Origin: Polytrichum commune
Taxonomy: Eukaryota; Streptophyta; Polytrichopsida; Polytrichales; Polytrichaceae
Direction of reading: 5' to 3'
Length of the DNA: 64,000 nt
NCBI GenBank assembly: GCA_950295325.1
Contig: OX485804.1
Coordinates: 42,408,001 to 42,472,000 of the forward strand
Position numbers and translations under genes: made by a program
Shown here: piece by piece, positions 1 to 64,000 of the stretch
Layout of the letters: each line of letters begins with the position of its first letter
Numbering within the stretch: the stretch's first letter is position 1
Notes under the pieces: model-generated
The model's input: the letters and a program-made list of their open reading frames with translations, nothing else
Told to the model about the DNA's origin: nothing
The model's database searches: none

Positions 1-2521
1 CTGTCCTAATGCTGCTTGTGGGGGACCGGGGGGGGGGTATCTAATGTATGTGCATTTTGTGGGGGTGTATGTTATGCCTGTTGAGGGTGGTTTATTTGTG
101 TTGTGGGTGTTGGTGGGGTAGGGAATACTATTGAGGCTTAATGAAGGGCTTCTTTGATAGTTTTAGGTATGTGCTTATATGTGGTTTGAAATTCTTTTGG
201 TGTAAGTATGGCTTTAGTATTTGGGTTCTAGATTTGTGGTAGTGTGGTGATGCCATACATGTATAATTTGTCTAGATATTTTTGGGTTTGATTTTGGAAT
301 TTTCCATGAGATTGTCGTAATTTGTGTTGGTTCTCCATGTTTTTTGTAGTGGGGTTTTTGTAATGGGGAATGTGCGATTCGCTGTGGTGACGTGTATTTC
401 ATATTCTCTTTCTAGAAGAGATAGTATTTTGGCTATGGGTGATCGTATACACGATTATTGTTTGAGTTTAGGGAGGTGAAGTGAGCCTCCGTATTTGGCC
501 ACTATATGCTTGGCTAGTCCTTGGTAGATCATGCGTAATTGTCCTGGGTCATTAAGGGCATGTATTAATTGTTGTCCTATGCAACATATGTAGTCTGGTA
601 GAAGTGAGGTTGCATTAATGCCAAAGTTTTCATGGGGGAGGTGGGTGAGGATGTTGGCAGTGCTTTTGGGCATATTGTATATTTTTTTGGTTAGTTTACT
701 GATGATCTTGTCTAGTTTCTTGATGTTTGGTTTGGAGAATGGAACGGCGTAGTAGGCATATGCGATTCGGGGTTTGATAACAATGTTTAAAATTTTAATT
801 TTTTGTGTGAGGCTAGCCGGTGAGTTGATTAGTAGTTGGCTTTGTTGTTTGACCTTCTTGAGTGTTGTTTCTTTTTGTATGTTCCATTTGAGTGATGGGG
901 TTAGGTGTATTCTTAGGTATATGTATGGTTTATTTTGGGTGAGGGTAGGGAAGTTTTAAGAGTTGTAAGTGATATTTTGTGACTGGATGTATGCTTTAAA
1001 GGTAGTGGATTTGAATTTGGATTTGTTGGGACAACCCGTGATTATACATTTTGAGAGGTTAAAGTCCATGTGTGACCATTATGCATGTTTATGGAGTTTG
1101 GTTATTTATGGTTGTATGTGTTGTATGTTGTCTATGATAATTGCTAGGTCATCTGCATGTGTTGTTGTAGTACATGTTGAGGGAAGTGTATTAAAGTGGT
1201 ATCTCATGTCATCTTTTTTTAGCCATCTTAAGAGGGGTTTTAGAAAAATAATAAATAGATACGGGCTAAGGATGTCTCTTTGTATTGTTCCTTGGCTGAT
1301 TTCAATGGGGGATGTTGTTCCAAAGTGACTACCTGTGAAGGATATAGTAAAAAATTTGTATATATTTCCGACAATTTCTATTGCGTCCATGGGGTAGCCA
1401 AGGTCCTCCATGATGGCTAGAAATCTTGTATGATTTATAAATTCGAAAGCATTCCTAAAGTCAATGTATGTTAGGTATATGTCTTTTGTGGTAAGTCTTG
1501 CATTTTCCAAAGTTGCTATGATCATTTGGATTTGTCGTGATGTGTTATGTTGTGGACATAATCCTTCTTGGCTAAAGTATAATAATCTATGTTGTTTCCC
1601 ATAACTTGTAAGAAATGTCGTTAAGGTGCTAGTATATAGTTTATAGATTGTGTTGGCTAATGCAATTGGTCTGTAATTGCTTAAGTGCGTCGGATCATCT
1701 TTCTTGTGTAGTAGAATGATTTTGCTATGTTTCCAGTAGTATGGGTTTGATCTTTGTTTGTAGCAATGTTTAAAGAAGACGAAGATGAGGTCTTGCCATG
1801 GTAGTGGTAGTACTTTAATTATGTTGTTTGGGATGTTGTCGAGCCCGGGGGTTTTACCTTTGGTTAGTCATTTGATGTAGCCATCGTAGATTTCTTTGGT
1901 GAATTGTCCGCATATTTGTGCCGTTGGGGGGGCTCTTTTATCTAGTATAATGCCTTGATGTGTGTGCCAAGGGTATTTACGTACTACACACATGCATGTA
2001 TTAGGGTGGTCCGTGACATCTTCGCATAAAGGTGTTTGTCTTTAGAAAGTTGTTTTCTGGGAGTGGTATATTCCTCTGGTGACCTCCTTGGGTGTGGTGC
2101 TGATATGGCCTAGTGGATTTCGTAAGCAGTTAAGCGTGCTATTGGTTGTGGGGTGGAATTTTTTTTTGTGGATTGTCTTAGGTTTGATATTTAGTAGTGC
2201 TCTGTATTTTGTGATGGTTGCTTTGTAGTTTAATGTAGTTTGTTTAGTGATGATTTTGTGGGCTTCGGTCTTGGCGGTTTTCTCGATGTTGGCTAGTTCT
2301 TCTATCCATGCACGCAATTCTGTGGGGTTAATAGGTGGAGGTGGGATGTGGGGGGTATGTTCACATTCATACCAATATTTAGATATGGGCGTATTTTTTC
2401 TTTCTTTTTCTTGGTCCCTAGCTTGCATCATGTTGGATTGAAGGAGAACCGATTGTAGCAACCAAGCTATCACTCTAGTACTCGCATATGTTTGGCCGGA
2501 TGGGCAAGACTTGAGCTCCAT
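1..2521 (-). mobile_element. Decayed LINE reverse transcriptase, cut by the window edge
   Basis: Read on the minus strand from 2521 down, three overlapping frames together give a reverse-transcriptase domain. The leader is an open frame at 2042-2521. Finger motifs GKTPGLDNIPN and NYRPIAL lie at about 1850-1660. The palm lies at 1106-1525, with a QGTIQRDILSP block and HADDLAIIID, where the usual catalytic box is (Y/F)xDD. After about 1100 the frame breaks repeatedly, although LINE-like text continues to base 1 and presumably beyond. RT would prime reverse transcription at a nicked target. Frameshifts, stops and the Y-to-H change before ADD mark it as dead. The family could be the same RLE-type LINE whose 3' end lies at 43120-44090, but no overlapping part is present here to prove it. 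Confidence 0.8.
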
Positions 2522-2689
2522 TGGTGTAGCATTCTTTAGTAGGCCAAGAACCCTTGCATTAAGATGAAATTTAAATCAAAATGGATGTAATCCTTGGGTG
2601 CTTTGGAATTTTTTTTGCTTTTGTGTGAACAATGATTTTGCTTAAGATGAATGACTTGAAATGTTCAAATCTTGTTCGCACAAGAATCA

Positions 2690-2880
2690 TAAAAAATATA
2701 ACACTTACTGAGGGTGAGGGTGAACTAGGGGAGGAGAGGGTGAAAACATTGATTACTATTGTAGAGCCTAGAGGTTGTTATTGGGGTTATAGACTTTGCA
2801 TTATTTTAGTGAGCTTAAATTACCAACCAACCTACAAGGGGTCAATTTTTTACTATTACCCCTAGACAAGTGTTAGGGAA
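2690..2880 (+). repeat. Dispersed repeat family B, copy 1
   Basis: A purine-rich block reading ACTGAGGGTGAGGGTGA, then a GGGGAGGAGAGGGTGAAAA-like run and TTGATTACT, recurs at 4085-4160 and 40420-40500. Weaker similarity extends on both sides in all three. No terminal repeats or coding capacity were recognised. Confidence 0.55.
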
Positions 2881-3090
2881 CCAAATCGTACAAGCTCGTA
2901 GTCTTAGTCTACTTAAGTAGTCAACCACCAACTGAGGATTGGTATTTTACTGCACCTTTATGGTAGGACCTACATACTTTCAAGGCTTGATGAAAGGGTG
3001 GGCGCCATGTCATACCAAATTTGTCAGCCCCCAACATGGGAAACTGGAGCTCTTTCAAGGGAGCTCCTCCTATAGGACCACACTAAAGTA

Positions 3091-3480
3091 GATGTGCCTA
3101 ATTCGGTTACTTCTTGGAGTGGTAACCTATATTTGAATGGCATGCAGCCCAAGAACAAATATTAAAAAGACAAACTACGTGCTCAAAATATGATAGTAAC
3201 AGTTATGGGCTCCATAGTCAACATAATTGGGGGGACCATGTGACCACTTAATGAGCATGAGAATCTCCACTTTAGTAATGAATTAGATATTCATGTGAAG
3301 TGCAAAAATTATGAGGAAAGTGCGGACTACGGCCCCGACTTGGATTTGCCAACCATCTCGTAGTAATAGTGTGTTTCATGTCCTAGTCAGACAGAGTACC
3401 ATTTTAGACTCATCTACCCTATGCAAACAGCTACCTAAATGTTCACCTACTTCTGGAGTCAAAAAAGGTATTTCTCAGCT
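3091..3480 (+). repeat. Dispersed repeat family A, copy near left edge
   Basis: Begins with TAGATGTGCCTAATTCGGTT and continues through CACCTATATTTGAATGG-like text, 'tcaacataattggg', 'gaccacttaatgagcatgagaat' (split wording, not contiguous quotation) and 'atttgccaaccatctcg'. The same order of blocks recurs at 33341-34200, 46895-47095, 53786-54000, 60320-60660, 61885-62430 and 63105-63500. No open frame or clear termini, so this is probably a non-autonomous element about 400-500 bp long. Confidence 0.65.
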
Positions 3481-4084
3481 TGAATGCCCAGAATAGGTTA
3501 TTCTCCTTGTAATCAGGCCTTGAGGTAGTGTATTCCCCTATAAGGCCTATATCATCGTTAGGCTTGGTTTGCCATGTAACCCAGTTTAGTAACCGCTCTT
3601 GCTACACCATGTGCCGTCGGGCCTCGATGCCAAATTATCGTCAGCTCAGGTTAAAAGTACTAATTGGGAGAATGCACATGTATGCTCTTTACACTAAATA
3701 TACAAATCACATGCACAATCTAGCCATATTCTCAACGTTACTAAGAGCTGAAGTAGCTACTAAGTGACACTAAATTCATGACTACGGTGAATTCTATGTT
3801 CATTTACCATAGATTTCAAGAAAATTAATGCGTGCTTGTGATTAGTGCGTGCCACATGCTTGTCAATGACTAATGCCAAGTGTTGATACTTTTAAGTGAG
3901 TAGTGCCAAGTATTGGGATGAACAATGCTTCCTATATCTTTTAGTGGCACTAATTCATAGTGATAAGGAAATTAATATCACCTTCGCTAATTTCCCACCC
4001 TCACTAATTCCCCATAATCACTAGTTGGTGTATTTAGTGCAGTAAACTTTAGTCCCAAGTAAACTTGCACTAGATTTCTAGAGT

Positions 4085-4450
4085 GAATGCTCACAACACC
4101 TACTGAGGGGGAGGGCGAGCTAGGGGAGGGGATAGCAAAACCAAGGATTGATATTTGGTTAGCAACCTTGGAGACTTTCCATGCTTGACTATGAATTTAG
4201 CATGACACTCTAAAGATGTGCACGTAAAAAACTGTAGCTTGTCAACATATAATCATCCGATCACATGGCCCACGAAACTCATGGTAGTTGTTGACTGATG
4301 TTATGACTGCTGTGGAGCCAAAATGTTGTTATGCCTACATTAGAGACCTCAAATTCTAGTGAGTTTTCATTGGGATCAATCAGTTTCCAACCCAAGGGGA
4401 GGTCAATTCTCACCATTTCTTCCTCGGAAGGTGTTAGAAAACCAAACCTA
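4085..4450 (+). repeat. Dispersed repeat family B, copy 2
   Basis: Shares the ACCTACTGAGGGGGAGGGCG block and the following AACCAAGGATTGAT text with 2690-2880 and 40400-40980. It ends near a 'ggtgttagaaaaccaaacc'-type block also present at 2868-2890 and 40955-40975. Confidence 0.5.
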
Positions 4451-5757
4451 GAATAAATTTATATCTAAAGTTTTGTGACACCTTCCCAACTGCAAAAGGG
4501 GGAGGCTAACACACAAAAGACGGGTTCTTCTATGAAAATAGTTGACGTCCTAATTGGTTGTCATAAACGTTGATTTAGTCCTATAATATTCAATTAAAAG
4601 CATGGGAGGGGTTGGACCCCCCCCCCCCTCCTCTCGATCCCCTCACTAGATGTTGTGAACCAAAATCCTTAGGTCACTATGTGGGCCTTATGTGGTTTCT
4701 CTTCCTATAAGTTGGACACCTATATTTGAATGATTGTTTACACAACACATGTGGTTGTGGTTAACCATAAATAGGGCCACTTAATTCCTCTGAGCAAACT
4801 TCTTTTGTGATTTTCCTTGGTTTTCCTTTCATCTGTGACCTACGTTCATGCAATCTCTCACCAGTTTGTAGCAGGAACTTAGAGTCTACTGAAATATACA
4901 GGTTAGAGTTCCAGACCACCACGATCTAGATTCTGCACACACCATTCAAAGAAGTAAAGAATACATTGACAACAAGTCCACTACCAACTTATTAGTACAA
5001 AGTAAAGGTGGGGAATGTCGAGCCCCAATTGTTCAATTGGATTTTTCTTGCTTATATCCACTGGCCCACATTCCAAAGTTGATCTCGTAACCAGTTTTGA
5101 CTTGTGTCACTCTCGTCACAGTCTACCACTCTAGATGTTTCTTGTTCTTGGAAGTTAGTATGCAGAGGCTACTTGCTGGTGGTATGTATGTACACTACAT
5201 GTTCTGTAGATATAGTATCATATATGAGAGTATGCAATATTGAAGTATGGCTAGCTGCAGGCAGGTTACATATGATTACGCTGATGGTGATAATGATGAT
5301 GATGATGATGTTGTTGTTTGTGCATGTGATGATTCGGCCCACGTCAACGCAATGTGCCATTCGATGAGCCCATGTTTTTTATAAACTAAGTTGTCACCAC
5401 CAAACCACTGTTGGATTTCAATGCGACAAAATGTTTGGCAGCCAGCCGCTGACATTTGCTTCGGTTGTATGGAAGAATACTGCCTAAAAGAGCACACAAT
5501 CAGATTCGGCGCAAAGTCAAGTGGACGATTCCGCCACCTCACAGTCAGTCTCTCGCACATCAGTTGCAGCACACCAAATGGCAGTCCCTAGCTAGTCCTG
5601 CCCCAAGAAACCATGAGATTCCACCTGTGCCGCAGGGACATCCACCATCGTAAGTTATTAATCTTCACCCTTTTTTGTCATTTCGCGGTCATCTGAGAAG
5701 AGTCGAGGTGGGTGTCGATGAGGCGAAAGGGTTACTTATTAAGTTAATAAGTTAAGT

Positions 5758-5778
5758 TGCTGCTGCTGCTGCTGCTGC
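5758..5778 (+). repeat. (TGC)7 microsatellite
   Basis: Seven perfect TGC units. No open frame of note runs through it. Confidence 0.95.
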
Positions 5779-5805
5779 ATCATTCAATCTGTCATGCATC
5801 GCAGA

Positions 5806-5850
5806 CGAACGATCATGCTTCCTGTATAACGAACGATCGTGCTTCCTGTA
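5806..5850 (+). repeat. Two-copy 21-bp direct repeat
   Basis: The 21-bp unit beginning CGAACGATC and ending CTTCCTGTA occurs at 5806-5826 and 5830-5850 with one mismatch. Confidence 0.9.
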
Positions 5851-7544
5851 CGTATAAGGAACGGATCAGCCCGTACGATTGGCCCCGGAAACCAACACGA
5901 AAGTGGAGGGAGGGAGGCTAGCTAGCGAATGACCTAGAAGAATGGCTTTGGGCCTGAGATTAGGGGAGATTTTTGAGCTCTGTAGCGCCCTGCCTCCTAC
6001 AAGTATGGGTGGATTTGGGATGGCCAAATAAGCTGCCGACTCACACTTGGCCATCTGGCTTCAGTGGCCTCTGACAAAGTACTTTCTTGGCTGGCCTTCT
6101 AAATAAACAAATAAGCTGGCACATCTGGGTTGCCCCAATATTAGTAGCCCTGCCCAAAAGATCTGTCCACCTCATAAATAGTAGTAGGGCAACTTAGAGC
6201 TCCTCTTCAACTTTTCAACTTGAAAGCACAAAGTCGAAGCTTAGGTTAAGTCGAGTGAGGAGTCTAGGTGCAGTGGTGCAAACCCTGCAACTTCTCGAGC
6301 TTAATAAGTGATACCCCACCTGCCCACACCTAAGGCAGATGAGGCTAATGTGGACACCTCCAGCTCTGTGGATTCATCCAGCTGATGGGATCGAGCAGTA
6401 GAAGCGCGAGCATGTTTGCAAAGAATTCGAAATCGCTGAAATAGGAGCTGAGGAAGGTGTCGATCCGGGCTCTAGCTAGAATTAAGACATTCTCTACTTC
6501 TCATGTGATGTCATAGGAAGGGGGGGGTTCTTTTATCATTCAATGTTGTGTAAGTGGGCAACATCATTAGCAGACTCTACATGGGTCATTTGCCAATGAA
6601 AACCAAGTTTAAATGCCAATATTGTTGTGTTATATTCTCTAAAGGTGGTCATATGTACAATAAAATGTGGCTAAATACCGGCAATACAAGATGGTCGGCA
6701 TCTCATAGCCGCATGCCGCCTCCTAATTTGCCCACCTCAGGCACAAAAATCAAGTGTGTCATAGCTCAATGAATAACACTCCTCATTATGGAGGATGGTG
6801 GGTGTAGTTTGACTTATGTGAAGGAGACTGACCCAAATATCATCAAGGTGGCCGCTAAATCATCATGTATTACTCACCTACCAAATTAAAGCGGTTGTAC
6901 CGATGATTAAGAGCCAAAAATAGGTGTCCGATTAAGGAAGCTAATTGAATTACCCTCATCTACCATACTGGTGGGTGTGGCCAATGAACGGTCAAAATCC
7001 GTTCACTAGCATCAATAAGTGAAATGAATATTAAAATCCGCGAAGCTAAAAAGGCTAATGGGATTGAAAGTACATCAAGATGGTTTCAAACCAACTAATT
7101 CTCTAGAGTGGAGGAGTGCGGTAGCCTCTATGAGATACGCTAAAGTCAACTTGGTGGTCTAATTGAAAGAAAGACTTGAGGCTCCTTGGAACCACGTTTT
7201 CAAATAGTGATGGAAATCTATATCTAATGGGGTCATATAGGGGACATTCCAACAATAAATGTTACTTGTTTCAAACTGCATTTTAGGTGCAGAAGTTTCA
7301 TAATCTAGTATCTCTAGAGATAGGGATAGTTGTCCACTGTCTAGTTTCAAATGCAAGTCTATAGTGTTGTAGGTGTTAATGGATTTTCGCACTCCTTCCT
7401 TGCTCCATTAACTAATTCGCCGCTAGTCACGTCCAAGCCTTGCATAAACACCTCCCAAGCTAGTTCCTCATCCCTAGACATCTCCTTTGACGCACAATCC
7501 CCTACAACTTCCATTTAAGGCTTGAAACATGCCCTGGACACTAC

Positions 7545-7803
7545 CTACCAGCTCACGTTTTTGGCCTGATCAGCCAACTTACAAAGGTCGTTTCCACAAT
7601 ATAAGCTTGGATCTGCCATCTCTAACCTCCTACCAACCTACAGTATCGTTTTCGGGCCATTCTGACCACTTTCATATTTTCGACCAGCTCACGTTTTTAG
7701 TCAGATCCGGCAACTTCTGGAGATGGTTTTCGCAAACCAAGTCCGGATCTGACCTCTCTAACCTTCTACCAACTTATGGTACATTTTTTAGGTCATTCTA
7801 ACT
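7545..7803 (+). repeat. Two-copy diverged tandem repeat
   Basis: Two roughly 130-bp units share CCAGCTCACGTTTTTGG-like starts (7549 and 7690), then 'gatctg', 'ctctaacct', 'ctaccaac' and a 'tttcgggccattctgacc / tttttaggtcattctaac' end. Diverged, with no coding signal. Confidence 0.65.
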
Positions 7804-9012
7804 ACTTGCTCTAGACGTCCTCCCATAAGCGTCACATCCGTGCATACCCACCCTTTGTACTTTTGAATGCATTCTTTGGTACTACATCACAAGTTGTCCG
7901 ATGCACATTTTCAATAACACATTCAATCCATTTGTCTTGTAAACACTAAGACTATGTTAGCTTCCAAGACGGGTAGAACACCAACAATGAATCTACTCTT
8001 CAAATCCCTCCTTCAACACTTTATTGCTTGTTTTTCCAGGACTGTGGTTCTATTCGGACTGCAATACACTTCCAGATTGCCTCACATCCAGATCTAGAAA
8101 CTCACAAACATACATATCTTCTCTAAGGGTCTAAGTCCTCTCCGCATATGTGTACTAAGAGAGCCAAAAGGCTCTAGGACCATCCTTATATACTTCAAAA
8201 CAACTATCACTAGGTGGATCAACTTGGTAGGTTGCCATCCTGTCAAAACACTGCAACTAGCTGTCCTGACGCGTTCCTGCCCTTTGTCCAGTTCATGACC
8301 AGCTGGCACACTGGGGTCATAAAAAACAATCAACTAGTAAAAGACTCCCAATGCCATTTTAATAACTTTGGACCTACAAGTCATTTTTTGATCACCTAAG
8401 TTACTAACCCCAAACACTTACTACTACTGAATAGACCATTTAGTAGTAAAATACTAAAAACCAACTAGTGGACGTTTTAACAATTTATTGCATCAAGGGC
8501 AAATTTGACGTCAACTAGTAAACTAGCATTTTTTTTGCCCTTTTGACAATTTGTGACCAACTAGTCAATTTTTGACAACTTAAAACACAGTGCTAAATTC
8601 TACCTTAACAGTAGGCAACAATTATTTTGCATTGTGATGGAGTCGATGGTTGCTTCAGATACAATCCACATTCGTATGTAAGGAGATCCTTGAGGTGGAG
8701 GTAATCTAGTTTCTTCCCAAAGAGATGGAAAGAATTCCACTCTTTAGCAAGAAAAGCCTCCATGATCAAATGTGGTTATTGATGTGGTTGGGTGGTCATG
8801 GGTTTCCCAATGAGATAAAACCCCATGATGTCTACCACGTGGTTGTTGATTTGTGCCAAGTGTTAAATCCTTGTCTGGCCAAGTTTACTAAGGTGGTTGT
8901 GCACAGGAGGCACACAGAGTGCAGAGGGAGGCGAACGCTCCAAGTGGAGCGCCAATGAAGAAACCAAGCGGAAGAACAATGACCAACGGGTTTGCTACGG
9001 CAAACGAGGTCC

Positions 9013-9660
9013 TTCATCAAGCGATACTGAAATCCCTATTATAAACATTTCTTTCAAAGCATTTACAAAAATGATTATGACCACTGAGATTTGAAAAAGA
9101 CTTATAGATAGAATGAGAAGAATACTTACATGTTGATCTCGAGAAGGATCTGATGATGGCAAAGCTCATTCATCAAGCCCTATTCCAAATATTTCTTTCA
9201 AGATGATTTTTTTGTCCATCAATTTTATGCTCATACCATAGCGGCTGCCTTCCTTATCTTTCATGGTTGTTTCTTCAAAGGAAATCCTAGAATAGGGGTT
9301 TCCGTTCCAAAACCCCTATTCTACTATTTCCTTTCCAAAAACATCCATACAAGGAAATAAGGAAAGTTGTGAAATATGTTCATACCTTAGCGGCTGCCCC
9401 TCTTATCTTTCATGGTTGATGCCATAGTCAATGTCCTCATTTTTTCCTATGTTTATTCTTGAAAGAAAATATTGGAATAGGGATTTCGGTACCTATTCCA
9501 CAACTTTTTTTCAAGTATTTAAATTTTTTTCTTCAGTAATTTCATGTCTATATCACAACTGTGGCCTTTATTTTTTGTATGGCTATTTCTTGAAAGTAAG
9601 TCATGAAATAGGGGTTTCGGTACTGAAAATCCTATTCCATGCTTTTCTTTTAGAAAAAGT
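9013..9660 (+). repeat. Degenerate palindrome array upstream of the old ParB-methyltransferase copy
   Basis: Repeated units carry a palindrome of the form GAATAGGGGTTTC...GAAACCCCTATTC. The clearest are 9291-9325, 9471-9496 and 9606-9641, with a half-site at 9020. Two of the units also share the flank CATACCATAGCGGCTGCC / CTTATCTTTCATGGTTG (9230-9270 and 9379-9420, about 150 bp apart). Another palindrome of the series lies at 11256-11295, so the array seems interrupted by unrelated DNA. Its position, upstream of the old ParB exon, matches that of the arrays in the younger element, though the sequence is entirely different. Confidence 0.65.
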
Positions 9661-9779
9661 ACTCCAAATTTCTCAATTTCAAGTAGAGGGATGTAGTGTG
9701 GTTTTCGGTTACAAACAAACTCAGGGAAGACTTAAAATGTGATTTTTGTGTCATCTAGGTGTCTCAAATAAGGTTTATT

Positions 9780-11229
9780 AGGGAGATCATAGAGTTATTT
9801 CACTTCATTTTGGATTAGGATTGACAATTGGTTTATGGATAAGGGATAAAAACTCTAAAAAACTCTCCATGCCAGTACATGCAAATGTGACAGTCTCTCA
9901 CCTCACTCTAATTCCACGGACAATAGTTTGGCAGTGGATTCATTTCAATTGGACCGGTGCGGTGCACAGGCACAGGCACAGTCATTGACAATAGTCTTGC
10001 ATCAATATCACATGAGAGTCTTCCTTGTTAAAGCCAAGGGCACTTTGACATGAGCCATCTTCTTGAGTTCCATTACATCCAAAACATAGTTTTCTTATTA
10101 TTTCCAATAAAGTCTTGGTTCATTATTTCTTACTTTTAGGACATGGCTATGGACTGGAAAAATTTGAAATCAATCCCTGTAATCTTCATAACTTATAAGC
10201 TCGGTATTACCGTCCCGTTTGATGGTGAAAACTCGATCATGAACTTCTCTACCCTTTCAACTCCTTTTTGGTCGATGGTTCGCAGTCTATAGCCTTTATG
10301 TTGCGACTGTTCCTTTCCCACTACAGTTTTCATCTCTTCAATATCCCCTGTATAAATTATAATGATTTCCACTTCCACAACACTCATACAACTTGTTATT
10401 CATCTCATATTATCACAACCATATCTCAGAGTAATTCCCTGGTCAAAGTTGCAAGAGATATTCTGATAGCTTCTCAAATTTCTACGGGAGATTTTGTTAA
10501 TTATAACCACAAATAGGGCCCCTTTATAAAGTAATCAAATGAGGAATTCTCAGTGTCTTCCAATCATATGCGAATGAAATCACCAAGCTATACTCTTGAG
10601 TTACTACCGTAAAATATGAACAGAGCCAACACAAATGACTTCCTCACACCAACACTCTCTCCAAAGAACTCATACATCAATTTTGAGAATATAGCCTGGT
10701 CTAGCCCCATTTAATATTTCATCCAACCTCAAGACTATAGTCTTAACTTATATGACTGATACAAGGTGCGAAGTAAAATGAGACTGGGAATACACAAAAG
10801 CTTTACAATCCAGTACACACTTCTTGGCAATTGTTTACTTAGTTATCAACAAGCAATAGCTGGTAAAGATAAGACAATTGCCATGCACTTCACAAATGCA
10901 CAGAATCTAGACGCTTTACTTCTCCTAACTTTAGAGATTTCTTGTCCGAGTCCAATGAGTTCTATCTCTCTCCTAGAGATAAGTGATTTTTTGTTTTTTC
11001 TTGCTCCCTCTTTATACAAGAGGAAAGCTCCAGGGTCATTTCAACCCTTGCCATCAGACTATAGCTTTTCAGATCTTGCTTTTTGGAATCTGCAGTCTAT
11101 GGCCTATTCACACTTACAATGTTCTGGAATTATAATTCATATCAAAACATATTCACACTCAAATTCTAATTATTTAAAACAAAACAAATTTTTGCTACTA
11201 CAAGGGGTTAGCAACTCCCCTCACTTTCT
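9780..11229. other. Probable insertion within the old palindrome array
   Basis: This stretch separates array units at 9606-9641 and 11256-11295, so it is best explained as inserted DNA. It contains a 161-codon plus-strand open frame (10766-11251) and a 64-codon minus-strand frame (10193-10387), neither recognisable. No matching LTRs or terminal repeats were seen. Confidence 0.4.
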
Positions 11230-11300
11230 ACCATGTTTATTTCTGAACTGAAAGTTTTGGAATGGGAATTTCGGTGCCGAAATCTTTATTCTAAAATTTA
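11230..11300 (+). repeat. Isolated unit of the old palindrome array
   Basis: Contains GGAATGGGAATTTCGGTGCC followed by CGAAATCTTTATTC, a diverged version of the palindromes at 9291-9641, with the same upstream ATGTTTATT-type flank. It lies about 300 bp before the first old-copy coding exon. Confidence 0.6.
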
Positions 11301-11589
11301 CTTGAAAATAAATATTGTCTTTACTAAACTACTTTTATGTTTTTATGTTTTTATGTGTGTTTTATGTTATATCGAAATGTTGATGGTTATGTTAATTATA
11401 CGGTCATGTAGGTGGCCTTCATTCGTTTTTGTATTGAACTTTAAATGTCAAGTATATTTCATTTTATAGTCTAGTTTATTTATTTATTTGAAGTTGCTTA
11501 TAATGTGCATTTGATGTTTTGTTGTAGAGTGGATGATTATTTGTTGCTTGATCATTTTCACTTATTATAAGCTTATATTTGGTTGTTCA

Positions 11590-14203
11590 TATATAGGATA
11601 ACGTTTTGGCGGACACCGACATTGAAAAAGTATCAAAAAATAAATTGGAGAAAATAAATTTCAACTCTGTTATCAATGGCTTGCGAATTTAACCTCTTTC
11701 TAAATGTCGTTTACCTATTCCTATATGCCGCTTACAGCCATTGCCTTTGGTTAGGCCAATTCTAAAATTTGATGTTCAGTTGTTGGAGAATGAATTTCTC
11801 AATGAAAATAGAGAAGTTGATTGTGTCTTGTGTGATTCTATCGTTAACGATCGTGAGAGAATTTATGTGTAACAGAAGACAAATATAGTTATTAGGATCT
11901 AATACGGCAACAAGTGAATTATGTTTTTAAGCAGTCACTTTTCCGAGATGAAAATTTGAAGATTTTTAAAGGTAAATTTTTTTGGGTATAAGAGGATATC
12001 CACCGAGTTATAACATGGAGACAACACATAAATAAAGTTCATGCTTATGAGGAAGAATGACATTATAGTGTGGATAGTATATGCCTTAATGCGATAGATG
12101 CGATTGGCGTTCTTTTGGATGCCATGAATGACGTCAATAAGTAAGGCCTTAAGACCATTAATTTGAATTATTTTTTTGGTCAAATGATTTTTTTTTGTCA
12201 AATGAAATCTTATATTTACAAATTTATTTTGTTGAGTGTCAGATCCACAGATAATGATTACATGAAGACCAATTTGGTTCATAAAATCCATCGCATTCGA
12301 AGGTTTGCGTCTTTGAAGCTACAGAATTTTTAAAATCTTTTGTTATATGAGGATTATGCTAAGTGCGAGAAGAACCCCCATTGATTACATGGTATCCTCT
12401 TACTGCAGCATTTTTTGCAGCTTTCATCCCTAGGGAGTGCACTGTTCAAGTACTGTATTTATACACGTGGGTGCACAAAAGGGGTATTATTTAAAACAAG
12501 CATGTACAAAATGTACGTACATAAGACATATTGTTATTAAGCAAGAAGTAGATATACATGAGGCTATAGAAAAATATATGTAAAGTACGCATTTACGCGT
12601 TTACGCGTTCAAGTCAGACCTGGACCAAGAATCATGTGTTTTTTCATCCACTAAGTAACGACTTTATAACTAAAAATCCATGATTTGATATTATACATAT
12701 AATAGGGCCATATTTTTGAATTTCCAAACATTTGTACACATGTTATATATAATTTTTGTATTTGTTTTTGGACCCTTGTGTACGTATGGAAATGTATTTT
12801 GAAGCAATGAGAGTATTTGTAAGTATATTGCTTGATTTTAGCAAAAATAAAATGTATACAGGGGTATTTTAATAAGGGACATGCACGCACGTGATGTTTG
12901 GTTTTAATGAATAGTGCACTCCCTGAGCTTTCATCTATAAGGTGAGTCTTTAACATCTCAATCTCTATATCAATTTCATGTTTTTACATTAAGTTGTATT
13001 ATTTTTTTTAACTAAAATATTTCAATGTTATTTTCAACGTAATGTTGTGGTAGTATCAAAAGAGGCATGTCGTGAATACATGGACAACACTCCACTGGCC
13101 GAATGATCTCCTAGGCTTGAATTTAAGGCTATAGCAAATGTGGTGAGGAAAACAGTGAGGGCATATAGGTCAAAGGAGTTTGATAACTCCTTGCAGTTGC
13201 AGATCTCACAAATGACGTTGATTTTGTAAAAGAGGTAAGTCTTTATATTATTCGTTTGATTTTTGAAATATGTTTTATTACGTTGCATACTTTATATTCA
13301 ATATTTTTTTCATTGTTTTAAGGTAAATGAACATTAGAGTTCTAATCTAGATCAGAAATGACCTTGGAGGAATTGCAAAAAATTGCAACAACCCCGGTGG
13401 ACGGCAAGTATAAAGTGAAATGATTGAAGTGGTGGAATCAAATCTGATAACACGCGAGGCTTTATTTTTTTTGCCTCCCAATTTTATAGACAATGACCTT
13501 GATTTATGGTTGGTGAAAGCATCATTTTGGGCTTAGGTTTTATTATGAAATGTAATTGTAAATGCATTTATGCTTATAAAAGCATTATAATTCTTATATG
13601 GCGTTTGTATTTGTCAAGATAGTTATTTGATATACCGCTTTATAATTCTTATATAACGTTTGTTTTTGTTAAAATAGTTATTTGACATACCGCTTTATGT
13701 ATGAATTTTAATTTTTAGTTGAAGAAGGGTGCCATCAATGTGTTTCATGGCATTCTACCACAATTGGGTGATGTGGTTTGGGACAACGTCCACTAAATTA
13801 GATATTAAATTAAAAAATGGCGTTGTCTTCTTTGGAACAAAGCGTATACTCTAATATTATGCGGTTCAACACCATTTGCAAAATCCATAATATTGATGAA
13901 GTAACATAAAGGCAAATTGGCAATGAAACGTGTGATATATAGGTATTATGCTATACTTGACTATTTTGAAATAATAAAGTTTAGTTCCATTGGTGATATC
14001 GAACTAAATTTGTTTATTGAATTTGTGTAGGTACCTAACAAGGGAGCTTGAATCCCGGAAAACACTTCCATTGCAAGCATTGCCTTCATTCTTGAACTCA
14101 TGGGTTGACAAGTCAAGTGACCAATGCATATTTTCAGCCTTACAGTTGATATTGTGGACTCATGATTTATTGGTTCATTGTGCATGGTTTATTGAATGTC
14201 TAA
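11590..14203 (+). pseudogene. 5' half of an old ParB-DNA methyltransferase-like gene
   Basis: Conceptual translation follows the younger gene at 23405-25200 exon by exon. 11600-12140 matches the ParB exon, sharing a block around PLSKCRLPIPIC / PLPLVRP and the end DAMNDVNK before a GTAAGG donor. 12250-12941 matches exon 3 (TNLVHKIHRI; WYPLTAAFFAAFIYK, interrupted by a MITE). 13053-13234 and 13360-13540 match exon 4 (VVRKTVRAY; ASFWA). 13717-13900 matches its end (LKKGAINVFHGIL). 14033-14203 matches the start of exon 5. Splice sites are conserved in place. Stops are mostly single transitions, for example CGA to TGA where the younger gene keeps Arg. The 3' half is at 27727-29459, so the gene was split by later insertions. 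Confidence 0.8.
12429..12927. mobile_element. MITE with 8-bp target duplication, inserted in old exon 3
   Basis: Inverted ends CCTAGGGAGTGCACT... and ...AGTGCACTCCCTGAG (18-20 bp, few mismatches) are flanked by an exact 8-bp duplication CTTTCATC at 12421-12428 and 12928-12935. Deleting the 499-bp element plus one duplicate restores an open reading WYPLTAAFFAAFIYK followed by a GTGAGT donor, aligned to exon 3 of the younger gene. The 8-bp duplication and YAGGG ends fit a hAT-type MITE. Confidence 0.85.
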
Positions 14204-15179
14204 TGTAAGACCATGAAGCACAACCTCTGGAAGTTGGCTCCGACTTATGGTCCTACGGTAAATCAACCTAATTTCTCTTACGGTGGAAGCCCAATTTTAC
14301 TACAGTAATTTTCCGGAGTAAGCGGTTTTGACTTTTAACCTTGATCAACCTTAAATCATTAACCACCTTAATTGATCACGTTTAATTGGTTGATTTAGTC
14401 CTTTTACTTTTCCACTAATATTTTATCTTGTACCCTTCATTAACTATTTTATTAGATTTTAGATTTTAGATTTTTATTCTTTCTACTTTGTCTTATTTTT
14501 GCCCTTATTCGGTTATGGAACTATATACATAAGACTAACTTCTCGAACTTCTCGAACTAGCACATTGGAAGGTGGACAACACACAAGCAAGGCAATTCAC
14601 AACTATGACAAGAATGGGTCTTTATTAGGAATTCTCTTTTCGCCAATGTGCAAAAATGCACAGTTTATACACTGCCTAACACTCTAACCCACAGCCACCG
14701 GTGCAGGGACTACAACACATCAAAATAGCAACGCGAGTGACCCTAAAGCCACCTGCTTCTCCTCTGAACGCGACAACGCAACTTCACGTCTTCACCTCCT
14801 GACCCGACCGAAGTGCTCCCCTGCTGGAATGAAGGCCACCGGCAAGGAGGGAAGCAACCCCAAAGTTTTGAAAACGAAATTGCCCACAATGGAAGATACT
14901 ACTGCGGCTTTTCCCTGAGCTCCCTTCTCATTCGACGATTTGTTGACGCCGCTGCTCACGGTTCCGATTTCACTGGCTAACAACCGCCTTCAGCTTAATT
15001 CCTTTAATTTTCCTTCTAATCCGGGCCGAGGCCTTTAAGGCAGCCGTCTTTGGCAGACCACCTCACTAAACCCATGGCCGCTTTGGGCGCCACCCTGAAC
15101 TCACCTTCTTAATGAACAGTTTTTAACCTTGTCCCTTGCAAATTCAAATTACCCTAGCCAACTGGTCCAAGTTCTAACA
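14204..15179 (-). mobile_element. Probable solo LTR
   Basis: The segment starts TGTAAGA and ends TCTAACA on the plus strand, i.e. it reads TGTTAGA...TCTTACA on the minus strand, the usual TG...CA LTR ends. On the minus strand a TATAAAC (near 14665) is followed by AATAAAGACC (near 14615), as expected for promoter and polyadenylation signals in an LTR. There is no internal retroelement coding sequence and no second LTR in the window. A convincing 5-bp duplication is not seen (TCTAA against ACTGA), so the exact ends are tentative. It sits within exon 5 of the old ParB-methyltransferase copy. Confidence 0.55.
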
Positions 15180-15312
15180 ACTGAATTCAACCAATTGATG
15201 TCGACTTAATTGGGACTGAAGATGAACAAATCCAGGTACATAGATGATAAGAATGGAAGGGAAGATCACACAAATAAATTAATTTAAAATTCAATGAGAA
15301 TTGAAAAGCGGA
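15180..15312. other. Short remnant between solo LTR and the 12-kb element
   Basis: About 130 bp, possibly more of old-copy exon 5, too diverged to align by eye. Confidence 0.3.
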
Positions 15313-15322
15313 TAAGATAAGG
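15313..15322 (+). repeat. Left target-site duplication
   Basis: TAAGATAAGG, identical to 27216-27225 directly outside the right end. The match runs on for two more bases (GA) into the element or flank, so the duplication could be read as 9-12 bp. That is within the 8-11 bp usual for Mutator-like elements. Confidence 0.85.
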
Positions 15323-15410
15323 GAGGGAAGCTATCTTATGAGCGATGAGCAGTGAGCGGTGAGCGGTGAGCAGTAACACATGAGCAATGAGCAGTAACAT
15401 ATGAGCAATG
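15323..15410 (+). repeat. Left terminal inverted repeat
   Basis: Reads GAGGGAAGCTATCTTATGAG and then iterates GAGCGATGAGCAGT / GAGCGGTGAGCGGT units and TGAGCAGTAACA. The right end on its minus strand reads GGGGAGTGCTATCTTATGAG followed by the same GAGCGGT series. These short direct subrepeats look like multiple transposase-binding sites. Confidence 0.85.
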
Positions 15411-15531
15411 ATTCCAAACTTAGTAAAGACACACGGGTTTAGGGTACACAACCAAAATTTTGACAAATTAATTGCATATTTTCAATTGTAAATTGCCAAT
15501 ATTTTAAATGAAGCACAAGTGAAAGGGCCCT

Positions 15532-15735
15532 ATTTCCATGGATCATTTAAAACACTTTCAATTCATTGTTGATTTTTATTATAATAATCCAAACCAATAC
15601 ATGTCATTTATTGACATCCTTATACATGTAGTTACAACCAACACTTGCACAACTACTCACATTCCACAACACCAGCAAGTTCAAGTAGGTGCATAACCTC
15701 ATTATACGTACATGTAGGTGCCATAATTGTGAGCC
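15532..15735 (-). repeat. Partial duplicate of the transposase 3' end
   Basis: 15532-15735 repeats 16095-16285, sharing TTGTTGATTTTTATTATAA, ATCCAAACCA and the codons for APTxTYNEVM...LLELAG. The two copies flank a SINE-like insert. Confidence 0.75.
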
Positions 15736-15772
15736 ACTCAAACTGCTCACGGGTTGAATTAAGGCCCATAAT
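15653..15772 (-). CDS. Spare, in-frame terminal exon of the transposase
   Basis: This 40-codon minus-strand exon is preceded by a good acceptor (TTTCATTTGTAG) and reads IMGLNSTREQFEWLTIM, then APTCTYNEVM and LLELAGVVECE, stop. Its second half nearly equals the last 22 residues of the main transposase. The main frame contains a potential donor at 16306 (TGCAAG followed by GTGGAT). Splicing from there into this exon is phase 0, giving a transposase with an alternative tail. It may be the ancestral last exon, a tandem exon duplication, or a piece of a related element fused in by recombination. The open frame is intact. Confidence 0.55.
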   Translation of the reverse strand: MMGLNSTREQFEWLTIMAPTCTYNEVMHLLELAGVVECE

Positions 15773-15833
15773 CTACAAATGAAAGGAAATTAGATATTAG
15801 AAATAGTCAATATGTAGGTAACTACTAGGTTTT

Positions 15834-16035
15834 GAGACATCCGCCTGTGGATGCGAGTTGTGTAAGAGACTGGTATTAGGTCTGTATCAACCCGGGTTCG
15901 AATCCGGTTGGTTACATTGACTGGTGCTATCCCAAATTGAGCTAGTGATAAAGTAGGAATGATCTATAGGCGGATACCAAGAAGACGTTACTACGCGGAT
16001 GTACGTAGAATCTTCTCAATTATTTTTTATTTTTA
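15834..16035 (+). mobile_element. tRNA-derived SINE-like sequence
   Basis: Contains an RNA polymerase III B-box match GGGTTCGAATCC at about 15893-15904 and a weaker A-box-like stretch (ATGCGAGTTGTGTAAGAGAC) about 35-40 bp upstream. The 3' end is AT-rich (ATTATTTTTTATTTTTAG). No acceptor stem or anticodon loop forms a proper tRNA. No clear flanking duplication was found. Confidence 0.5.
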
Positions 16036-16207
16036 GAAACTTGTTATTATTTATCCATGTCAATCAATCAAACCGCTCACGGTTGGGTCGTACTGAATCA
16101 TTTGAAATACTTCCAGCCCATTGTTGATTTTTATTATAAAAATCCAAACCAAAACATGTCATATTTTGACATTCAAATATATGGTACTTAATAGACCATT
16201 TGCAATA

Positions 16208-19200
16208 CTACTCACACTCTACGATACCAGCAAGTTCAAGTAGTCGCATGACCTCGTTATAGGTATATGTAGGTGCATGAATGAACTTATCACTCTCGTA
16301 ATCCACCTTGCACAAAAATCTAAACACATAATAAAGATGTTTACAATACACCCATTTTCCTTTCTTTCCCAATGCATGAGAGGACATTTTCGTGAAATCC
16401 GGGCATGTGCAATGCGGGATGTCGCCAATTGTGACATGGTAGGTGATATCCTGCTTGGAGACAATGTTGATCATCACTCCAAAGCCCGGATAAGGAATGG
16501 CAGTGACCCCAACCACATAGTAACCCTCCATGAGTCCGGCGCTCTCCCATTTGTTTTTGTGATCCGCTAGCGGTGCTGTTGGATTACGACGCACTGTCTT
16601 CCCAAACCTGAATGTAGGGTGGGCGTCCGGGTTTGGTGGCATAGAAAAATGCGAGCGAGGGATGGGAAGAGTTGCGATTGTTGAAAGCCTACGACGAGGG
16701 GACAATGCCTCCCTCTGCTGTAGTTGAAATCCAGCATCTTCAAGTGCCAAAACCTCCTCTCGCGATAGATTGGTACCTATCTTCACCGCCCACGTGTTGG
16801 GTACTATAGGCCAGTCCAACACATATTTCTTCTTACTGCCACTCACACAACGTTTGATGTCGTCAGGGCAAAACCAAAATTCATACTCCACATTGTTGGG
16901 AGAGCGAAATTCCTTCCTGAGCCCTTTGTATGTTGGAGCAGGTGTGCCATGTTTCCCAGTCCCGACTTTGGCATTGCACATAGTCCCTGTGATGGCCTGT
17001 AGTGCCCAACATCGTTTGGCTGAGTTGGGTGGTAATCTTGCAATGTGCCAGTTGGAAGCAAGACAATCAGTCTCTAACACGGATGTAGTATGAGCCACAC
17101 CATGAATTGCAGAACTTAACGATTCCTCTATGCGTTGACGAGTTGCTCGGGTGTTCAGACAGGGAATGGAATAGTTCACTTTGTCGGGTCGATGAGAGTC
17201 ACAATCAGCACCCGGTGGTAGGTTGAGTTTGCGTTTGGTGGAACCAAAGAGCTCTGACCCTTCCAATGCACAATCTCTAGTGTTGACGTCTTCTGCCCCT
17301 GGATAAGACTTCATGGCATCGGCCAACATTTTTGGATCTCCACACCTTGCAGCCGCTTTGAGTTTCAAGGATGCCGAATCAGGACCTTTACCATCAGACC
17401 CCCCTTTCAACCATGTCCGGTAATTTGCAATTTGCATGAAAACACGGATCATGTCGTCCACTGTAGCTTCATATAAACAAGTCATCTTGTTGTCGGACTG
17501 TTGGAGCCATTTGTTGTGTACAGTCTCTGCAAGGTTGCATGTTGGCATTTCCGCACGCTCTTCTATTGTCATATCCTATGAACAACACACAAATACAAGG
17601 ATAAGACAAACATAAGATAGATTATATATTTAGGTTTGGGTCGTTCAACCCAAAATGGCTGCCATGTTTGGGTCGAACGACCCAAACTGCCTACAAGGTT
17701 TGGGTCGAACGACCCAAACTGCCTACAAGGTTTGGGTCGAACGACCTAAACTGTTTGCGTAGTTTGGGTCGTTCGACCCAAAATGGCTGCCACGTTTGGG
17801 TCGAACGACCCAAACTGCCTGCCACATTTGGGTCGTTCGACCCAAACTATTTGTTGTTTGTTGTGTACAGTCTCTGCAAGGTTGCATGTTGGCATTCCCG
17901 TACGCTCTTCTATTGTCATATCCTATGAACAATACAAAAAGACAAAGATAAGAAAAACATAAGATATATTACATTGAATAATGAAGTTTGATATGTACTT
18001 ACAAGTAGCATATGGCCACCCCATTGTCTGTAACGAAAGTGCCAAAATCCCAACCACTCTGAAAGGCCAAGGATGCCTTCCTCGGAGGCAGCTCCAGATG
18101 ACAACCACCAAGAACGAATCACATGGTACTTGGTCTCAGCGTCGTCCATTGTTTTCGCGTCTTTGTAATCCTTGCATATTTGTTTGTGTTGAAATTGCAA
18201 GGATGGTTTGATATATTTTTGGGTCACCTTATCCAAGCTTGCGGACCAATGGAAAAGACATGTACGCTCACGTGCAACCATGGGTAGACTTGGATCACCA
18301 TCCCCGTAAATCGCCCTCACCGCATTCCAATTAGCTTGAGCACTATCAGCCATAAACCCTTTGAAGTTTACGTATGGTACACCGTTTTCTGCCATGACAG
18401 CATTCAAATTTTCCCAAAAAAGAATTTGTGCTGCACCATCTTCAGATTGCATGTCACAACACGCAATAGTCAACACTTTACAATATCGACTGTCGTACAC
18501 ATGGCAAGCCATGGTCGTCCAGTCCTTCAAACGTTTGACATGGTCAAACATAATCCATGAATTCTCCATATCCCCACCGACTTGCATCCTCTTCACAAGC
18601 TCCACACCACTACCTGGAAGGTCTACAGACATCTTGAAAACAAACACTTTGTCCTTTGACTGCCCTGGGAACCGACTACCATGGACGAATTTGAAAGCAG
18701 AGTGGTCTTTGAGCGCCATAATACTATCCATAGTTCCCATTCCACTACGCAAAAAACGCTTTGATCCAGATACAAAGTTACGACAATTTGGAGAGGCAAG
18801 AGTGCTGAATTTGTCCATGACGACCTCTAGGGATGAACCAACCAAGTGATGGCCTTCGACATTTGCGGGAGATTTGAGAAGGTAATCGGCCAAGAATTGT
18901 TTGCTCGCCGCCATAACTATGGCTGAATTTTTTGCTGTGGGTGTTTTCAATACTTCATTTGCAACGCATTGGTATGCCATGTCCAATGATTCACGGCATG
19001 TGCCATTGGCCACAGGGTGATCATGTACACCAAGATGAATGCAAGCCCTGGACATTCCAACGGATGTGGAGTGGATGTATATGATTCGAGCATTACACAA
19101 AGCAATGCACACAGGTGTGGACCGACATACCTTATACTCGACAGTGGACTTAGTAGGGGGAACAACACCCACAACAAATGGGATAGGAGTTGAACCGGCC

Positions 19201-20138
19201 CATTCCGTGTTGTTCCGGAGGCCCCCATTGCGATTCATGTAATCACAGTAGTCATTATGACATTGGAGATGACCAGCACAAGTAGAGCGCCGGAAGGACA
19301 GTCCAAAGTCATTTTGGATATTTGTGGTTTTGGTGGTGCACCAAGGATGACCGTCGCACATTTTGTCCATGCCGTCCATTGAGCGACCATACGTACTTGG
19401 AGCTTTGAGTGCCACAGGATGCAAGAGAAACAAAACATCACCATTAAAAGAAGATGGTAAGTACTTGACTTCACGAACATCTATACTGTCAAAATCAATG
19501 GATGCAAGATCGGACTTTGATCTTTTTCTTGACTTTGTCAGCTTCAAGGCATCAACCATAGTCAACCCTGTAGATGAAGGTGAAGGGTGTAGTGGAGGAC
19601 GTTGAGAAGGTGAGATTTGGGGAACCACCTTGTTGTACATAAGACCGCAAGGGGATTTGGCTACATGTATAGGAAGTTGGGAAGGAGTAGAATGAACACT
19701 TCTAAATGGAAATGGCGATGTGTTTGAAAGATCAACAGATGCACAAATGTCATCTTCTGAATCTGATAGCACAAACACACTATCATCAAGGGGTTCCACC
19801 TTAACAGGTGCGATAGAGGGAATTTGAACTGTGGATGTACCGGATTCGTTTGTCAAAATGACAGTTGAAGCTTGCATCTGAGACTCAGAAAGTCCTATCA
19901 CCCTAAATGAACCAGGTCCTAAGATCCACATAAAACCAACATCAGTTCTATTTTTTGGAACCAAAATCGTTTCATACACCTCTCCATCTGCAGAGTACAT
20001 CTCATGCTCTAAATACACGGTTCCTATCTGGAGGTTGAATCTTAAACTAAGTAAATCCTCTGAAACACTCACATGACCATCATCTTGGAGTGGCAAGATG
20101 AAGGGAACAAAAGATCCATGAGCTCTAATGGTAGCCAT
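16208..20138 (-). CDS. MULE-like transposase with SWIM zinc finger (two exons)
   Basis: Exon 1 is 20138-18003 (712 codons) and exon 2 is 17575-16208 (456 codons with stop); both junctions are canonical (CTT|GTAAGT and TTCATAG|GAT) and in phase, giving 1167 residues with no lesion. A Cys/His-rich region at about residues 255-390 includes CAGHLQCHNDYC and HLGVHDHP. A DDE-type core follows: YDSRYCKVLTIACCD (Asp about 549), GFMADSAQANWNAV (Asp about 598), CLFHW, and a likely Glu near 686. The C-terminal SWIM finger (about 1090-1133) reads CTCPDF...YCKHLYYVF, i.e. CxC...CxH. Such proteins bind element ends and cut and rejoin DNA in the nucleus. It lies within matching terminal repeats, so this is an element gene and not a domesticated FAR1-type factor. 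Confidence 0.85.
17512..17935 (-). repeat. Duplicated intron/exon-2 junction flanking the palindrome cluster
   Basis: About 100 bp spanning the exon-2 start (17512-17620) is repeated at 17845-17945 with few changes, including the acceptor, the DMTIEER start and the CNLAETVHNK codons. The palindrome cluster lies between the two. The upstream duplicate is inside the intron and could act as a decoy acceptor; use of it would lead into stop codons. Confidence 0.8.
17634..17847. repeat. Seven 22-bp palindromes at an exact 32-bp period
   Basis: Sites start at 17634, 17666, 17698, 17730, 17762, 17794 and 17826. Each is GTTTGGGTCG, two A/T bases, then CGACCCAAAC, with rare mismatches, separated by 10-bp spacers such as TGCCTACAAG. 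The array lies inside the transposase intron. A second cluster of the same site lies at 22719-22914. Perfect dyads at about three helical turns suggest sites for a dimeric DNA-binding protein on one face of the helix. Confidence 0.95.
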
Positions 20139-20653
20139 AAAAAATCAAAAGAACATATGAACAACACATCACAAAAATATGGGGTGAATGTTGGTTTTGT
20201 ATAGAGTTGTGTGAGGAAATGAATGAAAATGAAAACGTGTGATACAATAATGGATGGAGATGAAAGCGTGTGATACATAGCATCTAATAATACAGAAGTG
20301 GACATAACACAATAATAGTCAGAGAATATTTACGAGCAAGATATACACAAAATGGCGTCAAATACTAAAAGTATTGGTAGAAAACAAAAATATATATGTG
20401 TGGACTGACGTAGATGTAGAAAGAATTAAAATTGGTTGGAAAAATAAATTATTATGAATAGAACAAAGTAGGTGTCAGAAAATTTTGGCGGATATAACAA
20501 AAATAAACACATAATGACAAACGCGTTGAAATATCTCGCTCATTGAACGCCAATTACAACATGTGATCGTAATATACGCCGGATTTTGTGAGATAGATAC
20601 ATTGGAAGAATAAATGATAGTACCTGATAGAAAACATATCATAGACACCAACG
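20139..20653. promoter_or_regulatory. Divergent intergenic region between the two element genes
   Basis: 515 bp separate the transposase ATG (minus) from the first plus-strand ATG. It contains a direct repeat of GAAAACGTGTGATACA (about 20230) and GAAAGCGTGTGATACA (about 20262). Possible TATA-like stretches exist on both strands but none is compelling. Its role as a bidirectional promoter is inferred from layout only. Confidence 0.5.
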
Positions 20654-20935
20654 ATGGTGGACGATGTAGAAAGAACACCCGTGAGGCTGAAGAGAAGACG
20701 TAGGAAAGCTTTGTATTTCACTTCCGAGAAAAAGAGGTTCAGACTGAGTGTGGGAAAGAAGAATGCAAATAAGGAAGGGAAAAAAAACTTGTTGAGTACG
20801 GTAGAAGAAACTATGAAGACACTGGATTTTGATGCGATGGAGGATGATGAAGGTGCAAAGAGCAAAGAAGATATAGATGATCGTATATCAGAGTCCGAAT
20901 TGAAGACGGGTTCAAAGAAGACGACAAACAAAAAG
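20654..20935 (+). CDS. Candidate first coding exon of the ParB-methyltransferase gene
   Basis: A 94-codon open exon from ATG to an AAAAG|GTAAGT donor. It encodes a lysine/arginine-rich start (VRLKRRRRKALYF, SEKKRFRLSVGKK) and an acidic end, typical of a nuclear-targeted N-terminus. Its phase 0 donor joins in frame to the acceptor at 23191 (TTTGTTTTAG|GAC), nine bases before an ATG. The 2.2-kb intron that would result holds most palindrome arrays. A TATA box at 22553 offers an alternative start that would skip this exon. Confidence 0.55.
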
Positions 20936-20984
20936 GTAAGTCAGTTCAATGTTCACATAATTTGATAGTGCATAAGTTGTAAGT

Positions 20985-21885
20985 TAGGACGGAGAACCTT
21001 GTACGTTCACTCACATATCATGTAGTAGCAATTTATAGAAGTTATAAATTAGAGAGGAAAAAACCTATACGTTAATGCACATGGTATATAACAGAAATTT
21101 AGGAAGGCTAGAAGTCAGGAGGAGAACATTCAGGGTTTATAAGAGCAACATAGGAGGCAAGAAGTTTGGAGGTAAAACCCTATCCGTTAACGCACAAGGT
21201 TTATAAGAGCAACTTAGGGAGGCCAAAAGTTGGGAGCTAAAACCCTGTGCGTTAACGCAGAAGATTTGTAATAGCAACTTAGGAAGGCCAAAAGTTGGGA
21301 GGAGAAACCCTGTGCGTTAACGCACAGGGTTTGTAAGAGCAACTTAGGAGGCAAAAAGTTGGGAGGAAAAACCATGTACGTTAACGCAGAGGGTTTGTAA
21401 GAGCAACTTAGGAGGCAAAAAGTTGGGAGGAAAAACCATGTACGTTAACGCACAGGGTTTGTAAGAGCAACTTAGGAGGCAAAAAGTTGGGAGGAAAAAC
21501 CATGTGCGTTAACGCACATGGTTTGCAAGAGCAACTTAGGAGGCAAAAAGTTGGGAGGAGAAACCATGTGCGTTAACGCACAGGGTTTGCAAGAGCAACT
21601 TAGGAGGCAAAAAGTTGGGAGGAGAAACCATGTGCGTTAACGCACAGGGTTTGCAAGAGCAACTTAGGAGGCAAAAAGTTGGGAGGAGAAACCATGTGCG
21701 TTAACGCACATGGTTTGCAAGAGCAACTTAGGAGGCAAAAAGTTGGGAGGAGAAACCATGTGCGTTAACGCACAGGGTTTGCAAAAACAACTTAGGAGGC
21801 AAAAAGTTGGGAGGAGAAACCCTGTGCATTAACGCACAGGGTTTGTAAGAGCAACTTAGGAAGGCCAAAAGTTGGGAGGTAAAAT
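20985..21885 (+). repeat. 64-bp tandem array, each unit carrying a GTTAAC-centred palindrome
   Basis: GTTAAC centres start at 21186, 21251, 21316, 21380, 21444, 21508, 21572, 21636, 21700, 21764 and (as ATTAAC) 21828, so most steps are exactly 64 bp. Decayed units lie at 21071 and before. Each unit reads CCATGTGCGTTAACGCACAG (or a close variant) and then GGTTTGCAAGAGCAACTTAG plus AGGCAAAAAGTTGGGAGG. The core TGTGCGTTAACGCACA is a perfect dyad. The inner units are most alike, suggesting ongoing homogenisation. Sixty-four is twice the 32-bp period of the other two clusters. Confidence 0.95.
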
Positions 21886-22129
21886 GACTAGGAGAGCCTA
21901 AAAGTAAACAAATATTTATTGTATGAATTTAAATCGATCTTCAGAGCGTAGGAACAAAAAAACCATTCAAAACGGGGTTAGAATGCAAGAAATGAGAAAT
22001 ATGTCTACTCAAGTATTCATGCAATACGTTATAGGAGCTAGAAAATGACACAAAATAGCATAATTTTTTTTTTACCCCGAAACCCAAAATCTACGAGGTC
22101 GCCCAAAACAAGGAAATAGATAGAAGAAT

Positions 22130-22320
22130 GAGAAAAGAAAATGATTTCAAACCAAAACAAAATATAAGAAGATTTTGTAGCTACGGAGATTTAAATAATA
22201 TAGCATATTTTTTATTTATTTTTTGGACCCGATTAGCATTTTTTCCAGATTTTACAAGTTTTGGCAAATCTACCAATTCCAGACAAATTTTCAAAAAATT
22301 TTTTTTTAGCAAATTCAAGT
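22130..22320. other. AT-rich stretch within the large intron
   Basis: No repeat or coding feature seen between the 64-bp array and the inverted-repeat block. Confidence 0.5.
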
Positions 22321-22326
22321 CTCGGC

Positions 22327-22370
22327 CCTGTGCGATTAACGCACAGGCCTTATGCGCTAACGCACAGTGG
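22327..22370. repeat. Two diverged GTTAAC-type palindromes
   Basis: CCTGTGCGATTAACGCACAG and TATGCGCTAACGCACAG are imperfect versions of the 64-bp array core, standing alone without the rest of the unit. Confidence 0.8.
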
Positions 22371-22374
22371 CCTC

Positions 22375-22495
22375 AAAGTTGCCAGCGCAGACCCTGTGCG
22401 TTAACGCACGGGGTCTACTTGCCTAGCTAAAGGCTTCACAAAGTTGGGCAAGTAGACCCTGTGCGTTAACGCATAGGGTCTGCGCTGGCAACTTT
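22375..22495. repeat. 49-bp inverted repeat with palindromic arms
   Basis: Arms 22375-22423 and 22447-22495 are reverse complements with two mismatches, separated by 23 bp. Each arm starts or ends with AAAGTTGCCAGCGCAGACC and holds its own TGTGCGTTAACGCA palindrome, so the block can form either one long hairpin or two short cruciforms. It lies just upstream of a TATA box. Confidence 0.92.
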
Positions 22496-22552
22496 CTAGC
22501 AGCTATGCGGGGCACGAAGAGCCACGCTAAATATGGACGCAGGGACGAGTAG

Positions 22553-22559
22553 TATAAAT
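22553..22559 (+). promoter_or_regulatory. TATA box, likely internal promoter for the ParB-methyltransferase gene
   Basis: TATAAAT is followed about 30 bp later by a pyrimidine-rich stretch (CAGTCTTTTTTCTCTCATC) suited to a plant initiation site, and then by candidate donors at 22641 and 22653 (CAAG|GTTTGT). A short noncoding leader exon could splice to 23192, with translation from the ATG at 23201. Palindromes lie both upstream and downstream, so binding there could control this promoter. Confidence 0.55.
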
Positions 22560-22718
22560 TGCCACACCTTCAAAGCATTCAGTCTTTTTTCTCTCATCTA
22601 TCGGACCAGAGCTCGTCGCTGCAAGCTCTCTCATCTACAGGTGCAGTACAAGGTTTGTTTGTACTTTCGTGATGACTGGGTAATTGCGCATAATTAGGCG
22701 TAAATTACTATCGGCCTG

Positions 22719-22914
22719 GTTTGGGTCGAGCGACCCAAACTGTCGGCCTAGTTTCGCCCTAGTTTGGGTCGAGCGACCCAAACTGTCCGTCTGGTTTAGG
22801 GTCGGTCGACCCAAACTGTCCGTCTAGTTTGGGTCGCTCGACCCAAACTGGCTGTAGGCGGTTTGGGTCGCTCGATCGAAACCGCGTGGACAGTTTCGGT
22901 CGTTCGACCCAAAC
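22719..22914. repeat. Second cluster of the 22-bp palindrome, six copies
   Basis: Sites start at 22719, 22762, 22794, 22827, 22861 and 22893, most 32-34 bp apart, with a broken site near 22751. Half-sites GTTTGGGTCG and CGACCCAAAC match the cluster in the transposase intron, here with GAGC- or GCTC-type centres. They lie between the TATA box at 22553 and the ParB exon. Confidence 0.93.
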
Positions 22915-22951
22915 CTCGCGCCCAAGTTTTGTAGACCTGTAGTTGGACACA

Positions 22952-22981
22952 CAGACCCTGTGCGTTAACGCACAGGGTCTG
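22952..22981. repeat. Perfect 30-bp palindrome
   Basis: The half CAGACCCTGTGCGTT is followed directly by its exact reverse complement. It is the longest perfect version of the GTTAAC-centred site and lies about 240 bp before the ParB exon. Confidence 0.97.
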
Positions 22982-23191
22982 CCCTTGTAGTTTTGGGGTG
23001 AGCGGCCACCCTTATCGTACAATATTTAAAGGTGCAAATGGTAGTGTCTAGAATCATTTTTGTTATTCTTCCTTGTGTTCGTCGTATTCTGTTGTTATTG
23101 TTGTTGCTATTGCTGTTGTTTTTGTAATGTTATTGTTAATGTGTTTCTACTGGTTTTGAAATATTTATGAAACTTATTTCATTTGTTTTAG

Positions 23192-23919
23192 GACCAACCA
23201 ATGGATTTGGAGAGAACGACTGTTATTTCTACTGGTGATGATTCTACAATGCATTCAACTCAAGATCGTCCATCTCAACAAGTTCATGTTCATCAGGACA
23301 TATCGTCAAATCTTCATAATAAGAAAAAGAAAAAAATAAATGAATCTCTCGATAATTTTGACTCGGATGAAGATAATGATGGTGACAATAAAACCTATCA
23401 ATAGAAAGTCTGGGAGCTTACGGACAAGCGAAAGGTTAATTCCACTTCAACAATTTCTTCAATCCGTGCTGGACCGAAATCTCGTTTGCGTGTACCTTTG
23501 TGTCGCATGGTTCCAATGCCTATTGTGCGTCCTGCTTTGAGAGGCGACATCACTAAATTGGAGGCTGACTTTTTCAATGGTTATCGTGATGGTGACCGTG
23601 TGTTTTATCTATCGGCTACCGACTGTAAGGGAAATTTTCAATTTGTAGATGACGAGGTTCGTGCATCTTGGAGCCCAAATTGGCCTCAAGCTAATGCGGT
23701 GTTTGAAACTGAGTTAAATGCCGATCCTTCATTTACATCATACAAGAACAAGATGTTCTTCATATGGGATGGTAATCACAGATTTTTTGCTTGGAAAAGT
23801 TATATTGACCGCTTGCATACCGAAGATTACGAGCGTCATGTCGTTGTGGATTCCATCATTTTGGCGCCCGAGCTTGATGACATTCCAAGTTTGTTGACTG
23901 CTATGCACGACATCAACAA
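23192..23919 (+). CDS. Exon encoding the ParB-like domain
   Basis: After an acidic linker (LDNFDSDEDNDGDNK) and an in-frame TAG at 23402, the exon is open to a GTAATG donor. The frame reads PLCRMVPMPIVRP, then a segment ending MFFIWDGNHRFFAWKSYI, then HVVVDSIILAP and LLTAMHDINK. The DGNHR block followed by Ala and a strand with hydrophobic beta residues is the signature of the ParB/sulfiredoxin fold (the G-x-HR nucleotide-binding loop), and the final N is where ParB families show a conserved lxxxN. ParB proteins bind palindromic sites and use nucleotide to clamp DNA. The old copy at 11700-12140 conserves the same blocks, although its DGNHR box has decayed. Confidence 0.7.
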
Positions 23920-24311
23920 GTAATGTTTTTACTTCTTTATTTTCATTTATTTCTGGTTTGTATTTTATTATTTGAATTATATCATCCTAAATCCATGAAT
24001 TCAATATTTTTTCAAGTCAACAGAAAACTCTCACGTTTCTACCAATTTGGTGCATACTTTGTATCGGATGCAAAGTATTGGCACCATGCCTTTGACTTCT
24101 TTTAAAAAACAACTGGATCCTAGAAGTTATAAGCGATGTGAGGAGAAGTCCGTTGAAACTTGGTATTCTTTGACGCGGCCAATTTTTCTTGATTATATGT
24201 ACAGTGTAAGTTTTTCTAGCATTTCCTACTATGTGTTTAATGTTTATTTATCTTTCATTTAGATCACATCTATATGTACTTATTAATTTTGGATTTTGTT
24301 TGATTTTTCAG

Positions 24312-25667
24312 CAAGAACTTGCCGAGGCTAGCGATATTGCTCTCAACCTTTACAATGAAACCCATCCTCTTGAACGAACTTCAGAAGGAGTTTCTAAAGC
24401 AATGTCCGCAGTTGTCAACAAAAAAACGTGCAATGTTGTCTTCTAGTTTTACAAAACAACTAGCAATTGCTGACATCAATCTCACCCCTGCTTTTCTTGA
24501 AGAAATTAAGCACCATTGGGGTTCATTTTCGGTGCCTGAAATGTTACAAGAGAAACTTCATCGTGTTGCTGTTAGTAATGTGGATCCAGATGTCAAAGTC
24601 GGATGGCTCAAGCTTTGGAATGGCAATAGATTTGACAAAAATGCATTGCATTTCCCGAAATCACCCCTCTCTGATTTTGCACTTGATGATTGGTTATCAA
24701 AGGCTACATATTGGGCACAGTTAGAGAAAAAAGCTATTGAAGAGCTTCAAAGTATTCTTTCATCTCCTCTTCAATTGCCTGCAGATGTGCCTACTCTCTC
24801 CGAATATATCCAAACCTGGAAGTTTGCGGCTTTCAATTCAATATTCTATCGTGAATTCAAAAGCGGAAAAGTAAAAAAACACAACGTTTGGGATGAGCAA
24901 CCGAATATTGATCTTGCTATGAAGCGTGTTCTATAGAGGTACAACTTATTCTTTATTATTTCTTGATATTTTTTCATTACATTTTACTTTTCATTCAATA
25001 TTTGGCTCATAATATTTTTGTGTGTAGGTATTTCCGATATGTTTTGATTCCGCACAAATGCGTTATAGGAGAACCTCGTTTTTTTCCAAATTGGCGTGAC
25101 ACTGGTGCGGAAGACTCATGCATGTTCACTACTGAGATTTGTTTGGATTGGTCGCTCCCACACTATGAGGATTGTGGTTGGTATCTTGATTGTCCTAAGG
25201 ATGCATGTCCGTCAAGTGAGAAGACAATCCGTCAGATAAATGATGCCAAAAATGTAGATCCTCGTGATACTGCAATTTTGCAAGCACAAATTGTGCAGCT
25301 TAAACTTAGAGAGCCAGAACCAAAAGAGACAAAACGTCGTAAGAGAAAACATGTTCCTGAAACCAAAATACAAGGTCAATCGGAAATTTCACAACATGAA
25401 GAATTGCTTGTTCTTTCCAATGATTTGGATAAGAATACACTTGGAGGCGAAAGTTCAAAATCCGGGTGCGATGTATTGAAATTTCATTACTCTAGCACCT
25501 ATGACGCTATTCATCGTGCGCCAACGAATGTTTTGATAAAAGAGTTATTCATACTGAAGAACTTTCTTACGCTCTCTTTTGCTCGATCTACTGCTGTCAA
25601 GAACAAGTCTGAAGGGGTTGAAGTAAGCCCTCCTGAGTGGATCCAATGGCGGGCATTTCTTGAAAAT
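24312..25667 (+). CDS. Middle exons of the fusion gene, function unassigned
   Basis: Exons 24312-24938 and 25028-25667 encode a region conserved with the old copy: ALNLYNETHPLERTSEGVSK, WLKLWNGNRF and WLSKATYWAQL in the first; YFRYVLIPHKC, FFPNWRD and CGWYLDCP in the second, then a basic patch RRKRKH. I recognise no domain. The first exon changes frame in an A7 run near 24420 and ends with TAG at 24934. The second ends SPPEWIQWRAFLEN at a GTAAGT donor, at the same place as the old copy's FEFVKN. Confidence 0.6.
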
Positions 25668-25768
25668 GTAAGTAATCTTCATTTTGTATTTTCTGTAATG
25701 TTCTTACTTTCATTTGGATTTTATTTTGTGTCTTATATTGTGATATGTTGTGGTATTTCAATTCAAAG

Positions 25769-26657
25769 ACAATCGCGAATTTCATGTCATGGGAAGTCCG
25801 ACTCCATTTGCCGTTGACTTGGTTTTTCTGCAATTTCCGGACGGTTTTGACTTCAACCTCTCCAATAGACCTGCTGAAATTCCTCTTTGGAATAAATATG
25901 ACAAGAACTGGATGGTTGCAACAATGTCCTTGTGCAAGTCCATCTTGTCTGATGATGGCGTCCTCATAGTATTTTCTGCTATCGATATGCAAACCAAGAA
26001 GGTTTTTAATTCAACCTTACACAACGGCAACATGAAAGTTCTTAGGACTTTTATTTGCCTCAATTCGTACATGGTGTTCAAGGATCCGGAGTCTCCAACC
26101 TACACCGTAAGTATAACACATCACAATTGTTTCTATTTAATTATTTTGGTGTTATTTGCATTGTATATAGTTTTAATACAATTTACATTTTTTTTGTAGA
26201 CTCCGGCATTTATGGCTCATGTCTTGGTAAGGGATTTTACTACCAAAAAATCCACGAGACAACCAAACTCCACTTTTTTCGGCACTGGATTGAAAAGCAA
26301 AAACTTGCTTTTCAATTTTGTGGATGAAAAAAACACGCTTCTTCAAAAATCGGGAAGACCTTGGAGGGGGCCATATCAAAAATCGCCGCGTTTTTTTCAA
26401 GATCTTATTGAATTGTTTACACCATCGAATGGACGCGTTGTTGATTTGACATGTTCCACTGGAGCATCTATCCTAGCAACACGCGCATGTGGCAGACATC
26501 TTCTTGCATTTGAGGGTGATAATGACATGTTTGAGCACATATTAAAACCGCTTTTGGAAAAGGTTTTGAAAGAGGGGTCATCTAAGGAGAATATACAAGA
26601 TCTCACAAAAGAAGATAATGACCTCTCGGATGAGGAGATGCTTGAATTTGAGTGTGA
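25769..26657 (+). CDS. Exons encoding the DNA methyltransferase-like domain
   Basis: Exon 25769-26106 reads FAVDLVFLQFPDGFDF, then W...WMVATMSLCKSILSDDG and a strand VLIVFSAID, matching the catalytic half of beta-class N6/N4 DNA methyltransferases in order and spacing. At the motif IV position, where (D/N/S)PP(Y/F/W) is usual, it has QFPDG; the old copy has ADLPED. Exon 26200-26657 carries the cofactor half: SPRFFQDLIELFTPSNGR, VVDLTCSTGAS and ACGRHLLAFEGD, i.e. the motif X, I and II pattern. The IV-before-I order is that of the beta class. Loss of a canonical motif IV makes catalysis doubtful; it could be a DNA-binding pseudoenzyme or a divergent enzyme. Confidence 0.7.
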
Positions 26658-27149
26658 GTAAGTTTTGATACAAATTTTTTTTATTCAATTCATTCGTTTC
26701 ATTCAATTCATTGGTTCATTTTTATTTCTTCACATTATTTACATGTTTCATCGATTTGATTTCAGGAATACGATTGGAAAGAGGACATGTCTCCCGTTTT
26801 GGGCACATAGACAATTCCTACGAAGTCCAAGTCGTAGCCCGCGTCTCCCATCATATGCCGAGAATGTTGCAATTGCAATGTTGAATCTCGAAGATTCGGA
26901 TCCAAATGAAGAATCTTGCTATAGTTCCAAAATCAATTCGCAATGCAAAGGTGCTCGAATATATATAGATGACGAGGCAAAAGATAGTTTCATGTCTAGT
27001 GCTACTACTTATGAATAAATTTTTGGACTTCATGTTGTTTATCCTTCTCAACCCTCTTATTACTAAACCCTAAAATCATCATTTTTAAGGCCACAATTCC
27101 ACGGTTATAGGATATTGGTGGCCCTATTACCAAAATTTTCATCTTCCTC

Positions 27150-27215
27150 ACTGCTCATAAGTTACCGCTCATCGCTCACCGCTCATTGCTCACCGCTCAT
27201 AAGATAGCACTCCCC
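27150..27215 (-). repeat. Right terminal inverted repeat of the 12-kb element
   Basis: On the minus strand it begins GGGGAGTGCTATCTTATGAG and continues with GAGCGGTGAGCAATGAGC-type subrepeats and GGTAACTTATGAGC, matching 15323-15410. Confidence 0.88.
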
Positions 27216-27225
27216 TAAGATAAGG
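27216..27225 (+). repeat. Right target-site duplication
   Basis: TAAGATAAGG, identical to 15313-15322. Confidence 0.85.
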
Positions 27226-27726
27226 GACGCGAGCCTTAGAAAAGTAACTGACAAAGGTGAATGGGCAACAACCATTTGAAGGTAGGCAGGGAAGAAGATG
27301 AGTTGGCTCAGGGAAAATTAAAACAAAATAAAATTGAGGACAAGGGGAGGGGAAAAAGAAGGGAATTAAGAGGGAAGGAGAAGGCAACAACAAAAGGGAA
27401 AAAATAAAAGAATAAATTCCAGAATTTTTTGGAAGGAACGATAAGAATAAATGAATTAGCGATATTAGGGCCCGATTAGTCTATTTTTGAACATTTTGGC
27501 CACAAAAGTGCAAATTTCCACTAGACTAAGGAAATTTTAGAATTTTTTTGAAAGAGAAGCATTTTGAGCGCTTACATCTAACAAATTTCTATCCCGCCGA
27601 AGAAGAAAGTTTTAGGTTGTCAATGGAACCATCATAACCAATGAAATAAGAGCCTCATGAAGAGCAACAACATGTTGGGAGAGGAGGTAAACATAAACGG
27701 AAAGCGCATACTACCAGCGAAAGTGG
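27226..27726. other. Unassigned, AT- and purine-rich
   Basis: Lies between the inserted element and the recognisable 3' half of the old copy. It may be decayed old-copy exon 5 or an older insertion. No open frame is supported. Confidence 0.35.
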
Positions 27727-29459
27727 TTGTACCTTCGCTGCCGCCGCCACCGCCACCATTTACACCAATACCACAAAATAATAAACTCAATATATGTTGA
27801 TTTGCACCTTGATGATATTGCATTAACTCTTAGTCCACCCCAAGTTGTTATTGCTTCAATACCTTCAAATTATGTTTTTCAATCTGAACATGTTGTTGTT
27901 AAAGCTTCTGATGGATCTAATATACACAAGGTTTCTACGTTTGTGAAGAACAAGTCCATCTCCAATATGTTGGAGAATGGTGCAATCGACAACCCAATAT
28001 TGATGTCTGTGTTTGAATTTGTCAAAAATGTTAGTGAGCTTGAACAATATTATTTAATTTTTTTATGTTTTTGCAAATTTTTGTGCTTGAAAATAATTCT
28101 TTATTGTTTACGGAATTCTAATGTATTTCATTTTTATTTATAGGTTGGCCATGCTTGTAAGACTCGTGTTTCGTCCGAAATTTGTAAATTTGATGAATTT
28201 GATCTTATCATTGCGGATTTGCCAGAGGATCTACTTGTTCTGAATGTGTCTTTTCTTCCATATTTAATTTCATCTTAGAATGCACACAACTCAAAGGACA
28301 TAAAAACATTGTTTGAATTTGCAGATGGTTTTTTTTCACAGATGATGCTCCATTGTTATTATTTCTTTTAGAATTCAAAACTATTAGGGATGATGTTAGG
28401 GCATTTGCTGCTTCATATGAATTTGCATTGGCAAAGGATTGGTGGGCAATAAATGAATTGTCATTATGTCTGCCAACATGTACAAAACTTACGGTACACT
28501 CTTATCTTTAATTTTTAAGTATTTTTTTCGAATATGTGTGGATTATATTTGTTGTTTGATACCATGACAAATAATCGTTTTCTAAAAATGAGGATACAAC
28601 ATTGTATATAGACTCGACGGTTTCGGCTCATGATGTTCTTTCGATTGGAGCACCGTTCACAATTTGTTTTCAACAAAATAAGTGGTCTATCTCCAATGGA
28701 AGTGGAGGCCCTAGATATTTTTGTCAATCGTACTACGCCTAAGACTTAATTGATGCACGAAAATATCTCATGGAAGGAATACGTGAGAAAGATCCAAAGT
28801 CTTTGCAATTTCTTATTGAAGCATTGACTAAACCAGGAGATGTTGTCCTTGATGTTTATGCATCTACAAGTTGGAAACAAATTATTTTTTGTTTTTTTGT
28901 AAGTTTTAGAATTTAAATCTTTTATACATGACAAATATGTTATGATGTGCACGATTGTATTTATTGCAGGTGCATCTATTCATGCTTGCCGTCACAGCAT
29001 TCGAAAAACACTTGGCAATTTTTGACGCAATATTAGCCCCTTTATGTGATTCATTGCCACCTCCTATTGTCCATGGCTCGCAATCAATTAATATGGCATG
29101 CAAAGATGATGACGAGCCTATTCGGAAAGTTCCAAGGAAATCTTGCTTGAATACATAAGTTTGTTGGTTTGAATGATTTTAAAATTTTGGTTTTTCTTGT
29201 GGATTACTTAGTCTTCCACCAATTGTTTCGAACATTTTTTAATATTGTATGTAGAAAAATGAAGGATGCGATGTCCCCCCCTCATCAATTGATTCTCCCT
29301 GTGTATGCCGAGTCTAAGGCAATACGGTTAGCAACCGTCATTACACCTCCAAGGCAAAGTAAATCTAAACATTATGATCTTCGTATCTTGGCATTCATGG
29401 ATATAAAGGCAGAGGAATGTAATGTTCGTGTTTGTAATAATAAAGAGAATAATAAATAA
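27727..29459 (+). pseudogene. 3' half of the old ParB-methyltransferase copy
   Basis: 27800-28032 matches the end of exon 5 and stops at a donor after FEFVKN, the same place as the younger gene. 28144-28260 gives FDEFDLIIADLPED, the motif IV region. 28390-28495 gives AAKDW-like text reading LAKDWWAINELSLC. 28630-28870 continues to FLIEALTKPGDVVLDVYAST, the motif X-I region, where it breaks at an intron. 28970-29040 (AFEKHLAIFDAILAPL) matches GRHLLAFEGD...ILKPLL. 29255-29459 ends CNNKENNK, stop, parallel to the last exon. Stops and frame breaks are scattered. It is a true paralogue and not a recent duplicate: identity to the younger gene is modest. Its 5' half lies 13.5 kb to the left, across the insertion. 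Confidence 0.75.
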
Positions 29460-29800
29460 TAGAATAGAATATAGGTGCATAAAGAGGTCTTGCACATGAC
29501 TTGGTATATACGTGCACATGTTTTTTTTGTGGCAATTATCTAGTTTTTATAAAATAACCACTAAGAGTGGACATTGATTTGTGTGACCATTGTCTAAAAT
29601 CCCTAAACCCTAATGATTTCCACAACATCATTGTTTTATAGCTTCCATCATTGTTTCAAATGTTCATATGAATTGGAGCAATCAATTGGCAAGTTAGTTT
29701 TCGGCATGTAACATGTGTTGATGTTTGAGCTACAAGTATGTGGTAATAGGATACCAAACCCTCGGTGATGGGTATGTTTCTTGAATTTTTCTCACCCTAA

Positions 29801-29845
29801 TCCGCTCATTAGTTACTGCTCACCGCTCATATGATAGCGTTCCCC
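29801..29845 (-). repeat. Third terminal repeat, right end of the old element
   Basis: On the minus strand this reads GGGGAACGCTATCATATGAG, then CGGTGAGCAGTAAC, clearly the same terminus as the 12-kb element. It lies about 350 bp after the old methyltransferase stop, the spacing expected by comparison with 27018-27215. No matching left end was found in the window. Confidence 0.82.
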
Positions 29846-32800
29846 TTTTCAAATGATTTACTATCATTTGGAACATCATGTAGTACAATAAAGGATGTCC
29901 AACGAAATCCTTCCAATTTATTACATTTGGTGTATAAAAATTAAACAACAAGGAGCTTGATTATTATTCAAAGAATGTCCTTATATTTTGCCATGGATAA
30001 GTTGTAAGGGATGTTCTCTCACATGTAGAAATATGGCCTAGAAATGCGAGAAGTTACATGAATATAGGGGCTATCTAGGATTTTGGAATGTCCACACCTT
30101 GTGTATGTTGTAGTCCCTCAACAGGGTCCACTTTCATTTTACACTAAGTTGGAGGGCCCATCACTTGCAAAATTGGAATTTATTTCCCACGATGTGGCCT
30201 TTGGTGGTAAGTAAACATGATAAAAATCATTGTTATTTAAACTTTGAGTCTCTTGAAAGATCCAATAGATAAAAGAAAGTAAATCATAGAGCATATCCCT
30301 ATGACGTGCATGGTTGGTTTATAAGGTGGATCAACCTGTAACATATTCCCAACATTTCAACATACATAGAGAATCTAAAACAAGTAAAGTTGGCTCGAGC
30401 ATATTTGAAAAAGAAAAAGAAAAATCCAAATAAGGAATGTAGGCATTGAGCTCAAAGGTTTTGGAGTCCAAAGGGATATCTATTTTCTACTAAGGTTCTA
30501 TTTATAGAAACACATGAAGGATCTTCTTCCGGAATTGTACATTTCATACCTTAAAATGTACACAAGCCCGGTTGGATATTACCACTTGGAAATAAGGCAT
30601 CCATATGTATATAATAATGTGATGGCTTGAGGAGATACCTTACACAATATGCCAACATGATCCATCCGATCTATTATTATTAGTTGGGTGATGACTTTTC
30701 TCGAAAAACTCCCCACAATGAAGCTATCTGCAAAGTCCTTCAAAAATGCACCAAACGAAGAGTTTCATGTTGAGTCATTGGAGGATTTTTTTTTTAATTA
30801 AAAGCTCATTCGAGCATAAAATCTTAGAGCCCGGATAGTGAAAATTGGCCTGATGACTTTCTTTCCTAGAGGAATATATTTTACGACCAAGCTTTGAGAG
30901 AGAACTTGGAGGAGTTGGGCCCATGTAGGACTCAACAAGTCTACATGCTCTGCATTGGCTTGCCATTGCAAGTCAATTGGCAGTTCAATTAGGCAACCTA
31001 AAATCCATGACTTTTTGAATAAACTTGCACTCTGATGATCTAGGAAACTCATCAAAAGATTCCATGTGACAAATTCTACATAGTTTTGATGTCTCTATCC
31101 CTTTGGACATAGCCAACAAGTTTTGATCTAAACTATTGGTTATGGACTACATTATGCTATGCAATAATACTCTAGTGCATGATCGCAATATGTGTAGTTT
31201 TGCACAGAATATTGTATGCACACACATAACCCACCTTAGCATCTTTGTAGGAGTGAGGCTAGCTCATCACCAGGGACGGAATTTTTTCTGTAATTGTTTT
31301 TCCAAAATCACACCACCACTTCAAAAAAACATATTGGAATCTGTAAAAACGATGGAGACAGCACGCCATTGCCCTTTGTTTGTTACGCCTAGCTAGGTCA
31401 ACGAATCCATTTTTCCAGAATTTCAGTCATGCCTCCAAGAATTTGCACGATTTCAGTTGACAGATGCGGGTGCACTGCCTGGGTCCAAATGCATGAAGAC
31501 AAGAACCCGACAATGTATGCAGACAGGTCTACGACTCACACGCGGAGATTGAGAAGTTGGAACCTAATTTATGGAGCCAAGGTCGACATGGTTTCCTGTC
31601 AATCTAGTTACGGAGTCCCAGATCTGGGGGCTTCAAGTTCCCAGCCTCCTCATCAGGGTGTTTGCAATTGAGGGATTTATTTAAAGATTGGTTTGAACTT
31701 TGAAATTTCAAGCTCCCCAAAATCAGCTGGAAGGGATCGGAGAAACACTGATGAGTAGGGAGCATTGATGTGTCTCCTTGCAGGTGCCAAACTCCTGCAC
31801 CCAAATTATGACGTGCGCATGGACTCAGCCGTATTTAGCTCCAACTCTGGACTCTGGAGTCTAGAAGCACCACCTGCATGCAGGCCCTCCCCTGTTCATG
31901 GGTCATCATCTCAGCTTCTTGGCTCAGTGGTTATATACCTGCAGACAGGCGGCCAGAGTGCCAACAATCTCTGCTGCATGCGAGCCCTCAAGCAGCGAGA
32001 TCAAACACAACACAAAACAAAAACACAACGTCATGTTATCATTGACCTGATTTTTATGTTCCCCGTGTTCAATTCTGGGTCAGAAGTTGGGGGTATCATG
32101 AATATCTGTCTGCAGTTTAAATCCCGGTCGCAACCCAGGGAGGGAGGGAGGAGGAAGGGATAAGGGCATGTTTTACACTAGTGACCAGTGACCATCACTT
32201 TCCTAATTTCTCTCATTGCTTAAAAAATGAGTGGTGCGGTCGCACTTCATTTTGCACAAGATCACCATTGACCAAAATATAAGAGTGAGCATGTCGGGAT
32301 CGAGGAGAAAGTGACATGTCTAGAAATGGATGACGTAGGAATGTGACCTGGATTTTGTGGTAGTAGCATCCAAATAGGTTGTCTAATCAGAAAATGAAGG
32401 CGATCATGTCAATAAAGAGTTTATGGGTAGTTGTATATTTTAATTTTATTTATAAAAAAAAACTCGTTATAAACACCGTGTCCTGGTCTTGGTCCACTTC
32501 ACACTACATCCCATGCCATGGCTTTTCTGTAAAGTGATGTGGATATCTGTTGGTCATGCACATCACATGCAAATGGTTGCAAAAACTCATAGCGCGTCAT
32601 GGACGTCAATCAGCAACACCATTAAATTGAGATTGAAACGACAATGCATGTATGTGATTTTACAATTGCACATCAATCGAGTGAGACGATTCTGATCAAT
32701 TCAACCAACATCAGTCAAAATTGCTTGTGGAGATCCGCTGTGTAACTTATTGATCGCCAGATTTTGAGGATCGACTGAGGTTGAGTTTAATCCCAATGGG

Positions 32801-33340
32801 GGTTTGATCAGTTGGTCTCATCATCACGAGTATGGCTCTTCACATTGTTCAGAGACAAATCCAAACCCACCAACCGAACCAGCAGAAGAACACCAACTAT
32901 ATGATTTGATAATAGTAAAATGAATGCATCATGTCAACCGACCATATTCAATTCACTGTAGGGGGAATGGCTGCCATGGTCTGGTATCGAGTTGCTATAA
33001 AGTGAAGCCATAAACAACAAATCTCATCAGAATGCGTTAAAGTGGGCGTCTGCAAGGCACTCAGTTGGTCGCATGTATTTAAATCCTCCTAGCAAACGCA
33101 AGAGGTTATGTACTCTATTTTAAGCAGAATTACTCCATTGGGTCATCCTGCTGTTGCGGGATTATTGCAGAATCAGGATGAGGCGGCCATGACTCCAGGA
33201 GGCCTGCAGGCCCTGAAGAAGGGACTTGAAATTACCCTAAATTAATCACGACTCTCATCATTAGTAGGTGTGGTTGGCAGAGAAGACACACCATCTTCTT
33301 AAATACATTATTGTAGCCACAGTAATGCGTAACTTAAGGT
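29846..33340. other. Intergenic, no supported gene
   Basis: Short frames only. A segment near 31400-32160 has somewhat higher GC and longer frames (31429-31671, 31765-32163) but no recognisable product. Confidence 0.55.
32165..32420 (+). repeat. Dispersed repeat, two copies in window (copy 1)
   Basis: From GCATGTTTTACACTAGTGAC to ATCCAAATAGGTTGT it follows the same order as 48205-48440 (GCATGTTTGCACTAGTGAC to ATCTAAATAGGTTGT), including 'gagaaagtgacatg'. Diverged, no coding. Confidence 0.65.
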
Positions 33341-34200
33341 AAGTGCGCCTTATGTGGTTGCTTTTCTTATTTGGACACCTATATCTGAGTGGTAGGTATA
33401 CTAATTAGAATGTAGTTAAATAACAAACATCATAAACACATCATGTGTTACACTGAGGGGTTGATCACGCCGGTCACTTTTAGCACCATCCGTTGGCATC
33501 TCCGATTGTAATAGTGTGAAACGTGGTGGGCTAGCATCTATTTCTCAACACAATTTCCAACAATTTCACGGCTGGAAGCGGACGGAAACGTTGGTGTGAT
33601 CGGGGCAAGAGATTGGACTAAGGTAAGTATGTGGGTCTCATGTGGCTATCTTTCATTTTTAAACACCTATATTCAACTAGTATACGAGAAGGTTTGTAGT
33701 TAAGTATGGACACCAAAAAGACGTTATGTATTACAACAAGATTGGATCAGGTATGTGTTCAATGTATAGACACCATTCTAAGTTCAGTTGTTAACATAAT
33801 TGGGATGACTTGTATGATCACTTACAAAGAAAGAGAATCTTCAATATGACTTCCTGTGAGTTTTGCGTCTTGGCTTCGGTTTTGGAACTTTCATAAAGAT
33901 AGTATTCACGATTTGCAATTGCTAAGCAAATGAGACAAGTCCACATCTGATCCAACATCCAAAATTGTTTGTGGAGTTGAAAGTGCTCACTTTAGGACCA
34001 CCTACTTTATGTGTTCCAGATCAATAGAAACCATTGTGGGTTCAACAATTAACACCATTGGAGGGCCAAAGCGATCACTTCAAGAGAAAAAGATCTTCAA
34101 TTTGAGCTCCTATAGCTTTTGCATCCCATCTCTGATTCTCATGCTTGAAATGATAGTGTGGATGGTTTGTAGTCTCTAACCATGTGAAGATCCAACCACA
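33341..34200 (+). repeat. Dispersed repeat family A, two adjacent copies
   Basis: AAGGTAAGTGCGCCTTATGT (33338) and AAGGTAAGTATGTGGGTCTC (33620) each begin a copy; 'gacaccaaaaagac', 'ttaacataattggg' and 'aagagaatcttcaa' follow as in the other copies. The 33341 copy is truncated. Confidence 0.55.
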
Positions 34201-34526
34201 CATTATACATGAGTTTGACAACCATAAGGCTCAATGGGATTGTGTAGCAACCCATGAAGGTCCAGCCATGCAAAGCTCAAGCTCAAGCCTGCAAGTTTGG
34301 TGGGCCGAGGTGTAACAAATCCAACCCTTATAGGTGCTGAAAATGGGTGGAACTCTATCTTGGATTGATTTTCAAGTTCAAGCCCAAACTTGAACTTCCA
34401 ATCATTGGACTTGGCAATTCTACGCGTTTAAGTTTGGTGTTGGACTTAAAAATCAATCCAAGAAACCGGGGACCAACCTTGAGACCAAGCTTCGTTGTCT
34501 TGGATATTGTTTCACAACATCTACCA

Positions 34527-34553
34527 AGTGGGGGGGGGGTGGGGTGGGGTGGT
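34527..34553 (+). repeat. Poly-G tract with potential quadruplex runs
   Basis: A run of ten Gs, then TGGGGTGGGGTGG. It could fold as a G-quadruplex or be error-prone assembly. Confidence 0.6.
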
Positions 34554-35810
34554 AATACTTTTGCTCCTTGTAAGCATGTTGTTAGTTCATCTTAGTTCCA
34601 CCTCACTACACTACTTCAAAGTCTTTGACCCTGAGCTAGGGATTCATTTAGCTTAAATTAGTATCCCTTGGGCTCTACATAATAATTAGCATTTCACCCC
34701 CCCATGAGTAGGTGTTGTGGATGTTTCGCTTACCATCGTAGGTGCATGTGAGGGTTTCTATACTTTCAGCTTGTTGACAACTCACAAAATCAAGACGCCA
34801 TGAAACTCGCAAGGTTGAGCTTTCAAGTTGTCACGTGTGACAACCATTTTTTTTTTATCTTCAAAATTTTCAAGAAAGCCAAAATGATGATCATTGTTGG
34901 AGAACTGAAGCCACATATGAATGATATTGCATATTTTGCATTCCGTATCCAGCCACGTTCATCCAAAAGCAAAGAATTCATTTGAGTTGTATGATTTGTT
35001 TGACGATTTCGGTCACAAAGAACACAGTACCTAGTTTCTATGTTTATATTTTGTCATGTGACCATTTCCACCTAAAAAAGTAGGGTCGGTGGCACCCCCG
35101 TGAGACAATTCCCAATCCGATCCAACGGCTGCGAAATGGTTTGGGGAGGTTTGGAGTGGCCACAACAGGCCCACAGACCCCATTAATAATGGTGGAAGCT
35201 AGAACGGTGGAGACGGAGGCGGCGCATTGCTGGGATGAATATGAGACTGGCAAGTGGATTCCGTTGAACCATTTTGTCTCTCGTTCGGGGCCGGTTTAAT
35301 AATTGTCAGTTACCCCATGCATGAGCATGGATAGGGAAAATCCTGGGGCCCTAGCCTGCCTGCCTTTACATATAACTTATACAATGTGGTGGGATGATTG
35401 GAAATTTTGACATGCTTTTCCCCCTCCGTACGTGAGCCTAAAAATGGGAACCACTTGCAAAAAAGCCAGATTCGTTTCAAATGTTGCACGTCTTTTCATT
35501 TCCGGATGCAAGATCTAGGAGGGAGCACCGTACCTTGTACATTCGAAACCATTAAAGAAAAAGCGTTGGTTGCGAGCTCGCTCATCACCTGATGATGAGA
35601 CCGCAACTTTAGGGCAGGCGAAGGAACATAAGAAGCTCACAATTCTTACCGTATTCTATGCCCACCATGCAGCCAACAAGTTAACACACCCCACTCCCCT
35701 TCACTCCACTCCACTCCACTACTGTAATGGATTTCGTAGGGCATTTACGTACGCTAGGAGTGGGTGGGGATCGAGTTGCGGCTATGGTACACTTAGAGTC
35801 CAAAATATCC

Positions 35811-36077
35811 ACGTAACCGGTTGGCCGCTTTGTTTCGCTGAGGTGGCACTACACGATTGGCTCTGAGCACACAGGTTTGTAGACGACAACCTCGACATCC
35901 CAGCCGGTTATGATCATCTAAATCGGTTATGGTGACAGGTGACCCACTGTTTAGGTCACCTGCGCGGCTCAACAAAGCGGCCAACCGGTTACGTTAGGTA
36001 ATCGTTTTATTGGAACCGGTTATCGGTGCAGAACCGGTTCTACACCGATAACCGGTTCCAATAAAACGATTACCTAA
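35811..36077. repeat. Nested inverted repeats built on AACCGGTT
   Basis: Outer arms GTAACCGGTTGGCCGCTTTG (from about 35813) and CAAAGCGGCCAACCGGTTAC (to about 35993) are perfect complements. Directly beside them, 35994-36077 is an almost perfect 84-bp palindrome with 35-bp arms (TTAGGTAATCGTTTTATTGG...) and a palindromic centre AGAACCGGTTCT. A further hairpin AGGTGACC/GGTCACCT lies at about 35936-35960. The core AACCGGTT also occurs in the hAT-type MITEs at 47792 and 55531. Confidence 0.9.
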
Positions 36078-36145
36078 TACATTCACGGGTCAAGTGAAAT
36101 GACAATGGGTGCCGTGGCGTTGGAATGTTATAGTTGTGGTTGGAG

Positions 36146-36373
36146 CTTAGGGCCGTTTCACACTATGGTCGTCCAAGTCGAGAGGCCGTGGGATTGAGTG
36201 GCCAAAATCTGTTGAGAGTCCAAAGAAATGGGTTGGAAATAGCCAATAAAGTACAGGAATTGGAGTCTTCGGTTGGGCATAGTGTGAAGCCTCCAAAGGC
36301 CAAGTCCAAACTCCAAACTCCTATCATTTGTCCGGAGCATCCCACTTTATTCCTTGCCCAGAATAAAGTTTGA
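36146..36373 (+). mobile_element. MITE family C, copy 1
   Basis: Starts GGGCCGTTTCACACTATGG and contains GGGCATAGTGTGAAGCCTCC. Much of the inside (GTTGAGAGTCCAAAGAAATG, 'agccaataaagta') recurs in reverse at 41330-41523. Non-coding. Confidence 0.6.
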
Positions 36374-38600
36374 TAAGCCAAGGTAAAAGAATGTTGGCCT
36401 TCACATGTGCCTAACTTTGAGGAGCTAGGTTTCGAGGTTGGTCTCTCTTTTATTGAGTAGAATCATCCGTTTTCAACTCCGGTCAAAATTGGAGGTTTAA
36501 GCCTTGCAAAATTGTCATCTTAACCCTAATGTTCCATATGGATTTTTTTTCCATTCAAATGATAAATTTTTGGAAAGGTGGACCATGGAAGAGGATGCAA
36601 TGAAATATTTTGGTGTATTTATGTAAATTAGTAAGCGGAATATGTATCTGCTTGGGAGACAAGAAAATTGGATCCTAAATTTCTTCTAGAAAAAAAAAGG
36701 TTATACTATCCAGTTTTCACTTTCTAAAACAACCAAATTTGTAAGAAAGCTTTTCTAGAAAACACGCATGTAATTTAAACATGGCTTGGACCCTATACAG
36801 TGTCAAAATTTAGGTCTCATTTAGTATATTATTTGGTCTCATCATAGTCCTGCATATGTTCATAACACATATATTATAGTTACAATTGTAGCTATGCCAT
36901 CTTGATATATGAGAAACTTATTCAATTCTGAACTCATGATTGCTTACATGGAGTTCACCAAGTTATTTGAGAACCCCAACGGTAAGGGTATGATCTTTAT
37001 ATCTCTATATATTCACAAGATTGCTTTACAAAGTTTATGCAGTTAAACTTTGGAACCTTACACCATGTCCACATTTACTAGTGGGTGAAGCCATTGAATG
37101 GTTCCTACCAGCAAAGCCCACTTTAATCTATCTTTTTTTTTAAAAAAAATTGAAAAAAATCAATGATGCTCATTGGTTGTAATGTAGTGAGAATTCAAGC
37201 ATTCACAAGTAAAGCGCACTAAGTATATCAAGTGAGAAAGGTAGGGTGCTAATTTTCCAGAGGAAGGGGCAAGCTACACTCACATTTAGTAAACTTGCCA
37301 GGAAATGGAGTTTGTATATTCATTGGCTACCCACACCAATAAGTGTGGGCATGGTATTAGTTTGTAACAAATGAACAATGTGCTTTACTATGAGAAACAA
37401 GGCTTGAGCCTTTAGGGGTTAAGAAGATGAGCAAACCCACTGAGATTGTCTATTGGTAAGGTAGAGAGTGCTTAAACTAACACTTCAAGCTATTGCACAT
37501 ACATATGGCTATGTGGTTGATATATAAAATATATATTCATATTAGCCTTTGGGCTAAACATAGGTATCAAGAATGAAAAGAAAAAAATAGTCTCAATTTA
37601 ATATTTGATGAATATTCAAAGTCTACTAGCTTCCTTAAACCAATTCATAGGCCCCGTGTATGACAACCTTGCATATGATGAGGACCCCCACCTTCATTGC
37701 CTAGAACCAACACAACATAGTTGGGTATTAGACCCAAACTACATCAAAGCCCAAGTAGTATTGGTATGCAAAGCCACACGGCTACCGCCACGATCCCACT
37801 GGTTCGCTTGCAAAACCATCATCTTGCATCTCAGGAACTAACCCCCTTGCATCCCGGGAAATGACCCTTTTGTGCTTTGTGGGCCTACCTCCTTGGCGTT
37901 GTGAATAGAATGGCTAGAATAGGCATTGACAAGCCACCCTAATCCCACCTTGAAACAACCCGAGATAGAGGGAAGGCCGTTACCTACTGTACATGAAGGT
38001 AGTGGAGGCCGCTATGAGGTGGCATCACTAATGACACCTAAAACCGTCACTCCGTGGGCCCAGACACTCCTACACCTCTAGGTACGGTTCAAGGTTGTAG
38101 AGTGTTGGCAATTGGGAGGCATTTATAGGTGTTGGTTTTGGATGGGGTGTTGGTTTTAGCACCCTCTACCTTACATAACTTTAGAACATCAATTCCATTA
38201 GTCCATGCCTTTCAAATTAGGCAAGCTGTTAAGTTCCATTTTGGGCAATCTTTGGGTAGCCTTATTGGGTCCATTCTACCATTCTTTTCATTCTCTAAGG
38301 AGACATGCCTTAAGTGGTTAATTTTTTTCCCAATTAGGCCACTTCTCCTAGGATGCTAAACTCACAATTGGTATGAGATGATTAGCAAATTCAAATTGAG
38401 GCAGTAAACATTCTCCTCAAAAATTTGGAGCTCATATGGATATCTTATTGATTAAGGTAGATGGGTCTCAAATGTCTACTTTTTCCCAACTAGCCCACTT
38501 CTCCTAGGATATGAAACACGCAATCAACATGAGATGGTTGGTAGATCCAAATTGAGGCCATAGCCATTTTCCTCATATTTTTAGGGCTTCAAAGAAGTTT
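36374..38600. other. Intergenic, no supported gene
   Basis: AT-rich, with only scattered short frames and no feature I can name. Confidence 0.5.
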
Positions 38601-38639
38601 ATGTGAAAATTAATCTCCTTCAAGCCAAACAACTACACT

Positions 38640-39240
38640 AAATACTATATTTAGTGTCATAAGGTATTTTATACCATTATGGCAACTTTTCTAACGACAC
38701 TTCTTATGAATAAGTTTACATAATAATAATAACAAATTTGACTTGAATTGAATTTGACTTGAATTTGACTTGAATTTGAGCCCATTGGCCCTACCCTACT
38801 CAAGAATCCTCTTGGTGCAAGGTGGGGTTTAGTGCCTACCTTGCGGTGGGTGGGCTCTTGACTTCCAACCTACATAGCTAGTTTATTTTGTCAAGTAGAG
38901 AGAAGATATCACAGCAAGAATCAAACTGCCAACCACTCCATTCGGAAATGAGTACCTCTCCACTATCACATGGTAGTTTAGGGTCATCTCGGACCAATAA
39001 GTTTACACTATCGTCATCCCAACTTACTTCAGGTCATCCACTTTTGATATATTATGCATCCTAACATTTTTGTAATGAATGTATTTTCATGAATGGTTGA
39101 AATTTGGATTGAAATCACTTAGTAAGTGACACCTTTGTACCTTTGTACCTTTGTATCTATAATATCCAAAAGAATTTAACAAGGGATTAAAAATAATATT
39201 AGGTTTACATTTAGTGTTGGTGACACTCGATACAATAATT
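38640..39240 (+). repeat. Repeat family D, copy 1 (interrupted)
   Basis: Starts ACTACACTAAATACTATATT, a palindromic end, and shares 'tggtattttat', 'tttctaatgaaa', 'gtcatcc' and 'tttgcatcctaac' type blocks with 42680-42900. It shares the GTTGGTGACACT / AGTAAGTGACACC end with the reverse copy at 45680-46030. Confidence 0.5.
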
Positions 39241-39284
39241 AGTTGTAGTAATCCCCGCTTTTGGGGGTGGATAGCATTTGCCAT

Positions 39285-39493
39285 CAGTGTCCAAGGAGGT
39301 TTTTGGGCATAATTGGTCGAGATTCTAGTGTTTCCAAGTCCAACTGGTAACATGTTGACATCTTTCGGTTTTTCCCTATTAATTTGAGGTACATCAATCT
39401 CTAGTAGATTCCTCTAAAATCATCAGTAAGTTTCCCGAAGTCTTGAATTTGAACTGGTTATTTCTCAAACTCAGTCGGTTCATTCGTAACTAC
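39285..39493 (-). mobile_element. hAT-type MITE, truncated third copy
   Basis: On the minus strand it follows 47792-48023: GAACTGG-type sites, 'caagacttcggga', 'tagaggaatctac', 'ccaactggtaacatg' and 'tttttgggcat' in reverse order. One terminus has diverged, so no target duplication is visible. Confidence 0.65.
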
Positions 39494-40399
39494 ATTGTTT
39501 TGTCTAATTAGTGTGGGATGCACTAATTTCCAATTACCCACACTATTTATTTTCATAATTTGAAGTTGCCCACTATAAATTTTAGTTTCAAATCTAATAT
39601 GGGATTTTTTTGTCTTCATATTTAGATGGATATTCAAATTTTCATCCAATTATATTTTGCAACTGTCCACTCATTTAAACAAATATAGGTGGATGAAGTG
39701 CTTTGGATGATAGTACAATTTTCATCCAAAATGATGTAAACTAGGGCATGCACTATAGATTGAATGTGCACCACACTAATTCCCAACCCACATGAATGTC
39801 CCACCAAACCTAATTAGAGAAAACAACGTAGTGGTTGGTTCTTCCCATTTATTGTGGGGCATTTTACCTTATATTACATTCTAATTTTGGTCTTGAATAA
39901 ACAATAACGTCATAGCTAGAAGAGGATCTCTAGTCTTCTAATAAAAACATTGAGTTAAAAGCAAGGTTGTTGTTCTTTGGCCATATGTCATTCGATGACA
40001 CCCCCATTAGACATGCCCACACATTTGTCAACAAGTGGCATTTCCAACTTGGAGGTTAAGAATATGTTCGGCCCGGGTGCAAGAAAACGACAAATGGACA
40101 TGATTCGACATGGCCCACGTGTAGGAAAGGAAACTAAATATATGTTACAAACAAATTTAACAAACCCAATTTAAAGGGAAAAATGGAAGAAAAAGAGGGT
40201 TGAAAAATTTGCAATGTAGTCCGACACAACTATGTATTTTAGACTAGTATATGGCAAGGTTGCTCATGATGCCTTCCTTGAGAATATCGAAGGCTAAGTT
40301 ACCTTATTTAAGCACTTTAAATGATTGTATTATTTTAGGCAGAATATTGATGTTATATAACATGGAAAAATGGGACATAGTAATTATCATTATATACTA

Positions 40400-40980
40400 C
40401 CCTGAAATCCAAGTGAAAATCCACAACACCTACCAAAGGGGAGGGCAAATTTGGGAGGGGAGGGTGAAAATGTTGATTACTCACTGTAGAAGTTGGGATT
40501 GATTTGTTTGCTAAACTAACTTCTAAATCAAGGTCAAATACTTCAAATCACAGCATAACTTCCACAATATCACTCCTTAATGTCACCCCTACCTTATATC
40601 ATGAAACTCTAGGCAGTGGATGTTCTCAATGTAATCTCTCTCCTTGTTATCACATTGCCCTCCCATATACCATAGGTTTTGACATTAAAGTAATCCACCA
40701 AAGCATTCAAACCACGCGCTTGCATGCACCATGAGGTCATTATTGTCATTGTTGTAGTGTCGACTTTGTGTTATTCCATAATGTCACATGCTACACTGAT
40801 TCTCTATTATCATGCATCCTTAACATCATGTCCACTTTGGTTGTCACATGCATGATATAATGAACGTTAGAGTATGGTCTAGTGAACCTAAATTGGGATG
40901 AATCAACAACCAACGTACATGGGATCAAGTTTTAATGTTACACCCTCGGTAGGTGTTAGGAAACCAAATTGTTAAATGCC
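40400..40980 (+). repeat. Dispersed repeat family B, copy 3
   Basis: ACACCTACCAAAGGGGAGGG and GGGTGAAAATGTTGATTACT match 4085-4160 and 2700-2760. A 'ggtgttaggaaaccaaat' end is shared with 2868-2890. Confidence 0.5.
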
Positions 40981-41009
40981 TATGAGTTTGCTCACTATGT
41001 ATAGATGTA

Positions 41010-41523
41010 CTAACGGCCACTTCACACTATGGCCGAAGGTCGAGAGGCCATCGATTTCCACCAATCAGATTGCAAGAAACCAAGAATTCAGCCTCTTGAC
41101 TCTTCACACTAGAGGCCAAAGTCCAAAGACCGTCGCTCTCCAAAATGCCTACATGGCAGTACTTTTTGACCAAGGCGACGGACTCTCAAAGAAAGTTTGG
41201 GTCGGACAGGAATGGAAACCCAAACTATGGTCGAGAGGCCATCAATTTTTTTTCATAAAGAAGAATTAGAAACTACAAGATGTTGGCCGTTAGATTGGAG
41301 GGGTTGTTTTGGGCAGGTAATAAAATGGGATGCTCCTTCTTTAGGTATGGGTTTGGACTTTGGGCTTGGCCTTTGGATACTTCACACTATGCCTAGATGA
41401 AGGCTCCAATGCCTATATTTTATTGGCTATTTGTAGCCCATTTGTTTGGACTCTCAACAAAGTCTAGACATTCAATCCCACAACCTCTCAACTTGGACGA
41501 CCATAGTGTGAAGCGGCCCTCAC
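41010..41523 (-). mobile_element. MITE family C, copy 2 (complex)
   Basis: Flanked by GGCCACTTCACACTATGGCC at 41014 and GACCATAGTGTGAAGCGGCC ending about 41518, an inverted pair. The right part is a reverse copy of 36146-36290. Internal extra CTTCACACTA sites suggest a nested or rearranged copy. Confidence 0.6.
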
Positions 41524-42309
41524 ATTATTTTGAAATTCCATAAAAACATTCTATGTAAAAATCATTGTTGGTCACCCCAACTCAATTGCCACTCTTCAAT
41601 AATAAGGGCAGATGAAATTAACATGGCCTACAATTTACATTGAAGTGAGTTGCGTGTGGGAATTTCAAATTCATGTGTTATTATTAAGTGTGGACTCCAC
41701 ATTAAACTTCGAACTACATGTGTTGGATATTTAAACCCAACTTCCAAGTTGGGCCAGTCAGGTGATACAAGGGTGAAAGTAAAATAATCCATTTTTAGAA
41801 ATTAGAAGTCCATTCATCCTTTGTCATCCATTTTCATGAAAGTATTTCTATGCCCATGTCTGAATGTGAAGAATGTTTCGTGAAATATTGTCAGTCCCAC
41901 ATAACACTGTTATGGATATGAACAATGTTATGCGTGATGTGAGGGAGTTTGATTATTAGGCGTTGAAGGTCATCCCACAAACTCATAAAACTCTCAATCC
42001 TTGGTGAAAAGAACGACGCTCATGTGTGCAAGTCTTCTTAAATAGGTATCCTATTGAATCTTTCAACGAATACCACCAATAGGAGATGCACCTCAACGAT
42101 GTTTTTAGCTTGACATTACAATTTATTAACATTTTTTCAACATCATGTGGCGATTGGCGATTTTAATAGAGGGAATCTTTCCAATGAGGGCAAATGCCAT
42201 TGAATTAGCCACATTGCAAACATAGTCTTATTAGATGGGCCATGTTGCTATGTAGGTTGGGAAGGGAATTTACCCTTGTCGTTTGCCAATGCACACTTTT
42301 TGGTTTGCA

Positions 42310-42668
42310 CTTAGGGCCGGTTCACACGGGTCTTGAATGCAATCTCTTGAGGTCAATCAGTGCAATCTCAACCGTTGAGATCATGGAAGTTGGGACTTAT
42401 CACTTCACACAGGGTCCCAAGTCCTAGGTCCCAAATATGACATGGATGCCTACATGGCAACACTTGTTGAAGGTGAGGCTCGGGACGTGTGTTGAGAGTT
42501 GGGTCGAGCAAAAAGCTACACCCAAGTCCCGCATATACTTTTGCATAAAATAACCAAGGTCCAACTTTAATGATAATTAACCGTATTTTAAAGTTGGGAC
42601 TTTTGCCTCCATGTTGGTACTTGCTAACATGAGTGGGAGACTTGGAACCCCATGTGAACCGGTCCTCA
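42310..42668. mobile_element. Small inverted-repeat element (MITE)
   Basis: Left end GCACTTAGGGCCGGTTCACA and right end TGTGAACCGGTCCTCAAAGTGC are inverted repeats. The 359-bp body has no coding. The outer GCACTT/AAGTGC is part of the inverted repeat, so no target duplication can be read. Confidence 0.65.
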
Positions 42669-42679
42669 AAGTGCATTTG

Positions 42680-42900
42680 TCATGGTGGGAGAGAGCTACA
42701 CAATCTAATATTGTATTTAGTGTCACATGGTATTTTATTTCACCGTGGAAACTTTCTAATGAAATTTCTATTAATAAGTTTACAAGTACGGTCATCCTGA
42801 CTTACATTTTGTAATAAATTACTACTTACAAAGTTTTATATATTTTGCATCCTAACTTTTTTGTAATGAAGTGTTATCATGGATGTGGAAATCTGGATGA
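42680..42900 (+). repeat. Repeat family D, copy 2
   Basis: TATTGTATTTAGTGTCACAT, TTATATATTTTGCATCCTAA and TTTTTTGTAATGAAG align with 38645-39080. Confidence 0.55.
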
Positions 42901-43119
42901 AAAAACATTGTCTTCTATAATATGTATACTTCTACTAGAGAATTTAAGTATTTATTTATTGGCTTTGTAAATCAATATATATTTCAAATGTTTATGAGTT
43001 TTTTCTTTTCACAAAATTCAAAGTTAGTAGAAAAGAAAAGAAAAACCAACGTCGGGTAGTCCGACATAGATTTGAGCCCGTTGGCCCTCCCCTGCTCAAA
43101 AATCCCCCTAGTGCAAGGT

Positions 43120-44090
43120 GGGTTTTATTACCTACCTTGCAGTGGGTGGGTGTTTGTTTGTGTGTGTGTGTATACATATAATACATTATCGTGATACCCG
43201 TTTACTAGGGGGGGGGGGAATATTGGTTCTTGTTCATTGTCAAGTTTTCTCTTATTTATTACTAGGTATGTGAGATATTTGATGGCTATTTGGTGGATGG
43301 TTTTCATTTTTTTATAATTAGTGATGTGGGGATGTAGGTTCTCAAGGACTTCTATGCTTCTTGTGTGAATGGCTCCCTTTACTTCTGTGGTGATAACTAT
43401 GAGGGGTCTAATATTCGAGCCTTGTTCTCTTATTGCGTCTACTAACGGGTTGTATTTGTCTTCTTTTGTTTGTATGGCTTGGTCAAGGAATCCATCATGC
43501 ATAAAGGAGAATTCAATGTAGGTATTAGTGAACCACTTTGTCCATATGCAATGCCTTGTATGTAAACGATATCCGGTCTTAGTTTTGCGAGGCATTCACA
43601 TTGTGTAGTGCTGCATGTGCAACTTAGTATCCATGGCGGGATGGTGTTGTCTTGGTGGTTGCCATGTTGGTTACCAACATTAATGAGTGTGAGGTGTCTA
43701 GTGTATACATTTGATTTTAGTAGGTTGTTGAGTTGATGGGTAGCAACATTGTGTCTTGCAATTCTTAGGCCTTAACGAAATTTATTGTTGCATAGAGAGA
43801 GTAAGTGCAGCCAAGTATCTCTGTTGTTCATTTGGCATAATGTGCAGTTGGGGTTGGTGTGTGTGTGTGGCCATAAGACATTTTTTCTATGATTGTCCAT
43901 GTATTGGGCGAATCAAACCTTGAGGAGTTGTGTGATTTGTGTGTCCGTAGTTTGTGGGGTGTTCCAGAAGTGGTTAGATGGTTTGTGATGAGCTTCCTCA
44001 TTGGAGAGCCATTTTTTTACAAATGTGAATTTTATGGCTCTTTCTTTTGCGAACCTATTGTATTATGTTTTTATGAATGTTTGTAAGTTC
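43120..44090 (-). mobile_element. 3' end of a LINE: CCHC knuckle and restriction-like endonuclease region
   Basis: On the minus strand from about 43860 downward the reading NCTLCQMNNRDTWLHLLSLC fits a CX2CX9HX4C zinc knuckle. It is followed, in the frame 43595-43128, by a segment reading KYNPLVDAIREQGSNIRPL, IVITTEVKGAIHTRS and a helical end with KYLTYLVINKRKL. This order (knuckle, then K..Y..L...I...G..., then a helical tail) is that of LINEs with a restriction-like endonuclease, such as R2 or NeSL types. Such proteins nick target DNA for primed reverse transcription. The copy is 5'-truncated and has at least one frame break. A (GT)n run near 43160 lies at its 3' end. Confidence 0.65.
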
Positions 44091-44100
44091 CTTATTATGC

Positions 44101-45062
44101 ATGTTAGGTTGGTGCTTGAGGGAGGTCAAAGTTAATATATAGTTCTGAATCACTTTCACTTGAACATATGCATGAATTAGGATTTGCCCACATTATCATG
44201 CTTGCACCCCTAGTATAAACTCACATGACCATACCATTGTCCATACGTTGCCTGAAATTTAATACCAAATTGAACAGTCTTTGGGCCAAAGTCAAACACC
44301 TCTTCATTTCACAAAAACAAGGAGTTCCAACGGATCTGCCTAAAAACCCCCATCGAGCGTGGCTCCGAGGCTAGGTTCGGGAGGGGGTGGCAGGGTTGGG
44401 GTAAAACTTGCCCCCTATTTTTTTAATTGGGTGGGGCCTTACTTAATCTCACAGGGGGCTTCCTAGAGTAATTTGGGGCCGCAAGACCCAAATTTAGCAA
44501 AAAAAAAACCAAAGAAAAATCCCCAAGGGGCCAAAACGGGGAGGGCCTGAAAAATGAACCCCACCGAACCTAGCCTCCAAGCATGACAGCTGCAACGCTC
44601 GTCGGGGGTATTTAGGGAGCCCCAGTTCCAACTCCACTTGAAAACTTCTTAAACATTATAAATGTTCACAATGGACCAACACTAGCTACCAAACCATGTC
44701 AAGTTTCTGAGAGTCTACCTAATTAAAAATAATTCTATTGTGGGACCAGTTTCAACTTGTCAAATTCTCGATATTTTGGGTTAAATTCTGATGTATAAGT
44801 TACTACTAGCTTCGCTTGACGTGTACGATTGCAGTTTTGGACTTGAGGTCAATGGCGGCAGGAACAGGGCTACAGACTATACTACTATATGTTATAGAAT
44901 GCTTGTCTTAAAAGGAGGAACAAGTTTTAACCCCGAAGTCCCTGAAAGACCCAAATTGACCAATTTTTTTATGGTATTTTGTTTCAAATGAGACTTTTGA
45001 CTTATTTAAATGGAGGTGAAATTTATGTCAGAATTAATGAATTTCATTTTGCATCCAACATT
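44101..45062. other. Intergenic, no supported gene
   Basis: Holds a short block 44320-44620 rich in GGGG and CCCC runs with no clear structure. Confidence 0.45.
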
Positions 45063-45222
45063 CCATAACATTATTTAGATTCATAACAATGTTATATGGG
45101 ACTAACAATATTCCACAAAATATTCCCTCATTCAAACTGAATGTGGAGAATATCCAAAAATATTCCATGGAATATTGTTAGTCCCACATAACACTGTTAT
45201 GAATATGAATAATGTTATGTCC
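45063..45222. mobile_element. Long-hairpin MITE
   Basis: CATAACATTATTTAGATTC...GGGACTAACAATATTCCA on the left (45063-45114) is nearly the reverse complement of TGGAATATTGTTAGTCCC...ATGAATAATGTTATG on the right (45168-45222). Arms of about 52 bp surround a 55-bp loop. A partial second copy (GTCAGTCCCACATAACACTG) lies near 41890-41935. Confidence 0.85.
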
Positions 45223-45679
45223 AAATTTCATTGGATTTGGGCTAAACCTCAGCCTTGTGGAATGTTTTAAAGTCATCCAATGGCCCAAATTCCATAGGAT
45301 TTGGACTGAACCTCATGATACATTAGGACATGTGTCAGATAGGAAAACAACACTCCTATTTACTTGGAAACCTATAAAAAATTGCAAGGATTTAGTTTAT
45401 TATATGTTTCAAATATCTCACGTTGGGATTGGTAATTGGAGTTTTTGAAGTTACTTAAAAGAATATTATGTAAGATTGGACGGAAAACAGGGTGCTACAC
45501 ATTGCAAGGGATCTCCCAAAAATTTAGTTGGAAATCTTATGCAAAAAGTTTCATCCCAATCGGGTCTCATCTTGTCATCCATTTGATGATGTTAGTAGGG
45601 TTGAAGTTTGTTTTCAATCATCTACCCTGCCCATTTTACCTTCACATATGTACTACAGTAAAGATGATATTTTGTGTCA

Positions 45680-46030
45680 CCAATTCCAATTGTCTTCCTC
45701 AATAGCAATTGTCAACTGCGGTATAGTGTTACCAACACTAAATGTTAACCCAACATTATTTGTCATTCCTTGTAATGTTTTTTTGAGGATTATAGATTTA
45801 CAGTGTTGCAATTACTGTCACTCACCAAGTGATTTTTCATCCAAATTTAATCACCCATGACAATATTTCATCACAAGTTGCTGACAAGAAAAGGCAAGGT
45901 TTTGGCCAATGGATGAACTCATCCATCATCCATGACAGTATTTGTTCACTTAATCATAAGAAGTGTCATCCCAAAAGTTACCATAGTGACATTAAATACC
46001 ATATGACACTAAATATCATATTTAGTGTAG
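45680..46030 (-). repeat. Repeat family D, copy 3, reverse orientation
   Basis: Ends TATGACACTAAATATCATAT / TTTAGTGTAG, the reverse of the 38640 start. TGTCACTCACCAAGTGATTT and TAGTGTTACCAACACTAAAT match the other end near 39110-39240. Confidence 0.55.
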
Positions 46031-46894
46031 TTTCTCATTCACATTGTCATGTGGACGGTTGATATTTTTTTTGGATAGTTCATTTAAAGGTTGATATCAT
46101 ATTCGTACATTTGGATGTTCAAAAACACCTACAGATTGAGTCCTAAATCATTTCTCTTAGAAACAATGATGTGAGGCCAATTTTGAAAATAATGGTGCTT
46201 AGGGATTTAGGGGTTAAGTTACTCCCTGATTGGATGCTTGTGGGGTAGGTTTTCTGAAAACATGTAATACTCCTACACAAATTATTCTCGCATACGTCTT
46301 AATATGTTTGCATATCCAACTTTCTACAAGTTGACTACATCAACCCAACTTAAGGGCCACAAATTCGTGGTGTTTACGGTAACCCATCCATTGGGAAGGT
46401 GAATTGCAGCGAACCATTTTATAGCGTGAAAATTGAAAACTATTTTGTAGTTTTGAAAAAACTTTGATAAATGTAGCAGCGGCATTGAATCAACGACATC
46501 AAATTCCCTACTAGCTTTTGAAAATTAATAATTTCATTAACACCAAAATATAGAGAGTTCCTTAAAAAGAAACTATACAACAATGATGCATGACGTTGAG
46601 CAACATACTAGGCAAGAGGTCACTCTAACCCTAACCATGTCCATTTTGCATTGGTAACCCTAATTCTCATTAAGTTCCCAATGGTAAGTGAAGTTCCCAA
46701 GTGAAAATGGATGTATTTTAGATGTACATAACATAGATGAAAGGAATTTTAGCATCAACTACCTCTTCAATATGACAAAACGGAGGTTTTAAATGTCGCA
46801 TTATCGAGTGTCGTAGTCGTATAAGAGAAGGAGTTTTGAACTAAAAAATTTGGTCGCGCAAAAATGTGTCGTAATATCGAGGGTGTCATATCAA

Positions 46895-47095
46895 CGAGGT
46901 TAGACAGTAGTCAACATGATTGGGAGAACCTATAGGACTAGTTAACAAGCACAAGAATCTTCACGTCAAGAATGGATTCAAGTATGAGAACATGGCCTAT
47001 GGCTCAATTTGGATCTGCTAACCATCTCGTGAGAAACGTAACCATTCATGAAGACCCATCCACCTTTGGTGCTTCGAAACGTCTCCAGACTCCTG
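46895..47095 (+). repeat. Dispersed repeat family A, 3' fragment
   Basis: Shares GTCAACATGATTGGGAG, 'aagcacaagaatctt' and 'tttggatctgctaaccatctcgtg' blocks with 3200-3360 and 61990-62310. Confidence 0.6.
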
Positions 47096-47099
47096 ACCG

Positions 47100-47791
47100 C
47101 TTGTGATGGCTAATGAATGGGCCATGATCTGCCATATCCCCTGGCTCGCATGATTGGTGCAGTTGCTAATTCCTTCAATCCGCTGACCCCAAACGCATTA
47201 AACGCTTACGAACAAACTTACATGCTAGTAGCTAGTGCAGCAGCAACAAATTGTGTCAGTGCTTGTGGACTCTGGAAGTTGTCTCCACTGCAGCTCCCAC
47301 TGCAGCTCAGACAGACACTCGAAACTGCCTGCAGGCGGCCGGCCAGGAATTAAAGAACCTTCGGGAGAACTGCTGCGTTTACAGCAGCGTTAAAAGATCT
47401 TGCTTGCCTTTTCGGCAGCGTCGTCAGTGTGCATGCCAGTGGTACCATAAGTATAATGTCGTGCCCACCAGCACAAACAGCACCCTTGAGGCGGAACAAT
47501 TTAGACGCCGCGATCATGGCGGAGCCTGATCGATCAAGAACTGTAGAGACTTGAGCAAACTCTTCGGTGCGCTAATGACTCGACTCCAGAAGCGGACTCG
47601 GCTTGGTCGATGGGCGTGATCGATTGGAGTGTCAGCTGACTCGTCGCAACTTGCATATATACCACTATTGTGCAGGTGTATGATGATGGCTCCCATTGTC
47701 TTCAATGATATGTGTGTGCACACTGCCATTAGGTTGCCTTTGCGAATATCCGGTTGCCTCTTTTAATTTACCTGTGCAAATTGCCCTGGAT
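47100..47791. other. GC-richer intergenic stretch, no supported gene
   Basis: Contains direct and inverted CTGCAG-rich words and two short overlapping frames (47117-47353 and 47251-47529), neither recognised. Confidence 0.4.
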
Positions 47792-48023
47792 CTATGATCG
47801 GGGAGGGGAGAACCGGCAGTTAGTTACAGATGAACCAGTTGAGTTTGAGAAATAACCAGTTGAAGTTCAAGACTTCAGGAGAATTACCAATAACTTTAGA
47901 GGAATCTATGGAATATACCTCAAATTAGTATAGAAAACCCGAAGAATGTCAACACGTAACCAGTTGGACTTGCAAACACGAGGATTTCAACCCGATTATG
48001 CCCACAAATCTCCCTGATCACTG
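47792..48023 (+). mobile_element. hAT-type MITE, copy 1, with 8-bp duplication
   Basis: Ends CTATGATCGGGGAG and CTCCCTGATCACTG are inverted. The exact 8-bp duplication CCCTGGAT lies at 47784-47791 and 48024-48031. The body matches 55531-55756 throughout, with AACCAGTTG here where that copy has AACCGGTTG. Confidence 0.88.
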
Positions 48024-48204
48024 CCCTGGATCAAAACCAGATCACAAACACTCATAGCTTCGTTTCGCAATCCATACAGCAGCCACAGTAGAAAGAGATT
48101 TCATGCCTTTTGTATTCAAAATACCAGTATTCAAAATAGTTATGTGGTTTGTTGATGAATCAGCCTAGGGAAACCTAATTGCACATGTAATTTGGGTTCA
48201 CTTG

Positions 48205-48440
48205 GCGAAAAGCATGTTTGCACTAGTGACTAATGACTTGTGATCATGGTCATCGTTTTTTATATGCCCTCATTGATCGAGAAATGAGTGATGGTGATCC
48301 TTTGTTCTACACAAAATCATCAAAATTAAGAGTGACCATGTGAGAAAAGGGATGAGAAAGTGACATGGAATCTTGCATGTTCATTATTGGATAATGTTTG
48401 GTGGTCACTTGAATTTTACAACAAGAGAATCTAAATAGGT
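48205..48440 (+). repeat. Dispersed repeat, copy 2 of the 32165 family
   Basis: See 32165-32420; same order of blocks, diverged. Confidence 0.6.
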
Positions 48441-48549
48441 TGTTTCAACCAAGGATTTAACGACCACATCTGTCACATCATGTGACGGTTACATAATGCC
48501 AAACCCAAAAACGTCACATCGGATGCAAAACAATTTACTTTGGGATAAA

Positions 48550-48800
48550 TTGTCGACTGTTGACGAGCAATCAACATGCCAAGTTGATTGCTCGCCAATA
48601 GTCAACTTCTAAACTAGACGACTACTCATTAGCAATCGTCCATGAAGTCGACCATTGAAAAACAACCAACACACTAGGACGACCATTCTTCACCAATCAT
48701 CTAATTTAGAAGCCGACTGCATTCAACAAACCACATGATTGCTCGTGAGAAGTGGACTTCACAAGTCAATGAGCTAGGTGACTGCTACATGAGAGTTAGC
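48550..48800. repeat. Short dyads around CGAGCAATCAAC
   Basis: GACGAGCAATCAACATG faces GTTGATTGCTCGCC, a 12-bp hairpin, with further GATTGCTCGTGAG and GCAATCGTC words nearby. Function unknown. Confidence 0.55.
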
Positions 48801-50608
48801 AGATTTGACACCTTCATTTTGGTATAGGAGAAAACTGTACAACGCACTTCGACTAGTCTCTTTATGAATTTAACATTTATAGTGACAAAAGAATTTATGG
48901 AGGGAGAGGAATATTATTGCTTGATGAAGCAATTCACGACATTGAGTATTGGCGCAACAAGTTTCTTTTCAACATTATGCGTGGCATAGCCGTCCCAATT
49001 CAGTGGCGGCTCAACATGCTTGATTAAATTAACTAGGGATCATGGAACTTGAGTGCTTCCGGGACAAGCTCACCAATAACAAAGATTTGGCTCCAGTTAG
49101 ATGGGCATAAGGTCGAACTTCAACGACGTACTAACTAATGGATTTGTCCTTCAGAGAGACTTTTGCCATGAACCTATGTGCAATGTGGTAGTGAAATATC
49201 ATTTTTAGTTTGCCAATTTAATCTGAGCAAACCCTTTATAGTTGCAGAGGTAGCTTGTGCATATGATCGCATTATGGCGCAATATGTGCACCCACATGTG
49301 AAATGAATTTCATTCACTAAATATATGGTGTTTGTGTTATACCATTGAGTTCACTACAAGTTTGTCTTGGCAATACCCGTTGTATTTATGGGTGCATGTA
49401 TGTACGGATGTATGGATGTATGTATGCTTCGTTTAAATTTACTTATGTAATGCGTAGGCCTAATGTTTGATTAAAATTGATCACCTAGGAATGGCTCAAT
49501 AATTCAATTCATGTACTTGTGCATCATAGACAACCTTCAATATTAATGCAATCCACATTAACATCTAGGTCCAAATTTACTTGTAGATAGGAGTATTGTA
49601 CATAAAATGTGAGTAAAGCATGTGAAACATATTTTATTTATCATCAAAACATACACAATCTAAAGTATTCTTAAATCTAATCCAACCCAATGCACACTGT
49701 AAGATAGTTGACATTCCCACAAATAATAACTCATGGGGATTCATCACAGTCCTCTTGAGGCATGAAATTTCCAGTCCTTCATGACCCCCCTACCGCTATC
49801 CTCGGGAGAGGCGCTTGGTAATCACTATCACCTTTAAGTCTTCCATGAGTGTTTCCCTTTGTTTTTATCTTATCCAAAATCTAAACTATAGTACCACATG
49901 CGCAACCCTACACCCCCAAGAACCTCAAAATAAATAATAACCACAATCCCAAACTAGCATCCCACTAAAAATCATGTCTAAGAAAGTTATATATTAGCTA
50001 CAGAGTCCTCCTATCTACAAGTATGCAGTATTTCTAGGATCAAAATAGGTGTACATGGCAAGTCAATGTTCCCATATTTTTGCTAGAGAGTCTCAATGAT
50101 AAAGAACAAGTTGGGAGTGAATTTTGATGTTCCCCACAATGTTTGTGGGAAATATCGAAATCCACTCCCACCTTGCTCTTTTATCACTAAATGAAAGTGT
50201 GAAATTTCCATCATCTCCCTTAAAAATATGCAAAATAACATAGTTGAAACAAATTATGGGGAGGGGGGGGGGGGGGAAGATGCGGATTCGAATCTTGCTA
50301 CCCGCACTTGCATTTTTGTAGCATTACACTACCATTTTTGCACAAAAATTCTATTTCAAGCATCTTGAAGTAAAGAAACAATCAAGTCCCTTGAGTTTCT
50401 ACTCAACTCTAAAACATTGAAAATTTGGTCCAAACTGCATTCATGCAATGTAAATTTGTAACACTAAAATATTACTACTATGTAACACTAAAACATTGAC
50501 AATGACAAACGGCAAATTACCCATGCACGGCTCCCAAGACAATAACTTTTGCCAAGCTTGGCACGACCATAATTACCTCGCGCATTCAAGACTAATGATG
50601 GAAACTAT
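48801..50608. other. Intergenic, no supported gene
   Basis: AT-rich with a poly-G run at about 50262-50277 and no recognisable gene or element. Confidence 0.5.
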
Positions 50609-51490
50609 GTTAGGGACAACCGTCACCCCGGGCTAGATCACATCTCCATTCAGCTGAGCCCCGCCCCTCCCACGCCTCCTTCATTGCTTGCGTGGGAGCT
50701 CTTCCCCGTTGGGAACCAATGTGACAATACCCGGTCACTTAAGCTTCTTTGGCATGTGAAGGAACTCCATCAATTACCTTGGGAATAACGAAAGTGATGT
50801 CAACTTGAATATTTGTAATTTTGACCGGGTGTTGTCACATTGGTTCCCGATGGGGAAAAGTTTTCACGTAGGTTCGGGCAAGAAGACTAGGCAATGAAGG
50901 CTGGGGCAAACCAACCCGTACACTGGTTCCTTGGAGGCAAGGGTTTAAGGTAGAAATACCATAACCCATTAACCACCCTCTAGCTATGCACTAGACCGCG
51001 GTCATAATGGTGAAGTGCCATTTCTAAAACGGATCATGGCTCGGCGGCAACTTCGATGCGTGTACACTTAGTGTAGCCAATGGGAGTCAAGTGTTAATGC
51101 ACTCATGAGATAACCGATTTAGGCGATGTTATGTATGGAAATGCAGATTACCGTGCTCGGTGTAGGGAGAATCTAGTGAACAAATAGGGGGTTGGACAAC
51201 TTTCCACTTTGAAAAATTGTAACATATTTTGTATAGGGCAGAAAAATATGAAACAACTTTGCATTCTTCATGAATCCTTCTTGTCTATCTTGGAAAATTA
51301 TCTCATGATTGCCAGACCAGATCTTCAATGCGAATCACCTTATTTTCACGGGTTATGGTATTTTTACCTTAGGCATCCAACAAAAAATGAATATATGAGT
51401 TGATTCGTCCAAATCGGGCAATAAAGGAAGCATGGGAGGGGCGGGGCCCAGCGGAATGAAGATGTGATCTAGCCCGGGGCCCCCTAAGGA
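50609..51490. mobile_element. TIR element with GC-rich 50-55-bp ends
   Basis: The left end has CCCCGGGCTAGATCACATCT, CATTCAGCTGAGCCCCGCCC and CTCCCACGC; the right end reads the same in reverse (GGGAGGGGCGGGGCC, GAAGATGTGATCTAGCCCGGG). Inside, GGGAACCAATGTGACAA at about 50712 faces TTGTCACATTGGTTCCC at about 50832, a second inverted pair of about 34 bp. The interior has no recognisable transposase. No target duplication was found, so the outer limits are approximate. Confidence 0.7.
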
Positions 51491-53655
51491 TAGCCATTAA
51501 CTTTATTCCACTGCTCAAGCCTCTTCTCCTGAGGCTTCTTGCAAATTTGGATCCAAGAAGTGTCGGGATTCACACCTTTTACCACCTGCCAACAGTGCAT
51601 GAATCTATGGTGATGGGTCGCCATGCCCACCAAACGAACAAAGAGTGGGCATTGAAGAATAATATGTCGTTAAATATTTGTCAAGAAAGAAACCTTTATG
51701 AGAGGGAGGTTGGTTGGTCCATCATAAAGAATTTTAAAGGCAAGGAGGTTCAATCCCCACCAGAGTTCGGGAAGTTTTTGAAGCCTTAGTGCTAATTGCC
51801 GGTAGTTGCTCCGAAGGGTCGGATTTTTTCCAATTTACATCGGCAAGAGCCGGTCTTTTGTAAAATCAATCGGCCAATTGCCTATATTTTCATATTTTCA
51901 TTGGCCAATATCCGATTAAATGGAATTCATATCGGCACTAATTGTTTAAAAAATGTATGAAAAGTTATTAGAAATCATTTCTTAGTACAAAATCTTGAAT
52001 AAGTGAAAAGAAAGGCATGTTCAAAACTTTAAATTTGAAGAGTTAATATCCTTGGCAGGAATTGAACCTAGCAATGCCTTCACCGCTTGAAGGCCAAGGG
52101 TCCCCCAATTCTTCATAGAAGCAATTGGATTTGGTCATGGAAAGGTTGCTTAATTCAAAAAGTTTAAGGTTTAGGGTACTTCCTCAAGTGCATCATCAGA
52201 TGCCCCAGACAAATAGCGCTTTGGATGCTTCCGGCTGAAATCCAGTAACTCACAAGAAGAATCGGCTACATTTCCGGGACATTTTCTGGTCCATCGGCTA
52301 ATTGCCAGAGGATTGAAATTACAATCGGATTGCCATCCGATGGTTGGAAATTTGGACCGGCCATGAGGGGAAATCCATCGGCTGATAATGAACTAGCCGT
52401 CGGTTTTCCCCGACCATTGATCCCCACAAGCTCAGTTTTTGGCTCACGTTCTAAGAAGAGCTTAGGAAAGCGGAGGGTTGTAACTTGCTCGCTTTTGTTG
52501 TCACAGAAAATTCTTTGTAACTTGGGGATTTGTAAGTTGCTTGTAACTAGAGCTTATCACCATACATTGTTTGTAACTAGAAGTTGATCCATCTTGTCGG
52601 CAATTAGTTTTGGGTAAATTAGGGTAAACATAGAGCTTTGGGTATTCACATGAGATTGATAAAATAATGTAGATAGTATGAAAGTGATTGAAATGACCCA
52701 ATTTCTTTACTGCATACAGGTCCCTGTATAGAGGTATAGAGAGGCCAAATCCAAACTTGGTTTGTGGAAATCACCTCCAAAAGTTTGCAGGGTTTGACCA
52801 AAGTCCTAGCTAATAGCCCAAGGGCGCACCTTTCATTATAATCAAGAGTACATGCATTTGCAACAAAACCCCATGTGTAAAAACAATTGTTGTAAAATTA
52901 AGCAATACATGTACATGTCAATGATAGAAATACAAGTGATAACATATGTTCAAAAAAAATCACATTCATATATAGACATTAATATAAATATATGAATATA
53001 CTATTGAAGAAAATCAATCCCTATCACATGGATAGTGCACAAACTTGGCATTCACCAATTAAAAGTCGTTGAAGACATTTCCATCCCCCGGATACAACTC
53101 ATAAGCACTTGTGTATGTAATATATGCCATAGAATCTAATGCAAGTAGTGTTTCTAAGTCTACCATCAAATAATTAGTATGATTGTATGTCCACATGTTG
53201 TTGGTTCCTTTTCAATACCAACATAAGCCCATCTCTATTGTTTCGTGGCGGTCCACCAAGTCAATTGGATTTCTATGCATCTATAAACCCTACCAACAAA
53301 CCAAACCTTACATGGAGCTATTTTTTTTGGTCTACCTCGTTCATTTTTACAATTTTAGCTTCATCTGTGTTCAAAAAACACACCATATAATCACAACCAA
53401 TATTTAACATAGTGATAGTACCATTCAAGTACAACCGTTGTATATTTTAAAAGGTCTTGCATACATGTACATGACTAAGAATTATAATTTGTGTAGCATA
53501 TGTATACATAGTTTAAATAAATATCCCTTTTGTGCACTTATGTATAGTTGTATAGGTTTAGTCCAATACCACCCCCCCTTTGCGGTGTGGAAGTGGTCAC
53601 GATGACCCAAAAGTTCTATTGTAGATGGATGGGGGTAAAGAGAGGCTATGGTAGA
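51491..53655. other. Intergenic with CGGC/GCCGA-rich segment
   Basis: 51790-52420 is rich in ATCGGC/GCCGAT words such as CATCGGCTAATTGCCAGAGG and may be a decayed LTR element, but no LTR pair or coding was recognised. Confidence 0.35.
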
Positions 53656-53781
53656 TAACACCATATTCGAAATTTTGGGAGATTTCCAGTCTCCCAATTT
53701 GATGACAGTTTAGGTGGAGTCGACCTAAACTGTATTTTCCCAAAATCATGGAATTTTCCCAAAATTTCGAATATGGTGTTA
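53656..53781. mobile_element. 126-bp hairpin MITE
   Basis: Perfect 25-bp inverted ends start TAACACCATATTCGAAATTT. A second internal hairpin pairs ACAGTTTAGGT with ACCTAAACTGT. AGAT flanks both sides (53653-53656 and after the right end), a possible 4-bp duplication. Confidence 0.9.
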
Positions 53782-53785
53782 GATG

Positions 53786-54000
53786 GGTCCTAAGTATCTT
53801 GTTGTCTTAATTTGGACCCCTAGATTTGATTGGTATGTGGTTCAGTGAGGATCAAAGAGAAAACACCATAAAGACACATGTTTAAAAGAGACTGGACTGC
53901 GTCTTCAAATATTGATAACTTTTGTACACTCAATAATGGACACAATTGAGAGGAACTATGTATATTGTTAAGTAACCAACAAACATGTACTTTTGATAAC
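53786..54000 (+). repeat. Dispersed repeat family A, partial copy
   Basis: Contains ATAAAGACACATGTTTAAAA and 'gagactggactgcgt', shared with 60405-60440 and 61960-61990. Confidence 0.6.
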
Positions 54001-55522
54001 CATAACTAAATCAGGGGAGGTCCGATTTTCACTCCAAATTTTGCATATGTTTCATCGTAGTTTTGCTGAAATATATATTTTCCCATTTGACATCAATTTT
54101 CATCGCCATATCATTATATGGTCATGATATTATAATTTTGAGTATATATTTTTTGTATTGGCAATACACATTGTATTTATGTATTTACACATATTGTAGG
54201 TTGATAGCAAGTTGGGCATAAAATGCCCAATAATCAATTTTAATTATAAAAATAAAATGGCTTCAATATTCCGTATAAACATGTACGAAAATTCAAGCAC
54301 CTATGCATACATATATTTCATTCTTTAGGCACATTACATATGCTATACATGTAAGAGGTCTTGAAGTCTCTCGACAATAGTATGGGTAGTTGTGACAATC
54401 ACTCAATTTCACAGTATTTACCCAGTCAATAGTCTAGCAATGAGTGCATTTTATTTCGACCTTGTGCGATGCGCAAACATAAGCCCAATTATCATCATTT
54501 TTCTTGCATATAGTACCCATTTAGTCTCTACCAAAGCCAAAGGCACTTTGGTGTAGTCAATTGTCTCTTGTTAATTAGCATGTATAGTGTAACTTGAAAA
54601 TGCAGTGCATAATTTTTTCACTTTCATTAATTAACTTATATTTCAATCATAATTTTAACCAATAGCTTTTTTACCTTATCTCCAATTACAAGTGTTAGTA
54701 TACACTGCAAAAGACAATAGGCCAAACCATTGTACAAGTTAGGAACCATAGTCTGATTCTTCATTTCAATCTAAATATAAATAATTGCAAAATAAGGATG
54801 CATTGTTGGTACAACTTAATCTCCCTAGATGAAATAATTACTTGGGTTCTTTATGCCTCAACTACACCACATGTCAATTTGGGCCTTAGGTTTTTAATAT
54901 TCAAATATTTAACAGACTAGGGTTTTGCTTTTTCATGATGTAGTGGGTATGAATAGTTGGTAGTTACATAAAGACAAGGTCTGTGGTTGAAATACCTAGG
55001 GTTAGACTATTAACTCTTCAAATGCATTTCCAATTGATATCATGTTAATCTCTTCAATTGAAGCCAAAATGAATGGACTCCAAATGCCACAACGACACCC
55101 AACATCAAAACTATTTCAGACAATAAATTCACTACACAATATCCCCAGTTTCCTCTAGACTTGCTAATGGGCAATGTATTCAGGAAAAGATAGACATGAT
55201 GTCTATTGTATGTGCACTTTTCATCTTAGCCTATTCAGTAACCACAAGCGATGATAAGAGGGTGTCTCCGTAGATGACTCATCATAAATTTGTTGTTAAT
55301 TTAATTCTCAACAGTCATCAATCCTTCTCTCATTCAGACAATTCTTCCCTGCAGTAAACAATACACTTACATCAAGTCCATCAAGTCCATCAAGTTTACA
55401 GACCATAGCCTAGGTTTTGTATCTGTATGTTAAAGATGTGACTTCTCAGCCTATGAACTTGTGGCTTCTCATCTAGTAAGATTAACAACTTCATAATCTA
55501 TTCCTTTGAACGATGTCAGTTC
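54001..55522. other. Intergenic, no supported gene
   Basis: AT-rich; nothing recognised. Confidence 0.5.
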
Positions 55523-55530
55523 ACTTACAC

Positions 55531-55756
55531 CTATGATCGGGGAGAACCGGCAGTTAGTTACAGATGAACCGGTTGAGTTTGAGAAATAACCGGTTGAAGT
55601 TCAAGACTGCAGGAAATTTACTGATCATTTTAGAGGAATTTATAGAATATACCCCAATTTAATAAAGGAAACTCGAAGGATGTCAACATGTAACCGGTTT
55701 GACTTGCAAACACTAGGATCTCAACCGATTATTGCCCAAAAATCTCCTGATCACTG
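55531..55756 (+). mobile_element. hAT-type MITE, copy 2, with 8-bp duplication
   Basis: Ends CTATGATCGGGGAG and CTCCTGATCACTG, flanked by exact ACTTACAC at 55523-55530 and 55757-55764. Contains three AACCGGTT sites. Confidence 0.88.
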
Positions 55757-56769
55757 ACTTACACATCATAGAAATTATAGATAAGTATCTTGCTCAATCT
55801 TCCATTCCAACTTCCCTACACCTCTTGCAGACAATAGGCTTGAAGGCAAGACTTCTCAGTTTCCAATAGAACTTGCTCCCAGATTCAATAATCCATAGTC
55901 GATTGAATTCCCAATTTCACTCGCTTACAATTCTCCTCATGCATGTGGATAGAATGACTGCAAGAATTGTCCATCATTTACTCAAATGTTTGACAACCAG
56001 TACGAACTCCCTGGTGCTCCACTATTCAAAGTTACACTTTGATAGACAATATTCACCTTACTTCATAGGATCTCAAGTTTACTCTGTCACGCTCGATATA
56101 GATTATTATTGAATACATCAATTCCAATAGAGACATGCAAGTCAGATCGATCTCAGTTTATCAGTTAAATAGAAACAGAAATACAGCTTTGATTAAACAT
56201 ATTTCCACACTTTGAAATACACAAAGTGAAGTTTACGAGGAGCTGCGACAACCAATACAAACTCCCTTGTGGTCCCTTAATTCTGTCAAACAATGGTCAC
56301 AGTTGATTGAAGGTGAATCACTCACCCAATACATAGATTCCTTGAGTCTACCAAAGAGGATTTGTGAAGTTCTAAATTTGAACATATGTTCGATGTCACT
56401 CATCATACAATTGTAGCCCCCTATCAAAAGAGAATCTCCCCTATGTATACCAAACAATTGCCATGTGCTTTGGCCACGAGGGTTACATCCTTTCTATCAG
56501 AGTATGACCTCTTACAATACTCTTTTCTGAATCTCGAGTCCATAGTCATGATACAATTCACGTGTCCTTTAAGTTTTCGAATTCACCATAAGCCTATTTA
56601 CATTGATTTTTCCTAGTGAACTAGATTTGGCCAGAAAATAAACACCGCAACTCCCTCTCTTGTCAACATGTTAGAAATATGATTTAGTTTGCAAACATGA
56701 GGACCATGATACCGTTTGATTGGGTGCATAACCATGTGGGAGAGCAACCTAGGAAAATGGTCCACATGA

Positions 56770-58700
56770 GTACCCTTTTCCACCTTCTCACTCATGGGCG
56801 TTGCATGCTCCAATATGAGTGGTTGCAAACTTTATTTGCTCACTTGAAGGTACCCTCATGCCCCTCTATGCATTGAAGTGACTCTAGTGGGTGGGTCTTG
56901 GCTAAATCCATGTTCAGTTTTGTAGAAGATGTAGCCAGGGTCAGAGTGCATGTTGCACCCTACATTATACTATCTTGTGATGAGGTAACATCGGTAGATA
57001 ATGCATGCTTGTTTTGTGTGCATGGATATTGTCTTGCAAACCAAGATAGCTTGCATGTATTGTTGGAATTGGAGAAGTTTTTGGGAAGGTAGCACATATG
57101 ATAATCTAAGCAAGTTATAATGGAGAAATTGATGAAAAATATAGGTCTCTCACACACTGAAATGTCAAGCAAGTTCCTTGGCTTTAAAGTAGAAGGATAA
57201 ATACATTTCAAGGTTGCAATAATGGAGTGACCAACTAGATTCATGAGTAGTATGGCCATTGTTGATGGTGGTGCACTGCATGGCACATAGGGCCAACATG
57301 GCAATGCAAACTCTATCACAACTATAACTCATTGCTAAGATCAAAGCGTTGATCAAGTATTTAAGCAACTACTTTAAACCCCGGGGGATGGACTCTTCAG
57401 ACTACATACAAACTAAGGCAAGTGTAGAAAGGGGTATTATTTGAGGCATTAGCATGCATAATATACATAAGGGAGAGGTATTGGTTTTCTCTATTGTGTA
57501 CATTTGAAAATGCTATTAAGAATTTTGGAGTAAAGGTAGATGTACAAAAAGGGGCCCTTTGGTTCGAGAAAATATTGACAATAGATGTGGTAATTTCATC
57601 TAGTTTATCTTATTCATCCAAATGATATGTGTTTTAGGGTTCAATTATTATGAGTTATATCGTATGGATGAAAAATTATTCAATAACTTTCTCATTGAAA
57701 AGTGAGCAAATTATATATGTACAAAACATTTGTTTATTTAATGGTTCAAATTGTGTGTCTGTAGCGGAGGCATGTATCACATTATTTGGAAAAGTTTAGT
57801 AAACATACATGAGTCCATTTTTAAACCTATAAATAGTACATATACATTTGTTTTTCTCTATAAGTTTCTTGTATATAGGAGGTTTTATATCATAGTCACC
57901 CACGCACGTCATTTAATTGCAATGAAGAGTCCACCCTTAGGCCTTTAAACACAGCCCCAAAAGGCGTTTGGGATTCACATGCCTTGCGAAGATCATGAAA
58001 GCCAAAAGATAACAAGGTGTTACAGAACATGAAAATACATTGGATAGCCATGTTGCCCACTCTACAGAGAATCGTTCAAGAGTATGCTCCCTTGCATTTG
58101 AAGATGCAAGCTAATATGGGCTCCAATGCTCCAGCAAAGGTATTTTTTTCACCTTATGTATATATATATATTTTTAAATTTAATTTTCTTTTGTTGAAGA
58201 GAAAACATGCATGCAAGGGTGTGATTGTAGTTGTTGTGGGTGTTGCAAGTGAACTTTGATATGTTCACTGAGTTGCATATGTTGCTTGAGCCTTGGCCTG
58301 GTCGGAGTTTTGCCAATGTTGCAAGCTTGCATGGCACCCTGCCAACATTTGTGCAGGGATGTAGCCTGTTCATTAATGATATCGTGGGTGCAGTCAAAGT
58401 ATGTTAGGGCCAGCTTTATACCTTCTACTACGATGAGAGAACCTTGTTTCAGGGTGACAAAGTTTGGCCTCTCAAAGGGCCTAATTAATTGCAACCACCC
58501 TCAAGTTCACTAGAACCTTAACGAGTCTTCTGAGGAGACTCTTGTGCATGTTTACAACTCCTCCCCCCATTTTGGCGAAGATGTGGGACCTTTTGCGTGG
58601 GATTCGTGTCTATGATGAGGCCAAGATCGATTAAATTAAGAGTAATTAAGTTTGCAGAGCATGTGGAGGAGCAGAGGACTCTTGCTTTTAACTTCTGTGT
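56770..58700 (+). pseudogene. Decayed hAT-family transposase
   Basis: Successive frames read SCPSMHWSDSSGW, then YIILSCDEVTSVDN, FCVHGY and LLELEKFLG (56900-57092); LMKNIGLSHTEMSSKFLGF (about 57125-57185); VHCMAHRANMAMQTLSQL and IKALIKYLSNYF (about 57270-57372); then NMKIHWIAMLPTLQRIVQEY (58026-58085) and LPTFVQGCSLFINDIVGAVK (about 58345-58400). This is the block order of plant hAT-like proteins of the zinc-finger/DUF4371 type: a Ser/Asp-rich catalytic strand, the HCMAHR box and the RWISM-like box. The N-terminal zinc finger and C-terminal dimerisation region are not seen. Frameshifts and stops make it non-functional. Confidence 0.7.
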
Positions 58701-59622
58701 ATCATAATGAGCACCTGATGATAAATAAGCAACAGTCAAACTAGGTACGGTATGAGGAGTAACATCACCTACCTTTTGAAAAAGATGGCTAACATTGAGA
58801 GATTGCAATGTGCGACCTAAGCAAACTCATGCCACATTACATTATGAATTTTCACAAACAAGAACCCATTTTTTAGGTATCATTCCAATTTTTATTTGAA
58901 TGTGTTGTACCACAGTTTATGTATGAAAGTTGAAACATCAAGTCATGTCGAGAAATTCATAATGTTTGATGAAAACCAAATACTTTGTTCTTAGCTGCAA
59001 TCCTTAAATCCAAATATCTGTGATCTTTAGAAATCTGTGTGTTTGTAAATTGTCCTTATACTTGGCGGAAACCTGAGGTTGCAGAGATTTGTGGAAATTT
59101 GTATTCTTGGCACACACATGATTGAGCAAAAATGTAATCCTCTGGTTGCCAAAAAATTAGTTCAAGACTCTACCAAGTTGGCTGACATGATATGAGACAG
59201 TTTTGAAGCAAATATCAAAGTACAACCACTTTGTTCATCCTCAAAAAAAGAAATGAAGGCACAAAAAATTGATGGCTGAAGAGAAGCGTTTCCAACTGCA
59301 GTGTACAGAATTTTATCTTATTAGATTCCTTCAACTCAGCTTCATCTACAGGAAACAAAATTGAAGTGAACGTTGGGGCAATTCATCCTGGCCATCACTG
59401 GCGGTGATCACACTTATTACATGATCAATACTGAGAAACAACCTATAACTTGATCTAATTAATCTATGGAAGTTGTCTACCTACTTCAACTTAGTAAAGT
59501 AGCTCTAACCTGTAACCAACATACAGGCACTGAACCAAGTAATAGAATAAGCTCTAATATTACCAACTCTGTTAAAATAGAATTACCTATTGTTTGGTCC
59601 GTGACAACACCATTAATTATTA

Positions 59623-62600
59623 CTACAAGACTAAATTTGCAACTTGCTCAACATTGATAGGCTCAATTGCATCCAACCCTCCTGAGAAGAATGAGTTCCC
59701 AATGAGCACATTTGACTTGTCTGTGGGATGAAATGGATCCCAGAAAAGGTAAAGTGAGCGGTCAGGGCATGGTATATTTGTAGGGATGCATGGAATTGCA
59801 CCATTGTAAGGCCCCAACCCACAGCAACCTTTGTTCACTGTTGTAAACCCTGTGCAGATTCAACCCAAATTTGTATTGGAAATTAGACATATAAGATGAA
59901 GACCAGAACAATTCAGTGTTGCAAATTGTAATTTCAAGCTTCCTAAATTTGATAGATTCCAATGAGAGCAGTGCACTAGGCGGCAAGCACATTCTAGTCT
60001 GTATAGTTGACATTCTGAGTACTATAGAGTGATTTCGGCTTCAGCTTTTAATGAATGATTGTTCTTTGCATGTTGCCACATGCAAGTTTCTACATTGTGT
60101 GAGACACATCCAAATGCCACATGGATATTACCGTTCGGCATCATAAAAGATGAACAATGAAGCACCTTATGGTTATCTCTTGCAGTGAGATTTAGTGAAT
60201 AAACTACATGTAGGATTCCATCACTCTAAACCCTGAACCTTAATAGTGTTACAGAGGAATAAACACCTGTAAGAAAGGATTTAAAGCTTTTGAATGAGCA
60301 TTCCACAAGCAAAAAATTTAGTAAGGTAATCAGGTCTAATTTGGTTACTTATCCTAATCAAACACCTATATTTGTGGTGTGTCGGTTAAATGTGGATCTA
60401 AGAATGGACACCAAAAAGACACATGTTTAAAAGAGAGTGGACTACGTGCTCAAAATCTGTTGAGCATTCTATACTCAATACTCAACATAATTGATCATTT
60501 AATGAGAATGAGAAATCCTCACTTTGATAGAGAATAAGATATTCATAAGAGATCCTAAATTTATGAGGAAAATGGCTATGGGCACAATTTGGATTCAGCA
60601 ATCATCTCGCATTAATTGCATGTTCCATATCCTACGAGAAGTGGGTGCAGAGCTAAATGTGTATGGTTAAGGCCTGCTTTCCTTACTGTTCTGGAGCATT
60701 GGACCATAATATGGTGTGAGATTGAAATGACAAATTACATGAAGCATTCCAACAGAAGGTAGGTTAGGTCTGTCGGTACCATAAGCACTTGGATTTGCGA
60801 TGTAGGAAGACACCAAATGATAGGAATTGCCATACACAAAAATAGATCTTTTGAGACTGGCTGTGAGCTGCTTTAAGAGAACCCGGGTGGCTTCATTGAA
60901 CCCACTCACGTAGCTGTTCACAAACTCAATGCAGCTCCCATCGGGGCTTTTCTGGTTATACAGTTGGGAGGGGATGCATCCCAACGGACCTACCCCAAAT
61001 ACAAAGATTTTCCGAGCTCCGAGACTGTACAATCTCTGCAGGTCATTTACAGGCAATGGAAAAACTTGAAATTAGTGCAATTGTTCAGTTTCCAATGTGT
61101 TATTCTGTTTTGTTTTCATTTTGTGATACTTTGTAGTTAATTTGTATTCGACATGCGTACAATGGCTTAACCATACACTGTGGGTTTTTTATATCTATTC
61201 ACAACGGGTCTCTCCATAATGTTGTGCACTTCTGAGCAGTACTAAGAGTCTACCCAAGGAAAGAATGAATGGGATTCCATACCCTCAGCTGTGATTCAAA
61301 GGCAGCAATTAACACGTCCTGGTATTGTTGGGGAGTGTATTGCCGGGATGTTGCTGAGCCTGTGAGCAAGTAGTTGTTGATGTAGTCATTGCTCCCTATT
61401 GTGATATAAAAGAGCGCTTTGGCAAAAATCTCGTCTGATTTCGTCTCTCCAACCAGCTGAACAAACTGGGACTTTGTGTTTGTCAAGTATTCTAGCTGCT
61501 TGTTCAAAGGTATGCGCCCAATCTGTACCAAGTAATTAAAAGTAGTCAGTGTATAAAAATCAGCATTAATGTTGTCGTAATCATATACACTCTATTTATG
61601 GAATGAGAAGAGATGAAGTCAAGAAATACCATGACATGACAGCAGATACATTGACTCCAGATATCACCAGGAACTTAAAAGAGGTTTGAGATTTGCAAAG
61701 AAGCTCACATAGTTGTAGCCAGTTGAGTCGAGTATGCCACCCGCAGCTGAGGCATAATTCAAGCCCTGCAGGATGACCGGCCCTTGCGATCTCGGATTCA
61801 GGTAGGAAGGCGGATACGGCAAACCCATTTTTTGAACTGTGTGCACATAATCATCAGAAATTGTCAGATTAATTGATCTATGATAGATGTGCCTAATTCA
61901 GTTTCTGGTCTTAAAGGGACACCTATATTCAAGTGGTGTATATCTAAGAACAGACACCAAAAAGACATCCATTGAAAAGAGATTGGAGGACATCCTCAAA
62001 ATTTCTTAACCATTCTACACACAATAATCAACATATTGGGAGGACCTAGATGATCATTTAATGACTCAGAGAATCCTCACTTTGCCAATTGATAGAATAT
62101 TCATACGAGTTCCAAAATTATGAGGAAACATTAGTAGAAATGATGGGTCTACATGATACGCCAATCTAACATGAAATGTCTAGAATGACACCAGCCTGTG
62201 TCATTCCGGACACTTTGTGTTAGGATTGATGTGTCACATAGACCCACCATGCTTACTAGTGAAAGTGGCCACTATCGGAACAATTTGGATTTGCTAATCA
62301 TCTTAGACTAATTGCGGGTTTAAATCCTACAAGAAGTGGGTGCAGAGAGAAAAGTGCCTATTCAAGACCCGCTACTTTAAGTGTACCAATCTCAGACATT
62401 CACATGAAAATCTCCAGATCTTTCTCCTATGAAGGCCTACCCACCTTATAATATTGTATTGTTTGTCAAATATAACTGTATACAATGAGGTTACTAGGGT
62501 TTTTGCAGCAGGGGAGAGTTCTTCTGTAAAGGATTAATTACCGATCACGTCTGCGACTGTGCGGCCATTGCAGAACCTTCCGGTTGGGCCGAGCTGGAAA

Positions 62601-62776
62601 TCGAGGCCGTTGGGAGGGAAATTTGACTTGGCGAGTGTGAGGATGTAGTTGTTGTTGCCATTGTCAACGAGGGAGTCGCCCAGTATAAACATGGCTGGCA
62701 TCATTTGAGCCCTAGTCATGATAACAACATTGGCCAGTGCCACCAACCAAATTATAATTCGACACCCAACATTCAT
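59623..62776 (-). CDS. GDSL esterase/lipase, five exons, intact
   Basis: Exons 62776-62542, 61836-61709, 61522-61283, 61035-60780 and 59849-59623, all with GT-AG borders and consistent phase, give 361 residues, the usual family length. The family are secreted or wall-associated ester hydrolases of lipids, cutin precursors or acylated sugars. A signal peptide ([19 protein letters not shown]) precedes block [15 protein letters not shown] with nucleophile Ser35. Block II is in [16 protein letters not shown], block III is GSNDYINNY with Asn166, and block V is FWDPFHPTD with Asp324 and His327, completing the catalytic set. KGCCGLG and GPLGCIPSQ are family hallmarks. An upstream ATG at 62845 would spoil the signal peptide start, so 62776 is preferred. 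Substrate cannot be told. Confidence 0.96.
60320..60660 (+). repeat. Dispersed repeat family A in GDSL intron 4
   Basis: Shares CACCTATATTTGTGGTG, GGACACCAAAAAGACACATG, 'ctcaacataattga' and 'gcaatcatctcgcat' with the other copies. It lies antisense to the gene inside the 930-bp intron. Confidence 0.75.
61885..62430 (+). repeat. Dispersed repeat family A in GDSL intron 1
   Basis: The fullest copy: TAGATGTGCCTAATTCAGTT to GAAGTGGGTGCAGAGAGAAA and beyond, interrupted by a hairpin element at 62142-62250. Confidence 0.75.
62142..62250. mobile_element. Hairpin MITE nested in family A, GDSL intron 1
   Basis: ATGGGTCTACATGATACGCC...AATGACACCAG folds onto TGTGTCATTCCGG...GTGTCACATAGACCCACCAT with interspersed mismatches. 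Related flanks TTAGTAGAAA and TTACTAGTGAAA suggest a diverged target duplication. It interrupts 'gaggaaa...gggcacaatttgg', which is continuous in other family A copies. Confidence 0.75.
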
Positions 62777-62904
62777 GTGATCAATCCCTTTGATCGGCTG
62801 CAAGAAAAATGCCCTCCGTTGCACCATTCTAATCCTCCAGCCCAATCAAACTGCCAGACACAATTCAAGAAATTAAATTTCAAGTCAGCACAAAGTTCTC
62901 ATCA

Positions 62905-62926
62905 CAAACACACACACACACACACA
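62905..62926 (+). repeat. (CA)n microsatellite upstream of the GDSL start
   Basis: A CACA run followed by GAGAGACAGAGACAG, within the presumed 5' leader or promoter of the GDSL gene. Confidence 0.85.
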
Positions 62927-63104
62927 GAGAGACAGAGACAGTTGGAATCAACCTAAAATCTGTCCCAGCGACTGTCAAGCTGTATCTCAGTCCACAGAAT
63001 TCAAATGAACTTGAAGATCCTCTTATGGAAATTAATGACATTTCTGCAGCTAAGTTAGCTTGTTTGAAGTTTATTTGAGCTCAATTCAGCTGAGTATGTA
63101 ACTT

Positions 63105-63500
63105 GAAGGTGGATATGCCTAAATTGAACACAACAATAATCTGGACACGTATATTTGAGTGGCATATGGTTAGGTGTGAATCTAAGAACCAGCGCCAAAA
63201 AGACATGTGTTTAAGAGATTGGACTATGTGCTTAGAAGTATGCTAACTATTCTAGGCTCAATAGTCAACGTGATTGGGGGGACCTATATGACCACTTAAT
63301 GAGCATAAGAATCCACACTTTGAGAATGAAAAATTATATTCCTATGAGCTCCAAATATTATGACGAGGCAAATGGCTACGGGCACGATTTGAATTTGCTG
63401 ATCATCTTGCACTAATTGTGTGTTTCACATCCTATGAGTAGTGGGCACAGAGAGAAAAGTACCCATCTAAACTGGCATGTCTAACATGAAAACTGCATCT
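63105..63500 (+). repeat. Dispersed repeat family A upstream of the GDSL gene
   Basis: Shares CGTATATTTGAGTGGCATAT, 'cgccaaaaagacatgtgttta', 'gattggggggacctatatgacc' and 'gaatttgctgatcatc' with the other copies. With 60320 and 61885 it makes three copies within 3 kb. Confidence 0.75.
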
Positions 63501-64000
63501 CTGACTGCCTAAATTCTAATCAACTTCTCAGACCTGACAAGAATCCGCATTGAAAAGCTCACAGATTATAAATGGGGACAGTTATAATTTTGATGGTTTC
63601 TTGAACTCTGGAGTAAGTACAGTCTCCAAGTACCAAATGATCACTGCTGAACTCTCGTGTTCTCCCCTTCTACTGCCTCAAATTTCTTGTCCTTGCCTGA
63701 TCGACCTCCTGCTTTACAAACCTATAGAAACTGTTGATGTTGGGCTTCTGCACTTGCACTCGTCTTATACATGATAGCCGAATGTGGGAAAATGGAATTT
63801 GGGTGTCCCTCCAGATCGATCTGATCAGCTGCTGCAAAAAGTTTGCATGATTCTATTCTGTCAGTGGTGGATTGCTCTGGCACTCACCAATTATGGCCTT
63901 AAATTAGTCACAATTACACCACAACCAATCGATCGTCACATGACTCATTGTTTGTAACTTAAGTCGATCATGTCATTTCTCTCTCACGTCTCTGGCACAC
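63501..64000. other. Intergenic to window end, no supported gene
   Basis: Short frames only. Confidence 0.5.

Follow-up and report, generated by a model that had tools for sequence, protein, structure and literature searches.

The Ectocarpus transposon Sola1-1_Ec32 encodes a ParB-methyltransferase protein of 1,104 aa on the strand opposite to its transposase, and the authors of that study propose self-modification as the function of such cargo (PMC12477816). Similar proteins in green and red algal transposons are on record (Iyer 2011; Petroll 2025, both as summarised in PMC12477816), where the same domain pair forms an accessory gene, a likeness of description. ParB-methyltransferase cargo is as a kind already known from algal transposons, and the statement in a preliminary description of the present locus that nothing comparable had been described does not stand, given these brown, green and red algal examples. 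The moss element reported here resembles Sola1-1_Ec32 in being a DNA transposon with a cargo of approximately 1,100 aa, ParB-like and N4/N6 methyltransferase in kinship and antisense to the transposase. It differs in carrier and host, Sola1-1_Ec32 having a Sola1 transposase and spanning 21.5 kb in a brown alga whereas the moss element is MULE-type and spans 11.9 kb in a land plant, and, when set against the Ectocarpus element by description, in its lost catalytic motif and its palindrome arrays. Bacterial and phage ParB-methyltransferase fusions share the domain order of the cargo, which in comparison has about 400 aa more between the domains, introns and a degenerate catalytic motif. Relatives of DNA-modification enzymes are likewise found among the TE-encoded cytosine methyltransferases (PMC5890265) and as TET/JBP in fungal DNA transposons (PMC12730594), albeit from other enzyme families. 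VANDAL21 of Arabidopsis and its VANC protein again combine a plant MULE-type transposon with an accessory protein, the targets of which form tandem motif arrays in introns and upstream DNA, with some motif sharing with unrelated elements (PMC5735166, PMC10398659), and VANC target number varies between element copies (PMC5735166), as does the number of palindrome sites here. The VANC motifs are same-orientation 8-9-mers, whereas the putative binding sites of the moss element are palindromes of 16-28 bp. To our knowledge VANC has no kinship with ParB proteins or methyltransferases. No land-plant precedent for ParB-methyltransferase transposon cargo was found in the open-access literature, and what is new, as far as that literature shows, is a host among the land plants and a carrier of MULE type, together with the loss of the catalytic motif, the evidence of selection and the palindrome arrays; an algal-type cargo is now seen in a land plant, with a different class of transposase, in more than 100 copies and under clear selection.

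The window analysed (C2:42408001-42472000, 64,000 nucleotides) contains at 15323-27215 a complete DNA transposon of 11.9 kb with two genes, exact boundaries and, in its noncoding arrays, two perfect palindromes termed P1 and P2. Its features, with cargo exon limits as predicted from copy comparison unless otherwise stated, are as follows.

15313-15322, no strand: left target-site duplication TAAGATAAGG, an exact 10-bp repeat present at both flanks
15323-15391, forward strand: left terminal inverted repeat, beginning GAGGGAAGCTATCTTATGAGCG and matching the right end
16208-17575, reverse strand: transposase exon 2, 455 aa, open frame, with a SWIM-like CxCx(n)CxH zinc finger
17576-18002, reverse strand: transposase intron, holding the 32-bp tandem array of P1 (17634-17848)
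18003-20138, reverse strand: transposase exon 1, 712 aa, open frame
20654-20935, forward strand: possible upstream cargo exon, 94 aa, very basic, with a GTAAGT donor and an in-frame splice to 23192
21131-21884, no strand: P2 array between the genes, core TGTGCGTTAACGCACA, 64-bp tandem, 11.7 units
22324-22981, no strand: more P2 palindromes, together with P1 in a second array (22719-22915), within the 5' leader or an intron of the cargo gene
23201-23919, forward strand: cargo exon 1, ParB-like region with WDGNHRFFAW, beginning at an ATG (or at 23192, should the upstream exon be spliced in)
24016-24205, forward strand: cargo exon 2
24312-24938, forward strand: cargo exon 3
25028-25667, forward strand: cargo exon 4
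25762-26106, forward strand: cargo exon 5, methyltransferase-like, with LQFPDG at the position of motif IV
26200-26657, forward strand: cargo exon 6, bearing VVDLTCSTGAS...AFEGDN as motif I (SAM-binding region) of the methyltransferase-like domain, from PF01555, PHROG_67 and hhalign
26766-27018, forward strand: cargo exon 7, carrying the stop codon and the 3' end
27147-27215, reverse strand: right terminal inverted repeat, matching the left end
27216-27225, no strand: right target-site duplication TAAGATAAGG, the same exact repeat

The preliminary description had proposed a single transposon unit with matching ends, a perfect 10-bp duplication and an intact SWIM transposase, and all of this was borne out, as the terminal repeats are identical at 55 of 62 positions (89% over approximately 62 bp, gap-free, E 8e-18 by blastn), the duplication stands at both flanks and the transposase of the window copy is intact, with 1,167 aa in two open exons. 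Eleven copies were compared, comprising the window copy and ten others from the genome (labelled a to j). The ends are common to all ten further copies, which show 92-99% sequence identity, and a perfect 10-bp duplication, the register of which was inspected by eye in copies f, g and h, flanks 10 of the 11 and differs in sequence at every insertion; copy c, the sole exception, is without one. Shared ends and high identity combined with differing duplications point to separate insertions of one young family, and the family has been recently active. Throughout the 408-Mb genome, which all genome-wide counts cover, the terminal pattern gave 286 exact ends as compared to none for a reversed-pattern control. 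An exon-by-exon search of this genome yielded about 14 NAC-domain genes, a family that marks land plants, and so small a number suggests a bryophyte. The first 100 listed ends yielded 28 pairs, mostly spanning 10.5-13.5 kb, and cargo was present inside 27 of these, in agreement with the earlier view of the gene as transposon cargo: across the genome it travels with the terminal repeats.

Transposase exon 1 has 63 scored genomic copies at 88-100% identity, and the SWIM exon has 93 at 92-100%, with a dN/dS of 0.058. The SWIM-like finger reads CTCPDF...YCKH and scores 15.7 bits, below the profile cut-off of 19.6. The 10-bp duplication falls in the 8-11-bp range of MULEs and terminal inverted repeats are present, and on such sequence features the element is classified as a Mutator-like (MULE-type) DNA transposon. 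Pfam, NCBIfam and PDB sequence searches of the region returned no match to the MULE transposase DDE domain (PF10551), and as the label rests on the duplication, the terminal repeats and the SWIM finger with the DDE domain unrecognised, it is given as 'MULE-type' with no named clade. From what is known of such families, the transposase would be expected to mobilise the element.

The cargo model comprises seven exons and 1,076 aa on the strand opposite to the transposase, in divergent orientation. Splice sites were set from the comparison of one subfamily (copies i and j) with another (the remaining copies), between which exons diverge little and the upstream introns strongly, substitutions show a third-position bias and splice sites are canonical; judged by this comparison the cargo is a real gene. 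In copies a and j its frame is fully open with every splice site canonical, and copy j has an intact transposase as well. The divergent cargo gene described previously is thus real and intact elsewhere, but the window copy is broken by five disabling changes, none of which is in the family consensus: a stop at codon 68 (23402, exon 1), one additional A at 24420 (exon 3), a stop near 24932 at the end of exon 3, and splice acceptors altered from AG to AA at exon 2 and exon 5. An initial splice model, which broke the frame in exon 2 and again in exon 5, was discarded when the copy comparison identified these acceptor mutations as specific to the window. The window element thus pairs a dead cargo with a transposase that looks alive.

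The cargo is integral to the transposon family. Divergent cargo lies at most 25 kb from 73 of the 93 scored SWIM-exon copies, same-strand cargo being found for 1 of the 93, and for four other copies PF01555 detected a related methyltransferase exon, partly above the Pfam cut-off; the sister subfamilies are known here by coordinates and scores. Between subfamilies the whole cargo has a dN/dS of 0.12 and is thus under purifying selection; the ParB-like region taken separately gave 0.084, and exons 5-7, where changes are few, gave 0.21. Single cargo copies compared with their own group consensus gave 0.16-1.07, mostly a near-neutral 0.3-1.07, and the overall pattern is that of a gene on which the lineage depends, while copies that have died decay. 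The persistence of many copies with broken cargo shows that the cargo is dispensable in cis for each copy, a point against the docking role preferred below. The window also contains, at 11651-12372, a diverged ParB-like exon relic without a methyltransferase. This relic, when used as a query, matched ParB-like exons at no fewer than 150 places, mostly with 36-67% identity and in many cases with an open frame, so that the cargo has radiated into several lineages, and two of these matches (C2:68607271 and C2:1340867) adjoin transposase copies that had previously seemed cargo-free. The viral and prokaryote sequence collections contained no close relative of the cargo, and thus in those collections no sign of a recent transfer from viruses or prokaryotes.

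The C-terminal part of the cargo matches PHROG_67 (E 4e-8, profile) and Pfam PF01555 (E 1.1e-4, 22.6 bits, slightly below the cut-off of 26.7), and a related exon from a sister subfamily of the same transposon family exceeds the PF01555 cut-off. In hhalign comparisons against a phage set this domain scored 94-96%, as compared to 0.1-0.3% for other cargo regions; the best phage and plasmid matches are weak and nearly all annotated as DNA methylases, and motif IV precedes motif I, as in the beta class. To judge from these matches the domain is a relative of the beta-class N6/N4 DNA methyltransferases, as had been claimed, but the catalytic DPPY is lost, the site reading QFPD in all 11 copies. 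The alignment at motif IV sets VDLVFLQFPDG against VDLILTDLPYG and IDAIICDPPYG, the cargo showing LQFPDG where active enzymes show (T/C)DPPYG and departing from the consensus (D/N/S)PP(Y/F/W), while the SAM-binding region is partly conserved. A genome-wide search confined to DPPY/F found the pattern in its usual context at no methyltransferase place on the plant chromosomes, and otherwise only on contig C12 and at four unrelated places. Contig C12 is small, carries the pattern in an intronless ParB-methyltransferase frame of 501 aa, and is likely bacterial contamination. The presence of QFPD in place of DPPY suggests an inactive member of the family, and the domain is probably a pseudo-enzyme in which the fold is present and catalysis is doubtful. 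AlphaFold on the methyltransferase region, with one intron read through, gave a pLDDT of 41, and PDB sequence searches returned no relevant match.

For the N-terminal half, the ParB-like domain proposed earlier shows the core motif DG(N/E)(H/R)R as FFIWDGNHRFFAW, a single motif within WDGNHRFFAW, but has no Pfam match to PF02195 (ParB N-terminal domain), and a single-sequence AlphaFold prediction of the exon reached a pLDDT of 36. An hhalign comparison gave P 9e-5 over 16 columns with templates picked for that motif, and in a genome search with PF02195 the chromosomal copies gave no match, the only matches being on the small contigs C10, C12 and C23. We term this half 'ParB-like', the assignment of a ParB fold, which rests on one motif, being unproven.

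P1 is TTTGGGTCG-NN-CGACCCAAA, located in the transposase intron and the cargo leader. Inverted-repeat matches with arms of at least 9 bp number 17 in the element and 3 in the other 52 kb of the window, as compared to 0.25 in shuffles. Over 222 units of P1 the arms are 84-100% conserved and the 2-bp centre and flanks mostly 34-64%. Such a sharply bounded dyad with a free centre is the footprint expected of a dimeric DNA-binding protein. No clear excess of covariation over independence was observed between palindrome arms save at a few positions, and the symmetry therefore appears to be kept mainly through conservation. Genome-wide P1 occurs 9,731 times (reversed control 0; fewer than 0.01 expected by chance from base counting), and P2 was found as 502 exact matches to CTGTGCGTTAACGCACAG (reversed control 0). 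Every one of the P2 sites listed, all on chromosome C1, lies in or beside cargo elements of the transposon family. P1 is also present in a 78-bp repeat with an unrelated spacer flanking copy j, and approximately four fifths of the P1 sites listed fall in other clusters of about 10 kb that may be unconnected with this cargo; P1 is accordingly not confined to the transposon family and could serve another protein.

The reading that we prefer, while rating it a little short of even, is that the cargo would be a DNA-docking accessory factor which acts on the palindromes and marks family members as self, against silencing or in aid of the transposase. The cargo protein would dock as a dimer on the palindrome arrays in the intron and intergenic DNA of the element, such docking would mark family members as self, and this self-marking would most likely counter host silencing, as VANC does for VANDAL, or alternatively assist the transposase, with the methyltransferase fold acting as a DNA- or SAM-binding scaffold and no methylation taking place. 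That the cargo binds the palindromes we infer by analogy, ParB proteins being binders of palindromic sites (ParB-parS), and a role in hiding from silencing or in self-recognition is plausible, the palindrome arrays lending it weight. We regard as unlikely the bolder form in which, as in ParB-parS, the ParB/pseudo-methyltransferase protein would spread from thousands of palindromes and shield the family from silencing, with subfamilies evolving different palindromes. It is somewhat unlikely that the palindromes are sites of the transposase or of a host regulator, which they could serve instead, and that the cargo acts via protein contacts; the occurrence of P1 in other repeat families with unrelated spacers speaks for this, whereas P2, among the C1 matches listed, is confined to the transposon family and lies beside cargo.

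As the methylating centre looks dead, the cargo more likely tags element DNA than methylates it, and methylation of the element's own DNA, put first among the functions in the preliminary description, loses its lead. A catalytically active cargo enzyme, marking element DNA chemically by methylation of N6-adenine or N4-cytosine, would be in keeping with the real homology to phage and bacterial enzymes, the partly kept SAM-binding region, the sister-subfamily exon above the Pfam cut-off and the published suggestion for the algal cargo (PMC12477816), but is quite unlikely in view of QFPD in 11 of 11 copies and of a search for DPPY/F that found it at no methyltransferase place on the plant chromosomes. 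With about the same low probability as the spreading ParB-parS-like protein, the cargo may be a MudrB-like transposition helper that binds element DNA jointly with the transposase, helps with integration, with strand capture or with the choice of target, and has no part in silencing. Strict linkage of cargo to transposase argues for such a helper, as does the fact that autonomous MULEs typically have two genes, one of them accessory, while the location of the palindromes in introns and intergenic DNA, away from the termini, argues against it. MULEs often capture genes, and the window cargo copy is broken, yet a passively carried, Pack-MULE-like fragment of a host or bacterial gene is very improbable given the between-subfamily dN/dS, the presence of cargo in nearly all copies and the several ParB-like exon lineages with open frames. 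Should the cargo, as in the reading that we prefer, prove to be an anti-silencing factor, it would represent a second solution besides VANC and unrelated to it. The palindrome arrays offer a directly testable target for a function that has been in question since such genes were first listed.

The frame at 20654-20935 is open in all 11 copies, the copy comparison revealed no third-position bias in it, and it had no transcript support; its use as an extra first exon, which would extend the cargo to approximately 1,173 aa in eight exons, is plausible but unproven.

The cargo gene of the element (23201-27018), which combines a ParB-like region with a C-terminal methyltransferase-like domain, carries about 15 changes specific to the window, four of which are nonsense or splice lesions, whereas the transposase harbours no such window-specific lesion; the share of these lesions among the cargo changes apparently exceeds chance expectation. 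Dozens of genomic copies, forming a sub-lineage, seem to have in common a frameshift in cargo exon 6 at around residue 68, and therefore cargo copies with a broken methyltransferase part seem to have multiplied. One such copy lies on C6 of the assembly:

C6:42629434-42629812, example of the sub-lineage with the exon 6 frameshift

A second, diverged cargo lineage is present in the window as a decayed relic (11651-12372) that lacks the methyltransferase part and is 29-40% identical to the ParB-like region; this relic probably extends to about 14100. ParB and ParB-methyltransferase frames without introns, of 501 and 722 aa, were observed on the small contigs C10, C12 and C23, which are likely assembly contaminants of bacterial or phage origin.

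Clusters of approximately 10 kb that are dense in P1, the perfect palindrome arrayed in the transposase intron and cargo leader, also occur on chromosome C1 with differing spacers (78, 64 and 57 bp), and probably correspond to transposon families distinct from this one that share the P1 site:

C1:616089-626109, P1-dense cluster
C1:1180628-1190830, P1-dense cluster
C1:2115506-2125785, P1-dense cluster

Three further pieces were noted in the window, the last being identified by eye:

15656-15727, short duplicate of the transposase C-terminal end, adjoining the left terminus
17857-17922, short duplicate of the transposase exon 2 start, within the intron
1109-1867, minus strand, fragment of a LINE-type reverse transcriptase
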